NCBI GenBank assembly: GCA_029392475.1
Contig: CP113940.1
Location: forward strand, 1-64,000
Direction: 5' to 3'
Length of the DNA: 64,000 bases
Origin: Streptococcaceae bacterium ESL0687
Lineage (GTDB): Bacteria > Bacillota > Bacilli > Lactobacillales > Streptococcaceae
Positions 1 to 64,000 of the stretch are shown here, piece after piece. The translations under genes and the position numbers were made by a program. The notes below the pieces were generated by a model. It did not search any database. It was not told the DNA's origin and worked only from the letters and a program-made list of their open reading frames with translations. The first letter of the stretch is position 1. Each line of letters starts with the position of its first letter.

Positions 1-173
1 AAATAGGCTTGTGGAAAAGTAGCAGACTTATCCAAAGGTTATTAACAATTAATCCACAGGGTTAAATCCTTTAAATATAAGCTTTTAGACCACTTATCCC
101 AAATATCCACAGGACTTATTACTATTACTATTCTATTTATAATAAATATATATATATAAAAGGAGTTAAAAAT
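1..173. other. oriC segment between dnaA and dnaN with DnaA boxes
   Basis: Non-coding DNA directly upstream of dnaN, the usual site of the Firmicute replication origin. DnaA-box-like 9-mers (consensus TTATNCACA) are seen at 10-18 on the minus strand (TTTTCCACA), and on the plus strand at 28-36 (TTATCCAAA), 50-58 (TAATCCACA), 94-102 (TTATCCCAA) and 103-111 (ATATCCACA). The right end is very AT-rich (about 132-160). The dnaA gene itself would lie to the left of the window. The dnaN ribosome site AGGAG is at 161-165. Confidence 0.85.
103..160 (+). other. Basal unwinding element: DnaA box, DnaA-trios and AT-rich tract
   Basis: A DnaA box (103-111) is followed by a short spacer and then a run of trinucleotides with period 3 (TTATTACTATTACTATTCTA, 117-136), then an A/T-only tract. 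This has the layout of the B. subtilis unwinding element, where DnaA is loaded from the box onto single-stranded DnaA-trios. The arrangement is seen directly; the function is inferred from the B. subtilis model. Confidence 0.7.
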
Positions 174-1316
174 ATGATTAATTTTTCAATCAACAGAAGT
201 GCCTTCTTAAATTCATTAAAAATTGTTAAACTTGCAATTAGTTCTAAAGTTGTTATTCCTTCTTTGTCAAAAGTAAAAATTTCAGTTGACGCAGAAGGTT
301 TAACCTTGACAGGTTCAAATGGACAAATCTCAATTGAGCATTTTCTTTCAAAAGACGATGAGAATGCTGGAATGTTTATCAACGGTGTTGGTAGTATCCT
401 TTTAGAAGCAGCTTTCTTTGATAGCATCGTTTCAAATCTTCCTGAAGTGACTTTTGAATTTAAGGAACTTGAACAAAACCAAGTCCTTCTTACATCAGGA
501 AAATCTGAGATTACCTTAAAAGGATTAGCTTCTGAAAACTATCCCCGTATCCAAGAGATTCCAACAGAAAATCCAATGAAAATAAATGTGGGGCTTTTGA
601 AGAATATTTTTTCAGAAACAGCCTTTGCTGCTAGCACACAAGAAAGTCGTCCAATTTTAACCGGTGTCCATTTAACTCTTTTAGACAATAAAAAATTAAA
701 AGCAGTAGCAACTGACTCTCACCGTTTGAGTCAAAGAGTGGTTAATTTAGATAAATTAAGCGAAAATTTCGATGTCGTTATTCCAAATAGGTCTGTAAAT
801 GGATTTAAGAGCGTTTTTTCAAACGATAACGATGATGTTGAGGTATTCCTTTCAAGTAGCCAAGTGCTCTTTAGAAACGAAACTACGAGCTTCTACACAC
901 GTTTGGTTGAAGGTACTTATCCAGAAACCAATCGTTTAATCCCAAATGATTCAGATTATACCCTTGATTTAACCTTTAATACTGCGGCTTTAAGACATAC
1001 TATGGACCGTGCTCGTCTTTTAAGTAATGCAACTCAAAATGGTACAGTCAAACTCACAATTGAGGATAATAAAATTATAGCCTCTGTTAACTCACCAGAG
1101 GTCGGAAGTGTTCATGAGGAAATAGATGCTCTTAAATACCAAGGAGAGGATCTAGTAATCAGTTTTAATCCACAGTTTATGATTGATGCCCTAAAAGTTA
1201 TTCAAGATGCTGAGGTACGTATTAGATTCATCTCAGGTGTCCGTCCCTTTACCCTGGTACCAAACGGAGAAGGAATTGATTTCATCCAACTTATAACTCC
1301 AGTAAGAACAAACTAA
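174..1316 (+). CDS. dnaN: DNA polymerase III beta subunit (sliding clamp)
   Basis: Encodes the ring-shaped processivity clamp that tethers DNA polymerase III to DNA. The 380 residues are the usual length for Streptococcaceae, and the C-terminus ([13 protein letters not shown]) carries the family's typical LxTPVR ending. The ATG follows an AGGAG at 161-165. It lies immediately right of the origin, as in nearly all Firmicutes, and is closed by a terminator at 1339-1369, so transcription probably comes from dnaA upstream. Nothing odd was seen. Confidence 0.98.
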
Positions 1317-1338
1317 GAGTTAAAGGCAAATATGTTAA

Positions 1339-1369
1339 AATAAGACTAAGAAATTAGTCTTATTTTTTT
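1339..1369 (+). terminator. Rho-independent terminator after dnaN
   Basis: An 11-bp perfect stem (1339-1349 with 1354-1364), a GAAA loop and a run of T. It separates dnaN from rexB; the rexB start follows only 16 bases later, so rexB needs read-through or a promoter inside this region. Confidence 0.85.
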
Positions 1370-1385
1370 GTGGAATGAGGTAGAC

Positions 1386-4300
1386 ATGAAGATAATTTAT
1401 ACGGATATATACAACGATTTAACAGGGGAGCTCATAAGACGTGCTAAAAAGGTTATGAGTGAGGGGAAGAAGGTTTTTTACCTGGTTCCCTCATCCCTAT
1501 CCTTTGAAAAGGAAAAGGAGATCCTTAAAGCTTTTTCTGAGGGTCAGGATACTGCTCTTTTTGATTTAACAGTTTCCCGTTTCAAGCAATTACCCTGGTA
1601 TTTTTCAAAATCGTCTATCGATGAGGATAAAATTGAATTAACCAAGGTTGGAAAGACCATGCTTTTTAAAAAAGTGATTAAAAGTTTTTCCAAAAAAGAA
1701 TTACCCCTTTATTTTTCGATGAATTCTAATGCAAGTTTCCTAGATTCACTAGTAGATTTACACCAGGAAATGGAAAAATCTAATTTAACGAGTCAAGATT
1801 TACTGTCAAGTCAAGATGATGAAAAAATAAGAGAGTTAGCAAAAATTATCGATTGCTTCAATTTAGAGCTTGCTGAAAAATATGCTAATTATTCTAAGCT
1901 TGATAGCTTTATTGACGATCTTGTAAATGACAAATTTACTAAAAATTTACAGGATTTAGTTGTTATAGTTGATGGATATTCTAGATTTTCAGCCGAAGAA
2001 GAAAGACTTATATCGGTGTTAAGTCAGAAGGTTTCAAGTCTTATAATTGGGACTTATTCCAGTAAAGAAGCGTTTACATCTAACTACTTACAAGGAAGTG
2101 TCTATCAAAATTCAGTTGAGATGATGCTCAGATTCAAACATCATTTTGCAGCTGAAGTTGAGTATTTTGTAAATACCGATGTAAATCCAATCTTTACGCA
2201 AATTTCCAAAGCATGGGAGAATGAAAATGATCCTACTTCAACAAAAAGCTTCAATCTTGATTTGGGGAAACTTGAAACTGAACGTGTAAAGGTTTGGCAA
2301 GCTGTAAATCAAAAAGAAGAGATTGAATATGCAGCCAAGGAGATTAGACAACTTGTAAGTAAAGGTGTTCGGTACAAGGATATTGAGGTTCTAGTAGGGG
2401 ATGCGGATAATTACCAGATAAAACTAGAACAAATCTTTTCAATGTATGAAATCCCAATCTTCTATTCTAAGGAAGAGTTAATGCGTGATCATCCCTTGAT
2501 TACCTTGATTGAAAATATTATTCGTCTTAAGCGTTACAATTACAGTTTAAATGATGTTATAAATCTCCTAAAGGCGCAAATCTATTTTCCAATTGCTTAT
2601 AATTTAGATGACGTTTATGATTTTGAATTTTATCTTGCAGCAAATAATATTAATGGAAGAAAGAATTACCTTAATGATTTTACAGGTATTCTTGCAGATG
2701 AAGATCTTTCTAGGGTAAATGAATTAAGAGAAGGACTTTTCGGAGAAAATTCACCCTTACAAAAAATAACTACTTATAATAGAAGAAAACTTGCAAAAAA
2801 TGTCATAAAAGACTTCAAAGATTTCCTTAAAGATGCCTCAGTTATCCAGATTATGGACAGGTTATACACAGAAGCTGAGGATAACAATGACTTTGCAACA
2901 GCTAATCGTCATCAGCAGGTGTGGGATTTGATGCTTCTTAGTATTGAAGAATTTTCAGAGGTTTTTGAAGGTCAGAAACTAACAATGGAAGAATTTTTGG
3001 AGCTTCTCTATTCTGGTCTTGCAGCAGCCACTTACCGAGGAATCCCAGCCAATGTTGATGTTGTTAAGGTTAGGGATTATGAACTTGTTGAACCTAGGAG
3101 CTCTAAGTATGTTTATGTTCTTGGTCTTAGTCAGAATAATTTTCCTAAAAGCAAATCAAATACCACCCTTCTTTCAGATGATGATAGGCTAAAAATTAAT
3201 GAATCGCTGAAGAGTAATGATCAATCTGGGGAAAATGTTAGTAAGTTTGTTGATCAGTTGAGTCAAACAAGTAGTGCTAAGAATATTTATAATGCCCTAT
3301 CTCTTTTTAATGCTGCAACAGAAAGGTTAATTTTATCTTATCCACAGGTTTATGACTCTAGCCAGGAAGATTTTTCTCCCTACCTTAAATTTTTAGTGGA
3401 TAAGGGGATAGAACTTCAGGTAAAAAGCGGAATAAGTCTTGCATCTGGCCTTGAAGAGATAGGTAATTATCCAGGTCTTCTTGCTAATATTGGTAAACTA
3501 GAGCGTTTGATGCAGGATGAATCATCTCTCAAGGACTCTTCCACAAGACTAGCCTTCTGGCGAAGCTTGACAAGGATTTTAAAAAACAATCCCCAATACA
3601 ATAAGATTATTGAGGGGGCAAAAGATGATATTAAGCCAAGTAAGATATCAAAGGACGTACTAGATACCTTCTATAAGGATAAAATATATGCTTCAGTATC
3701 TTCATTTGAGAACTTCTACAACTGTCAATATAAGTACTTTATTAACAACACTCTACTATTAAAAGAGTTAGAAACTTTGTCACTTGATTCTAGAATTTCT
3801 GGGAACTATTTCCATGAAGTTTTTGAACGATTAATGCTTATTGGACCTAGCTCCGAGAATTTTGATAAGAATCTCAAGGCCTCATTAAAGGATGTTTATT
3901 CAGAAAGAAATTACCGTTATTATTTTCAAAATGAAACTGGAAAATACCTTTATCAAAATCTAATTGATATCATTGAGCAAACATCAACCATGCTTTTGAA
4001 TGTTGTAAATGAAGGAAATATAAGTCCTGAGAAGTTTGAGGAAACATTTGGTTTTCCACAATCTGAGCTCACCGACTATTCGGTTAAAATTGATGAACGT
4101 CATGATTTGAAACTGAGGGGTAAAATTGACCGGATTGATAAGATATCAGACAAGATTGGGATTATCGACTATAAGTCAGGTAATTTATTCTTTGATCTGA
4201 ATAAGGCCTTTAGTGGTCAAAGCCTGCAGTTTATGACTTATTTAGACATCTTAAGACGAAATTATTCAAAGGATATTTGGGGGGCAAGCTATCTAAGGCT

Positions 4301-4706
4301 TCAAAATCCAGAGTTTAGTCTAAAAGATTTACCGAGTCTTGATGATCTTCCAGGCAAACTTCTCAAGGAAATGTCCTACAAGGGAATTTTTAATGGTGAC
4401 GATCTTCCTTACTTAAGAGATACAAAACTATATGATATTGGTAGAAATAACTATTTTTCTAAGCAGGAAATTGATGATTTAATCGCCCACAATGAGATTC
4501 TTTATAGGAGAGCAGCCGGTAGTTTACTGGACGGTGAGCTTGAAATAAATCCAGTTGCTGAGAAAAGTAAGGTTTTAGGCTGTGAATATTGCAATTTGAA
4601 GGCGATTTGTAAATTTGAACCAAATATTCATATGAATTACACCAGACAGGTTGGCAAGCAATCAAGGGAAGAGATATTTAAGGAGATTTCAGATGACAGA
4701 GCTTAA
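1386..4706 (+). CDS. rexB: ATP-dependent nuclease subunit B (RexB/AddB)
   Basis: Subunit of the RexAB (AddAB) helicase-nuclease that resects double-strand breaks and feeds recombination. 1106 residues, close to lactococcal RexB. The C-terminal nuclease domain shows the GKIDRID and IIDYKSG motifs (about residues 918-935). Cysteines 780, 1066, 1069 and 1075 match the C...C-x2-C-x5-C iron-sulfur staple of AddB. The ATG at 1386 follows GAGGT; an in-frame start 18 bases upstream lies in the dnaN terminator and has no ribosome site. It overlaps rexA by 14 bases, so the two are translationally coupled. Confidence 0.95.
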   Translation: MKIIYTDIYNDLTGELIRRAKKVMSEGKKVFYLVPSSLSFEKEKEILKAFSEGQDTALFDLTVSRFKQLPWYFSKSSIDEDKIELTKVGKTMLFKKVIKSFSKKELPLYFSMNSNASFLDSLVDLHQEMEKSNLTSQDLLSSQDDEKIRELAKIIDCFNLELAEKYANYSKLDSFIDDLVNDKFTKNLQDLVVIVDGYSRFSAEEERLISVLSQKVSSLIIGTYSSKEAFTSNYLQGSVYQNSVEMMLRFKHHFAAEVEYFVNTDVNPIFTQISKAWENENDPTSTKSFNLDLGKLETERVKVWQAVNQKEEIEYAAKEIRQLVSKGVRYKDIEVLVGDADNYQIKLEQIFSMYEIPIFYSKEELMRDHPLITLIENIIRLKRYNYSLNDVINLLKAQIYFPIAYNLDDVYDFEFYLAANNINGRKNYLNDFTGILADEDLSRVNELREGLFGENSPLQKITTYNRRKLAKNVIKDFKDFLKDASVIQIMDRLYTEAEDNNDFATANRHQQVWDLMLLSIEEFSEVFEGQKLTMEEFLELLYSGLAAATYRGIPANVDVVKVRDYELVEPRSSKYVYVLGLSQNNFPKSKSNTTLLSDDDRLKINESLKSNDQSGENVSKFVDQLSQTSSAKNIYNALSLFNAATERLILSYPQVYDSSQEDFSPYLKFLVDKGIELQVKSGISLASGLEEIGNYPGLLANIGKLERLMQDESSLKDSSTRLAFWRSLTRILKNNPQYNKIIEGAKDDIKPSKISKDVLDTFYKDKIYASVSSFENFYNCQYKYFINNTLLLKELETLSLDSRISGNYFHEVFERLMLIGPSSENFDKNLKASLKDVYSERNYRYYFQNETGKYLYQNLIDIIEQTSTMLLNVVNEGNISPEKFEETFGFPQSELTDYSVKIDERHDLKLRGKIDRIDKISDKIGIIDYKSGNLFFDLNKAFSGQSLQFMTYLDILRRNYSKDIWGASYLRLQNPEFSLKDLPSLDDLPGKLLKEMSYKGIFNGDDLPYLRDTKLYDIGRNNYFSKQEIDDLIAHNEILYRRAAGSLLDGELEINPVAEKSKVLGCEYCNLKAICKFEPNIHMNYTRQVGKQSREEIFKEISDDRA

Positions 4707-7700
4707 ACTGACAAAAGAGCAAACACAAGCTATAACAGATAGTGGACAAAATATTCTTGTGGCTGCCAGTGCTGGAAGTGGTAAGACCTTTGTAATGGTT
4801 GAAAGAATTATTCGAAAGATCCGTCAAGGAATTAGGATTGAAGACCTTTTTATATCAACCTTTACTGTAAAGGCTGCGGGAGAATTGAGAAGTCGGATTG
4901 ACAAAAAATTACGAGAAGAGAGAAGAAAATCCAAGGATTTAGTGGAAAGGCAGCTATTTACACAAGCTTTACAAGGTCTTGACGCTGCTCATATTGGAAC
5001 AACTGACTCCTATACCAATTATATTTTAAAGCAATATTACTATACCATTGATTTAGATCCAAATTATAGGCTTATGACGGATAAGGCTGAGCAGGATGTC
5101 CTAAAAGAGGAAGTCTTTGCGGAGCTTTTTGAGGCATATTTGGCAGGAAGTGATCAAATAGCTGATGATTTACGGACTTGTAAAGAAAGGTTTACAAGTT
5201 TAGCAAAAAATTATTCAAATGACCGTAATAATAAGGGTTTTAAAGAGGTAATCTACAAGATTCATTCCTTTGCAGAGAGTACTGAAGATCCTATCTCTTG
5301 GCTGCAAGAAGACTTTCTAAAGGCAGCTAGGAATTATCTTAGATTTAGCGATCTTCCAGATTCATTTTTTGAGGAATGGAAGAAGGATGTTTATGACTTT
5401 ATATCTTTGATGGAATCCTCTAAGAATGAAGGACTTTTTACCACTAAAAAACAGGTTGAGAAGGTTGATGAGTTTTTAAATCAGGTTCCAAGTTTAGTTG
5501 ATTTCCTAATAAATAATGATTTAGAAGCTTTTAGCCGTATTTTTTCTAACTTGAATTTTGATATTCGTTTTGGAAAAACGGATGATGAGTTAGTTAAGGA
5601 AAAAAGGGAGGAGTTTAAATCCTTAAAGAATTCCTTGGTTGGTAGCAAAAGTAGTCCAGGTTCAATTTTAAGATTTATAAATAATCTTAATCACCCGTCG
5701 ATTGTAGAAGAATATAGTTCTAAATCCTTGCCCTTGCTGGAAGATTTACAGAAATTTTCGCTGGCTTTTTATGATGCCTATTTACAGGCAAAGCTAAGGG
5801 AAAACCTCTTGGAATATGCAGATATTAATCACCTAGCCTTAAAAATTCTTAAAGAGAATGAAGATATTAGAAGGAACCTGGCTGACAAATATAATGAAAT
5901 TATGATTGATGAATATCAGGATGCCAATCAAGTTCAAGAAGCCTTGTATCAGCTGATAAGTAAGGGTGATAACCTCTTTATGGTAGGTGATATTAAGCAG
6001 TCAATCTATAGTTTCAGGCAGGCAGATTCAAGTTTGTTTCTTACTAAATATCTTGCTTATGGACAGAATTTAGGGGGGAAATTAATTAGATTAAAAGAAA
6101 ATTTTCGAAGTAGGGTTGAAGTTTTAAACTTTACGAATAACTTTTTTGAATCTATAATGGATGAAAACCTAGGGCAGATGAACTACGGACAAGAGGAGAA
6201 GCTTGTTTTTGGATCTAATGAATTTTCTGAGGAGGAAGATCCTGAAAATTATCCAGAACTCCTACTTTACTATGAAGAAAAGGAAACATCTCTTCCTAAA
6301 ATTCCAGGAAATTTTGAAAATCAATCGGCAGTTAGGAATGAAATTACGATAATAGGTAATAAGATCAAGGAGTTACGGGCGCAAGGTAAGGATTATAAGG
6401 AAATGGTAATTCTTGTCAGAAGTAAGACCAACAACAATGAGATTGAGGATATTCTAACATCCATGGGAATTCCCGTGGTTCTTGATGAAGGCCGGAATAA
6501 TTATTTGGAGTCAATGGAAGTTAGGGTTATGCTTGAGAGTTTGCGGGCAATTGACAATCCCCTCCAGGATATTTCCTTTGTTGCCCTCTTAAATTCACCC
6601 ATGTTTGACTTTACAGAAGATGATCTTTTTAGAATCTCCCTCCAAACAGAAGAGAGTCTTCCTTTTTATAGTAAATATCAGATGGTTGCTGAGGATTCAG
6701 GCCAAAGGATGGATCTAATTGATGGTAGTTTAAGGAAAAAACTCCAAGATTTTGATTTACTCTTTAGTAAATGGATTACAATGTCTAGTAAAGTATCTTT
6801 ACATAAATTAATCTGGAAAATCTATGAGGATACTTATTATTATGAGTATGTAGGGGGAATGGTCAATGGTAGCTTAAGGCAGGCAAATTTACAAGCTTTA
6901 CTAACTAGGGCAAGTAGTTTTGAAAAGAATGGTTATAAGGGACTCTACCGATTTATCAAAATGATTGATAAATTTTTGGAACACAATAATGATCTTGCCA
7001 GCGTAAATATAGATTTACCTGATAATTCAGTTCGAGTAATGACCATTCATAAAAGTAAGGGACTTGAATTTAATTATGTTTTTCTTATGAAGATAGAATC
7101 TAGATTCAATGAAAAGGATTTAAATGGTAGGGTAATTTTATCTAAGGAAAATGGTATTGGAAGCCAGTATAAGGCCAATTTTGCAAATAGGATAAAGACA
7201 GACTTTCCTTTTGCCCTAGTTAATGTGGAAACTCTCGCCTACAAAATCAACCGAGAGGAAAATCTTCGTGCCAGTTTAGCAGAAGAAATGAGAATTCTTT
7301 ACGTTGCTTTTACACGTACTGCAAAGAAACTTTACATAATATCGTCAACTTCTGAAAATGGACTAAGGACTAAATACCAATCCGCACACTTAGATTATTC
7401 TAAACTAGATTTTAAGTCTAGGAAGAATGCAAGATCTTATAGAGATTGGTTGTTATCCCTAATCAGTGCTCATGACGGTCAAAGTTTGGATGAACTCATT
7501 GAAGGCGAGAAATTTATTTCAAATCGTTTGAAGTTAATAATTAATCTAGTGAAATTAGTAGAAAGGCAAGAAACTGACCAAGTTGAATCCACCTTTGATA
7601 AGGTAAAACTAGAACTTAAGGAATTTGATGATGAGGTTATCTATATCGATGATGTGAAGGAAGCTAGACGGGTTCTTGACTCTGCAGATGAAATGAATGC

Positions 7701-8343
7701 AAAGTACGCTAAGGCCATAGACCTTCCGACCATTCAAACACCTAGTCAAATTAAGAAGAGATATGAGCAGATAATAGAGGTAGAGCCGGTAGCTAAAGGA
7801 GTAAACGATTCTTTACACGAGTTTACACTTGATGTAAACAATAAAGTAAAGGCTAGTGAAATAGGAAGTGCAGTCCATGAGCTTATGCAACTAGTAAATC
7901 TAGAGGATACAAGTCTTGAGGGCTTAAAGAAGACTTTAAATCAGGTTGCAGCAAGAAAAGATGTAAAAAAGGCAATTGACTTAGATAAGATAGCTACCTT
8001 TTTTACCAGTGACTTTGGCAGGTTTATGATTGATAACAGGGAAAATTTAACAAGAGAGGCTCCTTTTTCCATGTTGAAAACAGATCCAGAAGCAGATGAG
8101 CAATACTTGATTCGGGGAATTGTCGATGGTTTTTTCCGTATTGGGGACAAAATTATTCTTTTTGACTATAAAACTGACCGATTTACAAGTAGCAAACAAA
8201 TTCCTAAACTTACCAGTCGTTACAAACTTCAAATGGATCTTTACGGGCAAGCTTTAAAGATGAGTTACAAGATTGAAAAGGTGGAAAAATACTTAATTTT
8301 ATTGGGTGGACCAGGACATGTAATTGTTCACAAGATGGACTGA
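4693..8343 (+). CDS. rexA: ATP-dependent helicase/nuclease subunit A (RexA/AddA)
   Basis: UvrD-type helicase and RecB-type nuclease of the RexAB complex; 1216 residues, as expected for the family. Walker A AGSGKT lies near residues 25-31, the DEYQDAN Walker B region near residue 408, the helicase motif VMTIHKSKGLEF near residue 783, and the nuclease motif GIVDGFF...ILFDYKTDR near residues 1142-1163. The ATG at 4693 has AAGGAG about 8 bases upstream; earlier in-frame starts at 4651 fall inside rexB and lack a ribosome site. Confidence 0.95.
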   Translation: MTELKLTKEQTQAITDSGQNILVAASAGSGKTFVMVERIIRKIRQGIRIEDLFISTFTVKAAGELRSRIDKKLREERRKSKDLVERQLFTQALQGLDAAHIGTTDSYTNYILKQYYYTIDLDPNYRLMTDKAEQDVLKEEVFAELFEAYLAGSDQIADDLRTCKERFTSLAKNYSNDRNNKGFKEVIYKIHSFAESTEDPISWLQEDFLKAARNYLRFSDLPDSFFEEWKKDVYDFISLMESSKNEGLFTTKKQVEKVDEFLNQVPSLVDFLINNDLEAFSRIFSNLNFDIRFGKTDDELVKEKREEFKSLKNSLVGSKSSPGSILRFINNLNHPSIVEEYSSKSLPLLEDLQKFSLAFYDAYLQAKLRENLLEYADINHLALKILKENEDIRRNLADKYNEIMIDEYQDANQVQEALYQLISKGDNLFMVGDIKQSIYSFRQADSSLFLTKYLAYGQNLGGKLIRLKENFRSRVEVLNFTNNFFESIMDENLGQMNYGQEEKLVFGSNEFSEEEDPENYPELLLYYEEKETSLPKIPGNFENQSAVRNEITIIGNKIKELRAQGKDYKEMVILVRSKTNNNEIEDILTSMGIPVVLDEGRNNYLESMEVRVMLESLRAIDNPLQDISFVALLNSPMFDFTEDDLFRISLQTEESLPFYSKYQMVAEDSGQRMDLIDGSLRKKLQDFDLLFSKWITMSSKVSLHKLIWKIYEDTYYYEYVGGMVNGSLRQANLQALLTRASSFEKNGYKGLYRFIKMIDKFLEHNNDLASVNIDLPDNSVRVMTIHKSKGLEFNYVFLMKIESRFNEKDLNGRVILSKENGIGSQYKANFANRIKTDFPFALVNVETLAYKINREENLRASLAEEMRILYVAFTRTAKKLYIISSTSENGLRTKYQSAHLDYSKLDFKSRKNARSYRDWLLSLISAHDGQSLDELIEGEKFISNRLKLIINLVKLVERQETDQVESTFDKVKLELKEFDDEVIYIDDVKEARRVLDSADEMNAKYAKAIDLPTIQTPSQIKKRYEQIIEVEPVAKGVNDSLHEFTLDVNNKVKASEIGSAVHELMQLVNLEDTSLEGLKKTLNQVAARKDVKKAIDLDKIATFFTSDFGRFMIDNRENLTREAPFSMLKTDPEADEQYLIRGIVDGFFRIGDKIILFDYKTDRFTSSKQIPKLTSRYKLQMDLYGQALKMSYKIEKVEKYLILLGGPGHVIVHKMD

Positions 8344-8359
8344 TTTACATCTGGATAAA

Positions 8360-8388
8360 TTGATTTTTTAGTTACTTTATAGTAAAAT
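8360..8388 (+). promoter_or_regulatory. SigA-type promoter of the DUF951-ychF pair
   Basis: TTGATT (8360-8365), 17-base spacer, TAAAAT (8383-8388), 33 bases before the DUF951 ATG. The same ATAGTAAAATT wording is found in the promoter of the permease gene at 21767-21795. Confidence 0.6.
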
Positions 8389-8420
8389 TAACATGCTAAT
8401 CTTATGGGGAGGCCAGATAA

Positions 8421-8615
8421 ATGACATATGATTTAGGTGATTTTGTTGAGATGAAGAAACCTCATGCCTGTACAGTTAAATCGACTGGAAAAAAAGCAAA
8501 TCGTTGGGAGATCATCAGAATGGGTGCAGATATTAAAATCAGATGTACCAACTGCAATCATATAGTTATGATGAGTCGCCGTGATTTTGAAAAAAAATTA
8601 AAAAAAGTTTTATAA
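8421..8615 (+). CDS. DUF951 family small protein (YyzM-like)
   Basis: A 64-residue basic protein. It opens with DLGDFVEMKKPHACT and has a CTNC pair (residues about 50-53) that looks like half of a zinc knuckle, together with an earlier cysteine (HAC). These are features of DUF951 (B. subtilis YyzM), whose role is unknown though nucleic-acid binding is often suggested. It sits just upstream of ychF, a pairing common in Firmicutes. A strong ribosome site (GGGGAGG) precedes the ATG. Confidence 0.85.
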   Translation: MTYDLGDFVEMKKPHACTVKSTGKKANRWEIIRMGADIKIRCTNCNHIVMMSRRDFEKKLKKVL

Positions 8616-8651
8616 AATTAAAGATTAAATATATATTAATAGGAGACAAGA

Positions 8652-9770
8652 ATGGCTTTAACAGCTGGTATTGTTGGTCTACCAAACGTTGGTAAATCAA
8701 CGCTTTTCAATGCAATTACACAGGCCGGAGCTGAGGCTGCAAACTATCCGTTTGCCACAATCGACCCAAATGTTGGGATGGTTGAGGTACCCGATGCCCG
8801 CCTGCAAAAACTAACTGAACTGGTTAAACCTAAAAAGACAGTTCCAACAACTTTTGAGTTCACTGATATCGCAGGTATCGTGCGTGGTGCCAGCCGTGGT
8901 GAAGGTCTAGGAAACAAATTCCTGGCCAACATCCGTGAGGTTGACGCAATCGTCCACGTGGTTCGTGCCTTTGATGATGAAAATGTTATGCGTGAGCAAA
9001 ACCGTGAGGGTGACTTTGTTGATCCTATGGCTGATATTGAAACAATCAACCTGGAACTTATCCTTGCTGACCTTGAGTCAGTTAACAAGCGTATTGCCCG
9101 TGTTGAAAAAATCGCCCGCACGACAAAAGACAAAGATGCTCAGGCTGAGTTTGCGGTTCTTGAAAAAATCAAGCCTGTTCTTGAAGACGGAAAATCAGCA
9201 AGAACAATTGAATTCAACGAAGACGAAGAAAAGGTTGTAAAAGGACTCTTCTTACTTACAACTAAACCAGTTCTTTATGTAGCAAATGTCTCTGAAGATG
9301 AAGTGGCTGATCCAGAAGCCATTGAATATGTTAAGCAAATTCGTGATTTTGCGGCAACTGAAAATGCTGACGTAGTTGTAATCTCAGCCAAGGTTGAAGA
9401 AGAAATTTCAATGCTTGATGAAGAAGAAGAGAAGCTGGAATTTTTGGAAGCTATCGGTCTTACTGAATCAGGTGTTGACAAGCTAACACGTGCAGCTTAC
9501 CACTTACTAGGTCTTGGAACCTACTTTACAGCTGGTGAAAAAGAAGTTCGCGCTTGGACCTTCAAACGCGGAATGAAAGCACCACAAGCTGCTGGAATCA
9601 TCCACAGTGATTTTGAAAAAGGCTTTATTAGAGCAGTAACCATGGCTTACGATGACCTTTTACAATATGGTAGCGAACGTGCTGTTCGTGAAGCAGGACG
9701 TCTGCGTGAAGAAGGAAAAGAATATGTTGTCCAAGATGGTGATATTTTGGAATTCCGTTTTAACGTTTAA
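8652..9770 (+). CDS. ychF: Redox-regulated ATPase/GTPase YchF (Obg family)
   Basis: P-loop protein that binds ribosomes and hydrolyses ATP in preference to GTP. The G1 motif GLPNVGKST is at residues 8-16, the G3 motif DIAG near residue 72, and a C-terminal TGS domain is visible (AWTFKRGM...EYVVQDGDILEFRFNV). 372 residues, about the family norm. AGGAG lies 9 bases before the ATG. It is probably cotranscribed with the DUF951 gene and is followed by an inverted repeat. Codon use looks optimised, as in highly expressed genes. Confidence 0.96.
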   Translation: MALTAGIVGLPNVGKSTLFNAITQAGAEAANYPFATIDPNVGMVEVPDARLQKLTELVKPKKTVPTTFEFTDIAGIVRGASRGEGLGNKFLANIREVDAIVHVVRAFDDENVMREQNREGDFVDPMADIETINLELILADLESVNKRIARVEKIARTTKDKDAQAEFAVLEKIKPVLEDGKSARTIEFNEDEEKVVKGLFLLTTKPVLYVANVSEDEVADPEAIEYVKQIRDFAATENADVVVISAKVEEEISMLDEEEEKLEFLEAIGLTESGVDKLTRAAYHLLGLGTYFTAGEKEVRAWTFKRGMKAPQAAGIIHSDFEKGFIRAVTMAYDDLLQYGSERAVREAGRLREEGKEYVVQDGDILEFRFNV

Positions 9771-9780
9771 TAATTAAGTA

Positions 9781-9810
9781 AAAGAGGTTTACATTTATGT
9801 AAACCTCTTT
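9781..9810 (+). terminator. Inverted repeat, probable terminator after ychF
   Basis: A 13-bp perfect stem (9781-9793 with 9798-9810), loop TTTA, stem ending in CTCTTT but without a long T run, so termination may be partial and read into pth. Confidence 0.6.
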
Positions 9811-9831
9811 GTAAATATACAGGAGAAAATT

Positions 9832-10404
9832 ATGACAAAAATGATAGTTGGATTAGGGAATCCAGGAAGTAAATACAAGGACACTAGACATAATGTTGGT
9901 TTCATGGTTGTAGACGATTTGGCTAAAGAATATAATTTAACCTTTACAAGAGATAAAACTTTTGCGGCAGATATTGCAACAACTTTTATTAATGGTGAAA
10001 AAATTTATCTAGTAAAACCTGTAACTTTCATGAATGAATCAGGCAAGGCGGTTGGTCCCCTCCTTTCTTACTATGGTCTAGATAACGAGAATCTTCTTGT
10101 TATCTATGATGATTTGGATATGGACCCTGGAAAGATTCGTCTTAGAGCAAAGGGTTCAGCAGGAGGTCATAATGGAATTAAAAGCATTATAGCTCACACA
10201 GGAAGTCCTGTATTTAACCGCATCAAAATCGGAATAGGCCGTCCCAAGCATGGTATGAAAGTTCCTGATCATGTTTTAGGGAAGTTTGATACCGATGACA
10301 GTATTTCAATTGATTTAGCTATAGAAAAAGCTTGTCAGGCTTGTGAGGATTATATAAATAATAATGATTTTATAGCTTGTATGAATAAGTATAATGGTAA
10401 TTGA
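9832..10404 (+). CDS. pth: Peptidyl-tRNA hydrolase
   Basis: Releases tRNA from peptidyl-tRNA that has dropped off the ribosome. 190 residues, the bacterial Pth1 length. The N-terminus [18 protein letters not shown] contains the catalytic His (in TRHNVGF), and the YDDLD and GGHNG motifs follow near residues 90 and 110. The ribosome site is AGGAG at 9821-9825. Followed at once by mfd, the classical pth-mfd pair. Confidence 0.97.
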
Positions 10405-10405
10405 T

Positions 10406-13400
10406 ATGGATCTTATAAGTTTTTTAAATGATAATAAGAGTTTACAAACATGGCAAAGTAAGTTTACAAGCTTGTCAAGGCAACTTGTTTTGGGTTTATC
10501 TGGGAATATAAAGTCTTTGGTTATGGCCAATGCTTATAAGAATAGTCCTAGTAAATTTGTGATTGTAACTGATAGTCAGTATCATGCCAGTGAACTTTAT
10601 GAGGAATTAACAGCCCTTTTGGGAGAAGAACATGTCAGTCAATTTTTTTCTGATGATAATGTTTACGCAGAGTATGCTATCGCGAGTAAGGATCGTCTTG
10701 CCTATAGGTTGGCAGCCTTAGATTTTTTAATAGACCCTCAAAAAGAAGGTTTTGTAATTGTTCCTTTTTTGAGTTTAAGACAGTTTCTACCTCAGGTTGA
10801 TAAGTATAAAAATAGTTGTCAAGTTATTGAGGTTGGCCAAGAATATGATTTAAAAGCTTTAGTTAGTCTCTTAAATCGTGTAGGCTACGATAAGACTCAA
10901 AGAGTCATGGCTCCAGGTGAATTCTCTCAAAGAGGAGATATTATTGATATTTACCCTTTGGATGCTGATTATCCTGTAAGAATTGAATTTTTTGGAGATG
11001 AAGTAGACGGGATTAGATTTTTTGATGTAGAGAGTCAACGTTCTTTACAACAGATTGACAGTTTTGAAGTAAAGGCTGCTAGTGACTTCATTTTAAGTGA
11101 AGCTGAGTTTTCTAGGGGTCTTAAAAAGCTTGAAGAGGTTCATGAAGAAACAACCGATTTAAAGGCTAGATCTTACTTAGAGGAGATTATTGCCGCTTCG
11201 AAGAACAATCATTATCATAGGGATTTACGAAAATTTTCGGAGTTTTTCTATCAAGAAAAGACAACCCTTCTTGATTATTTTCCTAAAAATATCGAGATTT
11301 TTATTGATGATTTTCAAAAAATAAATGAAATGAACAATAGGATTAACCTTGAACTGGGTGATTTTATTGTCAGTGAGAAGACCTTAAATCACTATATAGA
11401 TGGACAGCAGTATCTAGCTGATACCATGTCCAAGGTTAGAAATTATAAGCCTTCAACCTTTTTTTCTAATTTTCAAAAGGGTCTAGGTAACCTTAGATTT
11501 GATGCCATTTATAATTTTAATCAACATAGCATGCAGGATTTCTTTGGTCAACTTCCCCTTCTTACTGCTGAAATTGCAAGATTTATAAAAAATAAGTACA
11601 CAGTTGTTCTCTTAGCCAGCCCTCAAAAATACGGGAAAATGGAAGAAGCCCTTAGGGATGAGGGATTGGATTTTAAGGAAGTAGCTGAAGACAACTTAAA
11701 GAAGAATCAGGTAAACTTGATTTCATCAACTGTAATTTCCAAGGGTTTTAATTTTTTAGATGAAAAATTAGTAGTAATTACTGAGGCTGAAATTTTTGGA
11801 AAGGTTCGCAAGAAAAAAATAAGGCGTTCAAGTAAAATTTCAAATGCTGAACGTTTGAAAGATTACAATGAACTTGAAATTGGTGACTTTGTTGTTCATA
11901 AAAATCATGGTATAGGTAAGTATTTAGGAATTGAGACCATTGAAATCGGCGGGGTTCATAGGGACTATTTGACCATTCAATATCAAAATTCAGATAGGAT
12001 ATCTGTTCCAATTGATCAACTTGACATGCTGACCAAATACACAGCAAGTGAAGGTAAAGCACCTAAGATAAATAAATTAAATGATGGCCGCTGGAAGCGG
12101 ACCATGAAGACTGTAAACAAGCAAGTTGAAGACATATCTGATGATTTAATTAAACTTTACGCTATTCGTCAAAGTCAAAAGGGTTTTGCCTTTACCAGGG
12201 ATGAAAAAGGAGAGTCTGAGTTCGATAATAACTTTTCATTTGTTGAAACTGAAGATCAGCTGAGAAGTATTGGTGAAATTAAAAAGGACATGGAAAAAGA
12301 TAGACCCATGGACCGTTTATTAGTGGGTGATGTTGGTTTTGGGAAAACAGAGGTAGCCATGAGGGCAGCCTTTAAGGCTGTAAATAATCACAAGCAGGTA
12401 GCAGTCCTTGTTCCGACAACTGTACTTGCTGAGCAGCATTATAAGACTATGCTAGATCGTTTTAATGAATTTGGTGTTGAAATAGCAGTTCTTTCACGCT
12501 TTCAAACCAAGGCCCAACAGACTAAAATCCTTGACGACTTAAAAAAGGGAAGGATTGACATAATTGTTGGAACCCATAGAATTTTATCCAAGGATGTTGA
12601 ATTCTTTGATCTTGGACTGATGATAATTGACGAGGAGCAGAGGTTTGGTGTAAAGCATAAGGAAAGATTGAAAGAGTTGAAATCCCAGGTTGATGTTTTG
12701 ACCCTTACAGCTACTCCAATCCCAAGAACTTTACACATGTCAATGCTTGGAATTCGCGATCTTTCAGTTATTGAAACTCCGCCTACTAACAGGTATCCTG
12801 TTCAGACCTATGTAATGGAACTTAATTACGGGGTGGTTCGTGATGCCAGTCTTCGTGAAATAAGTAGGGGAGGTCAAATCTTTTACCTTTACAATAGGGT
12901 TGACACCATTGAGCAAAAGGTAAATCAACTGTCAGAATTAATCCCTGAGGCAAGAATTGGTTATGTCCATGGCCAAATGAATGAAGTTCAGTTGGAGGAT
13001 ACCCTACTTGACTTTATTAATGGGGAATATGATATCTTAGTTACAACAACAATTATTGAAACCGGTGTTGATATTCCTAATGCCAATACTCTTTTTGTTG
13101 AAAATGCTGATTATATGGGACTTTCCCAGCTTTATCAGTTGAGAGGGCGTGTTGGTAGGAGTAACCGGATAGCCTATGCTTATTTTATGTATGATCCAAG
13201 TAAGCAGTTGACAGAGGTCAGTGAAAAGAGACTAGATGCTATTAAAGGATTTACAGAGCTTGGTAGTGGCTTTAAGATTGCCATGAGAGACCTATCAATT
13301 AGGGGAGCGGGTAATCTGCTCGGTGCTGAGCAATCAGGATTTATTGAAAGCGTTGGTTTTGATCTTTATAGCCAACTCCTTGAGGATTCTGTTAATAATC

Positions 13401-13927
13401 GTCTGGGTCGGAAAAAATCTAAATCAACAACTAGTGCCGAGATTAATATTGGTATTGACGCCTTTATCCCGTCAACATATATTACCGACGAGAGACAAAA
13501 GATTGAAATATATAAGAGAATCAGAGAGATTGGCAGTCGCCTGGACTATGAAAACATCCAAGACGAGTTAATTGACCGTTTTGGCGACTATCCAGATCCT
13601 GTAGCCTACTTGCTTGAGGTTGGTTTATTAAAACACTATGCTGATAATGCCCTTGTCGAAAAAATTGTGAAGAAGGCTGACAAGATCATTTACACCATGT
13701 CTAGTTTGGCGAAAAATACCTATCTGCCTCAGGATTATTTTGATGCCCTGTCTAAAACTGATTTACCTGTAAAAATTGGAGAAGAGGCTGGTGTTATGGT
13801 ACTCCGCTTTGAAATTAAACAGGTTAAGAGTGTAAATTATTTGACGGAACTTGTAAACTTTACTGAAAGGTTAAGTGAAATTAGGGATACCAAGCAGCAA
13901 GGGAAAGACCAGGCAGAGGAGGATTAG
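10406..13927 (+). CDS. mfd: Transcription-repair coupling factor
   Basis: DNA translocase that removes stalled RNA polymerase and recruits UvrA. About 1173 residues. Seen in order: UvrB-like N-terminus, RNA polymerase interaction domain (EIGDFVVHKNHGIGKYLG), helicase Walker A DVGFGKTEVA, the DEEQRFG box, TATPIPRTLH, QLRGRVGR and a C-terminal TRCF domain. Two starts are possible: the ATG at 10394, which overlaps pth, or the ATG at 10406 chosen here because it gives the usual MDLI-type N-terminus; neither has a strong ribosome site. Confidence 0.95.
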   Translation: MDLISFLNDNKSLQTWQSKFTSLSRQLVLGLSGNIKSLVMANAYKNSPSKFVIVTDSQYHASELYEELTALLGEEHVSQFFSDDNVYAEYAIASKDRLAYRLAALDFLIDPQKEGFVIVPFLSLRQFLPQVDKYKNSCQVIEVGQEYDLKALVSLLNRVGYDKTQRVMAPGEFSQRGDIIDIYPLDADYPVRIEFFGDEVDGIRFFDVESQRSLQQIDSFEVKAASDFILSEAEFSRGLKKLEEVHEETTDLKARSYLEEIIAASKNNHYHRDLRKFSEFFYQEKTTLLDYFPKNIEIFIDDFQKINEMNNRINLELGDFIVSEKTLNHYIDGQQYLADTMSKVRNYKPSTFFSNFQKGLGNLRFDAIYNFNQHSMQDFFGQLPLLTAEIARFIKNKYTVVLLASPQKYGKMEEALRDEGLDFKEVAEDNLKKNQVNLISSTVISKGFNFLDEKLVVITEAEIFGKVRKKKIRRSSKISNAERLKDYNELEIGDFVVHKNHGIGKYLGIETIEIGGVHRDYLTIQYQNSDRISVPIDQLDMLTKYTASEGKAPKINKLNDGRWKRTMKTVNKQVEDISDDLIKLYAIRQSQKGFAFTRDEKGESEFDNNFSFVETEDQLRSIGEIKKDMEKDRPMDRLLVGDVGFGKTEVAMRAAFKAVNNHKQVAVLVPTTVLAEQHYKTMLDRFNEFGVEIAVLSRFQTKAQQTKILDDLKKGRIDIIVGTHRILSKDVEFFDLGLMIIDEEQRFGVKHKERLKELKSQVDVLTLTATPIPRTLHMSMLGIRDLSVIETPPTNRYPVQTYVMELNYGVVRDASLREISRGGQIFYLYNRVDTIEQKVNQLSELIPEARIGYVHGQMNEVQLEDTLLDFINGEYDILVTTTIIETGVDIPNANTLFVENADYMGLSQLYQLRGRVGRSNRIAYAYFMYDPSKQLTEVSEKRLDAIKGFTELGSGFKIAMRDLSIRGAGNLLGAEQSGFIESVGFDLYSQLLEDSVNNRLGRKKSKSTTSAEINIGIDAFIPSTYITDERQKIEIYKRIREIGSRLDYENIQDELIDRFGDYPDPVAYLLEVGLLKHYADNALVEKIVKKADKIIYTMSSLAKNTYLPQDYFDALSKTDLPVKIGEEAGVMVLRFEIKQVKSVNYLTELVNFTERLSEIRDTKQQGKDQAEED

Positions 13928-15400
13928 ATGTCCAAAAAGATTAAAGGGGTAAACATTTTAATTATTTCTAGTTTGATAGGAAAAATACTGTCTGCCCTCT
14001 ATCGTTTTCCCTACCAAAATATAGTGGGGGATTTGGGTTTTTACGCCTATCAACAGGTTTATCCATTCTATGCCATTGTGACCTGCCTTAGTCTTACAGC
14101 TCTGCCTAATTTCCTATCAAGTTTACTCAATACGTCAGAAAAGCCTGATGAGGTAAGGGGGCAATTCTTTCAGGTGACACTTTTTCTTTCAGTTACAGCC
14201 TTTGTAGTCCTATCTCTTTTTTCTCTACCTTTGGCCAAGGCCATGGGGACAAAAGATTTAGCAGGACCTTTAATTTCATCAGTTCTGCCCTTGTTGTTAG
14301 TACCTTTTCTATCCCTTTACAGGGGTGTAAATCAGAGTAAACTTGACATGCAGACAACAGCTATTTCTCAGTTACTTGAGCAGCTTGTAAGGGTGTCAAT
14401 GATAATTTTGGCTGCCACAAGTTTTATTAGTTTCAATAAGGATGTTTATCTGGTAAGTTCGCTTGCCATGCTAGGTAGTTTCTTTGCTGGCCTAGTTGCC
14501 TTGTCATATCTGATGTTAAAATCAAACCTAGAGATTAAAACTTTATTCAATTCCTTTTGGAAGATTAGTGATAAAGTAAAAATCATTAGGGAATTTGGTC
14601 TATCATCGCTAGTCTTTGTCTTTTTCATGATTTATATGTTAATTTTTCAATTAATCGACGTATTTACTGTTAAAGATAGTTTAGTTGCTAGTGGCTATAG
14701 TAGTAGTCAAGCGGAGATTTTAAAGGGAATTTACGACCGGGGGCAACCTTTTTTACAGCTTGGATTGGTCTTTGTTACCTCGATTTTTACCAATGCCCTG
14801 CCTAAACTTAGTTTAAAAAAAGATGATAATTATCTTAAAACCATATTTGACCTGGTTATTTACCTGTCCATAACTTTAACTGTGGGCTTGTGTCTTCTTT
14901 TACCTCAAATGAATGTGGTTTTATTTAAGAGTAATAGTCAGTCTGAGGCCTTGATTATTTTTTCAAGCCAGGTTGCTCTTGTTGGGATTATTCAATTCTA
15001 CCACCATCTTTTATTTCTTGAAGGAAAAAACAAGGTATCAGCCTTGGTTCTTCTCATAGGTTTGGTTGTTAAATTAGGCTTAACCTCTCCTCTTACAAAA
15101 AGTTTTGGCCTAAGCGGAGCAAGTTCTTCAAGTTTTATTAGCTTGCTGTTAGTCCTGGTTCTTTATATTTTGATTAGCCGTAAGTTTCCTAAGCAGCTAT
15201 TTAATTTTAAATACTTGATATCTCTAGCTTTAATGGTCCTTGTTATCTACTTTGGTTCAGAAATGTTTCACGTGGAACATCGACTTTTACAAGCCCTTAA
15301 AGTCCTCTTAATAATTACTGGATCAGCCCTCGTCTTTTTAATTTCTTGTAAAAAACTTAAGGCCTTTCCAAAAAGTTTGTGGGATGAAATAAATCTTTAA
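13928..15400 (+). CDS. MurJ/YabM-like polysaccharide flippase (MOP superfamily)
   Basis: A 490-residue membrane protein with about 12-14 hydrophobic segments. The N-terminus KIKGVNILIISSLIGKILSA is typical of oligosaccharide flippases of the MOP (MATE/MurJ) superfamily. It occupies the position of B. subtilis yabM, between mfd and rqcP. It starts directly after the mfd stop and has GAGGAGG upstream, so it is coupled to mfd. The cargo (lipid II or another lipid-linked glycan) cannot be told from the sequence. A parS site lies inside its 3' end. Confidence 0.85.
   Translation: MSKKIKGVNILIISSLIGKILSALYRFPYQNIVGDLGFYAYQQVYPFYAIVTCLSLTALPNFLSSLLNTSEKPDEVRGQFFQVTLFLSVTAFVVLSLFSLPLAKAMGTKDLAGPLISSVLPLLLVPFLSLYRGVNQSKLDMQTTAISQLLEQLVRVSMIILAATSFISFNKDVYLVSSLAMLGSFFAGLVALSYLMLKSNLEIKTLFNSFWKISDKVKIIREFGLSSLVFVFFMIYMLIFQLIDVFTVKDSLVASGYSSSQAEILKGIYDRGQPFLQLGLVFVTSIFTNALPKLSLKKDDNYLKTIFDLVIYLSITLTVGLCLLLPQMNVVLFKSNSQSEALIIFSSQVALVGIIQFYHHLLFLEGKNKVSALVLLIGLVVKLGLTSPLTKSFGLSGASSSSFISLLLVLVLYILISRKFPKQLFNFKYLISLALMVLVIYFGSEMFHVEHRLLQALKVLLIITGSALVFLISCKKLKAFPKSLWDEINL
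15264..15279. other. parS site (ParB binding)
   Basis: TGTTTCACGTGGAACA is the exact reverse complement of TGTTCCACGTGAAACA, a canonical Firmicute parS. It lies inside the flippase gene, about 15 kb from the origin, where ParB sites that organise the chromosome origin are expected. Confidence 0.88.
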
Positions 15401-15437
15401 AAATATTTGTAGATAATTTTAAACTAATATTTTTTTG

Positions 15438-15446
15438 TGTTATAAT
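15438..15446 (+). promoter_or_regulatory. Extended -10 promoter of rqcP
   Basis: TGTTATAAT, a perfect extended -10 (TGnTATAAT) with TATAAT at 15441-15446. A weak TTTAAA-type -35 lies 17 bases or so upstream. The expected transcription start is the A of the rqcP ATG at 15453. Confidence 0.75.
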
Positions 15447-15452
15447 CTAGTC

Positions 15453-15737
15453 ATGAGATTAGATAAATTTTTAAAAGTAAGTAGACTTATCAAAAGACGT
15501 ACCGTCGCTAAAGAAGTCGCTGATAAGGGAAGAATAAAACTTAATGGTGTATTGGCTAAAAGTTCAAGTACTGTGAAGTACGGAGACCTTCTAACAATCC
15601 AATTTGGAAATAAAATTGTTGAAGTACGTGTACTGGAAACAAAAGATAGTACTAAAAAAGAAGATGCAAGTAAAATGTATGAGTTGATTAGCGAGAAGAG
15701 GTTGAATCAAGATGACCAAGAAAAAGAAGGTTGTTAG
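15453..15737 (+). CDS. rqcP: S4-domain protein RqcP (YabO/Hsp15 family)
   Basis: A 94-residue S4 RNA-binding protein ([32 protein letters not shown]). RqcP acts with RqcH in alanine tailing of nascent chains on split 50S ribosomes. The gene order flippase-rqcP-divIC matches B. subtilis yabM-yabN-yabO-divIC. The ATG at 15453 is preceded by TATAATCTAGTC with no Shine-Dalgarno sequence, which suggests a leaderless transcript. A TTG 18 bases upstream is in frame but would overlap the promoter. Its 3' end overlaps divIC by 26 bases. Confidence 0.92.
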
Positions 15738-16110
15738 GCTCAATAATGATTATACCAATATGCAAATGACTAAAAAGAATAAACTTGCTAAGGGAAGATT
15801 CTTAGATCGTAGGCATATGGGTATTGTTTTAGTTGTCTCTGCCATGGTTTTATCTTTTGCAGCTTTGAATCTTGTTTCAGGTTATCAAGATTTAAAGAGA
15901 AATATTGCTCTTGAGAAGACCTACAATGAAGAAAATGACAAACTTACTCAGTCGATTGCTCTTAAGGAAAAGCAGGTTGTTAAATTACAAGATGACGACT
16001 ATGTTGCCAAGTATGCGCGTGCTAAGTACTTCTATTCAAGGGATGGCGAGCTCATTTTTAATATCCCTGAGCTAATAAGTCATTCTAATACAAGTAAAGA
16101 AAATGAATAA
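15712..16110 (+). CDS. divIC: Septum formation initiator (DivIC/FtsB family)
   Basis: A 132-residue bitopic division protein: basic cytoplasmic N-terminus, one membrane segment (about residues 35-55, [18 protein letters not shown]), then a coiled coil (about 60-95) and the conserved C-terminal [20 protein letters not shown]. It is part of the FtsL-DivIB-DivIC subcomplex of the divisome. The start lies inside rqcP with AGAGG upstream, and the stop overlaps the next gene by 8 bases, so the three genes form one coupled unit. Confidence 0.93.
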
Positions 16111-16399
16111 GAAGAGATACGAAATTTCTAATGTAACAAGATTTGGTATTTTTATCGATTTAGACGATAACCGAAGTGGTCTTGCCCGGTGGGCGAATGT
16201 TCCTAAAAAAGGAGTTTACCACAAGGGAGATTTAGTCTTGATAAAGATTTTAGAAGAAACTTCTGACGGAAAATTGAATCTTGAAATACTAGCAGAGTCT
16301 TTCTCTGAAAAATACGAAAATTTTTTAGCGGATTCGTACCAAGTTCTTGAGGATATACAGGAAAAGAATAAGGAAATTCGGAAAACATTAGACAAGTAA
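16103..16399 (+). CDS. S1-domain RNA-binding protein (YabR-like)
   Basis: A 98-residue protein with a compact S1/OB fold: ISNVTRFGIFIDLDDNRSGLARWANV is the typical S1 beta-barrel start. It occupies the place of B. subtilis yabR after divIC. It overlaps divIC by 8 bases. The specific RNA partner is unknown. The last codons and the stop lie inside the left arm of a 20-bp hairpin. Confidence 0.8.
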   Translation: MNKKRYEISNVTRFGIFIDLDDNRSGLARWANVPKKGVYHKGDLVLIKILEETSDGKLNLEILAESFSEKYENFLADSYQVLEDIQEKNKEIRKTLDK

Positions 16400-16441
16400 A
16401 ACATCAACTTTTGATTGACAGAAGTTGATGTTTTACTTGTC
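16391..16441 (+). terminator. Long perfect hairpin after the S1 gene
   Basis: A perfect 20-bp stem (16391-16410 with 16422-16441) and an 11-base loop. The left arm includes the S1 gene stop codon. It ends in ACTTGTCTT rather than a long T run, so it may terminate only partly or stabilise the upstream mRNA end. Confidence 0.7.
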
Positions 16442-16459
16442 TTAAAGTGAGGAATATTT

Positions 16460-17755
16460 TTGAAAAAAACAAAATATTTATTGGTTTTTACCTCTCTTTT
16501 GACTTTGGGAATTGGGACATATACTTACAATAAACTCAAGGAAAAAGAGGCAGCGGCAACTGAGATTAGTAGTGATTTAGATAAGTACTACCAATTAATG
16601 CCAAAGCATGCAAGTGTCTTTACAGATACTTGGACATACATTGACAAGGAATTGACAGTTAAAAGTAGAATGATTGAAGCTTTTACTAATTTGAAAATAA
16701 AATCCTTGATTGAATCAAGCTCTGGAATAATGCTCTTTCAAATGGAGGATAATTCTTATGTACCAGCTTTGAAATCCTTGATTCATACTACTGAAATAGC
16801 CTATAAAAAAACAATTGATGAAATAAAAACTGTAAAATCATCGACTAGAAGCTATAAACTACCCCAGGAAAATTTAAATATTATTTACAACTATGTAAAT
16901 GAAGGTGTAAATTTATCTTTACAGGATGAAATTGAAATTGACGGGCAGATTTTTGTGTCTTTTGAAAATCAGGGTGAACTTACCTGGATAAAAAAAGACC
17001 AATTAACCGATTTGAATCCTTCCTATGAAAAAATTCAAAGGTTATTAAATGACAATTATAATAGTGATAACTTTTCCATTTACATTCAGGATTTGGCCTC
17101 TGAAGAAAGTGCCTCTATAAATCCTGATTCCCTGATGTACTCAGCCAGTCTAGCCAAACTTCCTATTTTATATTGGGTCCAAAAACAAATTCTGGCTGGT
17201 CTGGATCCTAATCAGTCCTATAAGTATATTGATGCTGTAAATAATGGCAGTTTTGCCTTTCAACCTGCAGGGAGTGGCGTCTTGAGTAAAGAGGCTGACA
17301 ATAAGGATTATAAATTATCCGATCTTATTTCCTATACTGGGAAACATTCTGATAATGTTGCAAGTAATCTACTGGCCTATTATTTGTGCGAAACTGATAG
17401 GGAAGCATTTGATGCAGATATTAGTCAACTGGCTGGTCGAAAATGGAATTTAGTGGATCGACTGGCCTCAAGCAGGATGTCAGCTAGGTTGATGGTAGAG
17501 TTACACAAGCTTAATGGACAAAGTTATCAGGCTTTAAAAAATACTGATTTTGATAATCAAAGAATTTGCAAATATCTACCTGGTGATTTAGAAGTTGCCC
17601 ATAAAATTGGTGAAGCATATGATTTTCATCATGATGTGGCTATAGTTGAAAGTTCAAGACCTTATGTAATAAGTATTGAAACCCAAAATGATGTGGATAT
17701 TGAACTAATCAGTAGGCTATCAAAAGAAGTGTACGATATTTTGAAGGAGGGTTAG
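16460..17755 (+). CDS. Membrane-anchored class A beta-lactamase-like serine hydrolase
   Basis: A 431-residue extracytoplasmic protein with an N-terminal membrane anchor (YLLVFTSLLTLGIGTYTY). The C-terminal half carries the serine-hydrolase motifs of class A beta-lactamases: Ser230-Leu-Ala-Lys233 (SxxK), Ser297-Asp-Asn (SDN) and Lys382-Ile-Gly (KTG-like). The same kind of gene lies between divIC and tilS in streptococci, so a cell-wall role is more likely than drug resistance. It starts with TTG, preceded by GAGGA at 16449-16453. Confidence 0.85.
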   Translation: MKKTKYLLVFTSLLTLGIGTYTYNKLKEKEAAATEISSDLDKYYQLMPKHASVFTDTWTYIDKELTVKSRMIEAFTNLKIKSLIESSSGIMLFQMEDNSYVPALKSLIHTTEIAYKKTIDEIKTVKSSTRSYKLPQENLNIIYNYVNEGVNLSLQDEIEIDGQIFVSFENQGELTWIKKDQLTDLNPSYEKIQRLLNDNYNSDNFSIYIQDLASEESASINPDSLMYSASLAKLPILYWVQKQILAGLDPNQSYKYIDAVNNGSFAFQPAGSGVLSKEADNKDYKLSDLISYTGKHSDNVASNLLAYYLCETDREAFDADISQLAGRKWNLVDRLASSRMSARLMVELHKLNGQSYQALKNTDFDNQRICKYLPGDLEVAHKIGEAYDFHHDVAIVESSRPYVISIETQNDVDIELISRLSKEVYDILKEG

Positions 17756-17758
17756 TCT

Positions 17759-19000
17759 GTGGACAATCTGAAGGATAGATTCTTAAAATCAGTAGAAGAG
17801 AAGGGCTTATTTAAGGGCCACAAAAAAGTTTTGATTGCACTTTCTGGTGGCGTAGATTCTCAGACCCTTTTTGACTTACTTTATGATTTAAGGGGGGAGC
17901 TTGGGATTGAACTTGGTATTGCCCATGTAAACCATAAGCAAAGATCAGAAAGTGACACGGAAGAAAGAATCTTAAAGGACCGGATGGAGGGTTTATCCAT
18001 ACCTATCTTTACAAGAGAGTTTACAGGAGAATTCTCTGAAGATAAGGGACGTGAGTTCAGATATTCCTTTTTTAGGGAACTTATGTTTACATACGACTTT
18101 ACAGCTCTTGTGACTGCCCATCATGCAGATGATATAGTTGAGACAGTCCTTATGAGGGAAATAAGGGGTAATCGTTTGCGTCATCTTACTGGAATTAAGG
18201 AAAGGCAAGAATTTGCAACAGGAGAATTAATTAGGCCCCTTTTGCCATTTAATAAATCTGATTTCAAGACGGTAAATTTTTTTGATGATTATACTAATAG
18301 GGAAAATGTATATCTAAGAAATAAGATTAGAAATCAAATAATTCCTCAACTAGAGGAGATTAATCCGTCTTTTAAGGAGGGAATTTTATCCCTGACTAGA
18401 GAAGTCAACATGGCTCTGAATGTGATTGAGGAAAATATCTCAAGACTGGGTCTGTCAGATCAAAAGATAGATTTGGCTATTTTTATGAAGCAGAGTGAAT
18501 CTCTCAGACACTTTATTTTGCAAGATTACCTAGGGAAATTTCCTGATTTAAAGATTGGTAGAAAGCAGTTTACTGAGCTTTACCAAGTTATTACAAGGCC
18601 TGGTCAGTTTATCTCTGATATCTCTAAGGACTACAGATTTGTTAAAGACAAGGATAGTTTTTATTTTGTAAGGCAGGATCACACTCTTGAGACCCCTCAG
18701 TTTGAAATTTCAAGAATAAAGCCAGACGCGAAAGACTACCGGGAGGTTTATATTCCACAGAATGCTGACTTTTCCACAAGAAATAGACAGGCTGGGGATA
18801 AAATCTTAATAAATGGGATAAACAAGAAGTTGAGGCGATATTTTATTGACCAAAAAATTCCTTTACTTGTGAGGGATAATGCTCAGATTTTGATTGTTGA
18901 TGGAGAAATCTACGAAATTCTTGGGCTAGCTACAAGTGATTTGAGTAAATCGCTTAAAAATGCTAAAATTAAAGATACTTTATACTACTATGAGAGGTGA
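17759..19000 (+). CDS. tilS: tRNA(Ile)-lysidine synthetase
   Basis: Modifies C34 of the CAU-anticodon tRNA-Ile to lysidine so that it reads AUA; essential. 413 residues with the PP-loop Ser29-GGVDS-Ser34 and the family C-terminal domain. The start is GTG at 17759 with a strong AAGGAGGG 8 bases upstream. It follows the serine hydrolase by three bases and precedes hpt by four, the conserved tilS-hpt-ftsH order. Confidence 0.95.
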
Positions 19001-19004
19001 AAAA

Positions 19005-19544
19005 ATGTTAGAACAAGATATAAAGAAAATTTTGGTTTCAGAAGATGAATTACAGGAGCGTGCTGTTGAATTAGGCCGTACCCTTACAGAAGATTACCAG
19101 GGGAAAAATCCACTAGTTGTTGGAATTCTTAAGGGTTCAGTTCCTTTCTTAGCAGACCTTACTAAGCGAATTGATACACACCTAGAGATGGACTTCATGG
19201 TTGTTTCAAGCTACCACGGAGGAACTTCATCAAGTGGTGAAGTTAAATTAATTAAAGACCTTGATACAAGTGTTGAAGGTCGTGATATTTTAATCGTTGA
19301 AGATATTATCGACACAGGTCGTACTCTTAAATATCTTGCTGAACTTTTAGAGCACCGTAAGGCTAACTCTGTTAAAATTGTAACCTTACTTGATAAACCT
19401 GAAGGTCGTGTTGTTGATATTACAGCTGACTATGTTGGTTTTGAAGTGCCAAATGAGTTTGTTGTAGGTTATGGTCTTGATTTCGATGAAAATTACCGTA
19501 ATTTACCATACATTGGTGTTTTAAAGGAAGAAGTTTACCAATAA
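19005..19544 (+). CDS. hpt: Hypoxanthine-guanine phosphoribosyltransferase
   Basis: Purine salvage enzyme that converts hypoxanthine or guanine plus PRPP to IMP or GMP. 179 residues. The PRPP-binding motif [14 protein letters not shown] is at about residues 95-108. The ATG at 19005 has GAGAGGTG upstream; the in-frame ATG at 18960 lies inside tilS. HPRT is known to interact with TilS and regulate ftsH in lactococci and bacilli, which fits this order. Confidence 0.96.
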
Positions 19545-19694
19545 ACCAGTCTTAAGTACCATATCTATTTTGGGGCTCATGTCTTATAATTTACTAGATA
19601 TAAGTGTTTAGAACCTTTGCCGGTGCTTATAATTGGAATTTTATAAGAATTCTGTCATAATATATAAAAATTAAAGTTTTAGAAAAGGATATAG

Positions 19695-21722
19695 ATGAAT
19701 AACAATAGGAAAAACAATGGTTTTGTAAAAAATTCCTTTTTGTACGTCCTACTTGTCATTGCTGTAGTATTTGGTCTTAATTGGTTTTTAGGTGATACTT
19801 CTACTTCAGTAAATAAGGTGGATTATACGGAATTTGTTAAGGAGTTAAAGGCTGGTGAGATTGAAAACATTAGCTATCAACCCTCTAACGGTCTCTTAGA
19901 AATCAAAGGTGACTACAAGTCTGAAAAATCAGTTACGACCGATTCTGAGTTAAAATTATTTGGCTCTTCAAGCGTTAAGGTAAGCAAGTATAAAACCCTT
20001 GTTTTAACCAATGATTCAACGATTGCAGAAATCCAACAATTATCAAATGATGCTGGAGTTGAGATTAAGGTGACACCTGAAAGTTCGAGTGGTGTATGGC
20101 TTAGCTACTTGATGTCATTTTTACCACTAATCCTTTTAGTTGGCTTCTTCTACATGATGATGGGTGCTAACGGTGGAGGCCGTGGTGGTGCTGGAAATGC
20201 CATGAACTTTGGTAAATCTAAGGCTAAGCAACAAGACGGAGCTGCTGTTAAGGTTCGCTTCCAGGATGTTGCAGGAGCTGAAGAAGAAAAGCAAGAGTTG
20301 GTTGAGGTTGTTGAGTTCCTTAAGAATCCTAAGAAATTTACGGATCTTGGAGCTCGCATTCCTGCAGGTGTCCTTCTTGAGGGACCTCCGGGAACTGGTA
20401 AAACCCTTCTAGCTAAAGCTGTAGCCGGTGAAGCTGGCGTTCCGTTCTTCTCAATTTCAGGTTCTGATTTTGTTGAGATGTTTGTCGGAGTCGGTGCTAG
20501 CCGTGTACGTGACCTCTTCGAAAATGCTAAGAAAAATGCTCCAGCTATTATCTTTATCGATGAAATCGATGCAGTTGGTCGCCAACGTGGAGCCGGTATG
20601 GGCGGTGGAAACGATGAACGTGAACAAACCCTCAACCAACTGCTTGTTGAGATGGATGGTTTCCAAGGTAATGAAGGTATTATCGTGATTGCTGCAACCA
20701 ACCGTAGTGACGTGTTGGATCCAGCCCTTCTTCGTCCAGGACGTTTTGACCGTAAAATTTTAGTCGGAGCACCTGATGTTAAGGGTCGTGAAGCAGTCCT
20801 TCGCGTTCATGCTAAAAACAAACCACTTGGACCTGACGTTGACCTTAAGGTTGTAGCTCAGCAGACACCTGGTTTTGTAGGAGCAGACCTTGAAAATGTC
20901 CTTAATGAGGCAGCGCTTGTAGCAGCCCGTCGTGATAAAAAAGTCATTGATGCCAGTGATATCGATGAGGCAGAAGACCGAGTTATTGCCGGTCCTGCTA
21001 AGCGTGATAAAAAGGTATCTGATAAGGAACGTGAAGTTGTGGCCTACCATGAGGCAGGACATACAATCGTAGGACTTGTTTTATCTAATGCCAATGTGGT
21101 TCACAAGGTAACAATTGTCCCTCGTGGACGTGCCGGTGGATATATGATTTCCCTTCCAAAAGAGGATCAAATGCTTCTATCTAAGGAAGACATGCAAGAA
21201 CGTCTTGCAGGACTCCTTGGAGGACGTAGTGCTGAGGAAATTATCTTCAATCAAATTACAACTGGTGCTTCAAATGACTTTGAGCAAGCAACTCAGCTGG
21301 CTCGTGCCATGGTAACTCAATACGGAATGAGTGATTTACTTGGTACTGTTCAATATGAAGGTAACCAGTCAGTCTTTGTTGGCCGTGACTACGGTCAAAC
21401 TAAGGGCTATAGTGAGGCGACTGCTGTTGCTATTGATGAAGAGGTACGCCGCATTATTTCAGAAGCTCACAACAAGGCTCTTCAAATCATTGAAGACAAC
21501 CGTGAAGCCCATAAAAATATTGCTATGGCTTTACTTAAATATGAAACTCTTGATGCTCGTCAAATTATGAGTATCTATAAGACTGGTAAGATGCCAGCAG
21601 ACTTCGTTGATGACGAACCTGAGGTTGCACAAACTTATGAGGAAGCTAAGGCTGAATCAGATAAGATTGACCACAGCCGTCAAGTCATTGAAGAAAAGGA
21701 AGAAGGAGAAGCAACTGATTAG
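19695..21722 (+). CDS. ftsH: ATP-dependent zinc metalloprotease FtsH
   Basis: Membrane-bound AAA+ protease. 675 residues: two membrane segments (about 13-31 and 138-156) around an extracytoplasmic domain, Walker A GPPGTGKT (near residue 235), Walker [10 protein letters not shown], second region of homology ending RPGRFDR, and the zinc site HEAGH (near residue 455). The 150-base gap after hpt suggests its own promoter, though I could not choose one with confidence. Strong codon bias. Ended by a clear terminator. Confidence 0.98.
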
Positions 21723-21739
21723 TATCAGTTGCTTTTTTT
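21710..21739 (+). terminator. Rho-independent terminator of ftsH
   Basis: A 10-bp stem (21710-21719 with 21724-21733), loop TAGT and a T7 run. The left arm is in the last ftsH codons. Confidence 0.9.
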
Positions 21740-21766
21740 GTGATTTTATTAACTCTTGTTATTACC

Positions 21767-21795
21767 TTGTTTTTTGATTTTATTTATAGTAAAAT
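21767..21795 (+). promoter_or_regulatory. SigA-type promoter of the amino acid permease
   Basis: TTGTTT (21767-21772), 17-base spacer, TAAAAT (21790-21795). It leaves a 5' leader of about 70 bases with two purine-rich stretches (GGAGG and AAGAGGA). Confidence 0.65.
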
Positions 21796-21870
21796 TGAAA
21801 ATACCTTTAAACTGTGTGAATATTATGGAAATATCGCAATGGAGGAATTTTTTTTTAAGAGGAATAATTT

Positions 21871-23265
21871 ATGAACATCTTTCGTAAGAAGAATTTGAGT
21901 TCAGGAAAGACTGAGATGAAAAGGCATTTAAGGACCTTTGATCTTATTTTTCTAGGACTTGGAGCAGTAGTTGGTAGTGGAATATTCACTATTACAGGTA
22001 TTGGAGCAGCAGAATATGCAGGACCTGCCCTTGTTATATCAATCATTATTGCTGCACTAGCAGTAGGTATTTCAGGACTATTCTTTGCTGAATTTGCATC
22101 TCGTTTACCTGTAATTGGAGGTCCTTATGGTTATCTGTATGCTATTTTTGGAGAATTTATAGCTTGGATTGCAGGATGGCTTGTTATTATGGAGTTTTTA
22201 TCAGCCGTTTCTGGTGTTGCAAGTGGTTGGGCTTCATATTTAAAAGGACTTTTTCACATTAACCTACCAACAGCTCTAAGTGGACCATTTGATCCAGCTC
22301 AAGGAACTTACATTGATATTCTACCGGTTCTTGTAATTCTCTTGGTAACTGGTATCGTTCTTATGGATTCAAAGGTTGCCCTTCGCTTTAATGGTGCCCT
22401 GGTTGCCCTTAAGTTTTCAGCCTTAGCCCTCTTTATCATCGTAGGTATTTTCTTTATTAAGCCTGAAAATTGGTCTAACTTCTCTCCTTACGGATGGGGA
22501 TCGTTCTTTGGAGATCCTAGTCAAAACAAGGGAATCCTTGGTGGAGCTGCTATCATGTTCTTTGCCTTCTTAGGTTATGAATCAATAGGTACAGCTGCTG
22601 ATGAAGCGATTGAACCTCAAAAATCAGTACCGCGTGGTATTGGTGGAGCCCTAGCTATTGTAGCTTTACTTTACATCGTTGTAACTCTTATCCTTACTGG
22701 TATGGTTAATTATACTAAGTTAAATGTGGCAGATCCTTTAGCCTTTGCCCTTCGTCATGTTGGAATGCCTTGGGCTGCAAATTATATTTCAGTAGTTGCT
22801 ATTTTGACTCTTGTTACAGTTTGTATCTCAATGGTTTTTGCCCTTGCTCGTATGATTTACGGTATTAGTCGTGATGGTCTTCTTCCAAAAACTTTTAGTA
22901 GCCTTACTAAAAAGACTAAAATTCCAAAGAATGCTACCTTACTAGCAGGTTTTGGATCTGCTGTGGCTGCAGGAATTAGTAGTCTTAATCAGCTGGCAGA
23001 ATTTGTAAACATTTGTACCCTTGCTTACTTAATTCTTTTAGCCTTAGGGATTATTAAATTAAGGCATGATAAAGGACTTCCTGAAAAGGGACAATTTAAA
23101 ACACCGTTAGTTCCACTTTTACCGATTATTTCAATTGTTATTTGTGTGAGCTTTATGAGTCAATATAGTTTAATTACTTGGGCTGCCTTTGGAATTACCC
23201 TTTTAATTGCAACAATTATCTACTTCACATATGGTTATAAACATAGTGAGCTTAATAAGAAATAA
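21871..23265 (+). CDS. APC-family amino acid permease
   Basis: A 464-residue transporter with about 12 membrane segments. The N-terminal LIFLGLGAVVGSGIFTITG is the conserved first helix of the amino acid-polyamine-organocation superfamily and FAFLGYESIGTAADEA the conserved helix 6 region. It most resembles the YfnA/cationic amino acid transporter branch, but the substrate cannot be fixed. AAGAGGA precedes the ATG. Own promoter and bidirectional terminator, so it is monocistronic. Confidence 0.88.
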   Translation: MNIFRKKNLSSGKTEMKRHLRTFDLIFLGLGAVVGSGIFTITGIGAAEYAGPALVISIIIAALAVGISGLFFAEFASRLPVIGGPYGYLYAIFGEFIAWIAGWLVIMEFLSAVSGVASGWASYLKGLFHINLPTALSGPFDPAQGTYIDILPVLVILLVTGIVLMDSKVALRFNGALVALKFSALALFIIVGIFFIKPENWSNFSPYGWGSFFGDPSQNKGILGGAAIMFFAFLGYESIGTAADEAIEPQKSVPRGIGGALAIVALLYIVVTLILTGMVNYTKLNVADPLAFALRHVGMPWAANYISVVAILTLVTVCISMVFALARMIYGISRDGLLPKTFSSLTKKTKIPKNATLLAGFGSAVAAGISSLNQLAEFVNICTLAYLILLALGIIKLRHDKGLPEKGQFKTPLVPLLPIISIVICVSFMSQYSLITWAAFGITLLIATIIYFTYGYKHSELNKK

Positions 23266-23293
23266 AAAAAAGTTGGTTAAGCCAACTTTTTTT
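23264..23293. terminator. Bidirectional terminator between permease and YitT gene
   Basis: AGTTGG/CCAACT stem with flanking A7 and T7 tracts (23265-23276 with 23282-23293), serving both convergent genes. Confidence 0.85.
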
Positions 23294-23295
23294 GT

Positions 23296-24171
23296 TTAGA
23301 AAATTTTCTTCTTTTTAACCTCATAAGAGAAGCCACTTCCGACAACCTCATGAACATTAATAATTGAGATAAAGGCATTAGGGTCAATTTGTGCCATTAT
23401 TTTTTTAACTTCAACTATTTCCTGCGGCGAAAGAACAATGTAGAGAATTTTTTTATCAAGACCTGAGTAAACACCCTCTCCATTCAGATAGGTTGCTCCT
23501 CGCTCTATTTCCTCCATAATTCTTGGACCAGCTTCTGTAGCCTTATCAGTAATTATAATCATCCCTCTGACAGTATATCCACCACTTTGGACCAGATCCA
23601 CGACATTACTGAAAACAAAACTTGCAATTAGGGTATACATCATGTGTTTGATATCAATGTATGAAAGACTGGCAAGAAGGACTAAGACGTCAATAAGAAG
23701 AAGGGCTTGACCCAACTGAATTCCTCTTTTTTCCTCAAAAACCTTAGCAACTATATCAGAACCACCTGAAGTGCCTCCAAAACGGAATATTATTCCTGTT
23801 CCAATACCTGCAAAGGTACCAGCTAGAATGGCTGCGATTAAAAAGTCACCACCTATATCAATTTGAATTGAAAGTTTCTGGAAGAGGTAGATGAAAAAGG
23901 ACATACAGAAGGTCGCATAGATAGTATAGGCAAGAGAACTCTTGCCTAAATATTTATAACCGAGAAAGAAGAGGGGAATGTTTAGGAGTAGCTGAGTATA
24001 GGCTGGATTGATACCTAAAAGGGCGTGAGCAATTAGGGTAATTCCACTAACCCCACCTTCTGCTAGGTCGTTTCCCATATTAAATTCAACGAAGCCAAAA
24101 GAATAAATAGCTGTTCCTAAAGCAATCATTAGTAGATTAACTGGATTGAAAGTCAACCTTCTTTTTTTCAT
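23296..24171 (-). CDS. YitT family membrane protein (DUF161/DUF2179), copy 1
   Basis: A 291-residue protein with five or six membrane segments followed by a soluble DUF2179 domain (from about residue 205, VRGMIIITDKATEAGPRIMEEIERGATYLNG in part). YitT proteins are widespread in Firmicutes and poorly characterised. The start chosen, MKKRRLTFN, has AGGGGG upstream on the minus strand; longer in-frame starts run into the neighbouring paralogue. It lies just after a second YitT gene and is probably cotranscribed with it. Confidence 0.88.
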   Translation of the reverse strand: MKKRRLTFNPVNLLMIALGTAIYSFGFVEFNMGNDLAEGGVSGITLIAHALLGINPAYTQLLLNIPLFFLGYKYLGKSSLAYTIYATFCMSFFIYLFQKLSIQIDIGGDFLIAAILAGTFAGIGTGIIFRFGGTSGGSDIVAKVFEEKRGIQLGQALLLIDVLVLLASLSYIDIKHMMYTLIASFVFSNVVDLVQSGGYTVRGMIIITDKATEAGPRIMEEIERGATYLNGEGVYSGLDKKILYIVLSPQEIVEVKKIMAQIDPNAFISIINVHEVVGSGFSYEVKKKKIF

Positions 24172-24205
24172 AGAAATCCCCCTTATAATTTTGGAAAAAA
24201 GTAAC

Positions 24206-25108
24206 TTAGTCCTTATCTTCTTCAAAATTTCCAAGAATTTTAACATTCTCTGAAATTGAAACAAAGGCACTTCCATCAACTTTTTTCATGTTATTTTTAA
24301 AGTATGAAAACTCTGCCCTGGTGATGATTGTGAGTAAGATGGTCATTTCATCATGACTATAAGCACCTTCGGCGTTGTTTATTATTGTAACCCCCCTGTG
24401 TAATTTATTTTGGATAAATTCACATACCTGAGGAGCTTTTTTAGTTACAATCATAACCTGCATTTTCTTTTGCTTGGTGTAAATAGCGTCTGTAACTCTA
24501 CTTGAGACAAAAATTGTAAAAAGTGAGTAGAACATATACTTCCAACCAAAGATAAGTCCCGTTATGATGACAACTAAGGCATTGAACATTAAGGATATAT
24601 GGCCAACATTTCGACCTGTTTTCTTCCTGATGGCGAGACTTATAATGTCAGTTCCACCACTTGAAATCCCATTTCTTAAGCTGTAGCCAATCCCAGCTCC
24701 CATGATAAGTCCCCCAAAGATGGCGTTGATTATCGGATCACTGGTAAGCACAACTTCTGGTATTATTTGCATGAAAACAGAGCTTAAGGTTACGGTTAAA
24801 ATTGTGTATAAAGTAAACTTATGTCCTATTTTATACCAGGCAAGGATGAAAAGGGGAATATTTATGACATATAAGGTAACGGCAACTGGAACCTTGAAGC
24901 CAAATAGGTGGACACTAAGTGTCGAAAGAATCTGAGCAATACCTGTAACTCCAGCTGAGTAGACATGCCCAGGGACAAAGAAGAAATTCACCGCAATACT
25001 AGAAAGAATGGCGTAAACGATTGAAGCAGAGAACTTTTCAGTAAACTGCTCAATAGCGTTTTGGGTCCTAATATCGTCGGAACTTCTTTTAGTAAAAGGC
25101 ATTTTCAT
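24206..25108 (-). CDS. YitT family membrane protein (DUF161/DUF2179), copy 2
   Basis: A 300-residue paralogue of the neighbouring gene with the same layout: about five membrane segments (GISSGGTDIISLAIRKK is the conserved glycine-rich loop) and a C-terminal DUF2179 domain (VMIVTKKAPQVCEFIQ). The two copies diverge strongly, so the duplication is old. It starts five bases after the aspS stop, so it is probably the third gene of the hisS-aspS transcript. Function unknown. Confidence 0.88.
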   Translation of the reverse strand: MKMPFTKRSSDDIRTQNAIEQFTEKFSASIVYAILSSIAVNFFFVPGHVYSAGVTGIAQILSTLSVHLFGFKVPVAVTLYVINIPLFILAWYKIGHKFTLYTILTVTLSSVFMQIIPEVVLTSDPIINAIFGGLIMGAGIGYSLRNGISSGGTDIISLAIRKKTGRNVGHISLMFNALVVIITGLIFGWKYMFYSLFTIFVSSRVTDAIYTKQKKMQVMIVTKKAPQVCEFIQNKLHRGVTIINNAEGAYSHDEMTILLTIITRAEFSYFKNNMKKVDGSAFVSISENVKILGNFEEDKD

Positions 25109-25112
25109 AGGC

Positions 25113-26867
25113 TTACTCTTTATCTAGATCAATTGACAGGCTAAGCTCTTCAAGTTGTTTTGGTGCAACAAGACTTGGTGCTTCGGTCATTGGATCACTT
25201 GCCTTATTATTTTTAGGGAAGGCAATTACTTCACGAATATTATCTTTTTTGGCAAGAAGCATAGCTAGGCGGTCAAGTCCAAGAGCCAGTCCTCCGTGTG
25301 GTGGAAATCCGTATTCAAGAGCTTCCAGAAGGAATCCAAATTGATCATTGGCATCTTCTTGGCTAAAGCCTAGGGCCTTGAACATTTTTTCCTGAAGTTC
25401 ACGGGTATTGATACGCAGACTTCCTCCCCCTAGCTCGTAACCGTTAAGAACCACGTCATAGGCTACGGCACGTACTTTTTGCAAATCGTCACCTTCAAGG
25501 AATTCTTCAGTTTCCTTAGTTGGAAGAGTGAATGGGTGATGAGCTGACATGTAGCGGCCCTCTTCTTCGCTGTATTCAAACATTGGCCAGTCGATTACCC
25601 AAAGGAAGTTGAACTTGTCAGTGTCGATTAAATCAAGCTCTTTAGCCAGACGACCACGTAAAGCACCAAGAGTGTTATTGGCAACTTCTAACTCATCAGC
25701 AACAAAGAGGATCAGGTCTCCATCTTCAGCTGAAAGTGTTTGAAGAAGGGCTTCAGTCTTGTCTGTTAGGAATTTAGCAACGGGTCCTGTTAGTTCACTA
25801 CCATCAACCTTAATCCAGGCAAGTCCTTTGGCACCAAATTGTTTGGCAAAGTCAGTAAGCTTGTCGATGTCCTTACGAGAGTACTTGTCAGCTGCACCTT
25901 TAGCAACGATTGCCTTAACGGCAGGGGCTTCTGAGAAGACCTTGAAGTCAACTGTTTTAGCAAGGTCAGACAGGTCTTGCAGCTTCATTTCAAAACGAGT
26001 ATCAGGCTTGTCGCTTCCGTAGAAGTTCATAGCATCATCATAGCTCATGCGCGGGAATGGCAGTTGCACGTCGATATTCAGTGCTTCCTTCATAACCTTA
26101 GCAAGAAGTCCCTCTGTTAGGTCTTGGATATCTTGTTCATTAAGAAATGATGTTTCAAGATCGACCTGGGTGAATTCAGGCTGACGGTCTCCACGAAGGT
26201 CTTCGTCACGGAAACATTTAACGATTTGGTAGTAGCGGTCAAATCCAGCATTCATTAGAAGCTGTTTAGTAATTTGAGGGCTTTGTGGGAGGGCATAGAA
26301 GTGTCCCTCAGACACACGGCTTGGTACCAGGTAGTCACGGGCTCCTTCAGGTGTTGACTTGGTTAGGACTGGTGTTTCCACGTCGATGAAGTCAAGATCG
26401 TCCAGGTAGTGGCGGATTGATTTAGTGATCTGGTGGCGCAGTTTGAAGTTGTTAAGCATTTCAGGACGGCGCAGATCCAGGTAACGGTAACGAAGACGAG
26501 TTTCGTCACTGGCCTTCATGTCGTCGGTGATTTCAAATGGAGTAGTTTTGGCAGTGTTTAGGATAGCAAGTTTTTCAACAGCAAGCTCTACTTCCCCAGT
26601 AGCTACCTTGTCATTTGCAGAAGCACGGCGGACAACTTCACCTGTAACCTCAATAACATACTCATTGCGAAGTGACTCAGCGGTTTCCATAACTTCAGGT
26701 GCCACGTGTTCTGGGTTGATTACAAGCTGCATAATCCCCTCACGGTCACGGAGGTCGATAAAGATTAGCCCACCAAGGTCACGGCGGCGGCCAACCCATC
26801 CTTTAAGGGTGATTGTTTCACCAACATTTGCGCTGCGTACTTCACCAGCATACATCGTTCTTTTCAT
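25113..26867 (-). CDS. aspS: Aspartyl-tRNA synthetase
   Basis: Charges tRNA-Asp. 584 residues: N-terminal OB-fold anticodon-binding domain ([21 protein letters not shown]), class II catalytic core with motif 2 ([16 protein letters not shown]) and motif 3 (GLALGLDRL), and the bacterial GAD insertion. Its start overlaps the hisS stop by one base (TAATG), so hisS and aspS are translationally coupled and share the upstream T-box. Confidence 0.97.
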
Positions 26868-28153
26868 TACATAACCTCCTCTAATTGATCGAAAATTTGG
26901 TTGAAATCTTCATAGATTTCTTCAAGTGTAGTTGTAACTTCCTTGCGGGTCTGGTTGTTTTTAACAGTAATGTTTCCAGATTCAACTTCAGATTCCCCCA
27001 AGGTAATGATAAGTTTTGCCTTGAAGGCTTCAGCTGACTTAAATTGAGCCTTGATCTTGCGTCCCAGGTAGTCGCGGTCTGCAGAGTATCCTTGATTGCG
27101 CAAGCTTTCCACAAGTTTTAGGGCTTCAAGGTTTGCGGCCTCACCAAGTACTACCACATAAGCATCAAGGGAATCTGTCACAGGAATTTCAATTCCTTGT
27201 TCTTCCATGACTAGAAGAATGCGTTCCATACCAAGACCAAATCCAAAGGCTGGTGTTGCAGGTCCATTGAAGTATTCAACTAGCCCGTCATAACGGCCAC
27301 CGGCACAGATGGTAAGTTCAGTTCCTTTAACATCAATCATGAACTCAAAGATAGTATCATTGTAGTAGTCGAGACCACGAACCATGGTTTGGTCGATGAT
27401 GTAGTCGATACTTAGGGCTTCAAGCATGGCACGAACTTGTGCAAAATACTCAGCTGATTCCTCAGTCAGGTAGTCAAGAACTTGAGGGGCATTTGCTACA
27501 ATTTCGCGGTCACGCTTGTCCTTGCTGTCAAGGATACGAAGCGGGTTTTCATTCAGACGGCGCTTGCTGTCGTCAGACAACTCAGCTTCAAATGGAGTAA
27601 GGTAGTCAACCAGAGCCTGGCGGTAATTAGCGCGGCTTTCCTTGTCTCCTAGGCTGTTTAGGTGGAGCTTGATTCCTTCAATACCTAGTTGGGTAAAAAG
27701 AGCTTTGGCCATGGCGATGGTTTCCACGTCAGTAGCCGGATTTTTTGATCCGAAGCACTCAACACCGATTTGGTGGAACTGACGCAGACGGCCGGCCTGA
27801 GGGCGCTCGTAGCGGAACATTGGTCCTGTATAATAAAGTTTGACTGGCTTTTGCACCTCGGGAGCGAAAAGCTTGTTTTCAACATATGAACGGACTACTG
27901 GAGCTGTACCTTCAGGGCGAAGGGTAATATGGCGATCTCCCTTGTCATTGAAGTCGTACATTTCTTTAGTTACGATGTCACTGGTGTCTCCAGCAGAACG
28001 GCTGATTACCTCATAGTGTTCGAAAATTGGGGTGCGGATTTCACTGTAGTTGTAGCCTGAGAAGACAAGATTTGCAGTCTCTTCTAAAAACTGCCACTTG
28101 GCGCTTTCTTCAGGCATGATATCTACAGTACCTTTTGGTCTTTGTAGTTTCAT
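26867..28153 (-). CDS. hisS: Histidyl-tRNA synthetase
   Basis: Charges tRNA-His. 428 residues, class II: motif 1 near residues 45-60, motif 2 ([17 protein letters not shown]), the HisRS signatures [11 protein letters not shown] and GGRYDGL, motif 3 (GFGLGMERI) and a C-terminal anticodon-binding domain. AAAGGAA precedes the ATG. First gene after a T-box leader, followed by aspS. Confidence 0.97.
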
Positions 28154-28169
28154 AGGATTCCTTTCTATA

Positions 28170-28320
28170 GAAAAAGCCCCTGGATAAAATCCAAGGACGT
28201 AGTTTACGTGGTGCCACCTTTTTTCACAGGAAAAGTCCTGCCTTTACTGGCTATAACGTAGCCAACGATATATAAGTCACCTTCATTTTGTACCCTCTCA
28301 GCAATCGGATACTCTCTGTT
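28170..28320 (-). promoter_or_regulatory. T-box riboswitch leader of hisS-aspS
   Basis: Read on the minus strand, the leader has the T-box core AGGTGGCACCACG (about 28205-28217) followed by a terminator hairpin (CCTTGGATTTTATCCAGG plus a T run, about 28170-28192) just before hisS. Stem I begins with AGAGAG near 28316. The stem I region contains a GAC Asp codon (28276-28278) but no His codon (CAC or CAT). The leader would switch aminoacyl-tRNA synthetase expression in response to uncharged tRNA. Confidence 0.88.
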
Positions 28321-28326
28321 AGGGCT

Positions 28327-28355
28327 ATTGTAACAGATGATTTCATATTCCTCAA
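28327..28355 (-). promoter_or_regulatory. Promoter of the hisS-aspS T-box leader
   Basis: On the minus strand: TTGAGG (28355-28350), 17-base spacer, TACAAT (28332-28327), with TG one base upstream of the -10. The predicted start is near 28320, directly before stem I. Confidence 0.7.
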
Positions 28356-28386
28356 GATTAAAATTTTCTTTTTTGGCAAAGATATG

Positions 28387-28416
28387 GTTTTGTAAAGTAA
28401 AAATACTTTACAAAAC
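28387..28416. repeat. Perfect 13-bp inverted repeat between divergent promoters
   Basis: GTTTTGTAAAGTA (28387-28399), loop AAAA, TACTTTACAAAAC (28404-28416). It lies between the hisS promoter on the minus strand and the rpmF promoter on the plus strand, with no gene to terminate on either side. An operator is possible. Confidence 0.6.
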
Positions 28417-28418
28417 TC

Positions 28419-28447
28419 TTGTATTTGTTTCAAAAACATGTTAAGAT
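28419..28447 (+). promoter_or_regulatory. Promoter of rpmF-rpmG
   Basis: TTGTAT (28419-28424), 17-base spacer, TAAGAT (28442-28447). An overlapping alternative is TTGTTT-16-TACTAA. Confidence 0.5.
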
Positions 28448-28512
28448 ACTAAAGTATTTGAATTTAAGGGCCCAGTGCCTAGTCAAAGAATAAAATAAAA
28501 GGAGACATACAC

Positions 28513-28683
28513 ATGGCAGTACCAGCACGTCGTACTTCAAAATCTAAAAAAAATAAACGCCGTACTCACTACAAAATTTCAGCTCCAACTGTAACTTTTG
28601 ATGAGACTACAGGTGATTACAACCGTTCACACCGTGTATCACTTAAAGGATACTACAAAGGTCGTAAAGTTACTAAGGATTAA
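28513..28683 (+). CDS. rpmF: 50S ribosomal protein L32 (zinc-independent form)
   Basis: A 56-residue basic protein, [20 protein letters not shown] at the N-terminus, which is the signature of L32. The middle of the protein has no cysteines where zinc-binding L32 carries two CxxC pairs, so this is the C-minus form. AGGAGA lies 8 bases before the ATG. It is followed 12 bases later by rpmG. Confidence 0.95.
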
Positions 28684-28695
28684 TAGGGGGCTAAT

Positions 28696-28845
28696 ATGCG
28701 CGTAAACATTACTTTGGAACACAAAGAATCTGGTGAACGTTTATATCTAACTCAAAAAAATAAACGTAACAACCCAGACCGTCTTGAACTTAAAAAATAC
28801 TCTCCAAAACTACGTAAACACGTTGTTTTCAAGGAAGTTAAATAA
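28696..28845 (+). CDS. rpmG: 50S ribosomal protein L33 (zinc-independent form)
   Basis: A 49-residue basic protein beginning [19 protein letters not shown] and ending [12 protein letters not shown], typical of L33. It has no cysteines, so it is also a C-minus (zinc-independent) form. GGGGG lies 7 bases upstream. Cotranscribed with rpmF and closed by a terminator at 28852-28876. Confidence 0.95.
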
Positions 28846-28851
28846 TAATTT

Positions 28852-28876
28852 AAGCCTATCTTTTGATGGGCTTTTA
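28852..28876 (+). terminator. Rho-independent terminator of rpmF-rpmG
   Basis: A 9-bp stem with one G-U pair (28852-28860 with 28865-28873), TTTT loop and a short T tail. Confidence 0.8.
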
Positions 28877-28907
28877 TTGTAGAAAAGATTATAGAAAGGG
28901 AAAGTTT

Positions 28908-29087
28908 ATGACAAAAGAAGAGTTTGAGGGAAGAATTAGGGAAGAACTTAAGATGCCATTTTTTAAGCTTCAACTGGAAGGTGACACCTATTCAGAAGAG
29001 GAGTACCAAGCTTTTAAAAAGGATTTACTTGATTATTATAAGGATTATGTACAAGAAGTTGATACAGATTTTCAAGGTGGGCTATAA
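28908..29087 (+). CDS. Small acidic hypothetical protein
   Basis: A 59-residue protein rich in Glu, Asp, Lys and Tyr (MTKEEFEGRIREELKMPFF...). I do not recognise a family. It has a good ribosome site (GAAAGGGAAAG) 8 bases before the ATG, and a strong terminator follows the stop, which supports a real gene. It lies between the rpmG terminator and the convergent acpP gene. No promoter of its own is obvious; it may depend on read-through from rpmG. Confidence 0.6.
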   Translation: MTKEEFEGRIREELKMPFFKLQLEGDTYSEEEYQAFKKDLLDYYKDYVQEVDTDFQGGL

Positions 29088-29117
29088 AAAAGACGTGTGA
29101 CTCACACGTCTTTTTTT
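29085..29117. terminator. Bidirectional terminator
   Basis: A near-perfect palindrome, AGACGTGTGA (29091-29100) with TCACACGTCT (29102-29111), flanked by A and T tracts. It serves the small gene on the plus strand and acpP on the minus strand. Confidence 0.85.
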
Positions 29118-29118
29118 A

Positions 29119-29361
29119 TTATGCTTTTTGATCAGCGATGTAGTCGATAACATTTCCGATTGTGATGATCTTTTCAGCATCTTCATCAGAAATTTCAATG
29201 TTAAATTCATCTTCAAGTGCCAGAGTAAATTCCATAATTGAAATTGAGTCAGCGTGAAGATCGTCAACGATATCTGTATCTACTGTGATTGATTCTGGAT
29301 TCACTTCTAGATTTTCTACCAAGGTAGTTTTTATCTGGTTAAAAATTTCTTCTTTAGTCAT
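29119..29361 (-). CDS. acpP: Acyl carrier protein
   Basis: An 80-residue acidic four-helix carrier with the phosphopantetheine site [10 protein letters not shown] (Ser near residue 39). Its start lies inside plsX (8-base overlap), so this is the plsX-acpP pair of phospholipid synthesis: PlsX turns acyl-ACP into acyl-phosphate. A separate fatty-acid-synthesis ACP may exist elsewhere in the genome. The DltC carrier at 35945 is a different family member. Confidence 0.93.
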
Positions 29362-30364
29362 TTATCTCTTCTTCACTTTCTTTTTGATAATATTTTACAA
29401 GTTGTCCAACAACATCACTTTCAAGCATTTTGTTGATTTGCTTAATGGTCGAATAGATGGCTTCACCAGAAGATGAGCCGTGGGCTTTGATTACTGGTGA
29501 TTTTAGTCCGAATAGTACGGCTCCACCAGCTTTTTCATAATCCATTTTATCCTTAAGACCCATTAGGCTATCCTTAAGAAGGAGGGCTCCAAGTTTTCCA
29601 GAAATCCCGCTTTCTTTAATCGCTCCTTTAAGGAGTTTCATGATGTTACTTGCGGTACCTTCCATTGTTTTTAGGACGGCATTTCCTGTAAAGCCATCAG
29701 CCACAATAACATCAGCAAGTCCTTCTTGCAGGTCACGAGCTTCAACATTACCAACAAAATTAATGCTTTCATCAGCTTTAAGTAATTGGTAGGCTTCCTT
29801 GATAACAGGAGTACCCTTTGAAGCCTCAGTTCCGTTGTTTAAAAGACCTACTCGAGGTTTTTTAATATCCCTAACATTTTTGGCGTAAAAACTTCCAAGG
29901 GTTGCATAGTCACGAAGCTGTTTGGCTGTGTTTTCTGCATTGGCACCTAAATCAAGCATGTCAAATCCTTGACCATTTAAGGTTGGGAGTGTTGACATAA
30001 GAGCAGGGCGCTCAACTTGTTTGATACGTCCTACGACAAAGATACCACTTGCTAGTAAAGCACCAGTATTTCCTGCAGATAGGAGGGCATCAGCCTCTCC
30101 GTCCTTGACTGCCTGGGCAGCACGGACCATACTTGAATCTTTTTTACGACGAATGGCCTTTACGGGCTCATCATCACCTTCAATTTTTTGGCTGGTGTGG
30201 ACAATTTTGATATTTGTATCATCAGTTAAGTGTTCTTTAATCTTTTCTTCATCACCAAAAAGAATAAATTCAAGATCTGGAAATTCTTTTTTAGATAAGT
30301 TTACTCCATCAATAATAGCTTTTGGAGCGTGGTCACCACCCATCGCATCAATAGCAATTCTCAT
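29354..30364 (-). CDS. plsX: Phosphate acyltransferase PlsX
   Basis: Makes acyl-phosphate from acyl-ACP for the PlsY step of phosphatidic acid synthesis. 336 residues, starting [14 protein letters not shown], the unmistakable PlsX N-terminus, with [14 protein letters not shown] and [16 protein letters not shown] further in. GGAGAAAT precedes the ATG. Coupled to acpP by an 8-base overlap. Confidence 0.97.
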
Positions 30365-30436
30365 AATTTCTCCAATTTTTTCAGTAGATAAAAGAATCTT
30401 TTACCTAGCATTCTTATTCTGTGTTAGAAGAGTCTA

Positions 30437-31237
30437 TCACAAATTTACTAATTTTTCAATTTGACCAATTGTAGCTTCGTCATCGCAGTGACCGATTTGA
30501 TATTTACAAATGTTTTTAACTTCGTCACGAGCATTTTCTGTGGCATAAGAGTGACCGACATAGGTAAGCATTTCTAGGTCATTTAAATTATCGCCAAAGG
30601 CTGCCATTTCTGATGGATCGATATCTAACTTAGCAGCTAAATGGCTAAGACCAAGAGCCTTATTGACATGTCCTGCCATAATATCAATTGATTCAAAACC
30701 AGTAGTTACTCCCCTGTAAGGTTTGATTCTTTCATTAACCCATTCTTGAGCGTCTAAAACATGTTCCCTTGGGATGGTAACCATAACTTTTAAAACGTCA
30801 TCTTTAAGATCATCAAAGTTGTCAATTAATTTAACATTTGAATAGTATCTCTTAAAGTGGGTAATAATCTCATCACCTGCAGCCTTGAGGATATAAGCTG
30901 ATTCTTTTCCTGATAAGGAAATACTATCTTTATGAACATGTGGATGCTCTGCTAAAATTTTAGTAATTTTCTTATATTCATCAGGATTCATCTTATTTTC
31001 ATAAAGAATTTCACCCTTGTATTCAACGATACTTCCATTTTCAGCGATAAAGGCTACCTGATCTGTAAAATCTGAAAATAAATCTTTGAGGCTAGCAAGT
31101 TGACGGCCACTTGCTGCAACAAAAATAAGTCCTTGATTTTTAAATTCTTCTAAGACATGCCCTAGACGTTGTTTGTCAAAGCTTCCATCTTCCTTGAGGA
31201 AGGTTCCGTCCATGTCGGTTGCTACTAACTTAATCAA
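30437..31237 (-). CDS. Cof-type HAD-IIB hydrolase
   Basis: A 266-residue sugar-phosphatase-like protein. Motif I is DMDGTFL (Asp8 and Asp10 as nucleophile and acid), motif II AASGR, and motif IV GDNLNDLEML near residues 215-224; a C2B cap lies between. The substrate cannot be predicted. It lies 44 bases after an ABC-F gene on the same strand and is likely in its transcript. Confidence 0.88.
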   Translation of the reverse strand: MIKLVATDMDGTFLKEDGSFDKQRLGHVLEEFKNQGLIFVAASGRQLASLKDLFSDFTDQVAFIAENGSIVEYKGEILYENKMNPDEYKKITKILAEHPHVHKDSISLSGKESAYILKAAGDEIITHFKRYYSNVKLIDNFDDLKDDVLKVMVTIPREHVLDAQEWVNERIKPYRGVTTGFESIDIMAGHVNKALGLSHLAAKLDIDPSEMAAFGDNLNDLEMLTYVGHSYATENARDEVKNICKYQIGHCDDEATIGQIEKLVNL

Positions 31238-31281
31238 ATCTATCTCCCTTAAAATTTTGAAAACGAGGCCAGACTACTTAC

Positions 31282-32904
31282 TTAGTCTTTCCAAAGGGCC
31301 TTAACTTTTTCTTGAACCTCTTTGTTGTCAAGGAATTCATCATAGGTTTCATCAATACGGTCGATAACCCCGTTCTTAGAAAGAACAACGATATGGTTTG
31401 CTAGCGTATTGATGAACTCGTGGTCATGGCTGGCAAAGAGAATACTTCCCTTGAAGGCCTTAAGACCATCATTTAGGGCTGAGATTGACTCAAGGTCCAA
31501 GTGGTTTGTTGGGTCGTCAAGTACAAGGACATTAGACTTAAGGAGCATAAGTTTACTTAGCATAACGCGGACTTTTTCTCCCCCACTAAGCACGTTAACT
31601 GACTTGTTAACCTCTTCTCCTGAGAAGAGCATGCGTCCAAGGAAACCACGTAGGAAGGTATTGTCGTCTTCTTCCTTGCTGGCAAACTGACGAAGCCAGT
31701 CAAGAATTGTTTCCCCACCTGCAAAGTCACGTGAGTTATCTTTTGGAAGGTATGATTGGCTGGTTGTAACACCCCATTTGATTTCACCAGTGTAGTCAAT
31801 GTCACCCATTAGTGCACGCATAAGAGCAGTTGTTTGGATGTCATTTTGTCCGATGAAGGCAGCCTTATCACCTGGTTTAAGGATGAAGCTTATGTTATCA
31901 AGGATAACTTCTCCGTCGATTTCGATGCGAAGGTCTTTTACTGAAAGCAGGTCATTACCGATTTCACGTTCAGGCTTGAAGTTGATAAATGGGTATTTAC
32001 GGCTTGATGGAACGATTTCTTCAAGTTCGATTTTATCAAGCATTTTCTTACGTGATGTTGCTTGTTTGGACTTAGAGGCGTTAGCTGAGAAGCGGGCAAC
32101 GAACTCTTGAAGTTCCTTGATTTTTTCTTCAGCCTTACGGTTTTGGTCCCCTTGCAGTTTAAGAGCAAGCTCACTAGATTCCTTCCAGAAATCATAGTTA
32201 CCAACGAAAAGTTTGATTTTACCAAAGTCAAGGTCAGCCATGTGGGTACATACCTTGTTTAGGAAGTGACGGTCATGGGATACGACGATTACGGTGTTTT
32301 CAAAGTTGATTAGGAACTCTTCCAGCCAGTTGATGGCTTGGATGTCAAGACCATTGGTCGGCTCGTCTAGTAGAAGGACGTCTGGTTTACCAAAGAGGGC
32401 TTTAGCCAGTAGGACCTTCACGTGTTCACCAGCTGTAAGATTGGCCATAACATCATTGTGTAAGTGCACTGGGATTCCCAGGTTTTGTAGAAGGGAAGCA
32501 GCTTCACCTTCGGCTTCATATCCACCCATTTCTCCAAATTGTGCTTCAAGTTCTGCAGCACGCATGAAGTCGTCATCAGTTGACTCAGGGTTCATGTAGA
32601 TGGCATCTTTTTCAGTGGCGATTTTAGAAAGGGCCTCGTTTCCGGCCATAACCACGTCAAGTGGAGTTTGTTCCTCATAGTCAAAGTGGTTCTGACGAAG
32701 AACTGAAAGACGTTCGTCAGGTCCTAGTGAAACGTGACCTGTAGATGGCTCAATGTCACCAGCTAGGATGCGGAGGAAGGTTGATTTACCAGCACCATTG
32801 GCACCGATAAGTCCATAACAGTTCCCCGGAGTAAATTTGATGTTTACTTCATCAAAAAGTTTGCGGTCTGAAAATTGTAGACTGATATCGTTAACTGTAA
32901 GCAT
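31282..32904 (-). CDS. ABC-F family ATPase (YbiT/YkpA type)
   Basis: 540 residues with two ABC domains and no membrane segments: Walker A GANGAGKST (near residue 37) and a degenerate second P-loop (FIGQNDIQTTAL), with two LSGGE/LTAGE signatures and the Walker B sequences LLLDEPTNGLD and LVLDDPTNHLD. ABC-F proteins act on the ribosome. The altered second P-loop is typical of the YbiT branch. It is one of the longer-lived housekeeping types, not a clear antibiotic-resistance type. Confidence 0.9.
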   Translation of the reverse strand: MLTVNDISLQFSDRKLFDEVNIKFTPGNCYGLIGANGAGKSTFLRILAGDIEPSTGHVSLGPDERLSVLRQNHFDYEEQTPLDVVMAGNEALSKIATEKDAIYMNPESTDDDFMRAAELEAQFGEMGGYEAEGEAASLLQNLGIPVHLHNDVMANLTAGEHVKVLLAKALFGKPDVLLLDEPTNGLDIQAINWLEEFLINFENTVIVVSHDRHFLNKVCTHMADLDFGKIKLFVGNYDFWKESSELALKLQGDQNRKAEEKIKELQEFVARFSANASKSKQATSRKKMLDKIELEEIVPSSRKYPFINFKPEREIGNDLLSVKDLRIEIDGEVILDNISFILKPGDKAAFIGQNDIQTTALMRALMGDIDYTGEIKWGVTTSQSYLPKDNSRDFAGGETILDWLRQFASKEEDDNTFLRGFLGRMLFSGEEVNKSVNVLSGGEKVRVMLSKLMLLKSNVLVLDDPTNHLDLESISALNDGLKAFKGSILFASHDHEFINTLANHIVVLSKNGVIDRIDETYDEFLDNKEVQEKVKALWKD

Positions 32905-32936
32905 TTTTTCTCCTATTAATGTAGATATATTCTTCT

Positions 32937-32965
32937 ATTTTACAGGTTTTTTAGCTAAAAGTAAA
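32937..32965 (-). promoter_or_regulatory. Promoter of the ABC-F gene
   Basis: Minus strand: TTTACT (32965-32960), 17-base spacer, TAAAAT (32942-32937), about 33 bases before the ATG. Confidence 0.6.
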
Positions 32966-33026
32966 TCTCAGGGCATTATTATAAGGAAAAGTTAATGTCC
33001 AGAGAGCGGTAGTTAGAAGCCTAAAT

Positions 33027-33042
33027 CTTACATTTTTGTAAG
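33027..33042. promoter_or_regulatory. Dyad upstream of the dlt promoter
   Basis: CTTACA-TTTT-TGTAAG, a perfect 6-bp dyad ending 21 bases before the dltX -10, so it covers the place of a -35 box. It may be an operator; no regulator is known from this window. Confidence 0.4.
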
Positions 33043-33060
33043 TATGAATTTTTTCCAATG

Positions 33061-33069
33061 TGATATAAT
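33061..33069 (+). promoter_or_regulatory. Extended -10 promoter of the dlt operon
   Basis: TGATATAAT (TATAAT at 33064-33069), a perfect extended -10. The ATG of dltX starts at 33076, exactly where transcription should begin. Confidence 0.75.
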
Positions 33070-33075
33070 AGAGAC

Positions 33076-33225
33076 ATGAAAAAAATACAGACATTTTTTA
33101 CTGGCAACCGTATTGCTAATTTTACGGCTAGGACAGTACTATATTTTGTTATCCTTGTAGGATTACTCTATCTATACCACTATTCGGGAATAGGCCAGGG
33201 TGGCTTCTTGTATAATGAATTTTAG
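33076..33225 (+). CDS. dltX: Teichoic acid D-Ala incorporation-associated protein DltX
   Basis: A 49-residue protein with one membrane segment (VLYFVILVGLLYLYHY) and the conserved DltX C-terminus GGFLYNEF. DltX relays D-alanine with DltB and DltD across the membrane; the C-terminal motif is essential in studied species. The stop codon TAG is part of the AGGAGGAGG ribosome site of dltA. No Shine-Dalgarno precedes its own ATG, which follows the -10 box by 6 bases. It is easily missed because of its size. Confidence 0.92.
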   Translation: MKKIQTFFTGNRIANFTARTVLYFVILVGLLYLYHYSGIGQGGFLYNEF

Positions 33226-33237
33226 GAGGAGGTAACT

Positions 33238-34707
33238 ATGATAGATAATATGATTAAAACTATTGATGGTCATGATGCAGGAAGTCCTGTTTACGATTAT
33301 TTAGGGCAAGTATATAGCTATGGTGATTTGAAAGAGAAATCTGACCAACTTGCTGACTATTTACTTAAACAAGATCTACCTAAAGAAGCTCCAATCATGG
33401 TTTACGGTGGTCATCAATTTGACATGCTAGTAGCCTTTTTGGCTTCAGTTAAATCAGGACATGCTTATATTCCAGTTGATGTAAACTCGTCAATTGAACG
33501 AATCGAAGGAATCATTGAGATTGCAAGTCCTGCAGCCCTTATTCCTGTAAACGAACTTCCACTTGAAGTTGACATTCCAGTCATTGAATTAACTGAAGGG
33601 ATCTTTACAGGTCAACCTGTAATTGACCCTGTAAACTTTGTTAGTGGGGACGAAAACTACTACATCATCTTTACAAGTGGTACAACAGGTAAACCAAAGG
33701 GTGTGCAGATCAGTCACAACAATCTTTTAAGCTTTACAAACTGGATGCTTGCTGATTTTAATTTACCTGAAAAACCAGTAACCTTGGCTCAGCCACCATA
33801 TTCTTTCGATTTATCGGTTATGGACTGGGCACCAACTTTAGCCTTAGGAGGAGTTTTAAAGGCTCTTCCTAAAGAAGTGGCTGATGATTTTGCTCAATTC
33901 TTTGCGGTTCTTCCTAAGATGAATTTACAGGTTTGGGTGTCAACTCCGTCCTTCTCTGAGATTGCCATGCTTTCGCCAGAGTTTAACCAGGACAATTACC
34001 CAGACCTTAAGCATTTCCTTTTCTGTGGTGAGGAGCTGACTGTTGGTACAGCTAAAAAGCTTAAGGAACGTTTCCCTCAAGCACAAATTTTTAATACCTA
34101 CGGGCCAACTGAGGCAACTGTAGCCATTACTGAGATTGAAATTACAAGTGATATCATTGAATCAAGTGAGCGCCTACCTATCGGTCGTGTTAAACCTGAT
34201 ACTAAGATCCACATCGTTGACGGAGAAATCGTCATTGCAGGACCTGGAGTTTCAAAAGGCTATATGAATAACCCAGAGAAAACAGACGAAGCCTTTTATG
34301 AAATTGACGGGGTTCCAGCTTATAAAACTGGAGATTTAGGTAAATTTGATGAAAATGGCATCCTCCACTACGGAGGTCGCAAGGACTTCCAAATCAAGCT
34401 CCACGGTTACCGGATTGAGCTTGAAGAGGTGAACCACTTCCTTAACCTATCAAAATATGTTAAGTCAGGTGTAGCTGTTCCTAAATACGGAGCTGACCAC
34501 AAGGTTCAAGCCATGATTGCTTATGTGGTTCCTGAGGAAAACGATTTTGAAAAAAATATTGAACTAACAAATGCCATTAAGGCTGAGCTTAATGATATGA
34601 TGATGCCTTATATGGTTCCAAGTCGTTTCAAGTATGTAGACAGCCTGCCAATCTCACCAAATGGTAAGATTGATCTTAAGGCTGTAATTGCTGAGGTGAA
34701 CAAGTAA
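33238..34707 (+). CDS. dltA: D-alanine--poly(phosphoribitol) ligase subunit 1 (DltA)
   Basis: Adenylates D-alanine and loads it onto the DltC carrier. 489 residues of the ANL superfamily, with the ATP-binding loop FTSGTTGKPKG (near residue 142), NTYGPTEAT, and KTGDLG, then a C-terminal domain ending in the catalytic lysine motif PNGKIDLK. It has a very strong ribosome site (AGGAGGAGG) and a stop that overlaps dltB by one base. Confidence 0.97.
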   Translation: MIDNMIKTIDGHDAGSPVYDYLGQVYSYGDLKEKSDQLADYLLKQDLPKEAPIMVYGGHQFDMLVAFLASVKSGHAYIPVDVNSSIERIEGIIEIASPAALIPVNELPLEVDIPVIELTEGIFTGQPVIDPVNFVSGDENYYIIFTSGTTGKPKGVQISHNNLLSFTNWMLADFNLPEKPVTLAQPPYSFDLSVMDWAPTLALGGVLKALPKEVADDFAQFFAVLPKMNLQVWVSTPSFSEIAMLSPEFNQDNYPDLKHFLFCGEELTVGTAKKLKERFPQAQIFNTYGPTEATVAITEIEITSDIIESSERLPIGRVKPDTKIHIVDGEIVIAGPGVSKGYMNNPEKTDEAFYEIDGVPAYKTGDLGKFDENGILHYGGRKDFQIKLHGYRIELEEVNHFLNLSKYVKSGVAVPKYGADHKVQAMIAYVVPEENDFEKNIELTNAIKAELNDMMMPYMVPSRFKYVDSLPISPNGKIDLKAVIAEVNK

Positions 34708-35921
34708 TGCTTGACTTTTTACATAAGATACCGAATCTCGATGCTTATGGGAATCCACAATACTTTTTCTACCTAGCCATTGCCCTTATCCCAGTAGCAG
34801 TTGGAATTTACCGCCAGAGGAGATTTCACGTCTACGAGGCCTTGGTACAATTTGTTTTTATCTTCCTTATGTTCACAGGAGGAAAAGTTGATCAAGGTTT
34901 GGCCCTTCTTGCCTACATTGCTTGGGAGTTTGTAGTTGTTGGATCTTATCTGACCTACAGGAAGAATTCAAATAATACTCTTGTATTTTATCTGATGACC
35001 TTCCTATCGATTCTTCCCCTTGTAATTGTTAAGGTTTCACCTGCTCTTTTAGGTCACAATTCCCTTTTAGGTTTTATTGGGATAAGCTATTTGACCTTTA
35101 GGTCGACTGGGATGGTTATGACGGCAAGAGACGGTGTGATATCAGGTTTTAATCCGTGGATGTTCTTTAAATTCGTCCTATTTATGCCGACCTTTACAAG
35201 TGGGCCAATTGACCGTTATGAGCGTTTTGAAAAGGACTATGACAATTTGCCAAGCCAAGATGAGTATTTGGATATGATTCAAAAAGCTGTCTGGTATATC
35301 ATGGTTGGTTTCCTGTTTAAATTTATCATCGCTTATATGCTAAAGGATATCGCCATGCCTTATGTTGAGGACCGGGCCTTATCACGCGGTGGCTTGTCTT
35401 GGTCTTTAATGGGATACATGTACGTTTACGGGCTTGATCTCTACTTTGACTTTGCTGGTTATTCCCTATTTGCTGTGGCAATCTCATATATTTTTGGGAT
35501 TAAGTCACCAATGAACTTTAACAGACCCTTTATTTCAAAGAACTTAAAGGATTTCTGGAACAGATGGCACATCAGCCTAAGTTTCTGGTTTAGGGATTTC
35601 GTTTTCATGCGTTTGACCTTTACCTTAATGAAGAAAAAAGTCTTCAAGAGCCGTGTTACTACAGCAAATGTTGCTTACATCCTTAACATGCTTTTAATGG
35701 GATTCTGGCACGGGGTTACCTGGTATTATATAGTGTATGGCCTTTTCCATGGTTTAGGACTTGTTATAAATGATGCTTGGCTCCGTTACAAGAGAAAACA
35801 TAAAAATCAAATTCCACACAATAAATTTACGGAGATTTTTGCAATCTTCTTAACGATTCAGGTGGTGTTTGTAGGATTCTTGATATTCTCAGGATTCCTT
35901 GATAAACTATTTTTTAGATAA
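34707..35921 (+). CDS. dltB: D-alanyl transfer protein DltB (MBOAT family)
   Basis: A 404-residue polytopic membrane O-acyltransferase with about 11 membrane segments and the invariant MBOAT histidine in the motif GFWHGVTWYY (near residue 336). It moves D-alanine from DltC across the membrane. It overlaps the dltA stop (TAATG), so translation is coupled. Confidence 0.96.
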   Translation: MLDFLHKIPNLDAYGNPQYFFYLAIALIPVAVGIYRQRRFHVYEALVQFVFIFLMFTGGKVDQGLALLAYIAWEFVVVGSYLTYRKNSNNTLVFYLMTFLSILPLVIVKVSPALLGHNSLLGFIGISYLTFRSTGMVMTARDGVISGFNPWMFFKFVLFMPTFTSGPIDRYERFEKDYDNLPSQDEYLDMIQKAVWYIMVGFLFKFIIAYMLKDIAMPYVEDRALSRGGLSWSLMGYMYVYGLDLYFDFAGYSLFAVAISYIFGIKSPMNFNRPFISKNLKDFWNRWHISLSFWFRDFVFMRLTFTLMKKKVFKSRVTTANVAYILNMLLMGFWHGVTWYYIVYGLFHGLGLVINDAWLRYKRKHKNQIPHNKFTEIFAIFLTIQVVFVGFLIFSGFLDKLFFR

Positions 35922-35944
35922 GAAAATTTGAGAGGAAATATAAT

Positions 35945-36184
35945 ATGGAAAACGTAAGAGATGGAATTATTGAAATCATGACTGAGGTTTCTGGAGAAGA
36001 TGTAACTTCAATGATGGATGAAAATTTCTACGACAACGGTTTACTTGACTCAATGGCAACAATCGAAGTGCTTATGAGCATTCAAGATGAATTTGGTGTA
36101 ACAATCCCTGTACTTGGATTTGTTCGTGAAGAGTGGGATACACCTAACAAGGTTATCGCAAAAGTTACGGAGATGCTTGGATGA
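35945..36184 (+). CDS. dltC: D-alanyl carrier protein DltC
   Basis: A 79-residue carrier protein with the phosphopantetheine site LLDSMATIEV (Ser near residue 36). AGAGGAAA lies upstream. It overlaps dltD by 4 bases (ATGA). Part of the D-alanylation pathway of lipoteichoic acid. Confidence 0.96.
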   Translation: MENVRDGIIEIMTEVSGEDVTSMMDENFYDNGLLDSMATIEVLMSIQDEFGVTIPVLGFVREEWDTPNKVIAKVTEMLG

Positions 36185-37455
36185 GACTAATAAAACGCCT
36201 GTGGTGGATTTTTGGTCCCTTATTGGTTGCTGCAGGTCTTTTATTTGGTTTACTTGTTTTTACTAACTCTGACGGTGGATTTTCTGAGAAGATTTTAACA
36301 CGTGCGGCATCATCCCTTGAAACACGTATTTTTAAGGGGCGGGCCCACAAGCATGCAGCCTTTACGGACGAGGAAAAAAATTATGTTCCTTTCATGGGTT
36401 CAAGTGAATTAACTCGTTTTGATTCCTTCCACCCCTCAGTTTTAGCTGACAAGTATAAAAGGGATTATACTCCCTTCCTTCTAGGATATATGGGAACCCA
36501 ATCTTTTGCCCAGTATTCTGCTATGCAACCAATAATTAAGGATTTAGCCGGTAAGAAGGTTGTCTTTAGTATTAGCCCTCAATGGTTTGATCCTAAAAGT
36601 CAGAGTAAGGCGGCCTTTCAGACCTTCTATTCAAAACTTCAGGGGATATCATTCTTAAATAATGCAACAGATTCACCAGAAGATATCTATGCGGCTAACA
36701 GGTACCTTGAAATGGGTGTTCAAAACGATCGTCTCTTTAAGCAGGTAGCTGACGGAAATCCGCTGTCTGAACTTCAGAAGAAGAAGACAGTCTTTGAACA
36801 AAATCTTTTATCAAATGAGGATTTACTATTCTCTCACTTTGATATGACTGATAATTACGATAAGAAAATTCTTCCAAGAGAGGCTGATCTTCCTGATACC
36901 TATGATTATGCAACCTTAGACCAATTAGCTATCAAAGAAGCCAAGGCTAACACAACAAATAATAATTTTGGAATCAAGAATAGTTTTTACAATGAACGCT
37001 TGAGAGAAAGTATTGGTAAACTTAAAGGTACCCAGGCTAATTTTGATTATACAAAATCAATTGAGTACAATGACTTCCAGTTGGTGCTAAATGAGTTTGC
37101 TAAAAATAATATTGAAGTCCTCTTTGTAATCCCTCCTATTAACCAAAAGTGGATTGATTACACAGGTCTTCGTCCTGAAATGTATCAGGCATCAGTTAAG
37201 AAAATTAAGTACCAACTTGAATCACAAGGATTTAATCATATTGCTGACTTATCTCATGCTGGTGTAAATGAGTACTATATGCAGGACACAATCCACATCG
37301 GTTGGCGTGGTTGGCTTGATCTTGACACTTACATCAATCCATTTTTAACAGGTAATGTTGAAAAATCAACCTATGATATCAACAATACAGAATTCCTTTC
37401 TAAGAATTGGGCTTCGATGGATCCAGCGGACATTACAAATTTTCAGGATAACTAG
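36181..37455 (+). CDS. dltD: D-alanyl-lipoteichoic acid biosynthesis protein DltD
   Basis: A 424-residue extracytoplasmic SGNH-type thioesterase/esterase with one N-terminal membrane anchor (LWWIFGPLLVAAGLLFGLLV). The catalytic serine lies in the FMGSSELTRFD motif near residue 72, and DTIHIGWRGW holds the Asp/His region near residue 370. It transfers D-alanine to teichoic acid with DltX. The start overlaps dltC. Confidence 0.95.
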   Translation: MRLIKRLWWIFGPLLVAAGLLFGLLVFTNSDGGFSEKILTRAASSLETRIFKGRAHKHAAFTDEEKNYVPFMGSSELTRFDSFHPSVLADKYKRDYTPFLLGYMGTQSFAQYSAMQPIIKDLAGKKVVFSISPQWFDPKSQSKAAFQTFYSKLQGISFLNNATDSPEDIYAANRYLEMGVQNDRLFKQVADGNPLSELQKKKTVFEQNLLSNEDLLFSHFDMTDNYDKKILPREADLPDTYDYATLDQLAIKEAKANTTNNNFGIKNSFYNERLRESIGKLKGTQANFDYTKSIEYNDFQLVLNEFAKNNIEVLFVIPPINQKWIDYTGLRPEMYQASVKKIKYQLESQGFNHIADLSHAGVNEYYMQDTIHIGWRGWLDLDTYINPFLTGNVEKSTYDINNTEFLSKNWASMDPADITNFQDN

Positions 37456-37477
37456 TAAAGGACAGGTGGAGGTTTAG

Positions 37478-38185
37478 ATGCGTTTGTTGAAAAAGATGTT
37501 TTCAGATAAAAAAACAAAAGATAAATCTCCTTTGACCTGCCCTGCGATTTTTATTCCGGGAAGTAGCGCTGGGAAAAACCGTTTTGATTTAACCTTCAAA
37601 ATGCTTGGAATTAATCCAAAAAAAGTTTTGAAATTAAGGATAAATGCAGACCAAGTTATCAGTACAAGGGGAATTTACCAAGGTTATGTCGTGATTTCCT
37701 TTGATGACAACCGGGACGGGCATAAAAATATACAAAAACAGGCTGAACTTTTAGATTCAGCCTTTGCCTATCTTTTAAGTAAGTATGATTTTCAGGAATT
37801 TAACGCCATTGGTCATTCTAATGGGGGACTTAATTGGACTATTTTCCTGGAAAAATATTTTAAAAAATATAAGAAAAAAATTAATAATTTGGTAACGATT
37901 GGTAGCCCCTTTAACTTAAGAAATAGGAGGGGGCGGAAGTCAGCCATGCTGTCAGATTTGATAGCTAATAGAAAGAAGTTGCCTAGAGATATGGATGTCT
38001 ATACAATTATAGGTCTTGATGACGGCTTCGTGACGCCCCACAGTGCTTATTCAGCTAGGGACGTCTTCCATAAGAGGGTAGCAAATTTTACCCAACTGAC
38101 TGTGTCAGGCTTTAAGAGTCATCATTCTATCTTGCCTCACAATCAGGATACGGTAAATCTTTTGGCAAAGATCTTAAGAATTTAA
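37478..38185 (+). CDS. DUF915-type alpha/beta hydrolase in the dlt operon
   Basis: A 235-residue hydrolase with the nucleophile elbow GHSNGG (near residue 113) and the lipase-like opening FIPGSSAGKNRFD. The Asp (GLDDGFVTP) and His (KSHHSILPH) of the triad are visible. It fits the DUF915/YqiA-like alpha/beta hydrolases of lactic acid bacteria. No signal peptide is seen, only a basic N-terminus. It follows dltD by 22 bases with GGTGGAGG upstream and has no promoter of its own, so it belongs to the dlt transcript. Substrate unknown. Confidence 0.8.
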   Translation: MRLLKKMFSDKKTKDKSPLTCPAIFIPGSSAGKNRFDLTFKMLGINPKKVLKLRINADQVISTRGIYQGYVVISFDDNRDGHKNIQKQAELLDSAFAYLLSKYDFQEFNAIGHSNGGLNWTIFLEKYFKKYKKKINNLVTIGSPFNLRNRRGRKSAMLSDLIANRKKLPRDMDVYTIIGLDDGFVTPHSAYSARDVFHKRVANFTQLTVSGFKSHHSILPHNQDTVNLLAKILRI

Positions 38186-38189
38186 TTTT

Positions 38190-38218
38190 GTTGACGACAA
38201 TCTAAATTAAATATATAA
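38190..38218 (+). promoter_or_regulatory. Promoter of the trpS T-box
   Basis: TTGACG (38190-38195), 17-base spacer, TATAAT (38213-38218): nearly perfect SigA promoter starting 5 bases after the hydrolase stop. Confidence 0.85.
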
Positions 38219-38224
38219 TTTTGA

Positions 38225-38460
38225 CAGGGAAGAGTAGCTTTTGAAATGGTTTCAGGGAGTTGGCGGGAAGTGCAAGCCAATGCCAGGAAAATTGCGAATG
38301 GGCCCTAATACATTTGATTTGAAAAAATAAAAATCACGGTCACCCCCGGTAGCAGGTAGTCGTTTTATGACGATCAGATAGGCAGATTGCTGCCTAAATT
38401 GTGGTGGTACCGCGTTACATACGCCCGCAGACTATGGATATTAGTCTGTGGGTTTTTCTA
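38225..38460 (+). promoter_or_regulatory. T-box riboswitch leader of trpS
   Basis: A full T-box: stem I with GGGAAGAGTAGC at its start, distal loop region AGTTGGCGGG, specifier TGG (Trp, 38299-38301, in GCGAATGGGCC), the T-box core GGTGGTACCGCG (38403-38414), and a terminator hairpin (about 38424-38452) with a T run. Uncharged tRNA-Trp would prevent termination and raise trpS expression. Confidence 0.93.
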
Positions 38461-38482
38461 TTGGAAATATAAAGGAGAAAAA

Positions 38483-39505
38483 ATGAAAGAAATTATCTTA
38501 ACAGGTGATAGACCTACTGGAAAACTTCATATTGGACACTATGTGGGTTCTCTTAAAAACCGTGTGCTCTTGCAGGAGCAAGGAAAATATGACCTCTTTG
38601 TTTTTCTGGCTGACCAACAGGCCCTAACAGACCATGCCAAGGAACCGCAAAAGATCATTGAAAGTGTCGGAGAAGTGGCTCTTGATTATCTGGCAGCAGG
38701 ACTTGATCCAAATAAGTCAACCATCTTCATCCAAAGCCAGATTCCAGAACTTGCAGAACTTTCAATGTACTACATGAATCTGGTAAGTCTTGCCCGCCTT
38801 GAACGCAATCCAACAGTTAAGACTGAGATTGCCCAAAAAGGTTTTGGGGAAAGCATCCCGGCAGGATTTTTAGTCTACCCAGTATCTCAAGCTGCTGATA
38901 TCACAGCCTTCAAGGCCAATTTGGTACCAGTCGGAAATGATCAAAAGCCAATGATTGAGCAAACCCGTGAGCTGGTTCGTGCCTTTAATAATGCCTATGA
39001 TACAGATGTTCTGGTAGAACCAGAGGGAATTTACCCAGAACGTGCCGAAGCAGGGCGTCTTCCTGGACTAGACGGAAATGCTAAAATGTCTAAGTCCTTA
39101 AATAACGGAATTTATCTATCTGACGACATGGATACTTTGACTAAGAAGGTTATGAGTATGTACACTGACCCTAATCACATCAGGGTCGAAGATCCAGGTC
39201 AAGTTGAAGGAAACATGGTCTTCCACTATCTGGATGTTTTTGGTCGCCCAGAGGATGCCCAAACAATTGCTGAGATGAAGGCCCACTATGCAGCAGGAGG
39301 TCTTGGAGACGTTAAGACCAAGCGTTATCTGCTAGAAATCCTAGACCGTGAGCTTTCACCAATCCGTGAGCGTCGTCTGGAATATGCAAAAGACATGGGA
39401 GCAGTTTATCAAATGCTTAAGGATGGAAGTGATAAGGCCCGTGCCGTTGCCGCAAATACTCTTGATGAGGTCAAAGATGCCATGGGTATCAACTATTTTA
39501 AATAG
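38483..39505 (+). CDS. trpS: Tryptophanyl-tRNA synthetase
   Basis: Class I synthetase of 340 residues. The HIGH motif is LHIGHY (near residues 15-19) and KMSKS is present as AKMSKS (near residue 200). The start has AAAGGAG 8 bases upstream. An in-frame ATG-like start at 38387 runs through the T-box and is not used. The product resembles the longer TrpS form common in lactobacilli and streptococci. The gene is monocistronic. Confidence 0.96.
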
Positions 39506-39507
39506 AC

Positions 39508-39535
39508 AAAAAAGAGCCAGATGGCTCTTTTTCTT
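39508..39535 (+). terminator. Terminator of trpS
   Basis: AAAGAGCC/GGCTCTTT stem with AGAT loop and T run. Confidence 0.85.
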
Positions 39536-39598
39536 TACACTGATTACAGTCGTAATACCCGGAGTTATAGTATTTATAGCCCTTTGTTTACATAATCT

Positions 39599-40015
39599 TC
39601 ATCTAAGGATAAAAAGGTCAAGGACGAAAAACGCGATAAGATTAATAACCGCCATAAGGATGAAAAATCCCAGTAGGGGTTTATAGAATTTGGCTGAGAT
39701 CTTTTTCTTGGATTCTAAAAGAAGGAAAACAATGATAAAACTGGTCACTGGAATACAGCAAGCCACTAGAATAAGAAAGAAAAAGAATTTCTCCAGGTCT
39801 GTATTTATTTTATGCTGGGGAGAGTTTGTATCACCTAAAAATACTTGAGGAGATATTTCGTAATAGTCTGCCAGCAGCTGAATGTTTTCCAGATCAGGTA
39901 GACTTTTCCCTGTTTCCCAACTAGAAATGGTCTGTCTGGATACGTGGATTTCTTGGGCTAGATCCTCCTGGGTCAAGGCAGACTTCTTCCGCAAGTCTCT
40001 TAGTTTCTCTTTCAT
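39599..40015 (-). CDS. XRE-family regulator with two membrane segments
   Basis: A 138-residue protein: N-terminal helix-turn-helix (LRKKSALTQEDLAQEIHVSR region, residues about 6-60) followed by two membrane helices (about 77-98 and 113-137). Such membrane-tethered HTH proteins are found in lactic acid bacteria but have no general assigned role. Divergent from a small membrane protein gene 105 bases away. The ribosome site is AGGAGATT. The signal and targets are unknown. Confidence 0.8.
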   Translation of the reverse strand: MKEKLRDLRKKSALTQEDLAQEIHVSRQTISSWETGKSLPDLENIQLLADYYEISPQVFLGDTNSPQHKINTDLEKFFFFLILVACCIPVTSFIIVFLLLESKKKISAKFYKPLLGFFILMAVINLIAFFVLDLFILR

Positions 40016-40119
40016 CTAATCTCCTTATGTAAAGTATTTGCCAACTGATTTTGACAGACAGGCTGATTCTTTTAGTTCATAATAGCATTGTAGTTTAAAA
40101 AAGTAAAAAGGAGAAGAAG

Positions 40120-40329
40120 ATGGAAAGGAAAAAATTATTGAAAAATAGCCTGGAAGAATTTTTAAGGATCAATCGTCGGCTGTCAAAGACAGTTCTCTTA
40201 GGAGGCCAATTAATCTTTGTCATTCTCATGTTTGTCTTTCTTCACTATGATAGATTTTTACTGGGCCTCAGCTGCTTTGTTCTATCCATGGTATGCTATT
40301 GGCTTCAAAAACGCTATCTTGACAGTTAG
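40120..40329 (+). CDS. Small membrane protein
   Basis: A 69-residue protein with two membrane segments (VLLGGQLIFVILMFVFLHY and FLLGLSCFVLSMVCYWLQ) and a basic N-terminus. No family recognised. AAGGAGAAG lies 8 bases before the ATG. It is divergent from one XRE gene and convergent with another, so it may be a target or partner of the regulators. A TTGACA element lies at 40051-40056, but the -10 is poorly spaced. Confidence 0.65.
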   Translation: MERKKLLKNSLEEFLRINRRLSKTVLLGGQLIFVILMFVFLHYDRFLLGLSCFVLSMVCYWLQKRYLDS

Positions 40330-40350
40330 TTTACAGGAAGAATGCTTATA

Positions 40351-40395
40351 AAATAGGGATGAAGGAGCTTATGTTTACATCCTTTATCCCTATTT
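40351..40395. terminator. Bidirectional terminator
   Basis: A 16-bp stem with one mismatch (40351-40366 with 40380-40395) flanked by A/T tracts, between convergent genes. Confidence 0.7.
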
Positions 40396-40409
40396 AAATT
40401 TATAATCCT

Positions 40410-41030
40410 TTAAAAAAGATGTAGTCCATAATTTAAATATCCAAGTAAGGGGATAATTATACCCCAGAAGATGATCATAACTGGACGGGCGATATCATCC
40501 TTCCACCAGAGAAACTTGTCATTTTTAGCCGGTTTACTTCCCTTGTCGTGTCCCTTAGTTAGTGGATATTTTCTATCTAATCGTGGTTGCCACCAGCTTA
40601 ATTTGATGTACTTTATAAATGGATGCATGGCTAGGAAGGCAAAGAGCCAAAGAAGGGATGTTGGGACTAAAAGAAAATCATTTTTTATAAAGGCTAGGCA
40701 GCCCCCAAGTCCAATCATAATTATGAATAAAAGTAATTTTAGGATGTCAAAAAGCTTATCTTCACCCTCCCTTTGAATCATCTGTTTGGAAAAGTTTTGA
40801 GAGTATTCTTCAAGTTCTTGATTTTTATCCCCATTTTCAATGTGTTCAAATAAGTCGATAATTTCAACATTTAAAGCATTAGCTACAGATTTTAGGGTTT
40901 CAATACTTGTATCATCTCCGCCCTCTAAACGTTGAATGGTCCTGATACTAAGACCACTTTTTTCAGCAAGCCCTTCCTGGGTTAACCCCTGCGCTCTTCT
41001 TAATTGAGCAATAATTGTTTTGTTTTTCAA
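40410..41030 (-). CDS. XRE-family regulator with a membrane-embedded C-terminus
   Basis: A 206-residue protein: N-terminal HTH (LRRAQGLTQEGLAEKSGLSI and RTIQRLEGG, residues about 8-50), then about four membrane segments (LLLFIIMIGLGGCLAF, FLLVPTSLLWLFAFLAM, IMIIFWGIIIPLLGYL). The start was placed at TTG (41030) because AGGAG lies 10 bases upstream; an in-frame ATG at 41102 adds 24 residues unlike the family and lacks a ribosome site. Its HTH differs from that of the other XRE gene nearby. Function unknown. Confidence 0.75.
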   Translation of the reverse strand: MKNKTIIAQLRRAQGLTQEGLAEKSGLSIRTIQRLEGGDDTSIETLKSVANALNVEIIDLFEHIENGDKNQELEEYSQNFSKQMIQREGEDKLFDILKLLLFIIMIGLGGCLAFIKNDFLLVPTSLLWLFAFLAMHPFIKYIKLSWWQPRLDRKYPLTKGHDKGSKPAKNDKFLWWKDDIARPVMIIFWGIIIPLLGYLNYGLHLF

Positions 41031-41152
41031 ATTATAAATTCTCCTTAACTTTGATGACATAATTGTATAATTTTTAAACCATAAATAACAGGACACTTGC
41101 ATGCCAATAGGCTGACAGTTTGCCGCCAGCTACAATCTAGTTACAATACAGT

Positions 41153-41186
41153 AAAAAAACTAGCTTTACACTCCTGTAAAGCTAGT
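41153..41186 (-). terminator. Terminator of recO
   Basis: A 12-bp perfect stem (41159-41170 with 41175-41186), CTCC loop, and on the minus strand a T7 run. Confidence 0.85.
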
Positions 41187-41188
41187 CT

Positions 41189-41947
41189 TTAATCCTTCAT
41201 AATATCGAACCACTTGTCCATTTCATCAAGAAATTTTTTAGATTTTAGGTGAAGCCCTATATAATCATCATAAAGTTCATTTACAAAATCACGAATCTTC
41301 CTTTTAAGTTCAGGTTTAAAGCTAATTCCTTCTAGTTTATCAAGGTCAACCCTTGTAAAGATGTTTACAAAATATAAAACATTAGGATCTAAATGACTCC
41401 GCCTCTCATCTTCAAAAAAATGGTTGGGACAAAGGGCTCCACTGTATTTAAAAGAAAAATCAAGGGGAAGGTCCTTCCGGTGGCAGAAAACACATTCTGA
41501 AAAGTTAAGCTCGATTCCAAAGTGCGGCATAAGCTGGATTTCAAAGATATTAGTAATGATTTCTGGGTCAAATTCCTCTTCAATCAAATCAATGCTTTTG
41601 CTTAAAAACTTGTAAAGCGGTTTGTCAATTTGATTGTCAGGAAGTGCTGCATCGGCTAGGGCCATCATATAGGTTACATGGGCATTTAAAAAGATATCCT
41701 CAGCTATTTTTTTATGGAAATTAGGATGACTGAGATCCTTAATAAAGGAGAAACCATTATTATTAATTTGTAAGATCATTTCAGATTCACAGGCGGGTTG
41801 AAGGGCACTATTGATCCTCGATCTTGGAGCATTTTTAATAAAAAACATCCTTTTACCAAAGTCAGCAGTAAATATTTTAGCTAGTTTATCCTTTTCCCGG
41901 TAGTTTCTAGTATATAAAACTAAAGCCTGACACCGATCCTCTTTCAT
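41189..41947 (-). CDS. recO: DNA repair protein RecO
   Basis: Recombination mediator that loads RecA with RecF and RecR. 252 residues: N-terminal OB fold starting CQALVLYTRNYREKDKLAKIFTADFG in part, helical middle, and a zinc-finger-like part with CVFCHR and a later Cys (ALCPNHF). It follows araT by 23 bases, as in streptococci. Good confidence. Confidence 0.93.
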   Translation of the reverse strand: MKEDRCQALVLYTRNYREKDKLAKIFTADFGKRMFFIKNAPRSRINSALQPACESEMILQINNNGFSFIKDLSHPNFHKKIAEDIFLNAHVTYMMALADAALPDNQIDKPLYKFLSKSIDLIEEEFDPEIITNIFEIQLMPHFGIELNFSECVFCHRKDLPLDFSFKYSGALCPNHFFEDERRSHLDPNVLYFVNIFTRVDLDKLEGISFKPELKRKIRDFVNELYDDYIGLHLKSKKFLDEMDKWFDIMKD

Positions 41948-41970
41948 GTTAACCTACCTTAATTTGATTG

Positions 41971-43146
41971 TTACTTGTTTGCTTCCTTAATATATTCCTC
42001 AAGCCTTGTCATAGCTGTTTCTATGGCTTCCATACTAGCAGCATAGCTGATGCGGATGTATCCTTCACCAAGTTCACCAAAGGCACTTCCTGGAATAAAG
42101 GCTACTTGTTTTTTTTGGGCAAAATCAATTAGAAATTTAAAAGAATTCTGCTCAAAAGCTGCGGGAATCTTTGCAAAGATGTAGAAGGCACCATCTGGTT
42201 TAATAATTTCAAAGTCCATCTCTTGCATCTTATCCATGATATAATCCCGTCTTTTAATATACTGGTCCATCATAGGCTTAGCATCATTTTTTCCACCGGT
42301 TAAGGCTTCGATTGCTGCATACTGGGCATTTGTGGTGGCAGCAGTTACAAGATATTGGTGGGTCTTAACAAGCTCTTTTGTAAGATTTCTTTGGGCCAGA
42401 ATAAAACCAATCCTCCAGCCTGTCATGGCGTGAGATTTTGAAAGTCCATTAATTACAATTGTTTGATCAGGTAAAAATTCACCAATTGATACGTGATCTT
42501 CTCCTGTATAGTTAAGTTCTGAATAAATTTCATCACTAATAACAAAGACTTCATGTTTTTTAAGGACGTCTGCAAATTCTTTAATTTGCTCCCTTGAATA
42601 GGTCATACCTGTTGGATTTGATGGATAGTTTAAAATAATTGCTTTAACCTCACCCTTGTTATCATCAAGGGCCTGTTCAAGAACTTGAGGGGTTAGAACA
42701 AAATTTTGAGGTCTTGTATCAATGGGTATAACTTGGCCACCAGCTAAGGTGATGATTGGCTCATAGCCAGGGTAGTTAGGAGCGGGTATGAGAACCTTGT
42801 CACCTGCGACTAGAATTGATAATAGACTGGCAGAAAGAGCCTCAGTAGCACCTACGGTAACCAAGATTTCATCTTCTGCAGAATAGTTTAAGTTGTATTT
42901 TTCCTTCATAAAGGCAGAGACGGCTTGGCGCAGTTCAAGAAGACCACTCATACCAGTATAGTGGCTGTGGTTGTCTTCAATGGCCCTGATAGCCTGCGCT
43001 TTAACGTCATCTGGAGTATTGAAATCAGGTTCTCCTAGGGTTAATTTTATAATTCCTGGGATTTTTGATACTTCTTGATCGAATTGTCTGATTTCAGAAA
43101 CGGCAATTTTGTCTAAATTTTGATTGAAACGATTACTTAAATCCAT
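41971..43146 (-). CDS. araT: Class I/II PLP aminotransferase (AraT/PatA-like)
   Basis: A 391-residue fold-type I aminotransferase. The PLP lysine lies in the LSKSHAMTGWRIGF motif near residue 233, and NYPSNPTGMTYS and DEIYSELNY are also present. The gene precedes recO as araT does in lactococci and streptococci, where AraT acts on aromatic amino acids. The substrate class is inferred from context and length. Confidence 0.85.
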   Translation of the reverse strand: MDLSNRFNQNLDKIAVSEIRQFDQEVSKIPGIIKLTLGEPDFNTPDDVKAQAIRAIEDNHSHYTGMSGLLELRQAVSAFMKEKYNLNYSAEDEILVTVGATEALSASLLSILVAGDKVLIPAPNYPGYEPIITLAGGQVIPIDTRPQNFVLTPQVLEQALDDNKGEVKAIILNYPSNPTGMTYSREQIKEFADVLKKHEVFVISDEIYSELNYTGEDHVSIGEFLPDQTIVINGLSKSHAMTGWRIGFILAQRNLTKELVKTHQYLVTAATTNAQYAAIEALTGGKNDAKPMMDQYIKRRDYIMDKMQEMDFEIIKPDGAFYIFAKIPAAFEQNSFKFLIDFAQKKQVAFIPGSAFGELGEGYIRISYAASMEAIETAMTRLEEYIKEANK

Positions 43147-43255
43147 AAAAACTCCTTAATTATTTTAGAGAAATTTTATCAGTATTTTCAGAAAAATTCA
43201 ACAATTGTTCGCTTTAATTTTATATTTGTACTATGGATGTAAAATAGGTACAAAA

Positions 43256-43279
43256 AAACACCAACCACAGTTGGTGTTT
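43256..43279 (-). terminator. Terminator of tRNA-Glu
   Basis: A 10-bp stem (43256-43265 with 43270-43279), CACA loop, and on the minus strand a T7 run (43252-43258). Confidence 0.8.
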
Positions 43280-43285
43280 ATAAGA

Positions 43286-43357
43286 TAGTCCGTACGGGAT
43301 TCGAACCCGTGTTACCGCCGTGAAAAGGCGGTGTCTTAACCCCTTGACCAACGGACC
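43286..43357 (-). tRNA. tRNA-Glu (UUC)
   Basis: A 72-base cloverleaf on the minus strand: acceptor GGTCCGT with ACGGACT (a G1-U72 pair), D-arm GGTCAAGGGG, anticodon stem-loop CCGCCTTTTCACGGCGG with TTC, and T-arm GGGTTCGAATCCC. The 3' CCA is not encoded. The D-loop and T-loop landmarks are all present. Confidence 0.97.
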
Positions 43358-43399
43358 AGATCTTTGCTACCGTTTCGTTTTCCTCAACGGTACTTTCTT

Positions 43400-43427
43400 A
43401 TTATACAATATTTCTGAACTTTGTAAA
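43400..43427 (-). promoter_or_regulatory. Promoter of tRNA-Glu
   Basis: Minus strand: TTTACA (43427-43422), 16-base spacer, TATAAT (43405-43400), about 43 bases before the tRNA. Confidence 0.7.
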
Positions 43428-43528
43428 GTCTTTTTTTAAAATTTTTTTATTTTTTTTAAAAAAGGTTTATAATGGAGGAGAGCTGTCTGTTTTAGAATTA
43501 TAAAAATTTAGATAGGATGGTCAAATTC

Positions 43529-43557
43529 TTGAAAAAATATCCTTTTAGTGATAGTAT
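43529..43557 (+). promoter_or_regulatory. Promoter of the 6S-like RNA
   Basis: TTGAAA (43529-43534), 17-base spacer, TAGTAT (43552-43557); predicted start about 43564. Confidence 0.6.
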
Positions 43558-43563
43558 ATAAGC

Positions 43564-43765
43564 ATGGAAGAGGTACTGGAATGTACGAACTAACTCATCT
43601 TTTTTGACCGACTAAATCGTATTGCTTAGGGATTCGATGACATCTTACAGTATGCAAACCGTACATCCGGGAGCAACTTTAGTAAGAGCAAGAAGCCCAC
43701 CTTGTCTATTAGGCGGGTTCAATACACGGGTTAGTATCCGGCATTCAATCAGTGCCTTATTTTTT
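43564..43765 (+). ncRNA. ssrS: 6S-like regulatory RNA candidate
   Basis: About 200 bases without an ORF. The two ends are complementary over about 24 bases with bulges: GGTACTG with CAGTGCC, GAATG with CATTC, ACTAACTC with GGGTTAGT. Inside lies a large unpaired bubble and then a stem-loop (TTGCT with AGCAA; GTATG with CGTAC). A second hairpin, CCCACCTTGTCTATTAGGCGGG, is on the 3' side of the bubble. Long closing stem, bubble, apical stem and size match 6S RNA, which sequesters RNA polymerase. It ends in a short T run. The assignment is by structure, not by sequence match. Confidence 0.65.
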
Positions 43766-43776
43766 GTAAAAAATTC

Positions 43777-43804
43777 TTGAAATTTATATTTCAAGTGCTA
43801 TAAT
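43777..43804 (+). promoter_or_regulatory. Promoter of tRNA-Lys, with dyad over the -35
   Basis: TTGAAA (43777-43782), 16-base spacer, TATAAT (43799-43804) preceded by TGC, so an extended -10. The dyad CTTGAAAT-TTAT-ATTTCAAG (43776-43795) covers the -35 box and most of the spacer. Confidence 0.7.
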
Positions 43805-43830
43805 GGCATAGTAAATTAAATACTTATTAA

Positions 43831-43903
43831 GCCTCCTTAGCTCAGTTGGTAGAGCAGTGGACTCTTAATCCATGGGTCGCAGGTTCGAATCCTGCAGGGG
43901 GCA
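43831..43903 (+). tRNA. tRNA-Lys (CUU)
   Basis: A 73-base cloverleaf: acceptor GCCTCCT with AGGGGGC and discriminator A, D-arm GCTCAGTTGGTAGAGC, anticodon stem-loop GTGGACTCTTAATCCAT (anticodon CTT, 43864-43866), and T-arm CAGGTTCGAATCCTG. No encoded CCA. Confidence 0.97.
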
Positions 43904-43917
43904 TCATAAAAGCAGTT

Positions 43918-43941
43918 AATCTCGGGTAACCGGGGTTTTTT
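43918..43941 (+). terminator. Terminator of tRNA-Lys
   Basis: TCTCGG-GTAA-CCGGGG stem and a T6 run. Confidence 0.7.
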
Positions 43942-43981
43942 ATTTTGTTTTCGAAATATTTTAGGAATTTTCAGTAAATTT

Positions 43982-44010
43982 TTGACATGATTATATTTAT
44001 TTTGATAGAC
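43982..44010 (+). promoter_or_regulatory. Possible promoter of the ABC transporter pair
   Basis: A perfect TTGACA (43982-43987) with a weak -10 (ATAGAC or GATAGA) 16-17 bases on, about 65 bases before the ATG. Confidence 0.35.
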
Positions 44011-44074
44011 TGAGCCTACTATTAAGCCTGTAGCAGTTATTTATTTAAATTATATTTACTTATAGGAAGATTTC

Positions 44075-45205
44075 ATGAACATTTTTTATTTCGAACTTAA
44101 GAAATTTACTACAAATCCTAAAAATAGGATTTGCCTACTTATTCTTTCTCTTATTTTATTCGGTCTGTTCTTCTTGAATCAATCTCTTTTCGCTCAAAAA
44201 TCTTCTGAGGCTGATTTAGCCATGATTAGATCCAACTTAAGCCAAACTCAGCTTGCTGTTGAAAGTTTGAAAAAAGATTTAGTAATTAACGAGTCTGATG
44301 GTAAATTGTTAGAGCAATTGAAAGAGGCTGAGGAAGATCAGGAGCTACTTACCAAGCAGGTATCAGCCCTAGAAGCTGGAGATTCTGAGCAATATGTAAA
44401 TCTTCAGGACCAACTTGACCGGAAAAATCTTAGTTTAATTTCTTCGAAAGATTCCCAAGAATACAGGTATCTAGCTTCCAATATTAATTACCGGGAAGCC
44501 ATTAAAAAAGTGGGCGGTACGGCTAGTCCAGTTATAAATGATAGCCAGGAAGCAGCTTTTACAACTGGTAGGTTAATGATGGCCTGGCTGTCATCAACGG
44601 CTATTTTGGTTTTGGCTACAGTTTTAGTGACAGATACCTTAAGTGGTGAGATTGAAAGTTCTCAAATTAGATTTTATCAGTTATTAGGGGGAAGAAAGAC
44701 TAAAGATCTTTTGATAAAGTTACTTGTACCTATTTTGGTTACCTTTACTGTTGTTTGCCTAGATTTTCTTATCATTTATGTAGCCAGTGGGATAACTAAT
44801 GATTTCGGAACATGGAAGTATCCTTATCTTTTAGCTGATGGAACTATTTTTCCCATTTGGAAAATTGCCTTAAATACTCTGTTTGTTTTCATTTTTGCTT
44901 TGATATTTCTTGCAAGCTTGGGACAACTCTTATCTCTTCTTTTCAAAAAAAGTTTACTTGTTGTTGGCCTGATAGTAGTATTTTTAACGGCATTTATGAC
45001 TTTTGAAGGGGAGGCGTGGTTCCAACCCTTTAAAAAATTTCTACCCATTGAATATCTAAGTTATGGGCAAATTTTTAGAGATTTAGATTTTCTACCTCAA
45101 AATCCATTATTAGTTGCAAGTCTGTATTTAGGAGGGTTAAGTTTGATTTTTGTAGCCCTAACAGCCTATTTATATAAGAATTATTACTACAGGAGGCTCA
45201 GATGA
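44075..45205 (+). CDS. ABC-2 type transporter permease
   Basis: A 376-residue membrane protein: one N-terminal membrane segment, a long extracytoplasmic coiled-coil-like part (about residues 40-150, rich in Glu, Leu, Gln), then about five membrane segments (about 165-370). This layout is seen in ABC-2 and bacteriocin-type export permeases. It overlaps the ATPase gene by 4 bases (ATGA). The cargo is unknown. Confidence 0.78.
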   Translation: MNIFYFELKKFTTNPKNRICLLILSLILFGLFFLNQSLFAQKSSEADLAMIRSNLSQTQLAVESLKKDLVINESDGKLLEQLKEAEEDQELLTKQVSALEAGDSEQYVNLQDQLDRKNLSLISSKDSQEYRYLASNINYREAIKKVGGTASPVINDSQEAAFTTGRLMMAWLSSTAILVLATVLVTDTLSGEIESSQIRFYQLLGGRKTKDLLIKLLVPILVTFTVVCLDFLIIYVASGITNDFGTWKYPYLLADGTIFPIWKIALNTLFVFIFALIFLASLGQLLSLLFKKSLLVVGLIVVFLTAFMTFEGEAWFQPFKKFLPIEYLSYGQIFRDLDFLPQNPLLVASLYLGGLSLIFVALTAYLYKNYYYRRLR

Positions 45206-45813
45206 TTATAAATGGATTAAGGGTTAAGGATTTGGAAACTGATATTTTCAAGAATCTAAGTTTTGATTTTAAGGATCCAGGTCTGTACGGGATAATTGGT
45301 CCTAATGGTGTCGGTAAGAGTAGTCTATTCACTTTAATAAATGGTGAAGTTAAAGGGTACAAGGGACAAGTAGAGGTCGGGAAGGTATCTTATATACCGA
45401 CTCTTGATATTTTTGATAAATACTTGCCGGCTGAAGCATATATAAATCTTTTGGGAAAAAGTGAAAAAATAAGATTTAAAGAGAATTTATCCTTTTTAGG
45501 AGGGGCAGATTTTTTTAAGCAAAAAATATCCAAGTATTCTTTAGGGATGAAGGAATTATTTGCCCTTACCTACATCTTGTCACTCGAAAGTGAATGTATA
45601 ATTTTAGACGAGTTGCTTGATGGTCTCGATGAATTCAAACGTCTTACAGCCTATAGACTAGTAAAAAGATGCAGCCAGGAAAAATTAATTCTTTTTACTT
45701 CCCACAATCTATCGGAGGTTTTTGATATCTGTGATGAGGTCTATTTACTGGGCAGAAGTTCCCTCGATGAGATCTCATCTTTAGAGCAAGCGCGCGAGGC
45801 TATTTTATCTTAG
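45202..45813 (+). CDS. ABC transporter ATP-binding protein
   Basis: A compact 203-residue ATPase: Walker A GPNGVGKSS (near residue 35), a signature written YSLGMKE instead of LSGGQ, Walker B CIILDELLDG (catalytic Glu present) and the switch His (TSHNLSE). Partner of the overlapping permease, with which it forms a two-gene exporter. No accessory genes such as regulators or peptides lie beside it. Confidence 0.85.
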   Translation: MIINGLRVKDLETDIFKNLSFDFKDPGLYGIIGPNGVGKSSLFTLINGEVKGYKGQVEVGKVSYIPTLDIFDKYLPAEAYINLLGKSEKIRFKENLSFLGGADFFKQKISKYSLGMKELFALTYILSLESECIILDELLDGLDEFKRLTAYRLVKRCSQEKLILFTSHNLSEVFDICDEVYLLGRSSLDEISSLEQAREAILS

Positions 45814-45870
45814 ATATTTTATTTTAAAAACTATAAATAAATGTCAATCTTTAAAATTAGCACCTTATTT

Positions 45871-45899
45871 TTGACAGTTTTCTGATTTAGTAATACACT
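45871..45899 (+). promoter_or_regulatory. Promoter of the 67-aa charged protein
   Basis: TTGACA (45871-45876), 17-base spacer, TACACT (45894-45899). Confidence 0.7.
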
Positions 45900-45936
45900 T
45901 CAATTATATTAAAAATAATTTAGTGGAGGCTCTACC

Positions 45937-46140
45937 ATGGAAACATTACGTGATGGACTAAAAGAAAACCGTGAATCTTTTGACCGTGCTAAGGAAAAAA
46001 GACATGAAGAAACTACAATTGATATAAATCGCAAGCATGTGGCTGAAGAAACTGCTCGTAAAAAAGAAAAACATGAAGAGCGTGAAGTGGTAAGACGTGC
46101 TAAAGAAGATCAAAAGGATCAAGAAGAAGGTAAAAAATAA
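45937..46140 (+). CDS. Small highly charged protein
   Basis: A 67-residue protein of which well over half is Lys, Arg, Glu or Asp (RHEETTIDINRKHVAEETAR is typical). It is predicted to be a single long helix with no hydrophobic core and almost no aromatic residues. No family recognised. It has AGTGGAGG upstream, a good promoter and a terminator, so it is monocistronic and likely expressed. Role unknown; nucleic-acid or stress-related functions would be guesses. Confidence 0.7.
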   Translation: METLRDGLKENRESFDRAKEKRHEETTIDINRKHVAEETARKKEKHEEREVVRRAKEDQKDQEEGKK

Positions 46141-46161
46141 GAGGGCTGTCCCTCTTTTTTT
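46140..46161 (+). terminator. Terminator of the 67-aa gene
   Basis: AGAGGG-CTGT-CCCTCT stem and T7 run, beginning at the last base of the stop codon. Confidence 0.85.
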
Positions 46162-46208
46162 GTGGCAAAATACTTTCAAGGCTCACTCGTCTTTAATTCC
46201 AGGGAATC

Positions 46209-46217
46209 TGTTATAAT
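46209..46217 (+). promoter_or_regulatory. Extended -10 promoter of cls
   Basis: TGTTATAAT, about 43 bases before the ATG, no clear -35. Confidence 0.6.
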
Positions 46218-46259
46218 AAAAAGAAGAGTTTATGAAATTATTTTAAAAGGGGGGATGAT

Positions 46260-47711
46260 ATGTCATTTTCGACATTTTTAAGCATTATAACGGCACTGAT
46301 TACCATTAATTCAATTCTTGCAATTATTACAATCTTTAGAAAGCCTAGATCAATCGCAAGTATTTTCGCCTGGCTCATGGTCCTGGTCTTTTTACCAGGT
46401 ATTGGATTTTTCACCTACCTTTTTCTAGGCCGTGGGATTGATAAAACAACAGTCCGCCGCTTTGAAGAAGAAAATAAGGAAGATTTAAGTCACATTGCAA
46501 GTAAAATCGCAGAAAATAACAGTAAGTTCAAGAAAAAGGAGATGAATCCCCAGGAACGTCAACTCAAGCGTTATTTTAGTAATGTTGAAAGAACACCTCT
46601 ATGCCGGGGAAATGATGTCAAATTCTTTTTGGACGGTGAGTCTAAGTTTAAGGCCCTTTTTGAAGATATAAGCCGTGCTAAAAGTAGCGTTCATGTCGAA
46701 TATTATGCCTTTTTCCCCGATAAAATCGGAACAATCTTTAGGGACCATCTAATTACCAAAGCAAGAGAAGGTGTTGAGGTCCGGGTGATTTATGACCCAT
46801 GGGGAGGGCATACAAGAAGAAGTTTCTTTAAACCCCTTGAAGAAGCAGGAGGCAAGGTAATTCCCTTTATTACAGCCCGTGATGTTCTTAGAAATACCAG
46901 ACTTAACTACCACCTCCACCGAAAAATAGTGGTTGTTGATGGTCAAATTGGGTGGACAGGTGGCTTTAATGTGGGTGACCAGTACATCTATGGAAGCAAA
47001 AAATTTGGTTTTTGGCGGGATACCCACGGACGAATTACAGGGACAGGTGCTTTTGGCCTTCAGGAAACCTTCATCCGCGACTGGAATGTATCGGTTAAAA
47101 AGACTGAGGATAAGCTTAAAAGACTTGATGAGTACTTTATAGTTCCAAAAGAGGGAACAGGTGATGTTGATGTTCAGATTGTATCAAATGGACCAGAGAA
47201 TCCAAGCAAGGTCTTGAGGACAGGATTTATTAAAATGATTATGGATGCAGAAGATTATATCTGGATTCAATCTCCTTATTTGATACCAGACGAACCGATG
47301 ATTACAGCCCTAGTTTCAGCAGCAAAATCAGGGGTCGATGTAAGAATTATGATTCCTGATATGCCAGACCATCCCTTTATTTTTAGGGCGACTCAGTACT
47401 ATGCCAACTTCCTCCATAAACACGGGGTAAAAATTTACAACTATACCAATGGATTTATTCATTCTAAGACCTTGGTTACTGATAATAAGCTGGGAGTTTT
47501 TGGAACAAGTAATCAAGATATAAGGAGCTATGAGCTTAATTTTGAAATGAGTGCCTTTTGCTATGATGAAGATATCGCTAGACAGATGGCACAAACCTTT
47601 GAAAATGACATTAAAAATTCTGAGCTTTTAACAGATGATATTATTGCAAATCAGTCCCTCTGGTTGCGATTTAGACAAAATTTCTCAAGGCTTTTAAGTC
47701 CCATTCTCTAG
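46260..47711 (+). CDS. cls: Cardiolipin synthase
   Basis: Condenses two phosphatidylglycerols to cardiolipin. 483 residues: two N-terminal membrane segments (about 8-28 and 38-58) followed by two phospholipase D (HKD) motifs, HRKIVVVDGQIGWTGG (near residue 222) and HSKTLVTDNKLGVFGTSN (near residue 401). The ribosome site is AGGGGGG. Monocistronic. Confidence 0.95.
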   Translation: MSFSTFLSIITALITINSILAIITIFRKPRSIASIFAWLMVLVFLPGIGFFTYLFLGRGIDKTTVRRFEEENKEDLSHIASKIAENNSKFKKKEMNPQERQLKRYFSNVERTPLCRGNDVKFFLDGESKFKALFEDISRAKSSVHVEYYAFFPDKIGTIFRDHLITKAREGVEVRVIYDPWGGHTRRSFFKPLEEAGGKVIPFITARDVLRNTRLNYHLHRKIVVVDGQIGWTGGFNVGDQYIYGSKKFGFWRDTHGRITGTGAFGLQETFIRDWNVSVKKTEDKLKRLDEYFIVPKEGTGDVDVQIVSNGPENPSKVLRTGFIKMIMDAEDYIWIQSPYLIPDEPMITALVSAAKSGVDVRIMIPDMPDHPFIFRATQYYANFLHKHGVKIYNYTNGFIHSKTLVTDNKLGVFGTSNQDIRSYELNFEMSAFCYDEDIARQMAQTFENDIKNSELLTDDIIANQSLWLRFRQNFSRLLSPIL

Positions 47712-47712
47712 A

Positions 47713-47742
47713 AAAAAAGAAGTCCTCAGGACTTCTTTTTTA
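47713..47742. terminator. Bidirectional terminator between cls and dusB
   Basis: A long palindrome, GAAGTCCT/AGGACTTC, with flanking A7 and T6 tracts. Confidence 0.88.
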
Positions 47743-48738
47743 TTTAATAGCTTGTAAGTAATCATCAAAGATTTGATTTATTTCAGCTTGACTTTCAGCC
47801 TGGTTGATCGCAACTTTTACCTTGGCAGCACGGGGAGCTCCTTTTAGGTAATAGGCTGCGTGTTGGCGGAACTCGCGGGCACCGATATCTTCACCTTTTA
47901 GGTCAATCAAACGACTCAAATGAAGCTTTGCAATATTTATCTTTTCTTCAACTGATGGCTCTTCTAAAAGTTCACCTGTTTTAAGGTAGTGGTTGGTCCT
48001 GTGGAGCATCCAAGGGTTACCTAGGGCAGCACGACCAATCATAACGGCGTCACAACCAACTTGATCAATCATTTTTTTAGCATCTTCAGGTGTACGAACG
48101 TCCCCATTTCCCATGAAAGGAATGGTTAATTTGTCAGCTACCTTGGCTAAAATATCCCAGTCAGCGTGTCCTTCATACATCTGAACTCTTGTTCTTCCGT
48201 GCATGGCAAGGGCTGAAGCACCTGCAGCCTCAGCTGCTAGAGCATTTTCTACAGCATAGAGGTGGTCAGTATCCCAACCTGTACGCATTTTGACAGTTAC
48301 TGGAATATCAACGGCACTTGTTACAGCTGAGACCATTTCATGGACCTTGTTTGGATCAAGGAGCCAGCGGGCACCGGCTTCAGCCTTTGTTACTTTGGGT
48401 ACAGGGCAACCCATATTGATATCAATCATATCAACTGGCGTGTTTTCTTCAACAAATTTTGCAGCCTCAACAAGGGTTTCCTTGTCACCACCAAAAATTT
48501 GCAGGCTGATAGGATGTTCTGTTTCATCCATTTCAAGCATGGAAAGGGTCTTTTTATTACGGTGTTGGATACCCTTATCTGAAATCATTTCAACAACGAC
48601 AAGACCAGCACCGAATTCCTTGGCAGTCATCCTGAAGGCCTTGTTTGAAATTCCAGCCATTGGGGCTACAACAACCCGGTTGGGGATTTCAACATCTCCT
48701 ATTTTCCAGGGTGAGTTGTATTTACTATCCATTTGCAT
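47740..48738 (-). CDS. dusB: tRNA-dihydrouridine synthase (DusB family)
   Basis: A 332-residue FMN enzyme that reduces uridine in the tRNA D-loop. VVVAPMAGISNKAFR is the N-terminal FMN-site motif, MGCPVPKVTKAEAG holds the catalytic Cys (near residue 110), and GNGDVRTPEDA and AVMIGRAALGNPW bind phosphate. The start at 48738 has AAAGGAG 8 bases upstream and overlaps hslO by 14 bases; the hslO-dus pair is common in streptococci. Confidence 0.94.
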   Translation of the reverse strand: MQMDSKYNSPWKIGDVEIPNRVVVAPMAGISNKAFRMTAKEFGAGLVVVEMISDKGIQHRNKKTLSMLEMDETEHPISLQIFGGDKETLVEAAKFVEENTPVDMIDINMGCPVPKVTKAEAGARWLLDPNKVHEMVSAVTSAVDIPVTVKMRTGWDTDHLYAVENALAAEAAGASALAMHGRTRVQMYEGHADWDILAKVADKLTIPFMGNGDVRTPEDAKKMIDQVGCDAVMIGRAALGNPWMLHRTNHYLKTGELLEEPSVEEKINIAKLHLSRLIDLKGEDIGAREFRQHAAYYLKGAPRAAKVKVAINQAESQAEINQIFDDYLQAIK

Positions 48739-49600
48739 TGATAATCTCCTTTAGATCATTTTCAGTGAATTCATAGTGTTTATTACAGAACTGGCAGGTA
48801 ACCTCAGCCCCGTGATCTTCTTCAATCAGAGCTTCAAGTTCTGCACGGCCAAGACTTGCAAGACCATCAGCGAAACGCTCGCGTGAGCAGTCACATTTAT
48901 AAGCTAGAGGACTTTCTTCAAGAATTTTATAAGCATCACTTCCGTAAATGGCAGAAAGCATTGAAGTGAACGGATCTTCTTCTTCAAGTAAAACTGAAAT
49001 GGCTGGCATTTTTTGAACGTGCTCTTCAAAGCGCGTGATTTCTTCTTCTGTTGCATCAGGCATGACTTGGAGTAAGAATCCACCAGCTACCTTAACACTT
49101 CCATCTTCATTAAGAAGAACATTTAGTCCAACAGCACTTGGAGTTTGCTCACTAACAGTAAAGTAGTAGGCCAGATCCTCTCCAATCTCTCCTGTTACAA
49201 GTGGTACCTGTCCAGTATAGGGATTTTTAAGACCCATATCTTTTACAACAGCAAACCAGCCTGGGGCAAGGATTGGTCCTACAATAACTTCACCAGTTGA
49301 ATTTTTCTTGTAGTCAATCTCTGTATTTTTCATATAGCCCTTAACGTGACCATGGGCGTCAGCTACAGCAATAATTGGTCCTACGACCTCACTGTCAGGC
49401 AGGATGCGGAGGGTAATCTTATCTTTTCCCTTTTGGTTGGCCCCAAGAATTAAGGCTGAAATTAAGGTGCGACCTAGGGCCACAGTTGATGTTGGCCAGG
49501 TCTGATGTATTTTTTGTGCTACTTGAACAGTTTCTGTAGCGTCTAAAATAAAGGCACGAAAGTGTCCATTATCTGATATTGTTTTAATTATTTTATCCAT
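48725..49600 (-). CDS. hslO: Redox-regulated chaperone Hsp33
   Basis: A 291-residue chaperone activated by disulfide formation. The C-terminal zinc site is CDCSRERF (near residue 235) and CQFCNKHY (near residue 268), the CxC...CxxC pattern of Hsp33. The start MDKIIKTISDNG has AAGGAG upstream; a longer in-frame start at 49645 has none. Coupled to dusB. Confidence 0.95.
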   Translation of the reverse strand: MDKIIKTISDNGHFRAFILDATETVQVAQKIHQTWPTSTVALGRTLISALILGANQKGKDKITLRILPDSEVVGPIIAVADAHGHVKGYMKNTEIDYKKNSTGEVIVGPILAPGWFAVVKDMGLKNPYTGQVPLVTGEIGEDLAYYFTVSEQTPSAVGLNVLLNEDGSVKVAGGFLLQVMPDATEEEITRFEEHVQKMPAISVLLEEEDPFTSMLSAIYGSDAYKILEESPLAYKCDCSRERFADGLASLGRAELEALIEEDHGAEVTCQFCNKHYEFTENDLKEIINANG

Positions 49601-49722
49601 GATTAATCTCCTTACTTGTAAGATTATTACAAGGTATTCTAACACATTTTATATACTTTTACCTGAAATCAATATCAATTTAATCTTTTTGACTAAAATG
49701 ATAAGAAAGATGCTTCTTTTTT

Positions 49723-49731
49723 TGATATAAT
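49723..49731 (+). promoter_or_regulatory. Extended -10 promoter of purA
   Basis: TGATATAAT (TATAAT at 49726-49731), followed by a 5' leader of about 28 bases with AGGGAG. Confidence 0.65.
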
Positions 49732-49744
49732 AAAATGTAACTAA

Positions 49745-51055
<1,311 letters not shown>

Positions 51056-51067
51056 AATATTCCAAGT

Positions 51068-51094
51068 AAAAAGGAGCTTTCTCCTTTTTATTTT
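51068..51094 (+). terminator. Terminator of purA
   Basis: AAAAAGGAG-CTTT-CTCCTTTTT stem and T-rich tail. Confidence 0.85.
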
Positions 51095-51115
51095 GTTCTT
51101 TTCAAGTAAAAGCCC

Positions 51116-51144
51116 TTGACGGATCTTTGAAATTAGGGTAAGAT
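51116..51144 (+). promoter_or_regulatory. Promoter of rplM-rpsI
   Basis: TTGACG (51116-51121), 17-base spacer, TAAGAT (51139-51144). Confidence 0.7.
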
Positions 51145-51150
51145 AATAAG

Positions 51151-51235
51151 CGGTATTGTTTACCACCATTTTTTGGCCCCGGAAACCGAAAAATAATGAG
51201 AGCAAGGAACGGCACTCACGTAAACAAAGACAGAA
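51151..51235 (+). promoter_or_regulatory. L13-type ribosomal protein leader
   Basis: The 5' leader is strongly structured: GTTTAC (51158-51163) pairs with GTAAAC near 51220, and inside it CATTTTTTGG pairs with CCGAAAAATAATG. Firmicutes carry an autoregulatory L13 leader in this position; the position and structure fit, while identity with the Rfam family was not tested. Confidence 0.65.
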
Positions 51236-51251
51236 AATAATAGGAGATATC

Positions 51252-51698
51252 ATGAACAAAACTACATACATGGCTAAGCCAGGTGAAGTTGAGCGCAAAT
51301 GGTACGTTGTTGACGCAACTGATGTACCTCTAGGACGCCTTTCAGCAGTTGTTGCAAGCATCTTACGCGGAAAAAACAAACCAACATTTACACCACACAC
51401 TGACACAGGTGATTTCGTTATCGTTATCAATGCTGAAAAAATCAAACTTACTGGTAAAAAAGCAACTGATAAGATCTACTACCGTCACTCAATGTACCCA
51501 GGTGGTCTTAAATCAACTACAGCAGGTGAATTACGCGATAACAAACCAACTCGCCTAATCGAAACTTCTGTAAAAGGTATGCTTCCACACAACACTTTAG
51601 GACGTGCTCAAGGTATGAAACTTAAAGTATTTGCAGGTAGCGAACACAACCACCAAGCACAAAACCCAGAAGTGCTTGATATCACAGGCTTAATTTAA
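51252..51698 (+). CDS. rplM: 50S ribosomal protein L13
   Basis: A 148-residue ribosomal protein ([20 protein letters not shown] and [19 protein letters not shown] are L13 signatures). AGGAG lies 7 bases before the ATG. First gene of the rplM-rpsI operon. Confidence 0.97.
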
Positions 51699-51711
51699 GG
51701 AGGGCTGAACA

Positions 51712-52104
51712 TTGGCACAAGTACAATATCTCGGCACAGGACGCCGTAAAAACTCAGTAGCTCGTGTACGTTTAGTACCTGGTACTGGTAAAATCACAGT
51801 AAACAATAAACCTGTTGAAGAATACATCCCACATGCTGACCTACGTTTAGTAATCAACCAACCATTTGGTGTTACTCAAACTGTTGGTGCATACGATGTT
51901 TTAGTTAACGTTCACGGTGGTGGATATGCTGGACAATCTGGAGCTATCCGTCACGGTATCTCACGCGCTCTTCTTGAAGTTGACCCTGACTTCCGCGCTG
52001 AACTTAAACGTGCTGGACTTCTTACACGTGACGCTCGTATGGTTGAACGTAAGAAACCAGGTCTTAAGAAAGCTCGTAAAGCTTCACAATTCTCAAAACG
52101 TTAA
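51712..52104 (+). CDS. rpsI: 30S ribosomal protein S9
   Basis: A 130-residue ribosomal protein ([21 protein letters not shown]-terminus [12 protein letters not shown], the conserved SKR tail that contacts P-site tRNA). The start codon is TTG at 51712, with AAGGAGGG 7 bases upstream. Second gene of the operon. Confidence 0.97.
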
Positions 52105-52150
52105 TATTACTGGTTCTTCTCTCCGAGAAGATACAGAATTATATATGTTT

Positions 52151-52179
52151 AAACACCCACCATTGGTGGGTGTTTTTTT
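52151..52179 (+). terminator. Terminator of rplM-rpsI
   Basis: An 11-bp stem (52151-52161 with 52165-52175), ATT loop and T8 run. Confidence 0.92.
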
Positions 52180-52220
52180 GTTATAAATCAAGTAAATAAT
52201 TTAGTTATAAATATTTTTTC

Positions 52221-52229
52221 TGGTATAAT
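52221..52229 (+). promoter_or_regulatory. Extended -10 promoter of the HIT gene
   Basis: TGGTATAAT (TATAAT at 52224-52229). Confidence 0.6.
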
Positions 52230-52259
52230 AATACAAATTCGAAGATGGAGAACTAAGAT

Positions 52260-52718
52260 ATGTGTTTGATATGTGACAGGATAGAGCTGATAAAGGCTGC
52301 TAGTAATCCTTATTTCGTAAAGGAACTTGCGACGGGGTATGTCGTCTTGGGAGACAACCAGTATTTTAGGGGCTATACAATTTTTTTATGCAAGAACCAT
52401 AAAAGTGAGCTTTTTGACCTAGATCCTGAATTTAGGAGGAAATTTTTAGACGAAATGTCCCTTGTTGGTGAAGCTGTCTACAAGGCTTTTGATGCTGAAA
52501 AAATGAACTATGAACTCCTGGGTAATGGAGATAGCCATCTGCATTGGCATCTTTTTCCAAGGATTTCTGGAGATATTGGAAATTACGGCAATAAGGGAAA
52601 AGGTCCTGTTTGGTGGTACCCTATGGAGAAAATGTACGACGATTCAAATATACCAAGTGGTGAAGAGTTGAATGCTTTGAAGGATAAATTATCAAAGGAG
52701 TTGGATAAGCTTTTTTGA
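52260..52718 (+). CDS. HIT-family protein
   Basis: A 152-residue protein of the histidine triad superfamily of nucleotide hydrolases/transferases; the triad is HLHWHLFPR (near residue 91-99). The N-terminus MCLICDRIELI holds a CxxC pair, as in many HIT proteins. The ribosome site is GGAGA. The nucleotide substrate is unknown. Monocistronic. Confidence 0.87.
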   Translation: MCLICDRIELIKAASNPYFVKELATGYVVLGDNQYFRGYTIFLCKNHKSELFDLDPEFRRKFLDEMSLVGEAVYKAFDAEKMNYELLGNGDSHLHWHLFPRISGDIGNYGNKGKGPVWWYPMEKMYDDSNIPSGEELNALKDKLSKELDKLF

Positions 52719-52757
52719 TGAAGGAAAAGTCTTAATAAATATCTATTTTTACAATCC

Positions 52758-52788
52758 AAAACCCCGTCACTACTAATGATGGGGTTTT
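52758..52788. terminator. Bidirectional terminator
   Basis: A stem of about 12 bp with one G-T pair, AAAACCCCGTCA with TGATGGGGTTTT, between convergent genes. Confidence 0.8.
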
Positions 52789-52795
52789 AAGTTAT

Positions 52796-53878
52796 TTAGT
52801 TATTCCCAGAATTTTTCCTGGCGTAATCAATGGCATTTTGGCAAGCATTAATAAAGGTTCCACTAGTGTCTCTTTGAACCCTTTTAGATCCTGTGTCATA
52901 ATTTTCCTTGTCTGTCATATAATCACGAAGAAGCTCTTCTTTAGTAAAAAGATGCTTGGTTACATCGAGGAAGGAATATCCACTTTGTGCACTCTGATTT
53001 ACTACACCAAGCACAGGTGTCACACCTCTATCATCCATAGCAAGTTGAAAATAAGGATGTCCAGATCCAGCCCCACTTGAAATTCGGAAAAAGACATTAT
53101 TGCTGGCATCCACTACATATACCATTCCAAGTCCCATCATTCCTTTATAATTTTTCACTCTGGAATCAACGGTATTTGCAAATAGAAGCATCCTAGTTTC
53201 AACAGGCAGGGCATCAAATGCCCTATTGGCCTCTTCTCCAGTAATCAGGGGTATACTTTCAGCCTGTTTTCCTAATGAGTTAGGTGAAATCATCTCTTCA
53301 AACTGTTTTTTAAGAGCCCCACTCATATCCTGGACTACATGACCAGCAGCATTGTCATAGCTTACTTGGTCGGTGTAATAATCATCTAACATTTCCTCCT
53401 TGGTAAAAAGATGCCTAGTAACATCTACATCTTGTATGGTTACTTGATTTTGGTATTGATTTTTATTGACTCCATCAACTGGAGTTATCCCATTATCATC
53501 CATGTATAACTTGTAAATAGTCATTCCTAAAAAACTATCAGACTGATTTGTTAAATTGATGTAAACATTTTGGCCGTCAATAGCATAAGTTAGTGTATAT
53601 CCATCAATACCTGGATTATTTTTAATGCTAGAACTCACAGTATTAGCGAAAAGTATCATTCGCACGGTAACAGGTAGAATATCAAATTTATCAGTAATTT
53701 CTTTTTGTGGATCATCGCTAGAACTTGTACTATCTGTACTTACTATATTGTTGCTAACAACTTCACTGCTGCTAGATATACTTGATGAGCTTTCAATTTG
53801 GACGTTTTTCCCTTTGGAACAGGCTGTGAGGATTGAAAGTATTAGTAGTAACAGTAAATACGGATTTCGTTTTTTCAT
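52796..53878 (-). CDS. Lipoprotein with two tandem copies of one domain
   Basis: A 360-residue lipoprotein: signal peptide with lipobox ILTAC (Cys near residue 20), a Ser-rich linker (about 30-60), then two homologous copies of about 125 residues (about 65-190 and 220-345). Both copies have FD.LPV..RM.LFANTV near the start, MDD.G.TPV..V in the middle, and DVT.HLFTKEE followed by D.Y..TD at the end. No family recognised; function unknown. It is the only gene in its transcript, with GAAGGAAA upstream. A surface ligand-binding role is possible. Confidence 0.82.
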   Translation of the reverse strand: MKKRNPYLLLLLILSILTACSKGKNVQIESSSSISSSSEVVSNNIVSTDSTSSSDDPQKEITDKFDILPVTVRMILFANTVSSSIKNNPGIDGYTLTYAIDGQNVYINLTNQSDSFLGMTIYKLYMDDNGITPVDGVNKNQYQNQVTIQDVDVTRHLFTKEEMLDDYYTDQVSYDNAAGHVVQDMSGALKKQFEEMISPNSLGKQAESIPLITGEEANRAFDALPVETRMLLFANTVDSRVKNYKGMMGLGMVYVVDASNNVFFRISSGAGSGHPYFQLAMDDRGVTPVLGVVNQSAQSGYSFLDVTKHLFTKEELLRDYMTDKENYDTGSKRVQRDTSGTFINACQNAIDYARKNSGNN

Positions 53879-54033
53879 AAATTTCCTTCAAATAAAATTT
53901 GTTATTATTTTTATTATAAAATAATAACTTAAAAAAAGTAAATTATTGTTTGATTAGGCTAATAATTGAATAAATTTGTGAGTTCAAATATAATAAGCCA
54001 AACGATTTATTAGTATATAGAAAGGAGCAACTT

Positions 54034-54517
54034 ATGAAAAAAACTAGTCATTTTGGTGTGTATGGGGTTTCCTTTAATAGTAAGGGCGAGCTTCTTTGTA
54101 TCGAGAAGACTCTGGGTCCTTACAAGGGGCGTTTTGACCTTCCAGGTGGCAGTCCAGGAAGCGGGCGAAGGGCTTACCGAAACTCTTGTTCGGGAGATTT
54201 TGGAGGAAACGGGCTTTACCGTTTTAACTTACTCAAATCCAAGAATCTATGATGCCATGGTGAGGATTGAAAATAGCGATTTTTTCGTCTATCATATTAT
54301 GGCCCTTTACGATTTTAAAATTAATGAGGCCATCCCGCAACAATCACTTCCACCTCTTGTAGAAGATGGTCTTAATGACTCCCAGGCAATTAAGTGGCTT
54401 TCCTTTGATCAGATAACCCCTGACAATTCATCCCCTCTTGTCCTAAAGATAAAAGATGAATATTTAGGAAATCCTGTCCTGGATAAAAGTGTCTATGACG
54501 GGTGGGAGGTTAAGTAA
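54034..54517 (+). pseudogene. Nudix hydrolase broken by one extra base
   Basis: The first frame runs from the ATG at 54034 to the conserved PGGS at 54153. One extra C at 54154 then breaks the frame. From 54155 the next frame supplies QEAGEGLTETLVREILEETGF. Removing one C restores a perfect Nudix box (G-x5-E-x7-REUxEExGU) and a 160-residue protein of normal length ending at 54517. The rest is undamaged, so the change is recent, or is a sequencing error, or is a real frameshift site. AAGGAG precedes the ATG. Confidence 0.88.
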
Positions 54518-54554
54518 AACAAAAACTACCAAAATTACTTGGTAGTTTTTGTTT
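54517..54554. terminator. Bidirectional terminator
   Basis: A 16-bp perfect stem, AAACAAAAACTACCAA with TTGGTAGTTTTTGTTT, between the Nudix gene and the convergent methyltransferase gene. Confidence 0.88.
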
Positions 54555-55818
54555 AATCTATCTCTTTTATAAAATCGCCAATTTTTTTAACAATCCCTGT
54601 CACAAGAGCATTACCCATAAAGAACATACGCATACGGTCGGTTACTGGTTTTATTTGTCCATTTGCATCCTTCTTTAGTGCAGTCCAATCTTTAGGGAAA
54701 TCTTGTAAGCCTTCAGCTTCGATTGGGGTGAGAAGGCGGTAGCGGTTATTTCTATAAATTAGGTGTGTTGACCTATTTACAGATCCTTCTGATGTAAGCA
54801 TGGTACGTCCTGGTAATTCTTCACTATCATAAGGTGACATTCCACCTTCTGAAAAGATGTAAGAATGTCCATCGGCTGATGTTCTTTCAATTTTTTTAGG
54901 TCCTCTGAGGTATTTGAATTTTTCTAATTTCTCAGAATCAGTTAGATAATATTTTTCAGCAACATCAACCTCATCTTGAAGAACATCTCCCAGGGTAAGC
55001 CTTGTCCCGTCATAATCGGCTGCTGTTTCAATTGTATAATACTTACCGTGCCTCATAATTCCTGTATTCCAGACTTGACCTGTAAAGTTATCTGAAACTT
55101 CGACGATATCCTGAGGAAGCTCATAGAAGGCACGGCGATCTTTTACAGCTAAATTTTTGACAGGAAATTGACTTGCAAAAAGTCCATCGTGGAAAATATA
55201 ATTGTCATAGTTGTTTTCAATGAATACTTTATCTGTATTTTCGAAATCAGAATCAATTTTTTGTGCAAAACTCGTATCATTTCGGTAAACGAAGAAGAAA
55301 ACTCTCCTTCGTCTTTGGCTGCGCCCATATTCAGCTGCGTTAATAACTCGCCATTCGACTGAATAATTAAGGTCATTAAAGGCCTTAAGCATGATAGCAA
55401 AGTCACGCCCTCTTTGTTTTGAAGGTGATTTTAAAAGACGATCGACATTTTCAAGAATTAAGTATTTAGGTTTTATAATTTTTGTAGCTCTTATAATATC
55501 CCAAAAAAGAACCCCCTTTTTTCCTTCAAGCCCCATCTCATTTTTTTTCGTCCGGGCTACGGAATAATCTTGGCAGGGAAAACCGCCGACAATCATATCA
55601 GCGTCCATTGCCTTGAATTCTTCATCTGTAATATCAGAAATACTGATATTTATATTTTCGCTATCTTCAAAGTGATAGTTATATACTTCATAGGCATCCT
55701 GAGATTTTCTTGATGGTTCCCATTGGTTTGACCAAAGAGTTTTGAATATATTAGAATCAGAATTTTCAAGACCTATCCTGAATCCACCTACTCCTGCGAA
55801 TAGTTCTAGAATTTTCAT
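54553..55818 (-). CDS. Type II DNA (cytosine-5) methyltransferase, Sau3AI/LlaKR2I-like
   Basis: A 421-residue m5C methyltransferase: motif I FAGVGGFRIG (residues about 7-16), motif IV with the catalytic Cys in GGFPCQDYS (near residue 81), motif VI LENVDRL, motif VIII QRRRRVFFF, a variable target-recognition region, then RLLTPIEAEGLQDFP and GNALVTG (motifs IX and X). Paired divergently with a Sau3AI-like endonuclease, so it probably makes GAT(m5C). Prediction of the target is by analogy with the partner gene. Confidence 0.9.
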   Translation of the reverse strand: MKILELFAGVGGFRIGLENSDSNIFKTLWSNQWEPSRKSQDAYEVYNYHFEDSENINISISDITDEEFKAMDADMIVGGFPCQDYSVARTKKNEMGLEGKKGVLFWDIIRATKIIKPKYLILENVDRLLKSPSKQRGRDFAIMLKAFNDLNYSVEWRVINAAEYGRSQRRRRVFFFVYRNDTSFAQKIDSDFENTDKVFIENNYDNYIFHDGLFASQFPVKNLAVKDRRAFYELPQDIVEVSDNFTGQVWNTGIMRHGKYYTIETAADYDGTRLTLGDVLQDEVDVAEKYYLTDSEKLEKFKYLRGPKKIERTSADGHSYIFSEGGMSPYDSEELPGRTMLTSEGSVNRSTHLIYRNNRYRLLTPIEAEGLQDFPKDWTALKKDANGQIKPVTDRMRMFFMGNALVTGIVKKIGDFIKEID

Positions 55819-55971
55819 GTTTATGTCTCCGTTTGTAGTTTATTGATATATTATATAAAAATAAATACGAAAGATCAAGGAATTTATATTTAAATATATA
55901 ATAATAATATTCATCAAAAAATAATCTTTGAATTTGTTATAATTAATTAAATATTTTAAGGGGATGAATAT

Positions 55972-57465
55972 ATGGATAGCTATTTATTTGATTATGACGA
56001 TGAGAGTGTTGATAGTTTAGTTGAATACTCAGAAAACCTTCTTGGGAAAAAGTTTAGCGAAGTTATTGATGAATATGAAAAAAATCCTTATGAAACTTAT
56101 GAAAATCGTTCTTTGAATATAGTGTGTGAGGATAGGATAAGTACTCGTATCAATCCCAAATCAAAGGGTCAATACGGTAATTATATGGAACGCTATTTTT
56201 ATGGTTATGAACCCAATAATGACCGTGGAGCGGATTTTCCAAAGATTGGTGTTGAACTTAAGGTCACACCTTTTAAGGTCAATAAAAATGGTAGTCTAAG
56301 TGCCAAGGAACGGCTAGTTTTGACAATCATTAACTATATGACTGAAAATTTGGATGATTTTTATGGTACCCATATGTGGGAAAAATGCGAAAAAATTCTC
56401 CTTCTTTTTTATAACGGTTTGATAAAAGAACGTACTGTGACTGAGTATGTTATTGAAAAGGTCTTTTTATACGAATGGTTTGAAGAGGATATGGAAGTAA
56501 TCCTTGAAGACTATAAAAATATTACGGATAAAATTAAAGCTGGGCGGGCTCATGAGCTTTCAGAATCAGATGGTAATTATCTTTCTACATGTACTAAGGG
56601 TGCCGGAAAGGGAAAAGACTTACGTGAGCAGCCTTTTAGTGATATTTTAGCCAAACAAAGAGCCTGGGAATTAAAATCAAGTTATATGACCTATCTGATT
56701 AATAACAAAATTTTTAATCAGGAAGATCAGGAAAGTGTCGTTAAGAATTTTAGGGGAGAAAAGAAGCCGTTTACGGAAATTCTTACCGAAAGAATTATGC
56801 AGTATAAGGGCATGTCTTTAAATGCTCTCTGCGATAAATTTGATATTAAATTAAAAACTAAAAATGCTGGTAACCTTTTAGTGAAAAAAATTATGGGCTT
56901 GTCTAAGAATGTTGATGAAACCAAAGAATTCCAGAAGGCTAACATGATTTTAAAGGTAATTCGTGTAAATAAAAATGGTCTTCCAAAGGAAGACATGTCA
57001 TTTAAAAATTACCAATTTAAAGAACTTGCAGAAAATGATGATTGGGAGCAGTCACAGCCTTATTTAGAGATTTATAGTAGAAAATTTTTATTTGTAATTT
57101 TTAAGGAAAATGATTCTGGAGATTATATACTAGATAAGGTTAAATTCTGGGGCTTTCCCGAACGCCAGCTTGATGAAGTTAAAAGGGTTTGGGAGGAAAC
57201 AAGATCCATTATTAATGAAGGAGTAAAACTTACTCAAAATAAAAATATTGTAGCAACAAACTTTCCACAAAGTAGAAAAAACAAGGTAATGTTTACTAAA
57301 ATTCATGCTCAAAATTCATATTATGAGATTACTCCTGGAAATTTTGTCGGAAAGGGAAAATTATCTGATACTTATGAACTTCCGGATGGAAGAAGGATTA
57401 CAAAACATTCATTTTGGTTGTCAAAAAAATACCTCAAACAAGTTTTTGATGGCGAGTGGGATTAA
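55972..57465 (+). CDS. Type II restriction endonuclease, Sau3AI/MutH family
   Basis: A 497-residue protein. The N-terminal half has the MutH-type catalytic motif DFPKIGVELKVTPF with Asp88, Glu95 and Lys97 (D-x6-E-x-K), the pattern of Sau3AI and MutH. The C-terminal half would be the non-catalytic second domain known in Sau3AI. Its length matches Sau3AI and LlaKR2I (about 490-500 residues), which cut GATC. The divergent m5C methyltransferase is 153 bases away. The spacer is AT-rich; AAGGGGATG precedes the ATG. Confidence 0.88.
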   Translation: MDSYLFDYDDESVDSLVEYSENLLGKKFSEVIDEYEKNPYETYENRSLNIVCEDRISTRINPKSKGQYGNYMERYFYGYEPNNDRGADFPKIGVELKVTPFKVNKNGSLSAKERLVLTIINYMTENLDDFYGTHMWEKCEKILLLFYNGLIKERTVTEYVIEKVFLYEWFEEDMEVILEDYKNITDKIKAGRAHELSESDGNYLSTCTKGAGKGKDLREQPFSDILAKQRAWELKSSYMTYLINNKIFNQEDQESVVKNFRGEKKPFTEILTERIMQYKGMSLNALCDKFDIKLKTKNAGNLLVKKIMGLSKNVDETKEFQKANMILKVIRVNKNGLPKEDMSFKNYQFKELAENDDWEQSQPYLEIYSRKFLFVIFKENDSGDYILDKVKFWGFPERQLDEVKRVWEETRSIINEGVKLTQNKNIVATNFPQSRKNKVMFTKIHAQNSYYEITPGNFVGKGKLSDTYELPDGRRITKHSFWLSKKYLKQVFDGEWD

Positions 57466-57499
57466 TCTTTATTAATTCTATATACAAAGGAGCACTACA

Positions 57500-57790
57500 A
57501 TGACGAGAAAATCTGTTATTTTAGGGGTCGTTTTGATTTTATTTATAAGTTATCTAGCCATTATTCTTAAGAACAAGTACTTGGTTGGGCTTGGGATTTT
57601 GGGAGTATCGCTTCTTTGTTTTTCTATGGCCTATGCCATAGGTATAAAGCATGATTACTCCCTCTTGAGTATTGATTTTGGTCCCAGTTGGCGGCGTTTT
57701 TCAGCCGTCTTCCTCCTCTTTATTGCTCTTGTAATATTGGTTGGAGGAGTCTATTTGATTTTTTTCTACCAGGGTCCTATGACTTTTTAA
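57500..57790 (+). CDS. Small membrane protein
   Basis: A 96-residue protein with three likely membrane segments (VILGVVLILFISYLAIIL, LVGLGILGVSLLCFSMAYAI, FSAVFLLFIALVILVGGVYLI). No family recognised. It follows the endonuclease by 34 bases with AAAGGAGC upstream, and is closed by a terminator, so it may be read from the restriction transcript. Confidence 0.7.
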   Translation: MTRKSVILGVVLILFISYLAIILKNKYLVGLGILGVSLLCFSMAYAIGIKHDYSLLSIDFGPSWRRFSAVFLLFIALVILVGGVYLIFFYQGPMTF

Positions 57791-57800
57791 AGACCTTTTA

Positions 57801-57831
57801 AAAACTACTAGAAAAATCTAGTAGTTTTTTT
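57801..57831 (+). terminator. Terminator
   Basis: AAAACTACTAGA-AAAA-TCTAGTAGTTTT stem (57801-57812 with 57817-57828) and T run. Confidence 0.88.
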
Positions 57832-58210
57832 ATTTTTTAATTCGGTTTATGGAAGATTTGGTGGCAATGATTAAATCTTTTTTATTTTGCTTACGAAAAT
57901 TTGTAGGACTTGTCGAATAGCGTTTTTTAAAGGCATTGCTAAAGGAGTAGGAGTCGGGGAAACCTACAGCACTTGCAATCATTTGAATGGAGTAGTCAGA
58001 GTTCAAAAGAAGGGAGATGGCCTGATTCATCCGCAGGCTCATAAGATAGGCTTGAGGCGACATGCCGTATTCTTTTTTAAAGATGGAATAAAGGTAGCCT
58101 CTTGAAAGACAACTTAGGTTGTATCTAGAGGGTTTTCTTCTGATTGAGGATTTTAATAACTTAGAGGCAAATATCATTGATCTTGCCAATAAAAAAGAGC
58201 GGGAATCCAT
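57830..58210 (-). pseudogene. Truncated AraC-family regulator
   Basis: 126 residues remain. The last 90 or so are a typical AraC DNA-binding end: SRGYLYSIFKKEYGMSPQAYL (most of first HTH) and the second HTH IQMIASAVGFPDSYSFSNAFKKRYSTSP. The ligand-binding half and the first HTH helices (normally another 150-200 residues) are missing. Homology stops at LSRG near 58103, where another gene's tail begins on the opposite strand. The first 35 codons here are therefore not AraC sequence. Confidence 0.8.
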
Positions 58211-58244
58211 TATGTCCCGCTTGGTTGAAAGAAGATATCATTAA
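58098..58244 (+). pseudogene. C-terminal fragment of an unidentified gene
   Basis: An open frame of 48 codons without a start, ending in TAA at 58242-58244; an in-frame stop lies just left at 58095. The translation (RQLRLYLEGFLLIEDFN... ERESIMSRLVERRYH) is rich in charged and leucine residues and looks like a genuine protein end. It begins where AraC homology stops, so it may be the rest of a gene cut by a deletion or rearrangement. The family is not recognised. Confidence 0.4.
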
Positions 58245-58269
58245 TTTGTAAATATAAATAATAGTAGAT

Positions 58270-58641
58270 TCAATTCTTCTGACTTATAAAATTTGGATTT
58301 ACAAGGATAAAGATTGCAAAAAATAAAATTAAGAGAAAGGCTAGTAGCCAGAAAAACTTCCCTAATTTTGTAGTTGGATTGAAGGTAAGTCCCCAGCCAA
58401 AGACTTTTGGAACAAAAAGTTTTTGGCTTTTATGTTCCGGTTTTTGATAAAAGGACCTGCAGGCAAAGTAATCTGCTCCAATCAGAGGAAGGCAGGTAAA
58501 AAGCATCGAAAGGACTAGAATCTTTAATGTTTTTGGATCTTTAAAAAAGACAGTCAGGATACAAAATAGTAGAATGAGGATGAAGGAAATCCAGGTAATC
58601 CAGAGGGAAACCTTTTGGGTAGCATTATAATTTTTAGTCAT
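58270..58641 (-). CDS. Membrane protein of unknown function
   Basis: A 123-residue protein with three likely membrane segments (LWITWISFILILLFCIL, ILVLSMLFTCLPLIGADYF, FFWLLAFLLILFFAIFILV). The start at 58641 is preceded by AAAGGAGC; an ATG 42 bases upstream lies in the parS-like site. It resembles small SdpI/DUF3784-like proteins only in layout. Function unknown. Confidence 0.65.
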   Translation of the reverse strand: MTKNYNATQKVSLWITWISFILILLFCILTVFFKDPKTLKILVLSMLFTCLPLIGADYFACRSFYQKPEHKSQKLFVPKVFGWGLTFNPTTKLGKFFWLLAFLLILFFAIFILVNPNFISQKN

Positions 58642-58666
58642 GGGAGCTCCTTTAAATGTTTGCTGA

Positions 58667-58682
58667 TGTTTGACGTGAAACA
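58667..58682. other. parS-like site with one mismatch
   Basis: TGTTTGACGTGAAACA differs from the consensus TGTTTCACGTGAAACA at one base. It lies between divergent genes, about 58.5 kb from oriC. Confidence 0.65.
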
Positions 58683-58728
58683 TTTTGTTTTACTTTATTA
58701 TACACTATATATTTAAAAGGAGGTTCTT

Positions 58729-59748
58729 GTGAATAAAAAAATAATTATGTGGGTCTCCCTATCATTCACCTCCCTTTTTATCCTCCTTCTAACCCTTGCT
58801 GTTTTGGCCATGTGGGTTTACCCAAGGTCAACAGCCTTTGTTCTCAATAAGGCGGTCTTTAAAGCAGAAACGGCTATAACGGATGAGGAAAACAACCAGA
58901 AGAATAAGACTAATATTACAACTCAAGAGGATTTGGTCTATCCGTCAGCTCATAAGAACAATACCTTTGACCTTTATTATCCGGCCTCAGTTGAGGGCCC
59001 TCTTCCCCTTTTAATCTGGGTTCACGGAGGAGGATATCTAGGAGGTGACAAGGAAATTGTTAAGGAATTTGCGGCCAAACTTGCAGCGGATAATCAACTA
59101 GCCATCCTTTCAATGAACTATGAATTAGCACCAGAATCTCAATATCCTAATCAACTAAATCAGGTTGACGAGTTGACAAAGTATTTACTGGAAAATAAGG
59201 AAGTTTTCCCCTTAATCAGTTTTGAAAGTATTTTTTACGGAGGAGACAGTGCAGGTGCTCAAATAGCCCTTCAATACCTTCTTACTCAAACAAATGAGAC
59301 TTATGCTCAAGAGATGTCTCTACCCCAGAGGATAAGTAGGGATAAACTTAAAGGGGCAATTTCCTACTGCGGTCCTGTCAATCTTGTAAACTTAATTGAC
59401 AGGTATGGAAATAATCAAGTAATAAGCTTTACAATAGCCAGTGTGTCATGGTCAATTATTGGAAGTAGGGAATGGCAGACAAGCCCTCAAATTCAGCAGG
59501 CGAGTATTGCCCAACATGTGGATTCTAATTTTGTTCCAACTTACATAACAGATGGCAACTATTATTCCTTTGAAGACCAAGGAGAGTCTCTTAAAGAAAG
59601 GTTAGACCAGCTGGGTGTGGCCAATCAGTCCCTCTTCTTTACGGATGTTGAAGGTTCCGTTGGACACGAATATCAATTTGATTATTCAACAAGCCAGGCT
59701 GCCAAATGTTTTAAGGAGACAGAAGCCTTTTTAAACAAGTACAAATAA
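58729..59748 (+). CDS. Membrane-anchored alpha/beta hydrolase (esterase/lipase)
   Basis: A 339-residue esterase with an N-terminal membrane segment (IIMWVSLSFTSLFILLLTLAVLA). The oxyanion motif HGGGYLGGDK (near residue 100) and the nucleophile GGDSAGAQIA (near residue 169) belong to the hormone-sensitive lipase type; the His lies near GSVGHEYQFD. The start is GTG with AAAGGAGG upstream. Substrate unknown. Confidence 0.85.
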   Translation: MNKKIIMWVSLSFTSLFILLLTLAVLAMWVYPRSTAFVLNKAVFKAETAITDEENNQKNKTNITTQEDLVYPSAHKNNTFDLYYPASVEGPLPLLIWVHGGGYLGGDKEIVKEFAAKLAADNQLAILSMNYELAPESQYPNQLNQVDELTKYLLENKEVFPLISFESIFYGGDSAGAQIALQYLLTQTNETYAQEMSLPQRISRDKLKGAISYCGPVNLVNLIDRYGNNQVISFTIASVSWSIIGSREWQTSPQIQQASIAQHVDSNFVPTYITDGNYYSFEDQGESLKERLDQLGVANQSLFFTDVEGSVGHEYQFDYSTSQAAKCFKETEAFLNKYK

Positions 59749-59755
59749 TTAAAAA

Positions 59756-59797
59756 CTTTACAGATTACTTTACATATTTGTAAATCAACTTGTAAAG
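59756..59797. repeat. Four-element TTTACA/TGTAAA dyad
   Basis: CTTTACA at 59756-59762 and 59768-59774, TGTAAA at 59779-59784 and TGTAAAG at 59791-59797. Inner and outer pairs share the same centre (59776.5). No T run follows, so it is not a standard terminator. Confidence 0.55.
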
Positions 59798-59878
59798 GGG
59801 TGCTAAATTTTGCTTAACTTTAGGTTTTTATCTTCTTTTATGATAGGATGGAACAAAGATTTAGGGAGGTTTTATTAA

Positions 59879-60256
59879 ATGGATCTTTATGAAAGTTTAA
59901 CCAATTTGATTTATCCGTTTTTTAAATTGTTTGTAGTCCTATTAAATGTCATTGCCGTAGCCATTTTAATCTATGGTTCTGTCTTGGGGATTATGGAATT
60001 TATTAAATCTCATCGGAGTAAGATTTCAACGACGGAAGCTATTGAATCCAACCAGCATATAAAAAATCATCTGGCTAGCTATATCCTACTTAGTTTGGAA
60101 GTTCTGATTGCATCTGATATCATTGAATCAATTGTTCACCCGACCATGCAGGATTTATCAAAACTGGCCTTTCTAGTTGTGATCAGAACGGTCATTTCAT
60201 TCTTTCTTAACAGGGAGATTGAGGACGAAGGAAAGATTGATAAGAAGGCCAAATAG
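59879..60256 (+). CDS. DUF1622 family membrane protein
   Basis: A 125-residue protein with three membrane segments (FFKLFVVLLNVIAVAILIYGS, ASYILLSLEVLIASDIIESI, LAFLVVIRTVISFFL) and the DUF1622 pattern (LEVLIASDII). Function unknown. AGGGAGG lies upstream. Confidence 0.85.
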   Translation: MDLYESLTNLIYPFFKLFVVLLNVIAVAILIYGSVLGIMEFIKSHRSKISTTEAIESNQHIKNHLASYILLSLEVLIASDIIESIVHPTMQDLSKLAFLVVIRTVISFFLNREIEDEGKIDKKAK

Positions 60257-60265
60257 AATTTTAAA

Positions 60266-60292
60266 GGCAATTCCTAAGGGAATTGTTTTTTT
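60266..60292 (+). terminator. Terminator of the DUF1622 gene
   Basis: CAATTCC-TAAG-GGAATTG stem and T7 run. Confidence 0.85.
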
Positions 60293-60324
60293 GTGCCTTT
60301 TTTTGTGAAAGATATAGCTAATAT

Positions 60325-60353
60325 TTGTAAACGATTACATTTGATGGTAGGAT
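60325..60353 (+). promoter_or_regulatory. Promoter and cre site of the beta-glucoside operon
   Basis: TTGTAA (60325-60330), 17-base spacer, TAGGAT (60348-60353). A perfect CcpA site TGTAAACGATTACA (60326-60339; consensus TGWAANCGNTNWCA) overlaps the -35, so carbon catabolite repression is expected. Confidence 0.78.
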
Positions 60354-60369
60354 GGCTTTATGAAATTGA

Positions 60370-61824
<1,455 letters not shown>

Positions 61825-61850
61825 TTTACATCAAGTTTACAAGCTTTACA
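61825..61850 (+). repeat. Three direct TTTACA repeats
   Basis: TTTACA at 61825, 61836 and 61845, just before the EIIA ribosome site. Possibly chance in an AT-rich gap. Confidence 0.3.
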
Positions 61851-61863
61851 TAAAGGAGATAAG

Positions 61864-62217
61864 ATGGAAGAGAAAATGACAAGAGAAGACTTACAGATGG
61901 TTGCCTTTAACATCATTTTACACAGTGGTAATGCAAGAAGTCTAATTAACGAAAGCCTAAGAGCCATGAGAGAAGGGGATTTTGATTTAGCCCACGAGAA
62001 GATGGATGAAGCAAATAAAGCCCTAGTTGAAGCTCACCACTCGCAGACAAAGTTATTACAAGACTTTGCAAGCGGTCAAAAAATTGAAATTGAAATTATC
62101 ATGGTCCACGCTCAAGACCATTTGATGACAACAATTACCTTACAAGAGGTTGCTAGGGAACTTGAGTACCTTTACAAGCAAAATCAAGAAATTATGGCTA
62201 AGGTTAAAGTAGGTTAA
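61864..62217 (+). CDS. PTS lactose/cellobiose-specific EIIA component
   Basis: A 117-residue all-helical EIIA of the lactose/cellobiose family. The phosphorylated His is probably His82 in VHAQDHLMT; EAHHSQTKLLQ near residue 57 is the other conserved stretch. It lies between the glucosidase and EIIC genes; an EIIB gene is not in the window. AAAGGAGA lies upstream. Confidence 0.93.
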   Translation: MEEKMTREDLQMVAFNIILHSGNARSLINESLRAMREGDFDLAHEKMDEANKALVEAHHSQTKLLQDFASGQKIEIEIIMVHAQDHLMTTITLQEVARELEYLYKQNQEIMAKVKVG

Positions 62218-62243
62218 AAGTAGGTTAGTAGGAGAAAGTTAGT

Positions 62244-62750
62244 ATGGAAAGAAGTGAACGGCAGAAGAAAAAGCAGGAATTTGCAATGAAAAACATGTAC
62301 TTTAATCGGTTTATGTTAATCAGGTATGTGACGGCATTATTCTTTTTCTCAAATTTATATTGGGCAATTTTTGCACTAGGAACAAGGAGTATTCTTGCTG
62401 TTATACCAGTATTTTTACTTGTTTTAAGTATCCCTGTTCTTTTTGAACATGTAAACCTCTACGGAAGCCATGCTAACATTTTACCTGCAACAAAAAGATA
62501 CTATCTATTGCAAGTTATGATGAATGTAATTTCCCTACTTTTAGTTCCAACTCCCATCTTTAGTCAACTATTTGGCTTTATGAAAGATACCAGGGAGGCA
62601 AGAATATTTTCTAGTTCAGTCCTTATATTAGGGATTTTGATTGGCGCTTTAATCCTCTTAAGGCTTAAAAAAATTAGGCTTAATGAAGATCGTCAATTTG
62701 TAAGAATTAAGAGATACGAGGAAATTATGACTACGAGAGGAGTTATGTAA
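62244..62750 (+). CDS. Membrane protein of the beta-glucoside PTS operon
   Basis: A 168-residue protein with a charged N-terminus and about four membrane segments (about 28-48, 50-68, 90-110, 125-143). It lies inside the PTS operon between EIIA and EIIC, with AGGAGAAAG upstream and a stop overlapping the EIIC ATG (TAATG). Not recognised; it is not EIIB, EIIA or EIIC. Streptococcal cel operons also contain uncharacterised genes near this place. Confidence 0.7.
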   Translation: MERSERQKKKQEFAMKNMYFNRFMLIRYVTALFFFSNLYWAIFALGTRSILAVIPVFLLVLSIPVLFEHVNLYGSHANILPATKRYYLLQVMMNVISLLLVPTPIFSQLFGFMKDTREARIFSSSVLILGILIGALILLRLKKIRLNEDRQFVRIKRYEEIMTTRGVM

Positions 62751-64000
62751 TGAATAAATTTATGAGTTTCTTAGAAAATCATTTCATGAAACCAATGGGT
62801 AAGGTTGCCCAGTATAAGTTTGTCCGAGCGATAATGGCTGCAGGGCTTGCCACGATACCATTTACAATTGTTGGTTCCATGTTCCTGGTATTAAATATTC
62901 TACCAACAGCCTTTCCGGCCCTTGAAGGATTCTTTGAGAATACCTTCTTCAGGTTTAGCGATCTTTACATGATTGCAAATACAAGTACCATGGGAATTTT
63001 ATCCCTCTACTTTGCCCTTGTTATGGGTTATGAGCTTACTAAAATTGAAGCTCAAGAGGCTAAGTTAGATGTGAGTCCAATCAACGGAGCCCTACTTTCA
63101 ATGTTTGCTTTCTTCATGTGTCTTCCAGAATTAATTTTTTCAGATGGAAAGCTTACCTTGATTGAGGTTGTTACTGAAGATGAAAAAGTTATCCAGGGTG
63201 TTAGGATGGCAGGTACCATTGAAAGACTTGGGACAACAGGAATTTTTACAGCTATTATTATGGCAGTTGTGGCAACACAAATCTACTTCCTATGTATAAG
63301 AAAAAATTGGATTATTAAAATGCCTGATACAGTTCCAACTGGTGTGTCAAGATCATTTACAGCCCTTATCCCAGCTTTTGCGGTAGCCTTTGCAGTTTTA
63401 ATCATCAATGGACTATTAGTCCTAGCAGGAACAGATATCTTTAAAGTAATCGCCATTCCATTTGGTTTTGTAGCTCACATTACCAACAGCTGGTGGGGGC
63501 TTATGATTATCTACTTCCTAATTCATGCACTATGGATTCTAGGTATCCACGGAGCAAACATTATTAACCCATTTGTAATGCCTTTCCTACTTACTAATAT
63601 GGCAGCAAATGTTAATGGTGCTAACCTTCCGTTTGCTGGAGAATTCCAAAACTCATTTGTTGTCCTTGGAGGATCAGGTGCTACCCTAGGTATGGTAATC
63701 TTTATTGCCTTCTTTGCCAAATCAGAGCAGCTTAAAGTTTTAGGTCGGGCTTCTGTTGTCCCAGGTTTCTTTAATATTAATGAACCAATTATCTTCGGGA
63801 TGCCAGTAGTTTATAACCCCTACCTTGCTGTACCTTTCTTCCTAGCACCAATGGCGTCAGCAACCATTGCCTACTTCTCAATTAAATTTGGTCTAGTTCA
63901 TCCTATTATCGCTCAAACGCCGTGGCCAACTCCTGTTGGGATTGGTGGCTTCCTTTCGACAGCTGACTGGAAAGCAGTTATTCTAGCCCTTGTAACAACA
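62750..64000 (+). CDS. PTS cellobiose/beta-glucoside EIIC component (partial)
   Basis: 417 codons are visible before the window ends, so the gene is incomplete at the 3' end. The protein is a polytopic EIIC of the lactose/cellobiose family: AGLATIPFTIVGSMFLVL, GIHGANIINPFVMPFL and FFNINEPIIFGMPVVYNP (the conserved NEP substrate motif). The ATG overlaps the previous stop; GAGAGGAG lies upstream. Confidence 0.93.
   Translation, partial: MNKFMSFLENHFMKPMGKVAQYKFVRAIMAAGLATIPFTIVGSMFLVLNILPTAFPALEGFFENTFFRFSDLYMIANTSTMGILSLYFALVMGYELTKIEAQEAKLDVSPINGALLSMFAFFMCLPELIFSDGKLTLIEVVTEDEKVIQGVRMAGTIERLGTTGIFTAIIMAVVATQIYFLCIRKNWIIKMPDTVPTGVSRSFTALIPAFAVAFAVLIINGLLVLAGTDIFKVIAIPFGFVAHITNSWWGLMIIYFLIHALWILGIHGANIINPFVMPFLLTNMAANVNGANLPFAGEFQNSFVVLGGSGATLGMVIFIAFFAKSEQLKVLGRASVVPGFFNINEPIIFGMPVVYNPYLAVPFFLAPMASATIAYFSIKFGLVHPIIAQTPWPTPVGIGGFLSTADWKAVILALVTT

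Follow-up and report, generated by a model that had tools for sequence, protein, structure and literature searches.

A predicted leaderless dltX start and a probable BceR-type palindrome in Streptococcaceae bacterium ESL0687

Does the message of the dlt operon, which serves cell-wall charging and has dltX as its first gene, begin in the Floricoccus-like Streptococcaceae bacterium ESL0687 with the first codon of dltX itself? The question is raised by an extended -10 element, TGATATAAT, that stands just before the dltX start codon; the initial annotation of this DNA predicted dltX to be leaderless on that ground, pointed to the same spacing at rqcP and took the two cases as signs of a class of leaderless mRNAs. 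We analysed the window, which is the whole stretch of 64,000 nucleotides to which positions below refer unless another genome is named, together with the 1,465,505 bp genome from which it comes (G000) and other genomes of the family, sorted into genera labelled g1 to g10. The explanation that we favour, with a probability of about 0.8, is that an extended -10 promoter, dependent on an activator and lying under a BceR-type box, drives dltX as a leaderless gene.

Leaderless mRNAs are reported to make up 9% in Streptococcus pneumoniae (PMC6212727), 8% in S. agalactiae (78 transcripts, 90% of which begin at the A; PMC4448216) and 8.6% in S. pyogenes (67 mRNAs, with 39 common to all three streptococci; PMC6431027), and with an S. 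pneumoniae pbp2A reporter a leaderless start is described as efficiently translated (PMC6212727, PMC4448216, PMC6431027). The leaderless class itself is already published, and dltX is a genus-specific addition to it. The likeness lies in a start on or next to the AUG, in a share of 8–9% of transcripts and in the many members reported to be common between species; the streptococcal starts were mapped, whereas that of dltX is predicted here from sequence, and dltX is leaderless-like only in g1 among the loci examined. Neither dltX nor rqcP is named in the main text of PMC6431027, ‘dlt’ occurs in PMC4448216 solely within the name of the DltR/DltS system, and the accessible part of PMC6212727 has dlt solely in a mutation table. 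In a search that covered few subscription journals we found no published leaderless dltX. What is new at this locus is the motif CTTACA-N4-TGTAAG, 21 nt upstream of TATAAT at a leaderless-like dltX, which is predicted to form a peptide-response switch.

The dltX start and a genome-wide class of spaced promoters

At dltX and at rqcP alike the -10 ends six bases before the ATG, and the coordinates at both genes agree with what had been annotated (Table 1). The name rqcP is that of the initial annotation for an S4-domain frame, for which NCBIfam gave nothing above cut-off. The start codon of dltX is AUG. Its promoter lacks a good -35, the best candidate at a spacing of 16–18 having two of six matches to TTGACA, and no Shine-Dalgarno precedes the ATG, none of GGAG, AGGA or GAGG being found in 33058-33075. 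The dltX transcript is likely to begin no more than 4 nt from the ATG, and the first codon very probably sits exactly at the transcription start; a start one or two nucleotides earlier would give the mRNA a leader of 1–2 nt. Regulation by a hairpin at the start of the mRNA was considered and set aside, given that the first 60 nt have a z of -1.21 and 21 of 200 shuffles fold equally well.

Table 1. Positions of the features discussed, in the window except where another genome is named
Feature	Position	Strand	Basis or remark
Extended -10 TGATATAAT	33061..33069	+	direct reading and pattern scan
Six-base stretch AGAGAC	33070..33075	+	direct reading; four-genome comparison: length constant, letters vary
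dltX ATG	33076..33078	+	direct reading
Predicted transcription start, A of dltX ATG	33076..33076	+	predicted from -10 distance and pyrimidine of the class
rqcP TGTTATAAT-CTAGTC-ATG	15438..15455	+	comparison case, direct reading: TGTTATAAT 15438-15446, CTAGTC 15447-15452, ATG from 15453
Perfect palindrome CTTACATTTTTGTAAG (CTTACA-TTTT-TGTAAG), predicted BceR-type operator	33027..33042	+	direct reading
dltX, 49 aa	33076..33225	+	PF12459 DltX, E 2.6e-17; Shine-Dalgarno absent from predicted mRNA
AGGAGGAGG, dltA Shine-Dalgarno overlapping dltX stop	33224..33232	+	direct reading
dltA	33238..34707	+	TIGR01734, 676.7 bits against cut-off 559.85
dltB, MBOAT family	34707..35921	+	PF03062, E 1.4e-16; named by position and domain
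dltC, phosphopantetheine carrier	35945..36184	+	PF00550, E 1.9e-7; named by position and domain
dltD	36181..37455	+	PF04914, E 1.2e-117
rqcP (assumed name), S4-domain protein	15453..15737	+	PF01479, E 3.1e-9
TTTACA-N4-TGTAAA sites	9788-9803, 14316-14331, 16884-16899, 41165-41180, 50851-50866, 59769-59784
Half-site arrays	9789-9814, 16885-16910, 59758-59795; G002 11170, 66649; G012 50064, 66783; G020 45015, 58463
parS-like site (TGTTTCACGTGGAACA or TGTTCCACGTGGAACA)	15264-15279; G002 16645; G012 37349; G020 38744

Exact TGNTATAAT-N6-ATG has two matches in the window, at dltX and rqcP only, against a mean of 0.02 in 100 dinucleotide shuffles. Over both strands of G000 there are 20 such sites, and the reversed control pattern has none. 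When all distances from 0 to 30 were counted for the four possible TGNTATAAT words (127 rows summed, some -10s being paired with more than one ATG), the 20 sites at spacing 6 compared with a mean of 3.57 at the other spacings; the next-highest counts were 11 at 29 nt and 7 at both 14 and 30 nt, and spacing 7 had four. Many of the rows at 28–30 nt carry an AGGAG-like Shine-Dalgarno, which marks them as ordinary leadered genes. Plain TATAAT-N(0-30)-ATG shows no enrichment there (34 observed in the window, 29.66 expected), so that the signal lies in the exact distance and the TG extension and not in a -10 near an ATG. The genome-wide excess on which the annotated class depended is present, with 20 sites at spacing 6 over a background of 3.6 per spacing, and the class has about 20 strict members in this genome, a lower bound because the strict pattern misses weaker -10s. 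This excess, the zero reversed controls and the retention of the six-base length support the leaderless reading as a prediction. The distance between -10 and ATG thus allows a leaderless start to be proposed with nothing but the sequence in hand.

Frames of at least 49 aa are opened by 18 of the 20 class sites. C or T directly precedes the A of the ATG in 17 of the 20, as a transcription start on that A would lead one to expect, and matches to the -35 TTGACA never rise above four of six at any of the 20. Members scoring above NCBIfam cut-offs are TruA, PlsY, BirA, two RlmD-like methyltransferases, YqeH and an ECF ATPase, and Pfam places a class A penicillin-binding protein among the class as well. 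One locus (L013) was tried as the pneumococcal leaderless pbp2A and rejected: NCBIfam favours PBP1B by 761 to 182 bits, both scores being under their cut-offs and the frame being cut by the locus end, and since it scores higher as PBP1B no orthology with the published pbp2A reporter gene is claimed. The two remaining frames, of 11 and 44 aa (L009 and L016, at G000 906176 and 1294039), may represent RNA genes or short peptides made from leaderless messages; G002 has similar sites at 897857 and 1283787.

The upstream palindrome and the spread of the arrangement

The palindrome upstream of dltX has its centre at -41.5 if transcription starts at the A of the ATG. Its core, TTACA-TTTT-TGTAA at 33028-33041, fits the consensus quoted for regulators of bceAB-type genes, TNACA-N4-TGTAA with an AT-rich spacer (PMC9020739), and is probably a BceR-type operator. 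The BceR box reported for S. mutans is TTACAA-N2-TTGTAA (PMC11034029), and a putative BceR box has been detected in the dlt promoter of Lactococcus lactis (PMC7438565); with the published consensus, the latter makes BceR-type control of dlt an expected arrangement, to which this locus adds the geometry and the predicted leaderless start. As in the L. lactis prediction, a palindromic or predicted regulator box is reported upstream of dlt for GraR of S. aureus and ApsR/PsdR of L. paracasei, although the GraR operator given for S. aureus, ACAAATTTGT (PMC3128592), is unlike CTTACA-N4-TGTAAG. What sets dltX apart from the BceR, GraR and ApsR cases is a box exactly 21 nt from an extended -10 TATAAT, with the start codon on the predicted start site. 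S. pneumoniae dltXABCD is reported to be under CiaR (PMC11034029), a two-component control of dlt like the regulator proposed here; CTTACA-N4-TGTAAG was found at none of 27 dltX loci of g4.

The distance of 21 nt between this palindrome and TATAAT is constant in all four g1 genomes. Among 178 loci that had been collected for TTACA-N4-TGTAA, for the leaderless pattern or for dltX or rqcP, and not for the combination of box and TATAAT, 21 matched CTTACA-N4-TGTAAG-N(18-24)-TATAAT; removal of overlapping copies left 13 distinct promoters, all 13 with a gap of 21 nt. They comprise dltX in the four g1 genomes and in two g8 genomes (G024 and G051), a GlmU-like gene in g1 (4), an HlyD/ABC/MacB operon (2) and an S41-peptidase-like gene (1). 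In G024 and G051 the box and gap are the same and the dltX ATG lies 66 and 75 nt further on, giving a leader. The shorter TTACA-N4-TGTAA occurs at 55 sites in the four g1 genomes (14, 11, 17 and 13), every one of which was covered, and 20 of them are C/G-flanked; TATAAT stands at 21 nt in 11 of these and is absent there in nine, so the geometry is not universal to the boxes. G000 has C/G flanks at only two of its 14 sites, those of dltX and the GlmU-like gene, and at each of these TATAAT follows at 21 nt. In G012 the motif CTTACA-N4-TGTAAG also lies upstream of a DUF1093(YxeA)-ABC-FtsX cluster, where TATAAT is not at that distance. The GlmU-like gene carries the dltX-type palindrome and 21-nt gap in four of four g1 genomes (L151 1901-1943, L160, L173 and L175; domains were scanned in L151 only), which suggests that cell-wall precursor supply belongs to the dltX-box regulon. 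We propose that the 21-nt box spacing marks a small envelope-stress regulon in this barely studied genus.

DltX is 80% identical over all 49 residues to its counterparts in two named Floricoccus species, which by contig coordinates are G012 and G020 and belong, like G000, to g1. All four g1 genomes have, in the same order, the palindrome, 18 nt, TGNTATAAT, six nt and the dltX ATG. The six bases differ in their letters (AGAGAC, GAGAGC, GATAGT and AATAGT) and are constant in number in 4/4 genomes, a fixed length with changing letters that looks like selection on distance. A further in-frame ATG lies upstream of dltX in G002, within the promoter. Outside g1, exact TATAAT ending 4–9 nt before the dltX start codon was found in none of 46 loci from seven genera (27 from g4, several of them near-duplicates, and 19 from six other genera; dltX loci were drawn from the 165 of 196 genomes with a match). 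This rules out leaderless dltX as a family-wide trait, and the trait is therefore not essential to dlt. At one g8 locus (L073, in G065, minus strand) dltX has the box and, at 21 nt, TAGAAT ending 8 nt before the ATG; this is possibly a second, independent near-leaderless dltX.

The history of rqcP differs. Among the best 30 of 59 matches, TGNTATAAT stands 6 or 7 nt before the rqcP ATG in 25 loci of four genera: at 6 nt in 12 (g1 4, g2 1, g8 7) and at 7 nt in 13 (g8 2, g9 11). Within the same 30, one locus each from g4, g6, g7 and g10 shows a Shine-Dalgarno in its place, and the only g3 locus went unscored; g4 is under-represented because these are the best 30 of 59 matches (57 of 59 genomes). 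The two cases share the geometry and differ in their histories, rqcP having the arrangement in several genera and dltX, among the loci examined, in one. Strict TGNTATAAT-N6-ATG sites are present in 194 of the 196 genomes of the family, with 0–4 per strand for the reversed control. There are 20–24 strict sites per genome in g1 and tens in g2, g8, g9 and most of g4, and 0–6 in g3, g5, g6, g7 and g10, where some genomes are not above the reversed control.

Mechanism and competing explanations

If dltX is read in the way that we favour, cationic or envelope-acting peptides would be sensed and a phosphorylated BceR-type response regulator would bind the palindrome beside RNA polymerase, which would start on the A of the dltX start codon, so that the dlt mRNA would be leaderless and begin 5'-AUGAAA. 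Translation of DltX would follow the leaderless route, an established one that uses a 5'-terminal AUG and the 70S ribosome (discussed in PMC6431027), and dltA would rely on its own strong Shine-Dalgarno. It is a more tentative and rather doubtful extension that the g1 dltX start codon moved onto the start of a BceR-type promoter, with the peptide response yielding a leaderless mRNA and hence a second, translational layer on an envelope-stress operon that is absent in g8 relatives with the same operator; if true, conditions that favour leaderless messages would also favour translation of DltX. Two g8 genomes, where dltX is leadered, and Floricoccus, where it is leaderless-like, share the operator, gap and -10 at this gene and form a natural pair, which allows the effect of leader loss on a resistance operon to be measured.

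A second promoter further upstream might instead give dltX a normal leader and leave the leaderless start a minor one, as the two start sites reported for S. aureus dlt (PMC3128592) and the g8 box promoters that lie 66 and 75 nt upstream of dltX and give it a leader would lead one to consider; a leadered dltX mRNA would nevertheless be poorly served, as the lack of a Shine-Dalgarno in 33058-33075 indicates, and with the six-base spacing kept in all four genomes we consider this arrangement improbable. There is only a very slight probability that a -10 so close to the ATG arose by coincidence in intergenic DNA rich in A and T. Just two sites are visible in the window, where TATAAT within 30 nt of an ATG is close to expectation, but the 20 sites against zero reversed, the peak at six, the conservation in four genomes and the 18 long frames all tell against it, and a chance origin of the spacing is rejected by the shuffles, the reversed control and that peak.

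The part played by the palindrome can be doubted on other grounds, for it might be one more member of a TTTACA-N4-TGTAAA family close to the origin, at an incidental distance from the promoter. Seven more TTACA-N4-TGTAA sites lie in the window, and nine of the 20 C/G-flanked g1 boxes are without TATAAT at 21 nt. Yet the dltX copy reads CTTACA..TGTAAG in four of four genomes, while T occupies 39 of the 40 flanks of 20 further copies to the right of the origin (a count covering both strands), and the C/G form also stands 21 nt before TATAAT at unlinked loci, the GlmU-like gene and the MacB-like operon; the chance of incidental placement is small in our estimation.

A second palindrome family near the origin

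Eight of the 14 TTACA-N4-TGTAA sites of G000 lie within the window, which indicates a second palindrome family in the neighbourhood of dltX, and both flanking bases of the dltX box differ from those of this nearby TTTACA-N4-TGTAAA family. In the four g1 genomes this family is almost wholly restricted to the region right of the replication origin. Six of its seven sites in G000 fall in the first 60 kb, and all five in G002 within 67 kb of the start of a 1.45 Mb sequence; G012 and G020 have four sites each, all of them on the same contig as rqcP and dltX (369 kb in G012, 118 kb in G020). Per strand, the reversed control gave 0, 0, 2 and 0 in G000, G002, G012 and G020. When perfect 6-N4-6 inverted repeats were counted with no arm chosen in advance, TTTACA came first in the window (6 of 52, other arms occurring once each) and likewise in the three sister regions, with 5, 4 and 4 copies against 2, 3 and 3 for the next arm, but not in 80 kb to the left of the origin; with 5-bp arms, T runs outnumber TTACA in the regions of G012 and G020. 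The sites are partly intragenic and partly intergenic, and only some are at matching places in the sister genomes. TTTACA-N4-TGTAAA looks like a protein-binding site of the origin domain, here a prediction, with positions that turn over. Many further genomes of the family also have more of it than of the control; of eight other genomes scanned for TTACA-N4-TGTAA, none has a cluster right of the origin. A limited literature search on an origin-proximal palindrome found nothing to the point.

At nine sites a third half-site, TTACA or TGTAA, is present (one has a fourth as well), forming arrays with a 12-bp period; the extra half-site is 7 nt away in nine of nine, though gaps of 5–8 nt were allowed. 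The parS-like site lies 947 bp after a matching TTACA-N4-TGTAA site in four of four genomes, and in the window both fall within a polysaccharide-synthesis gene at 13928-15400; a gene left of the origin is presumably ParB-like. Several g8 genomes also have TTTACA-N4-TGTAAA near rqcP (G029, G036, G017, G039, G042 and G057). In G029 contig C8 the sites are at 4407, 11286 and 13141 and rqcP is at 25678; five g8 genomes have a site about 11.4–11.5 kb from rqcP, and other g8 genomes have theirs elsewhere.
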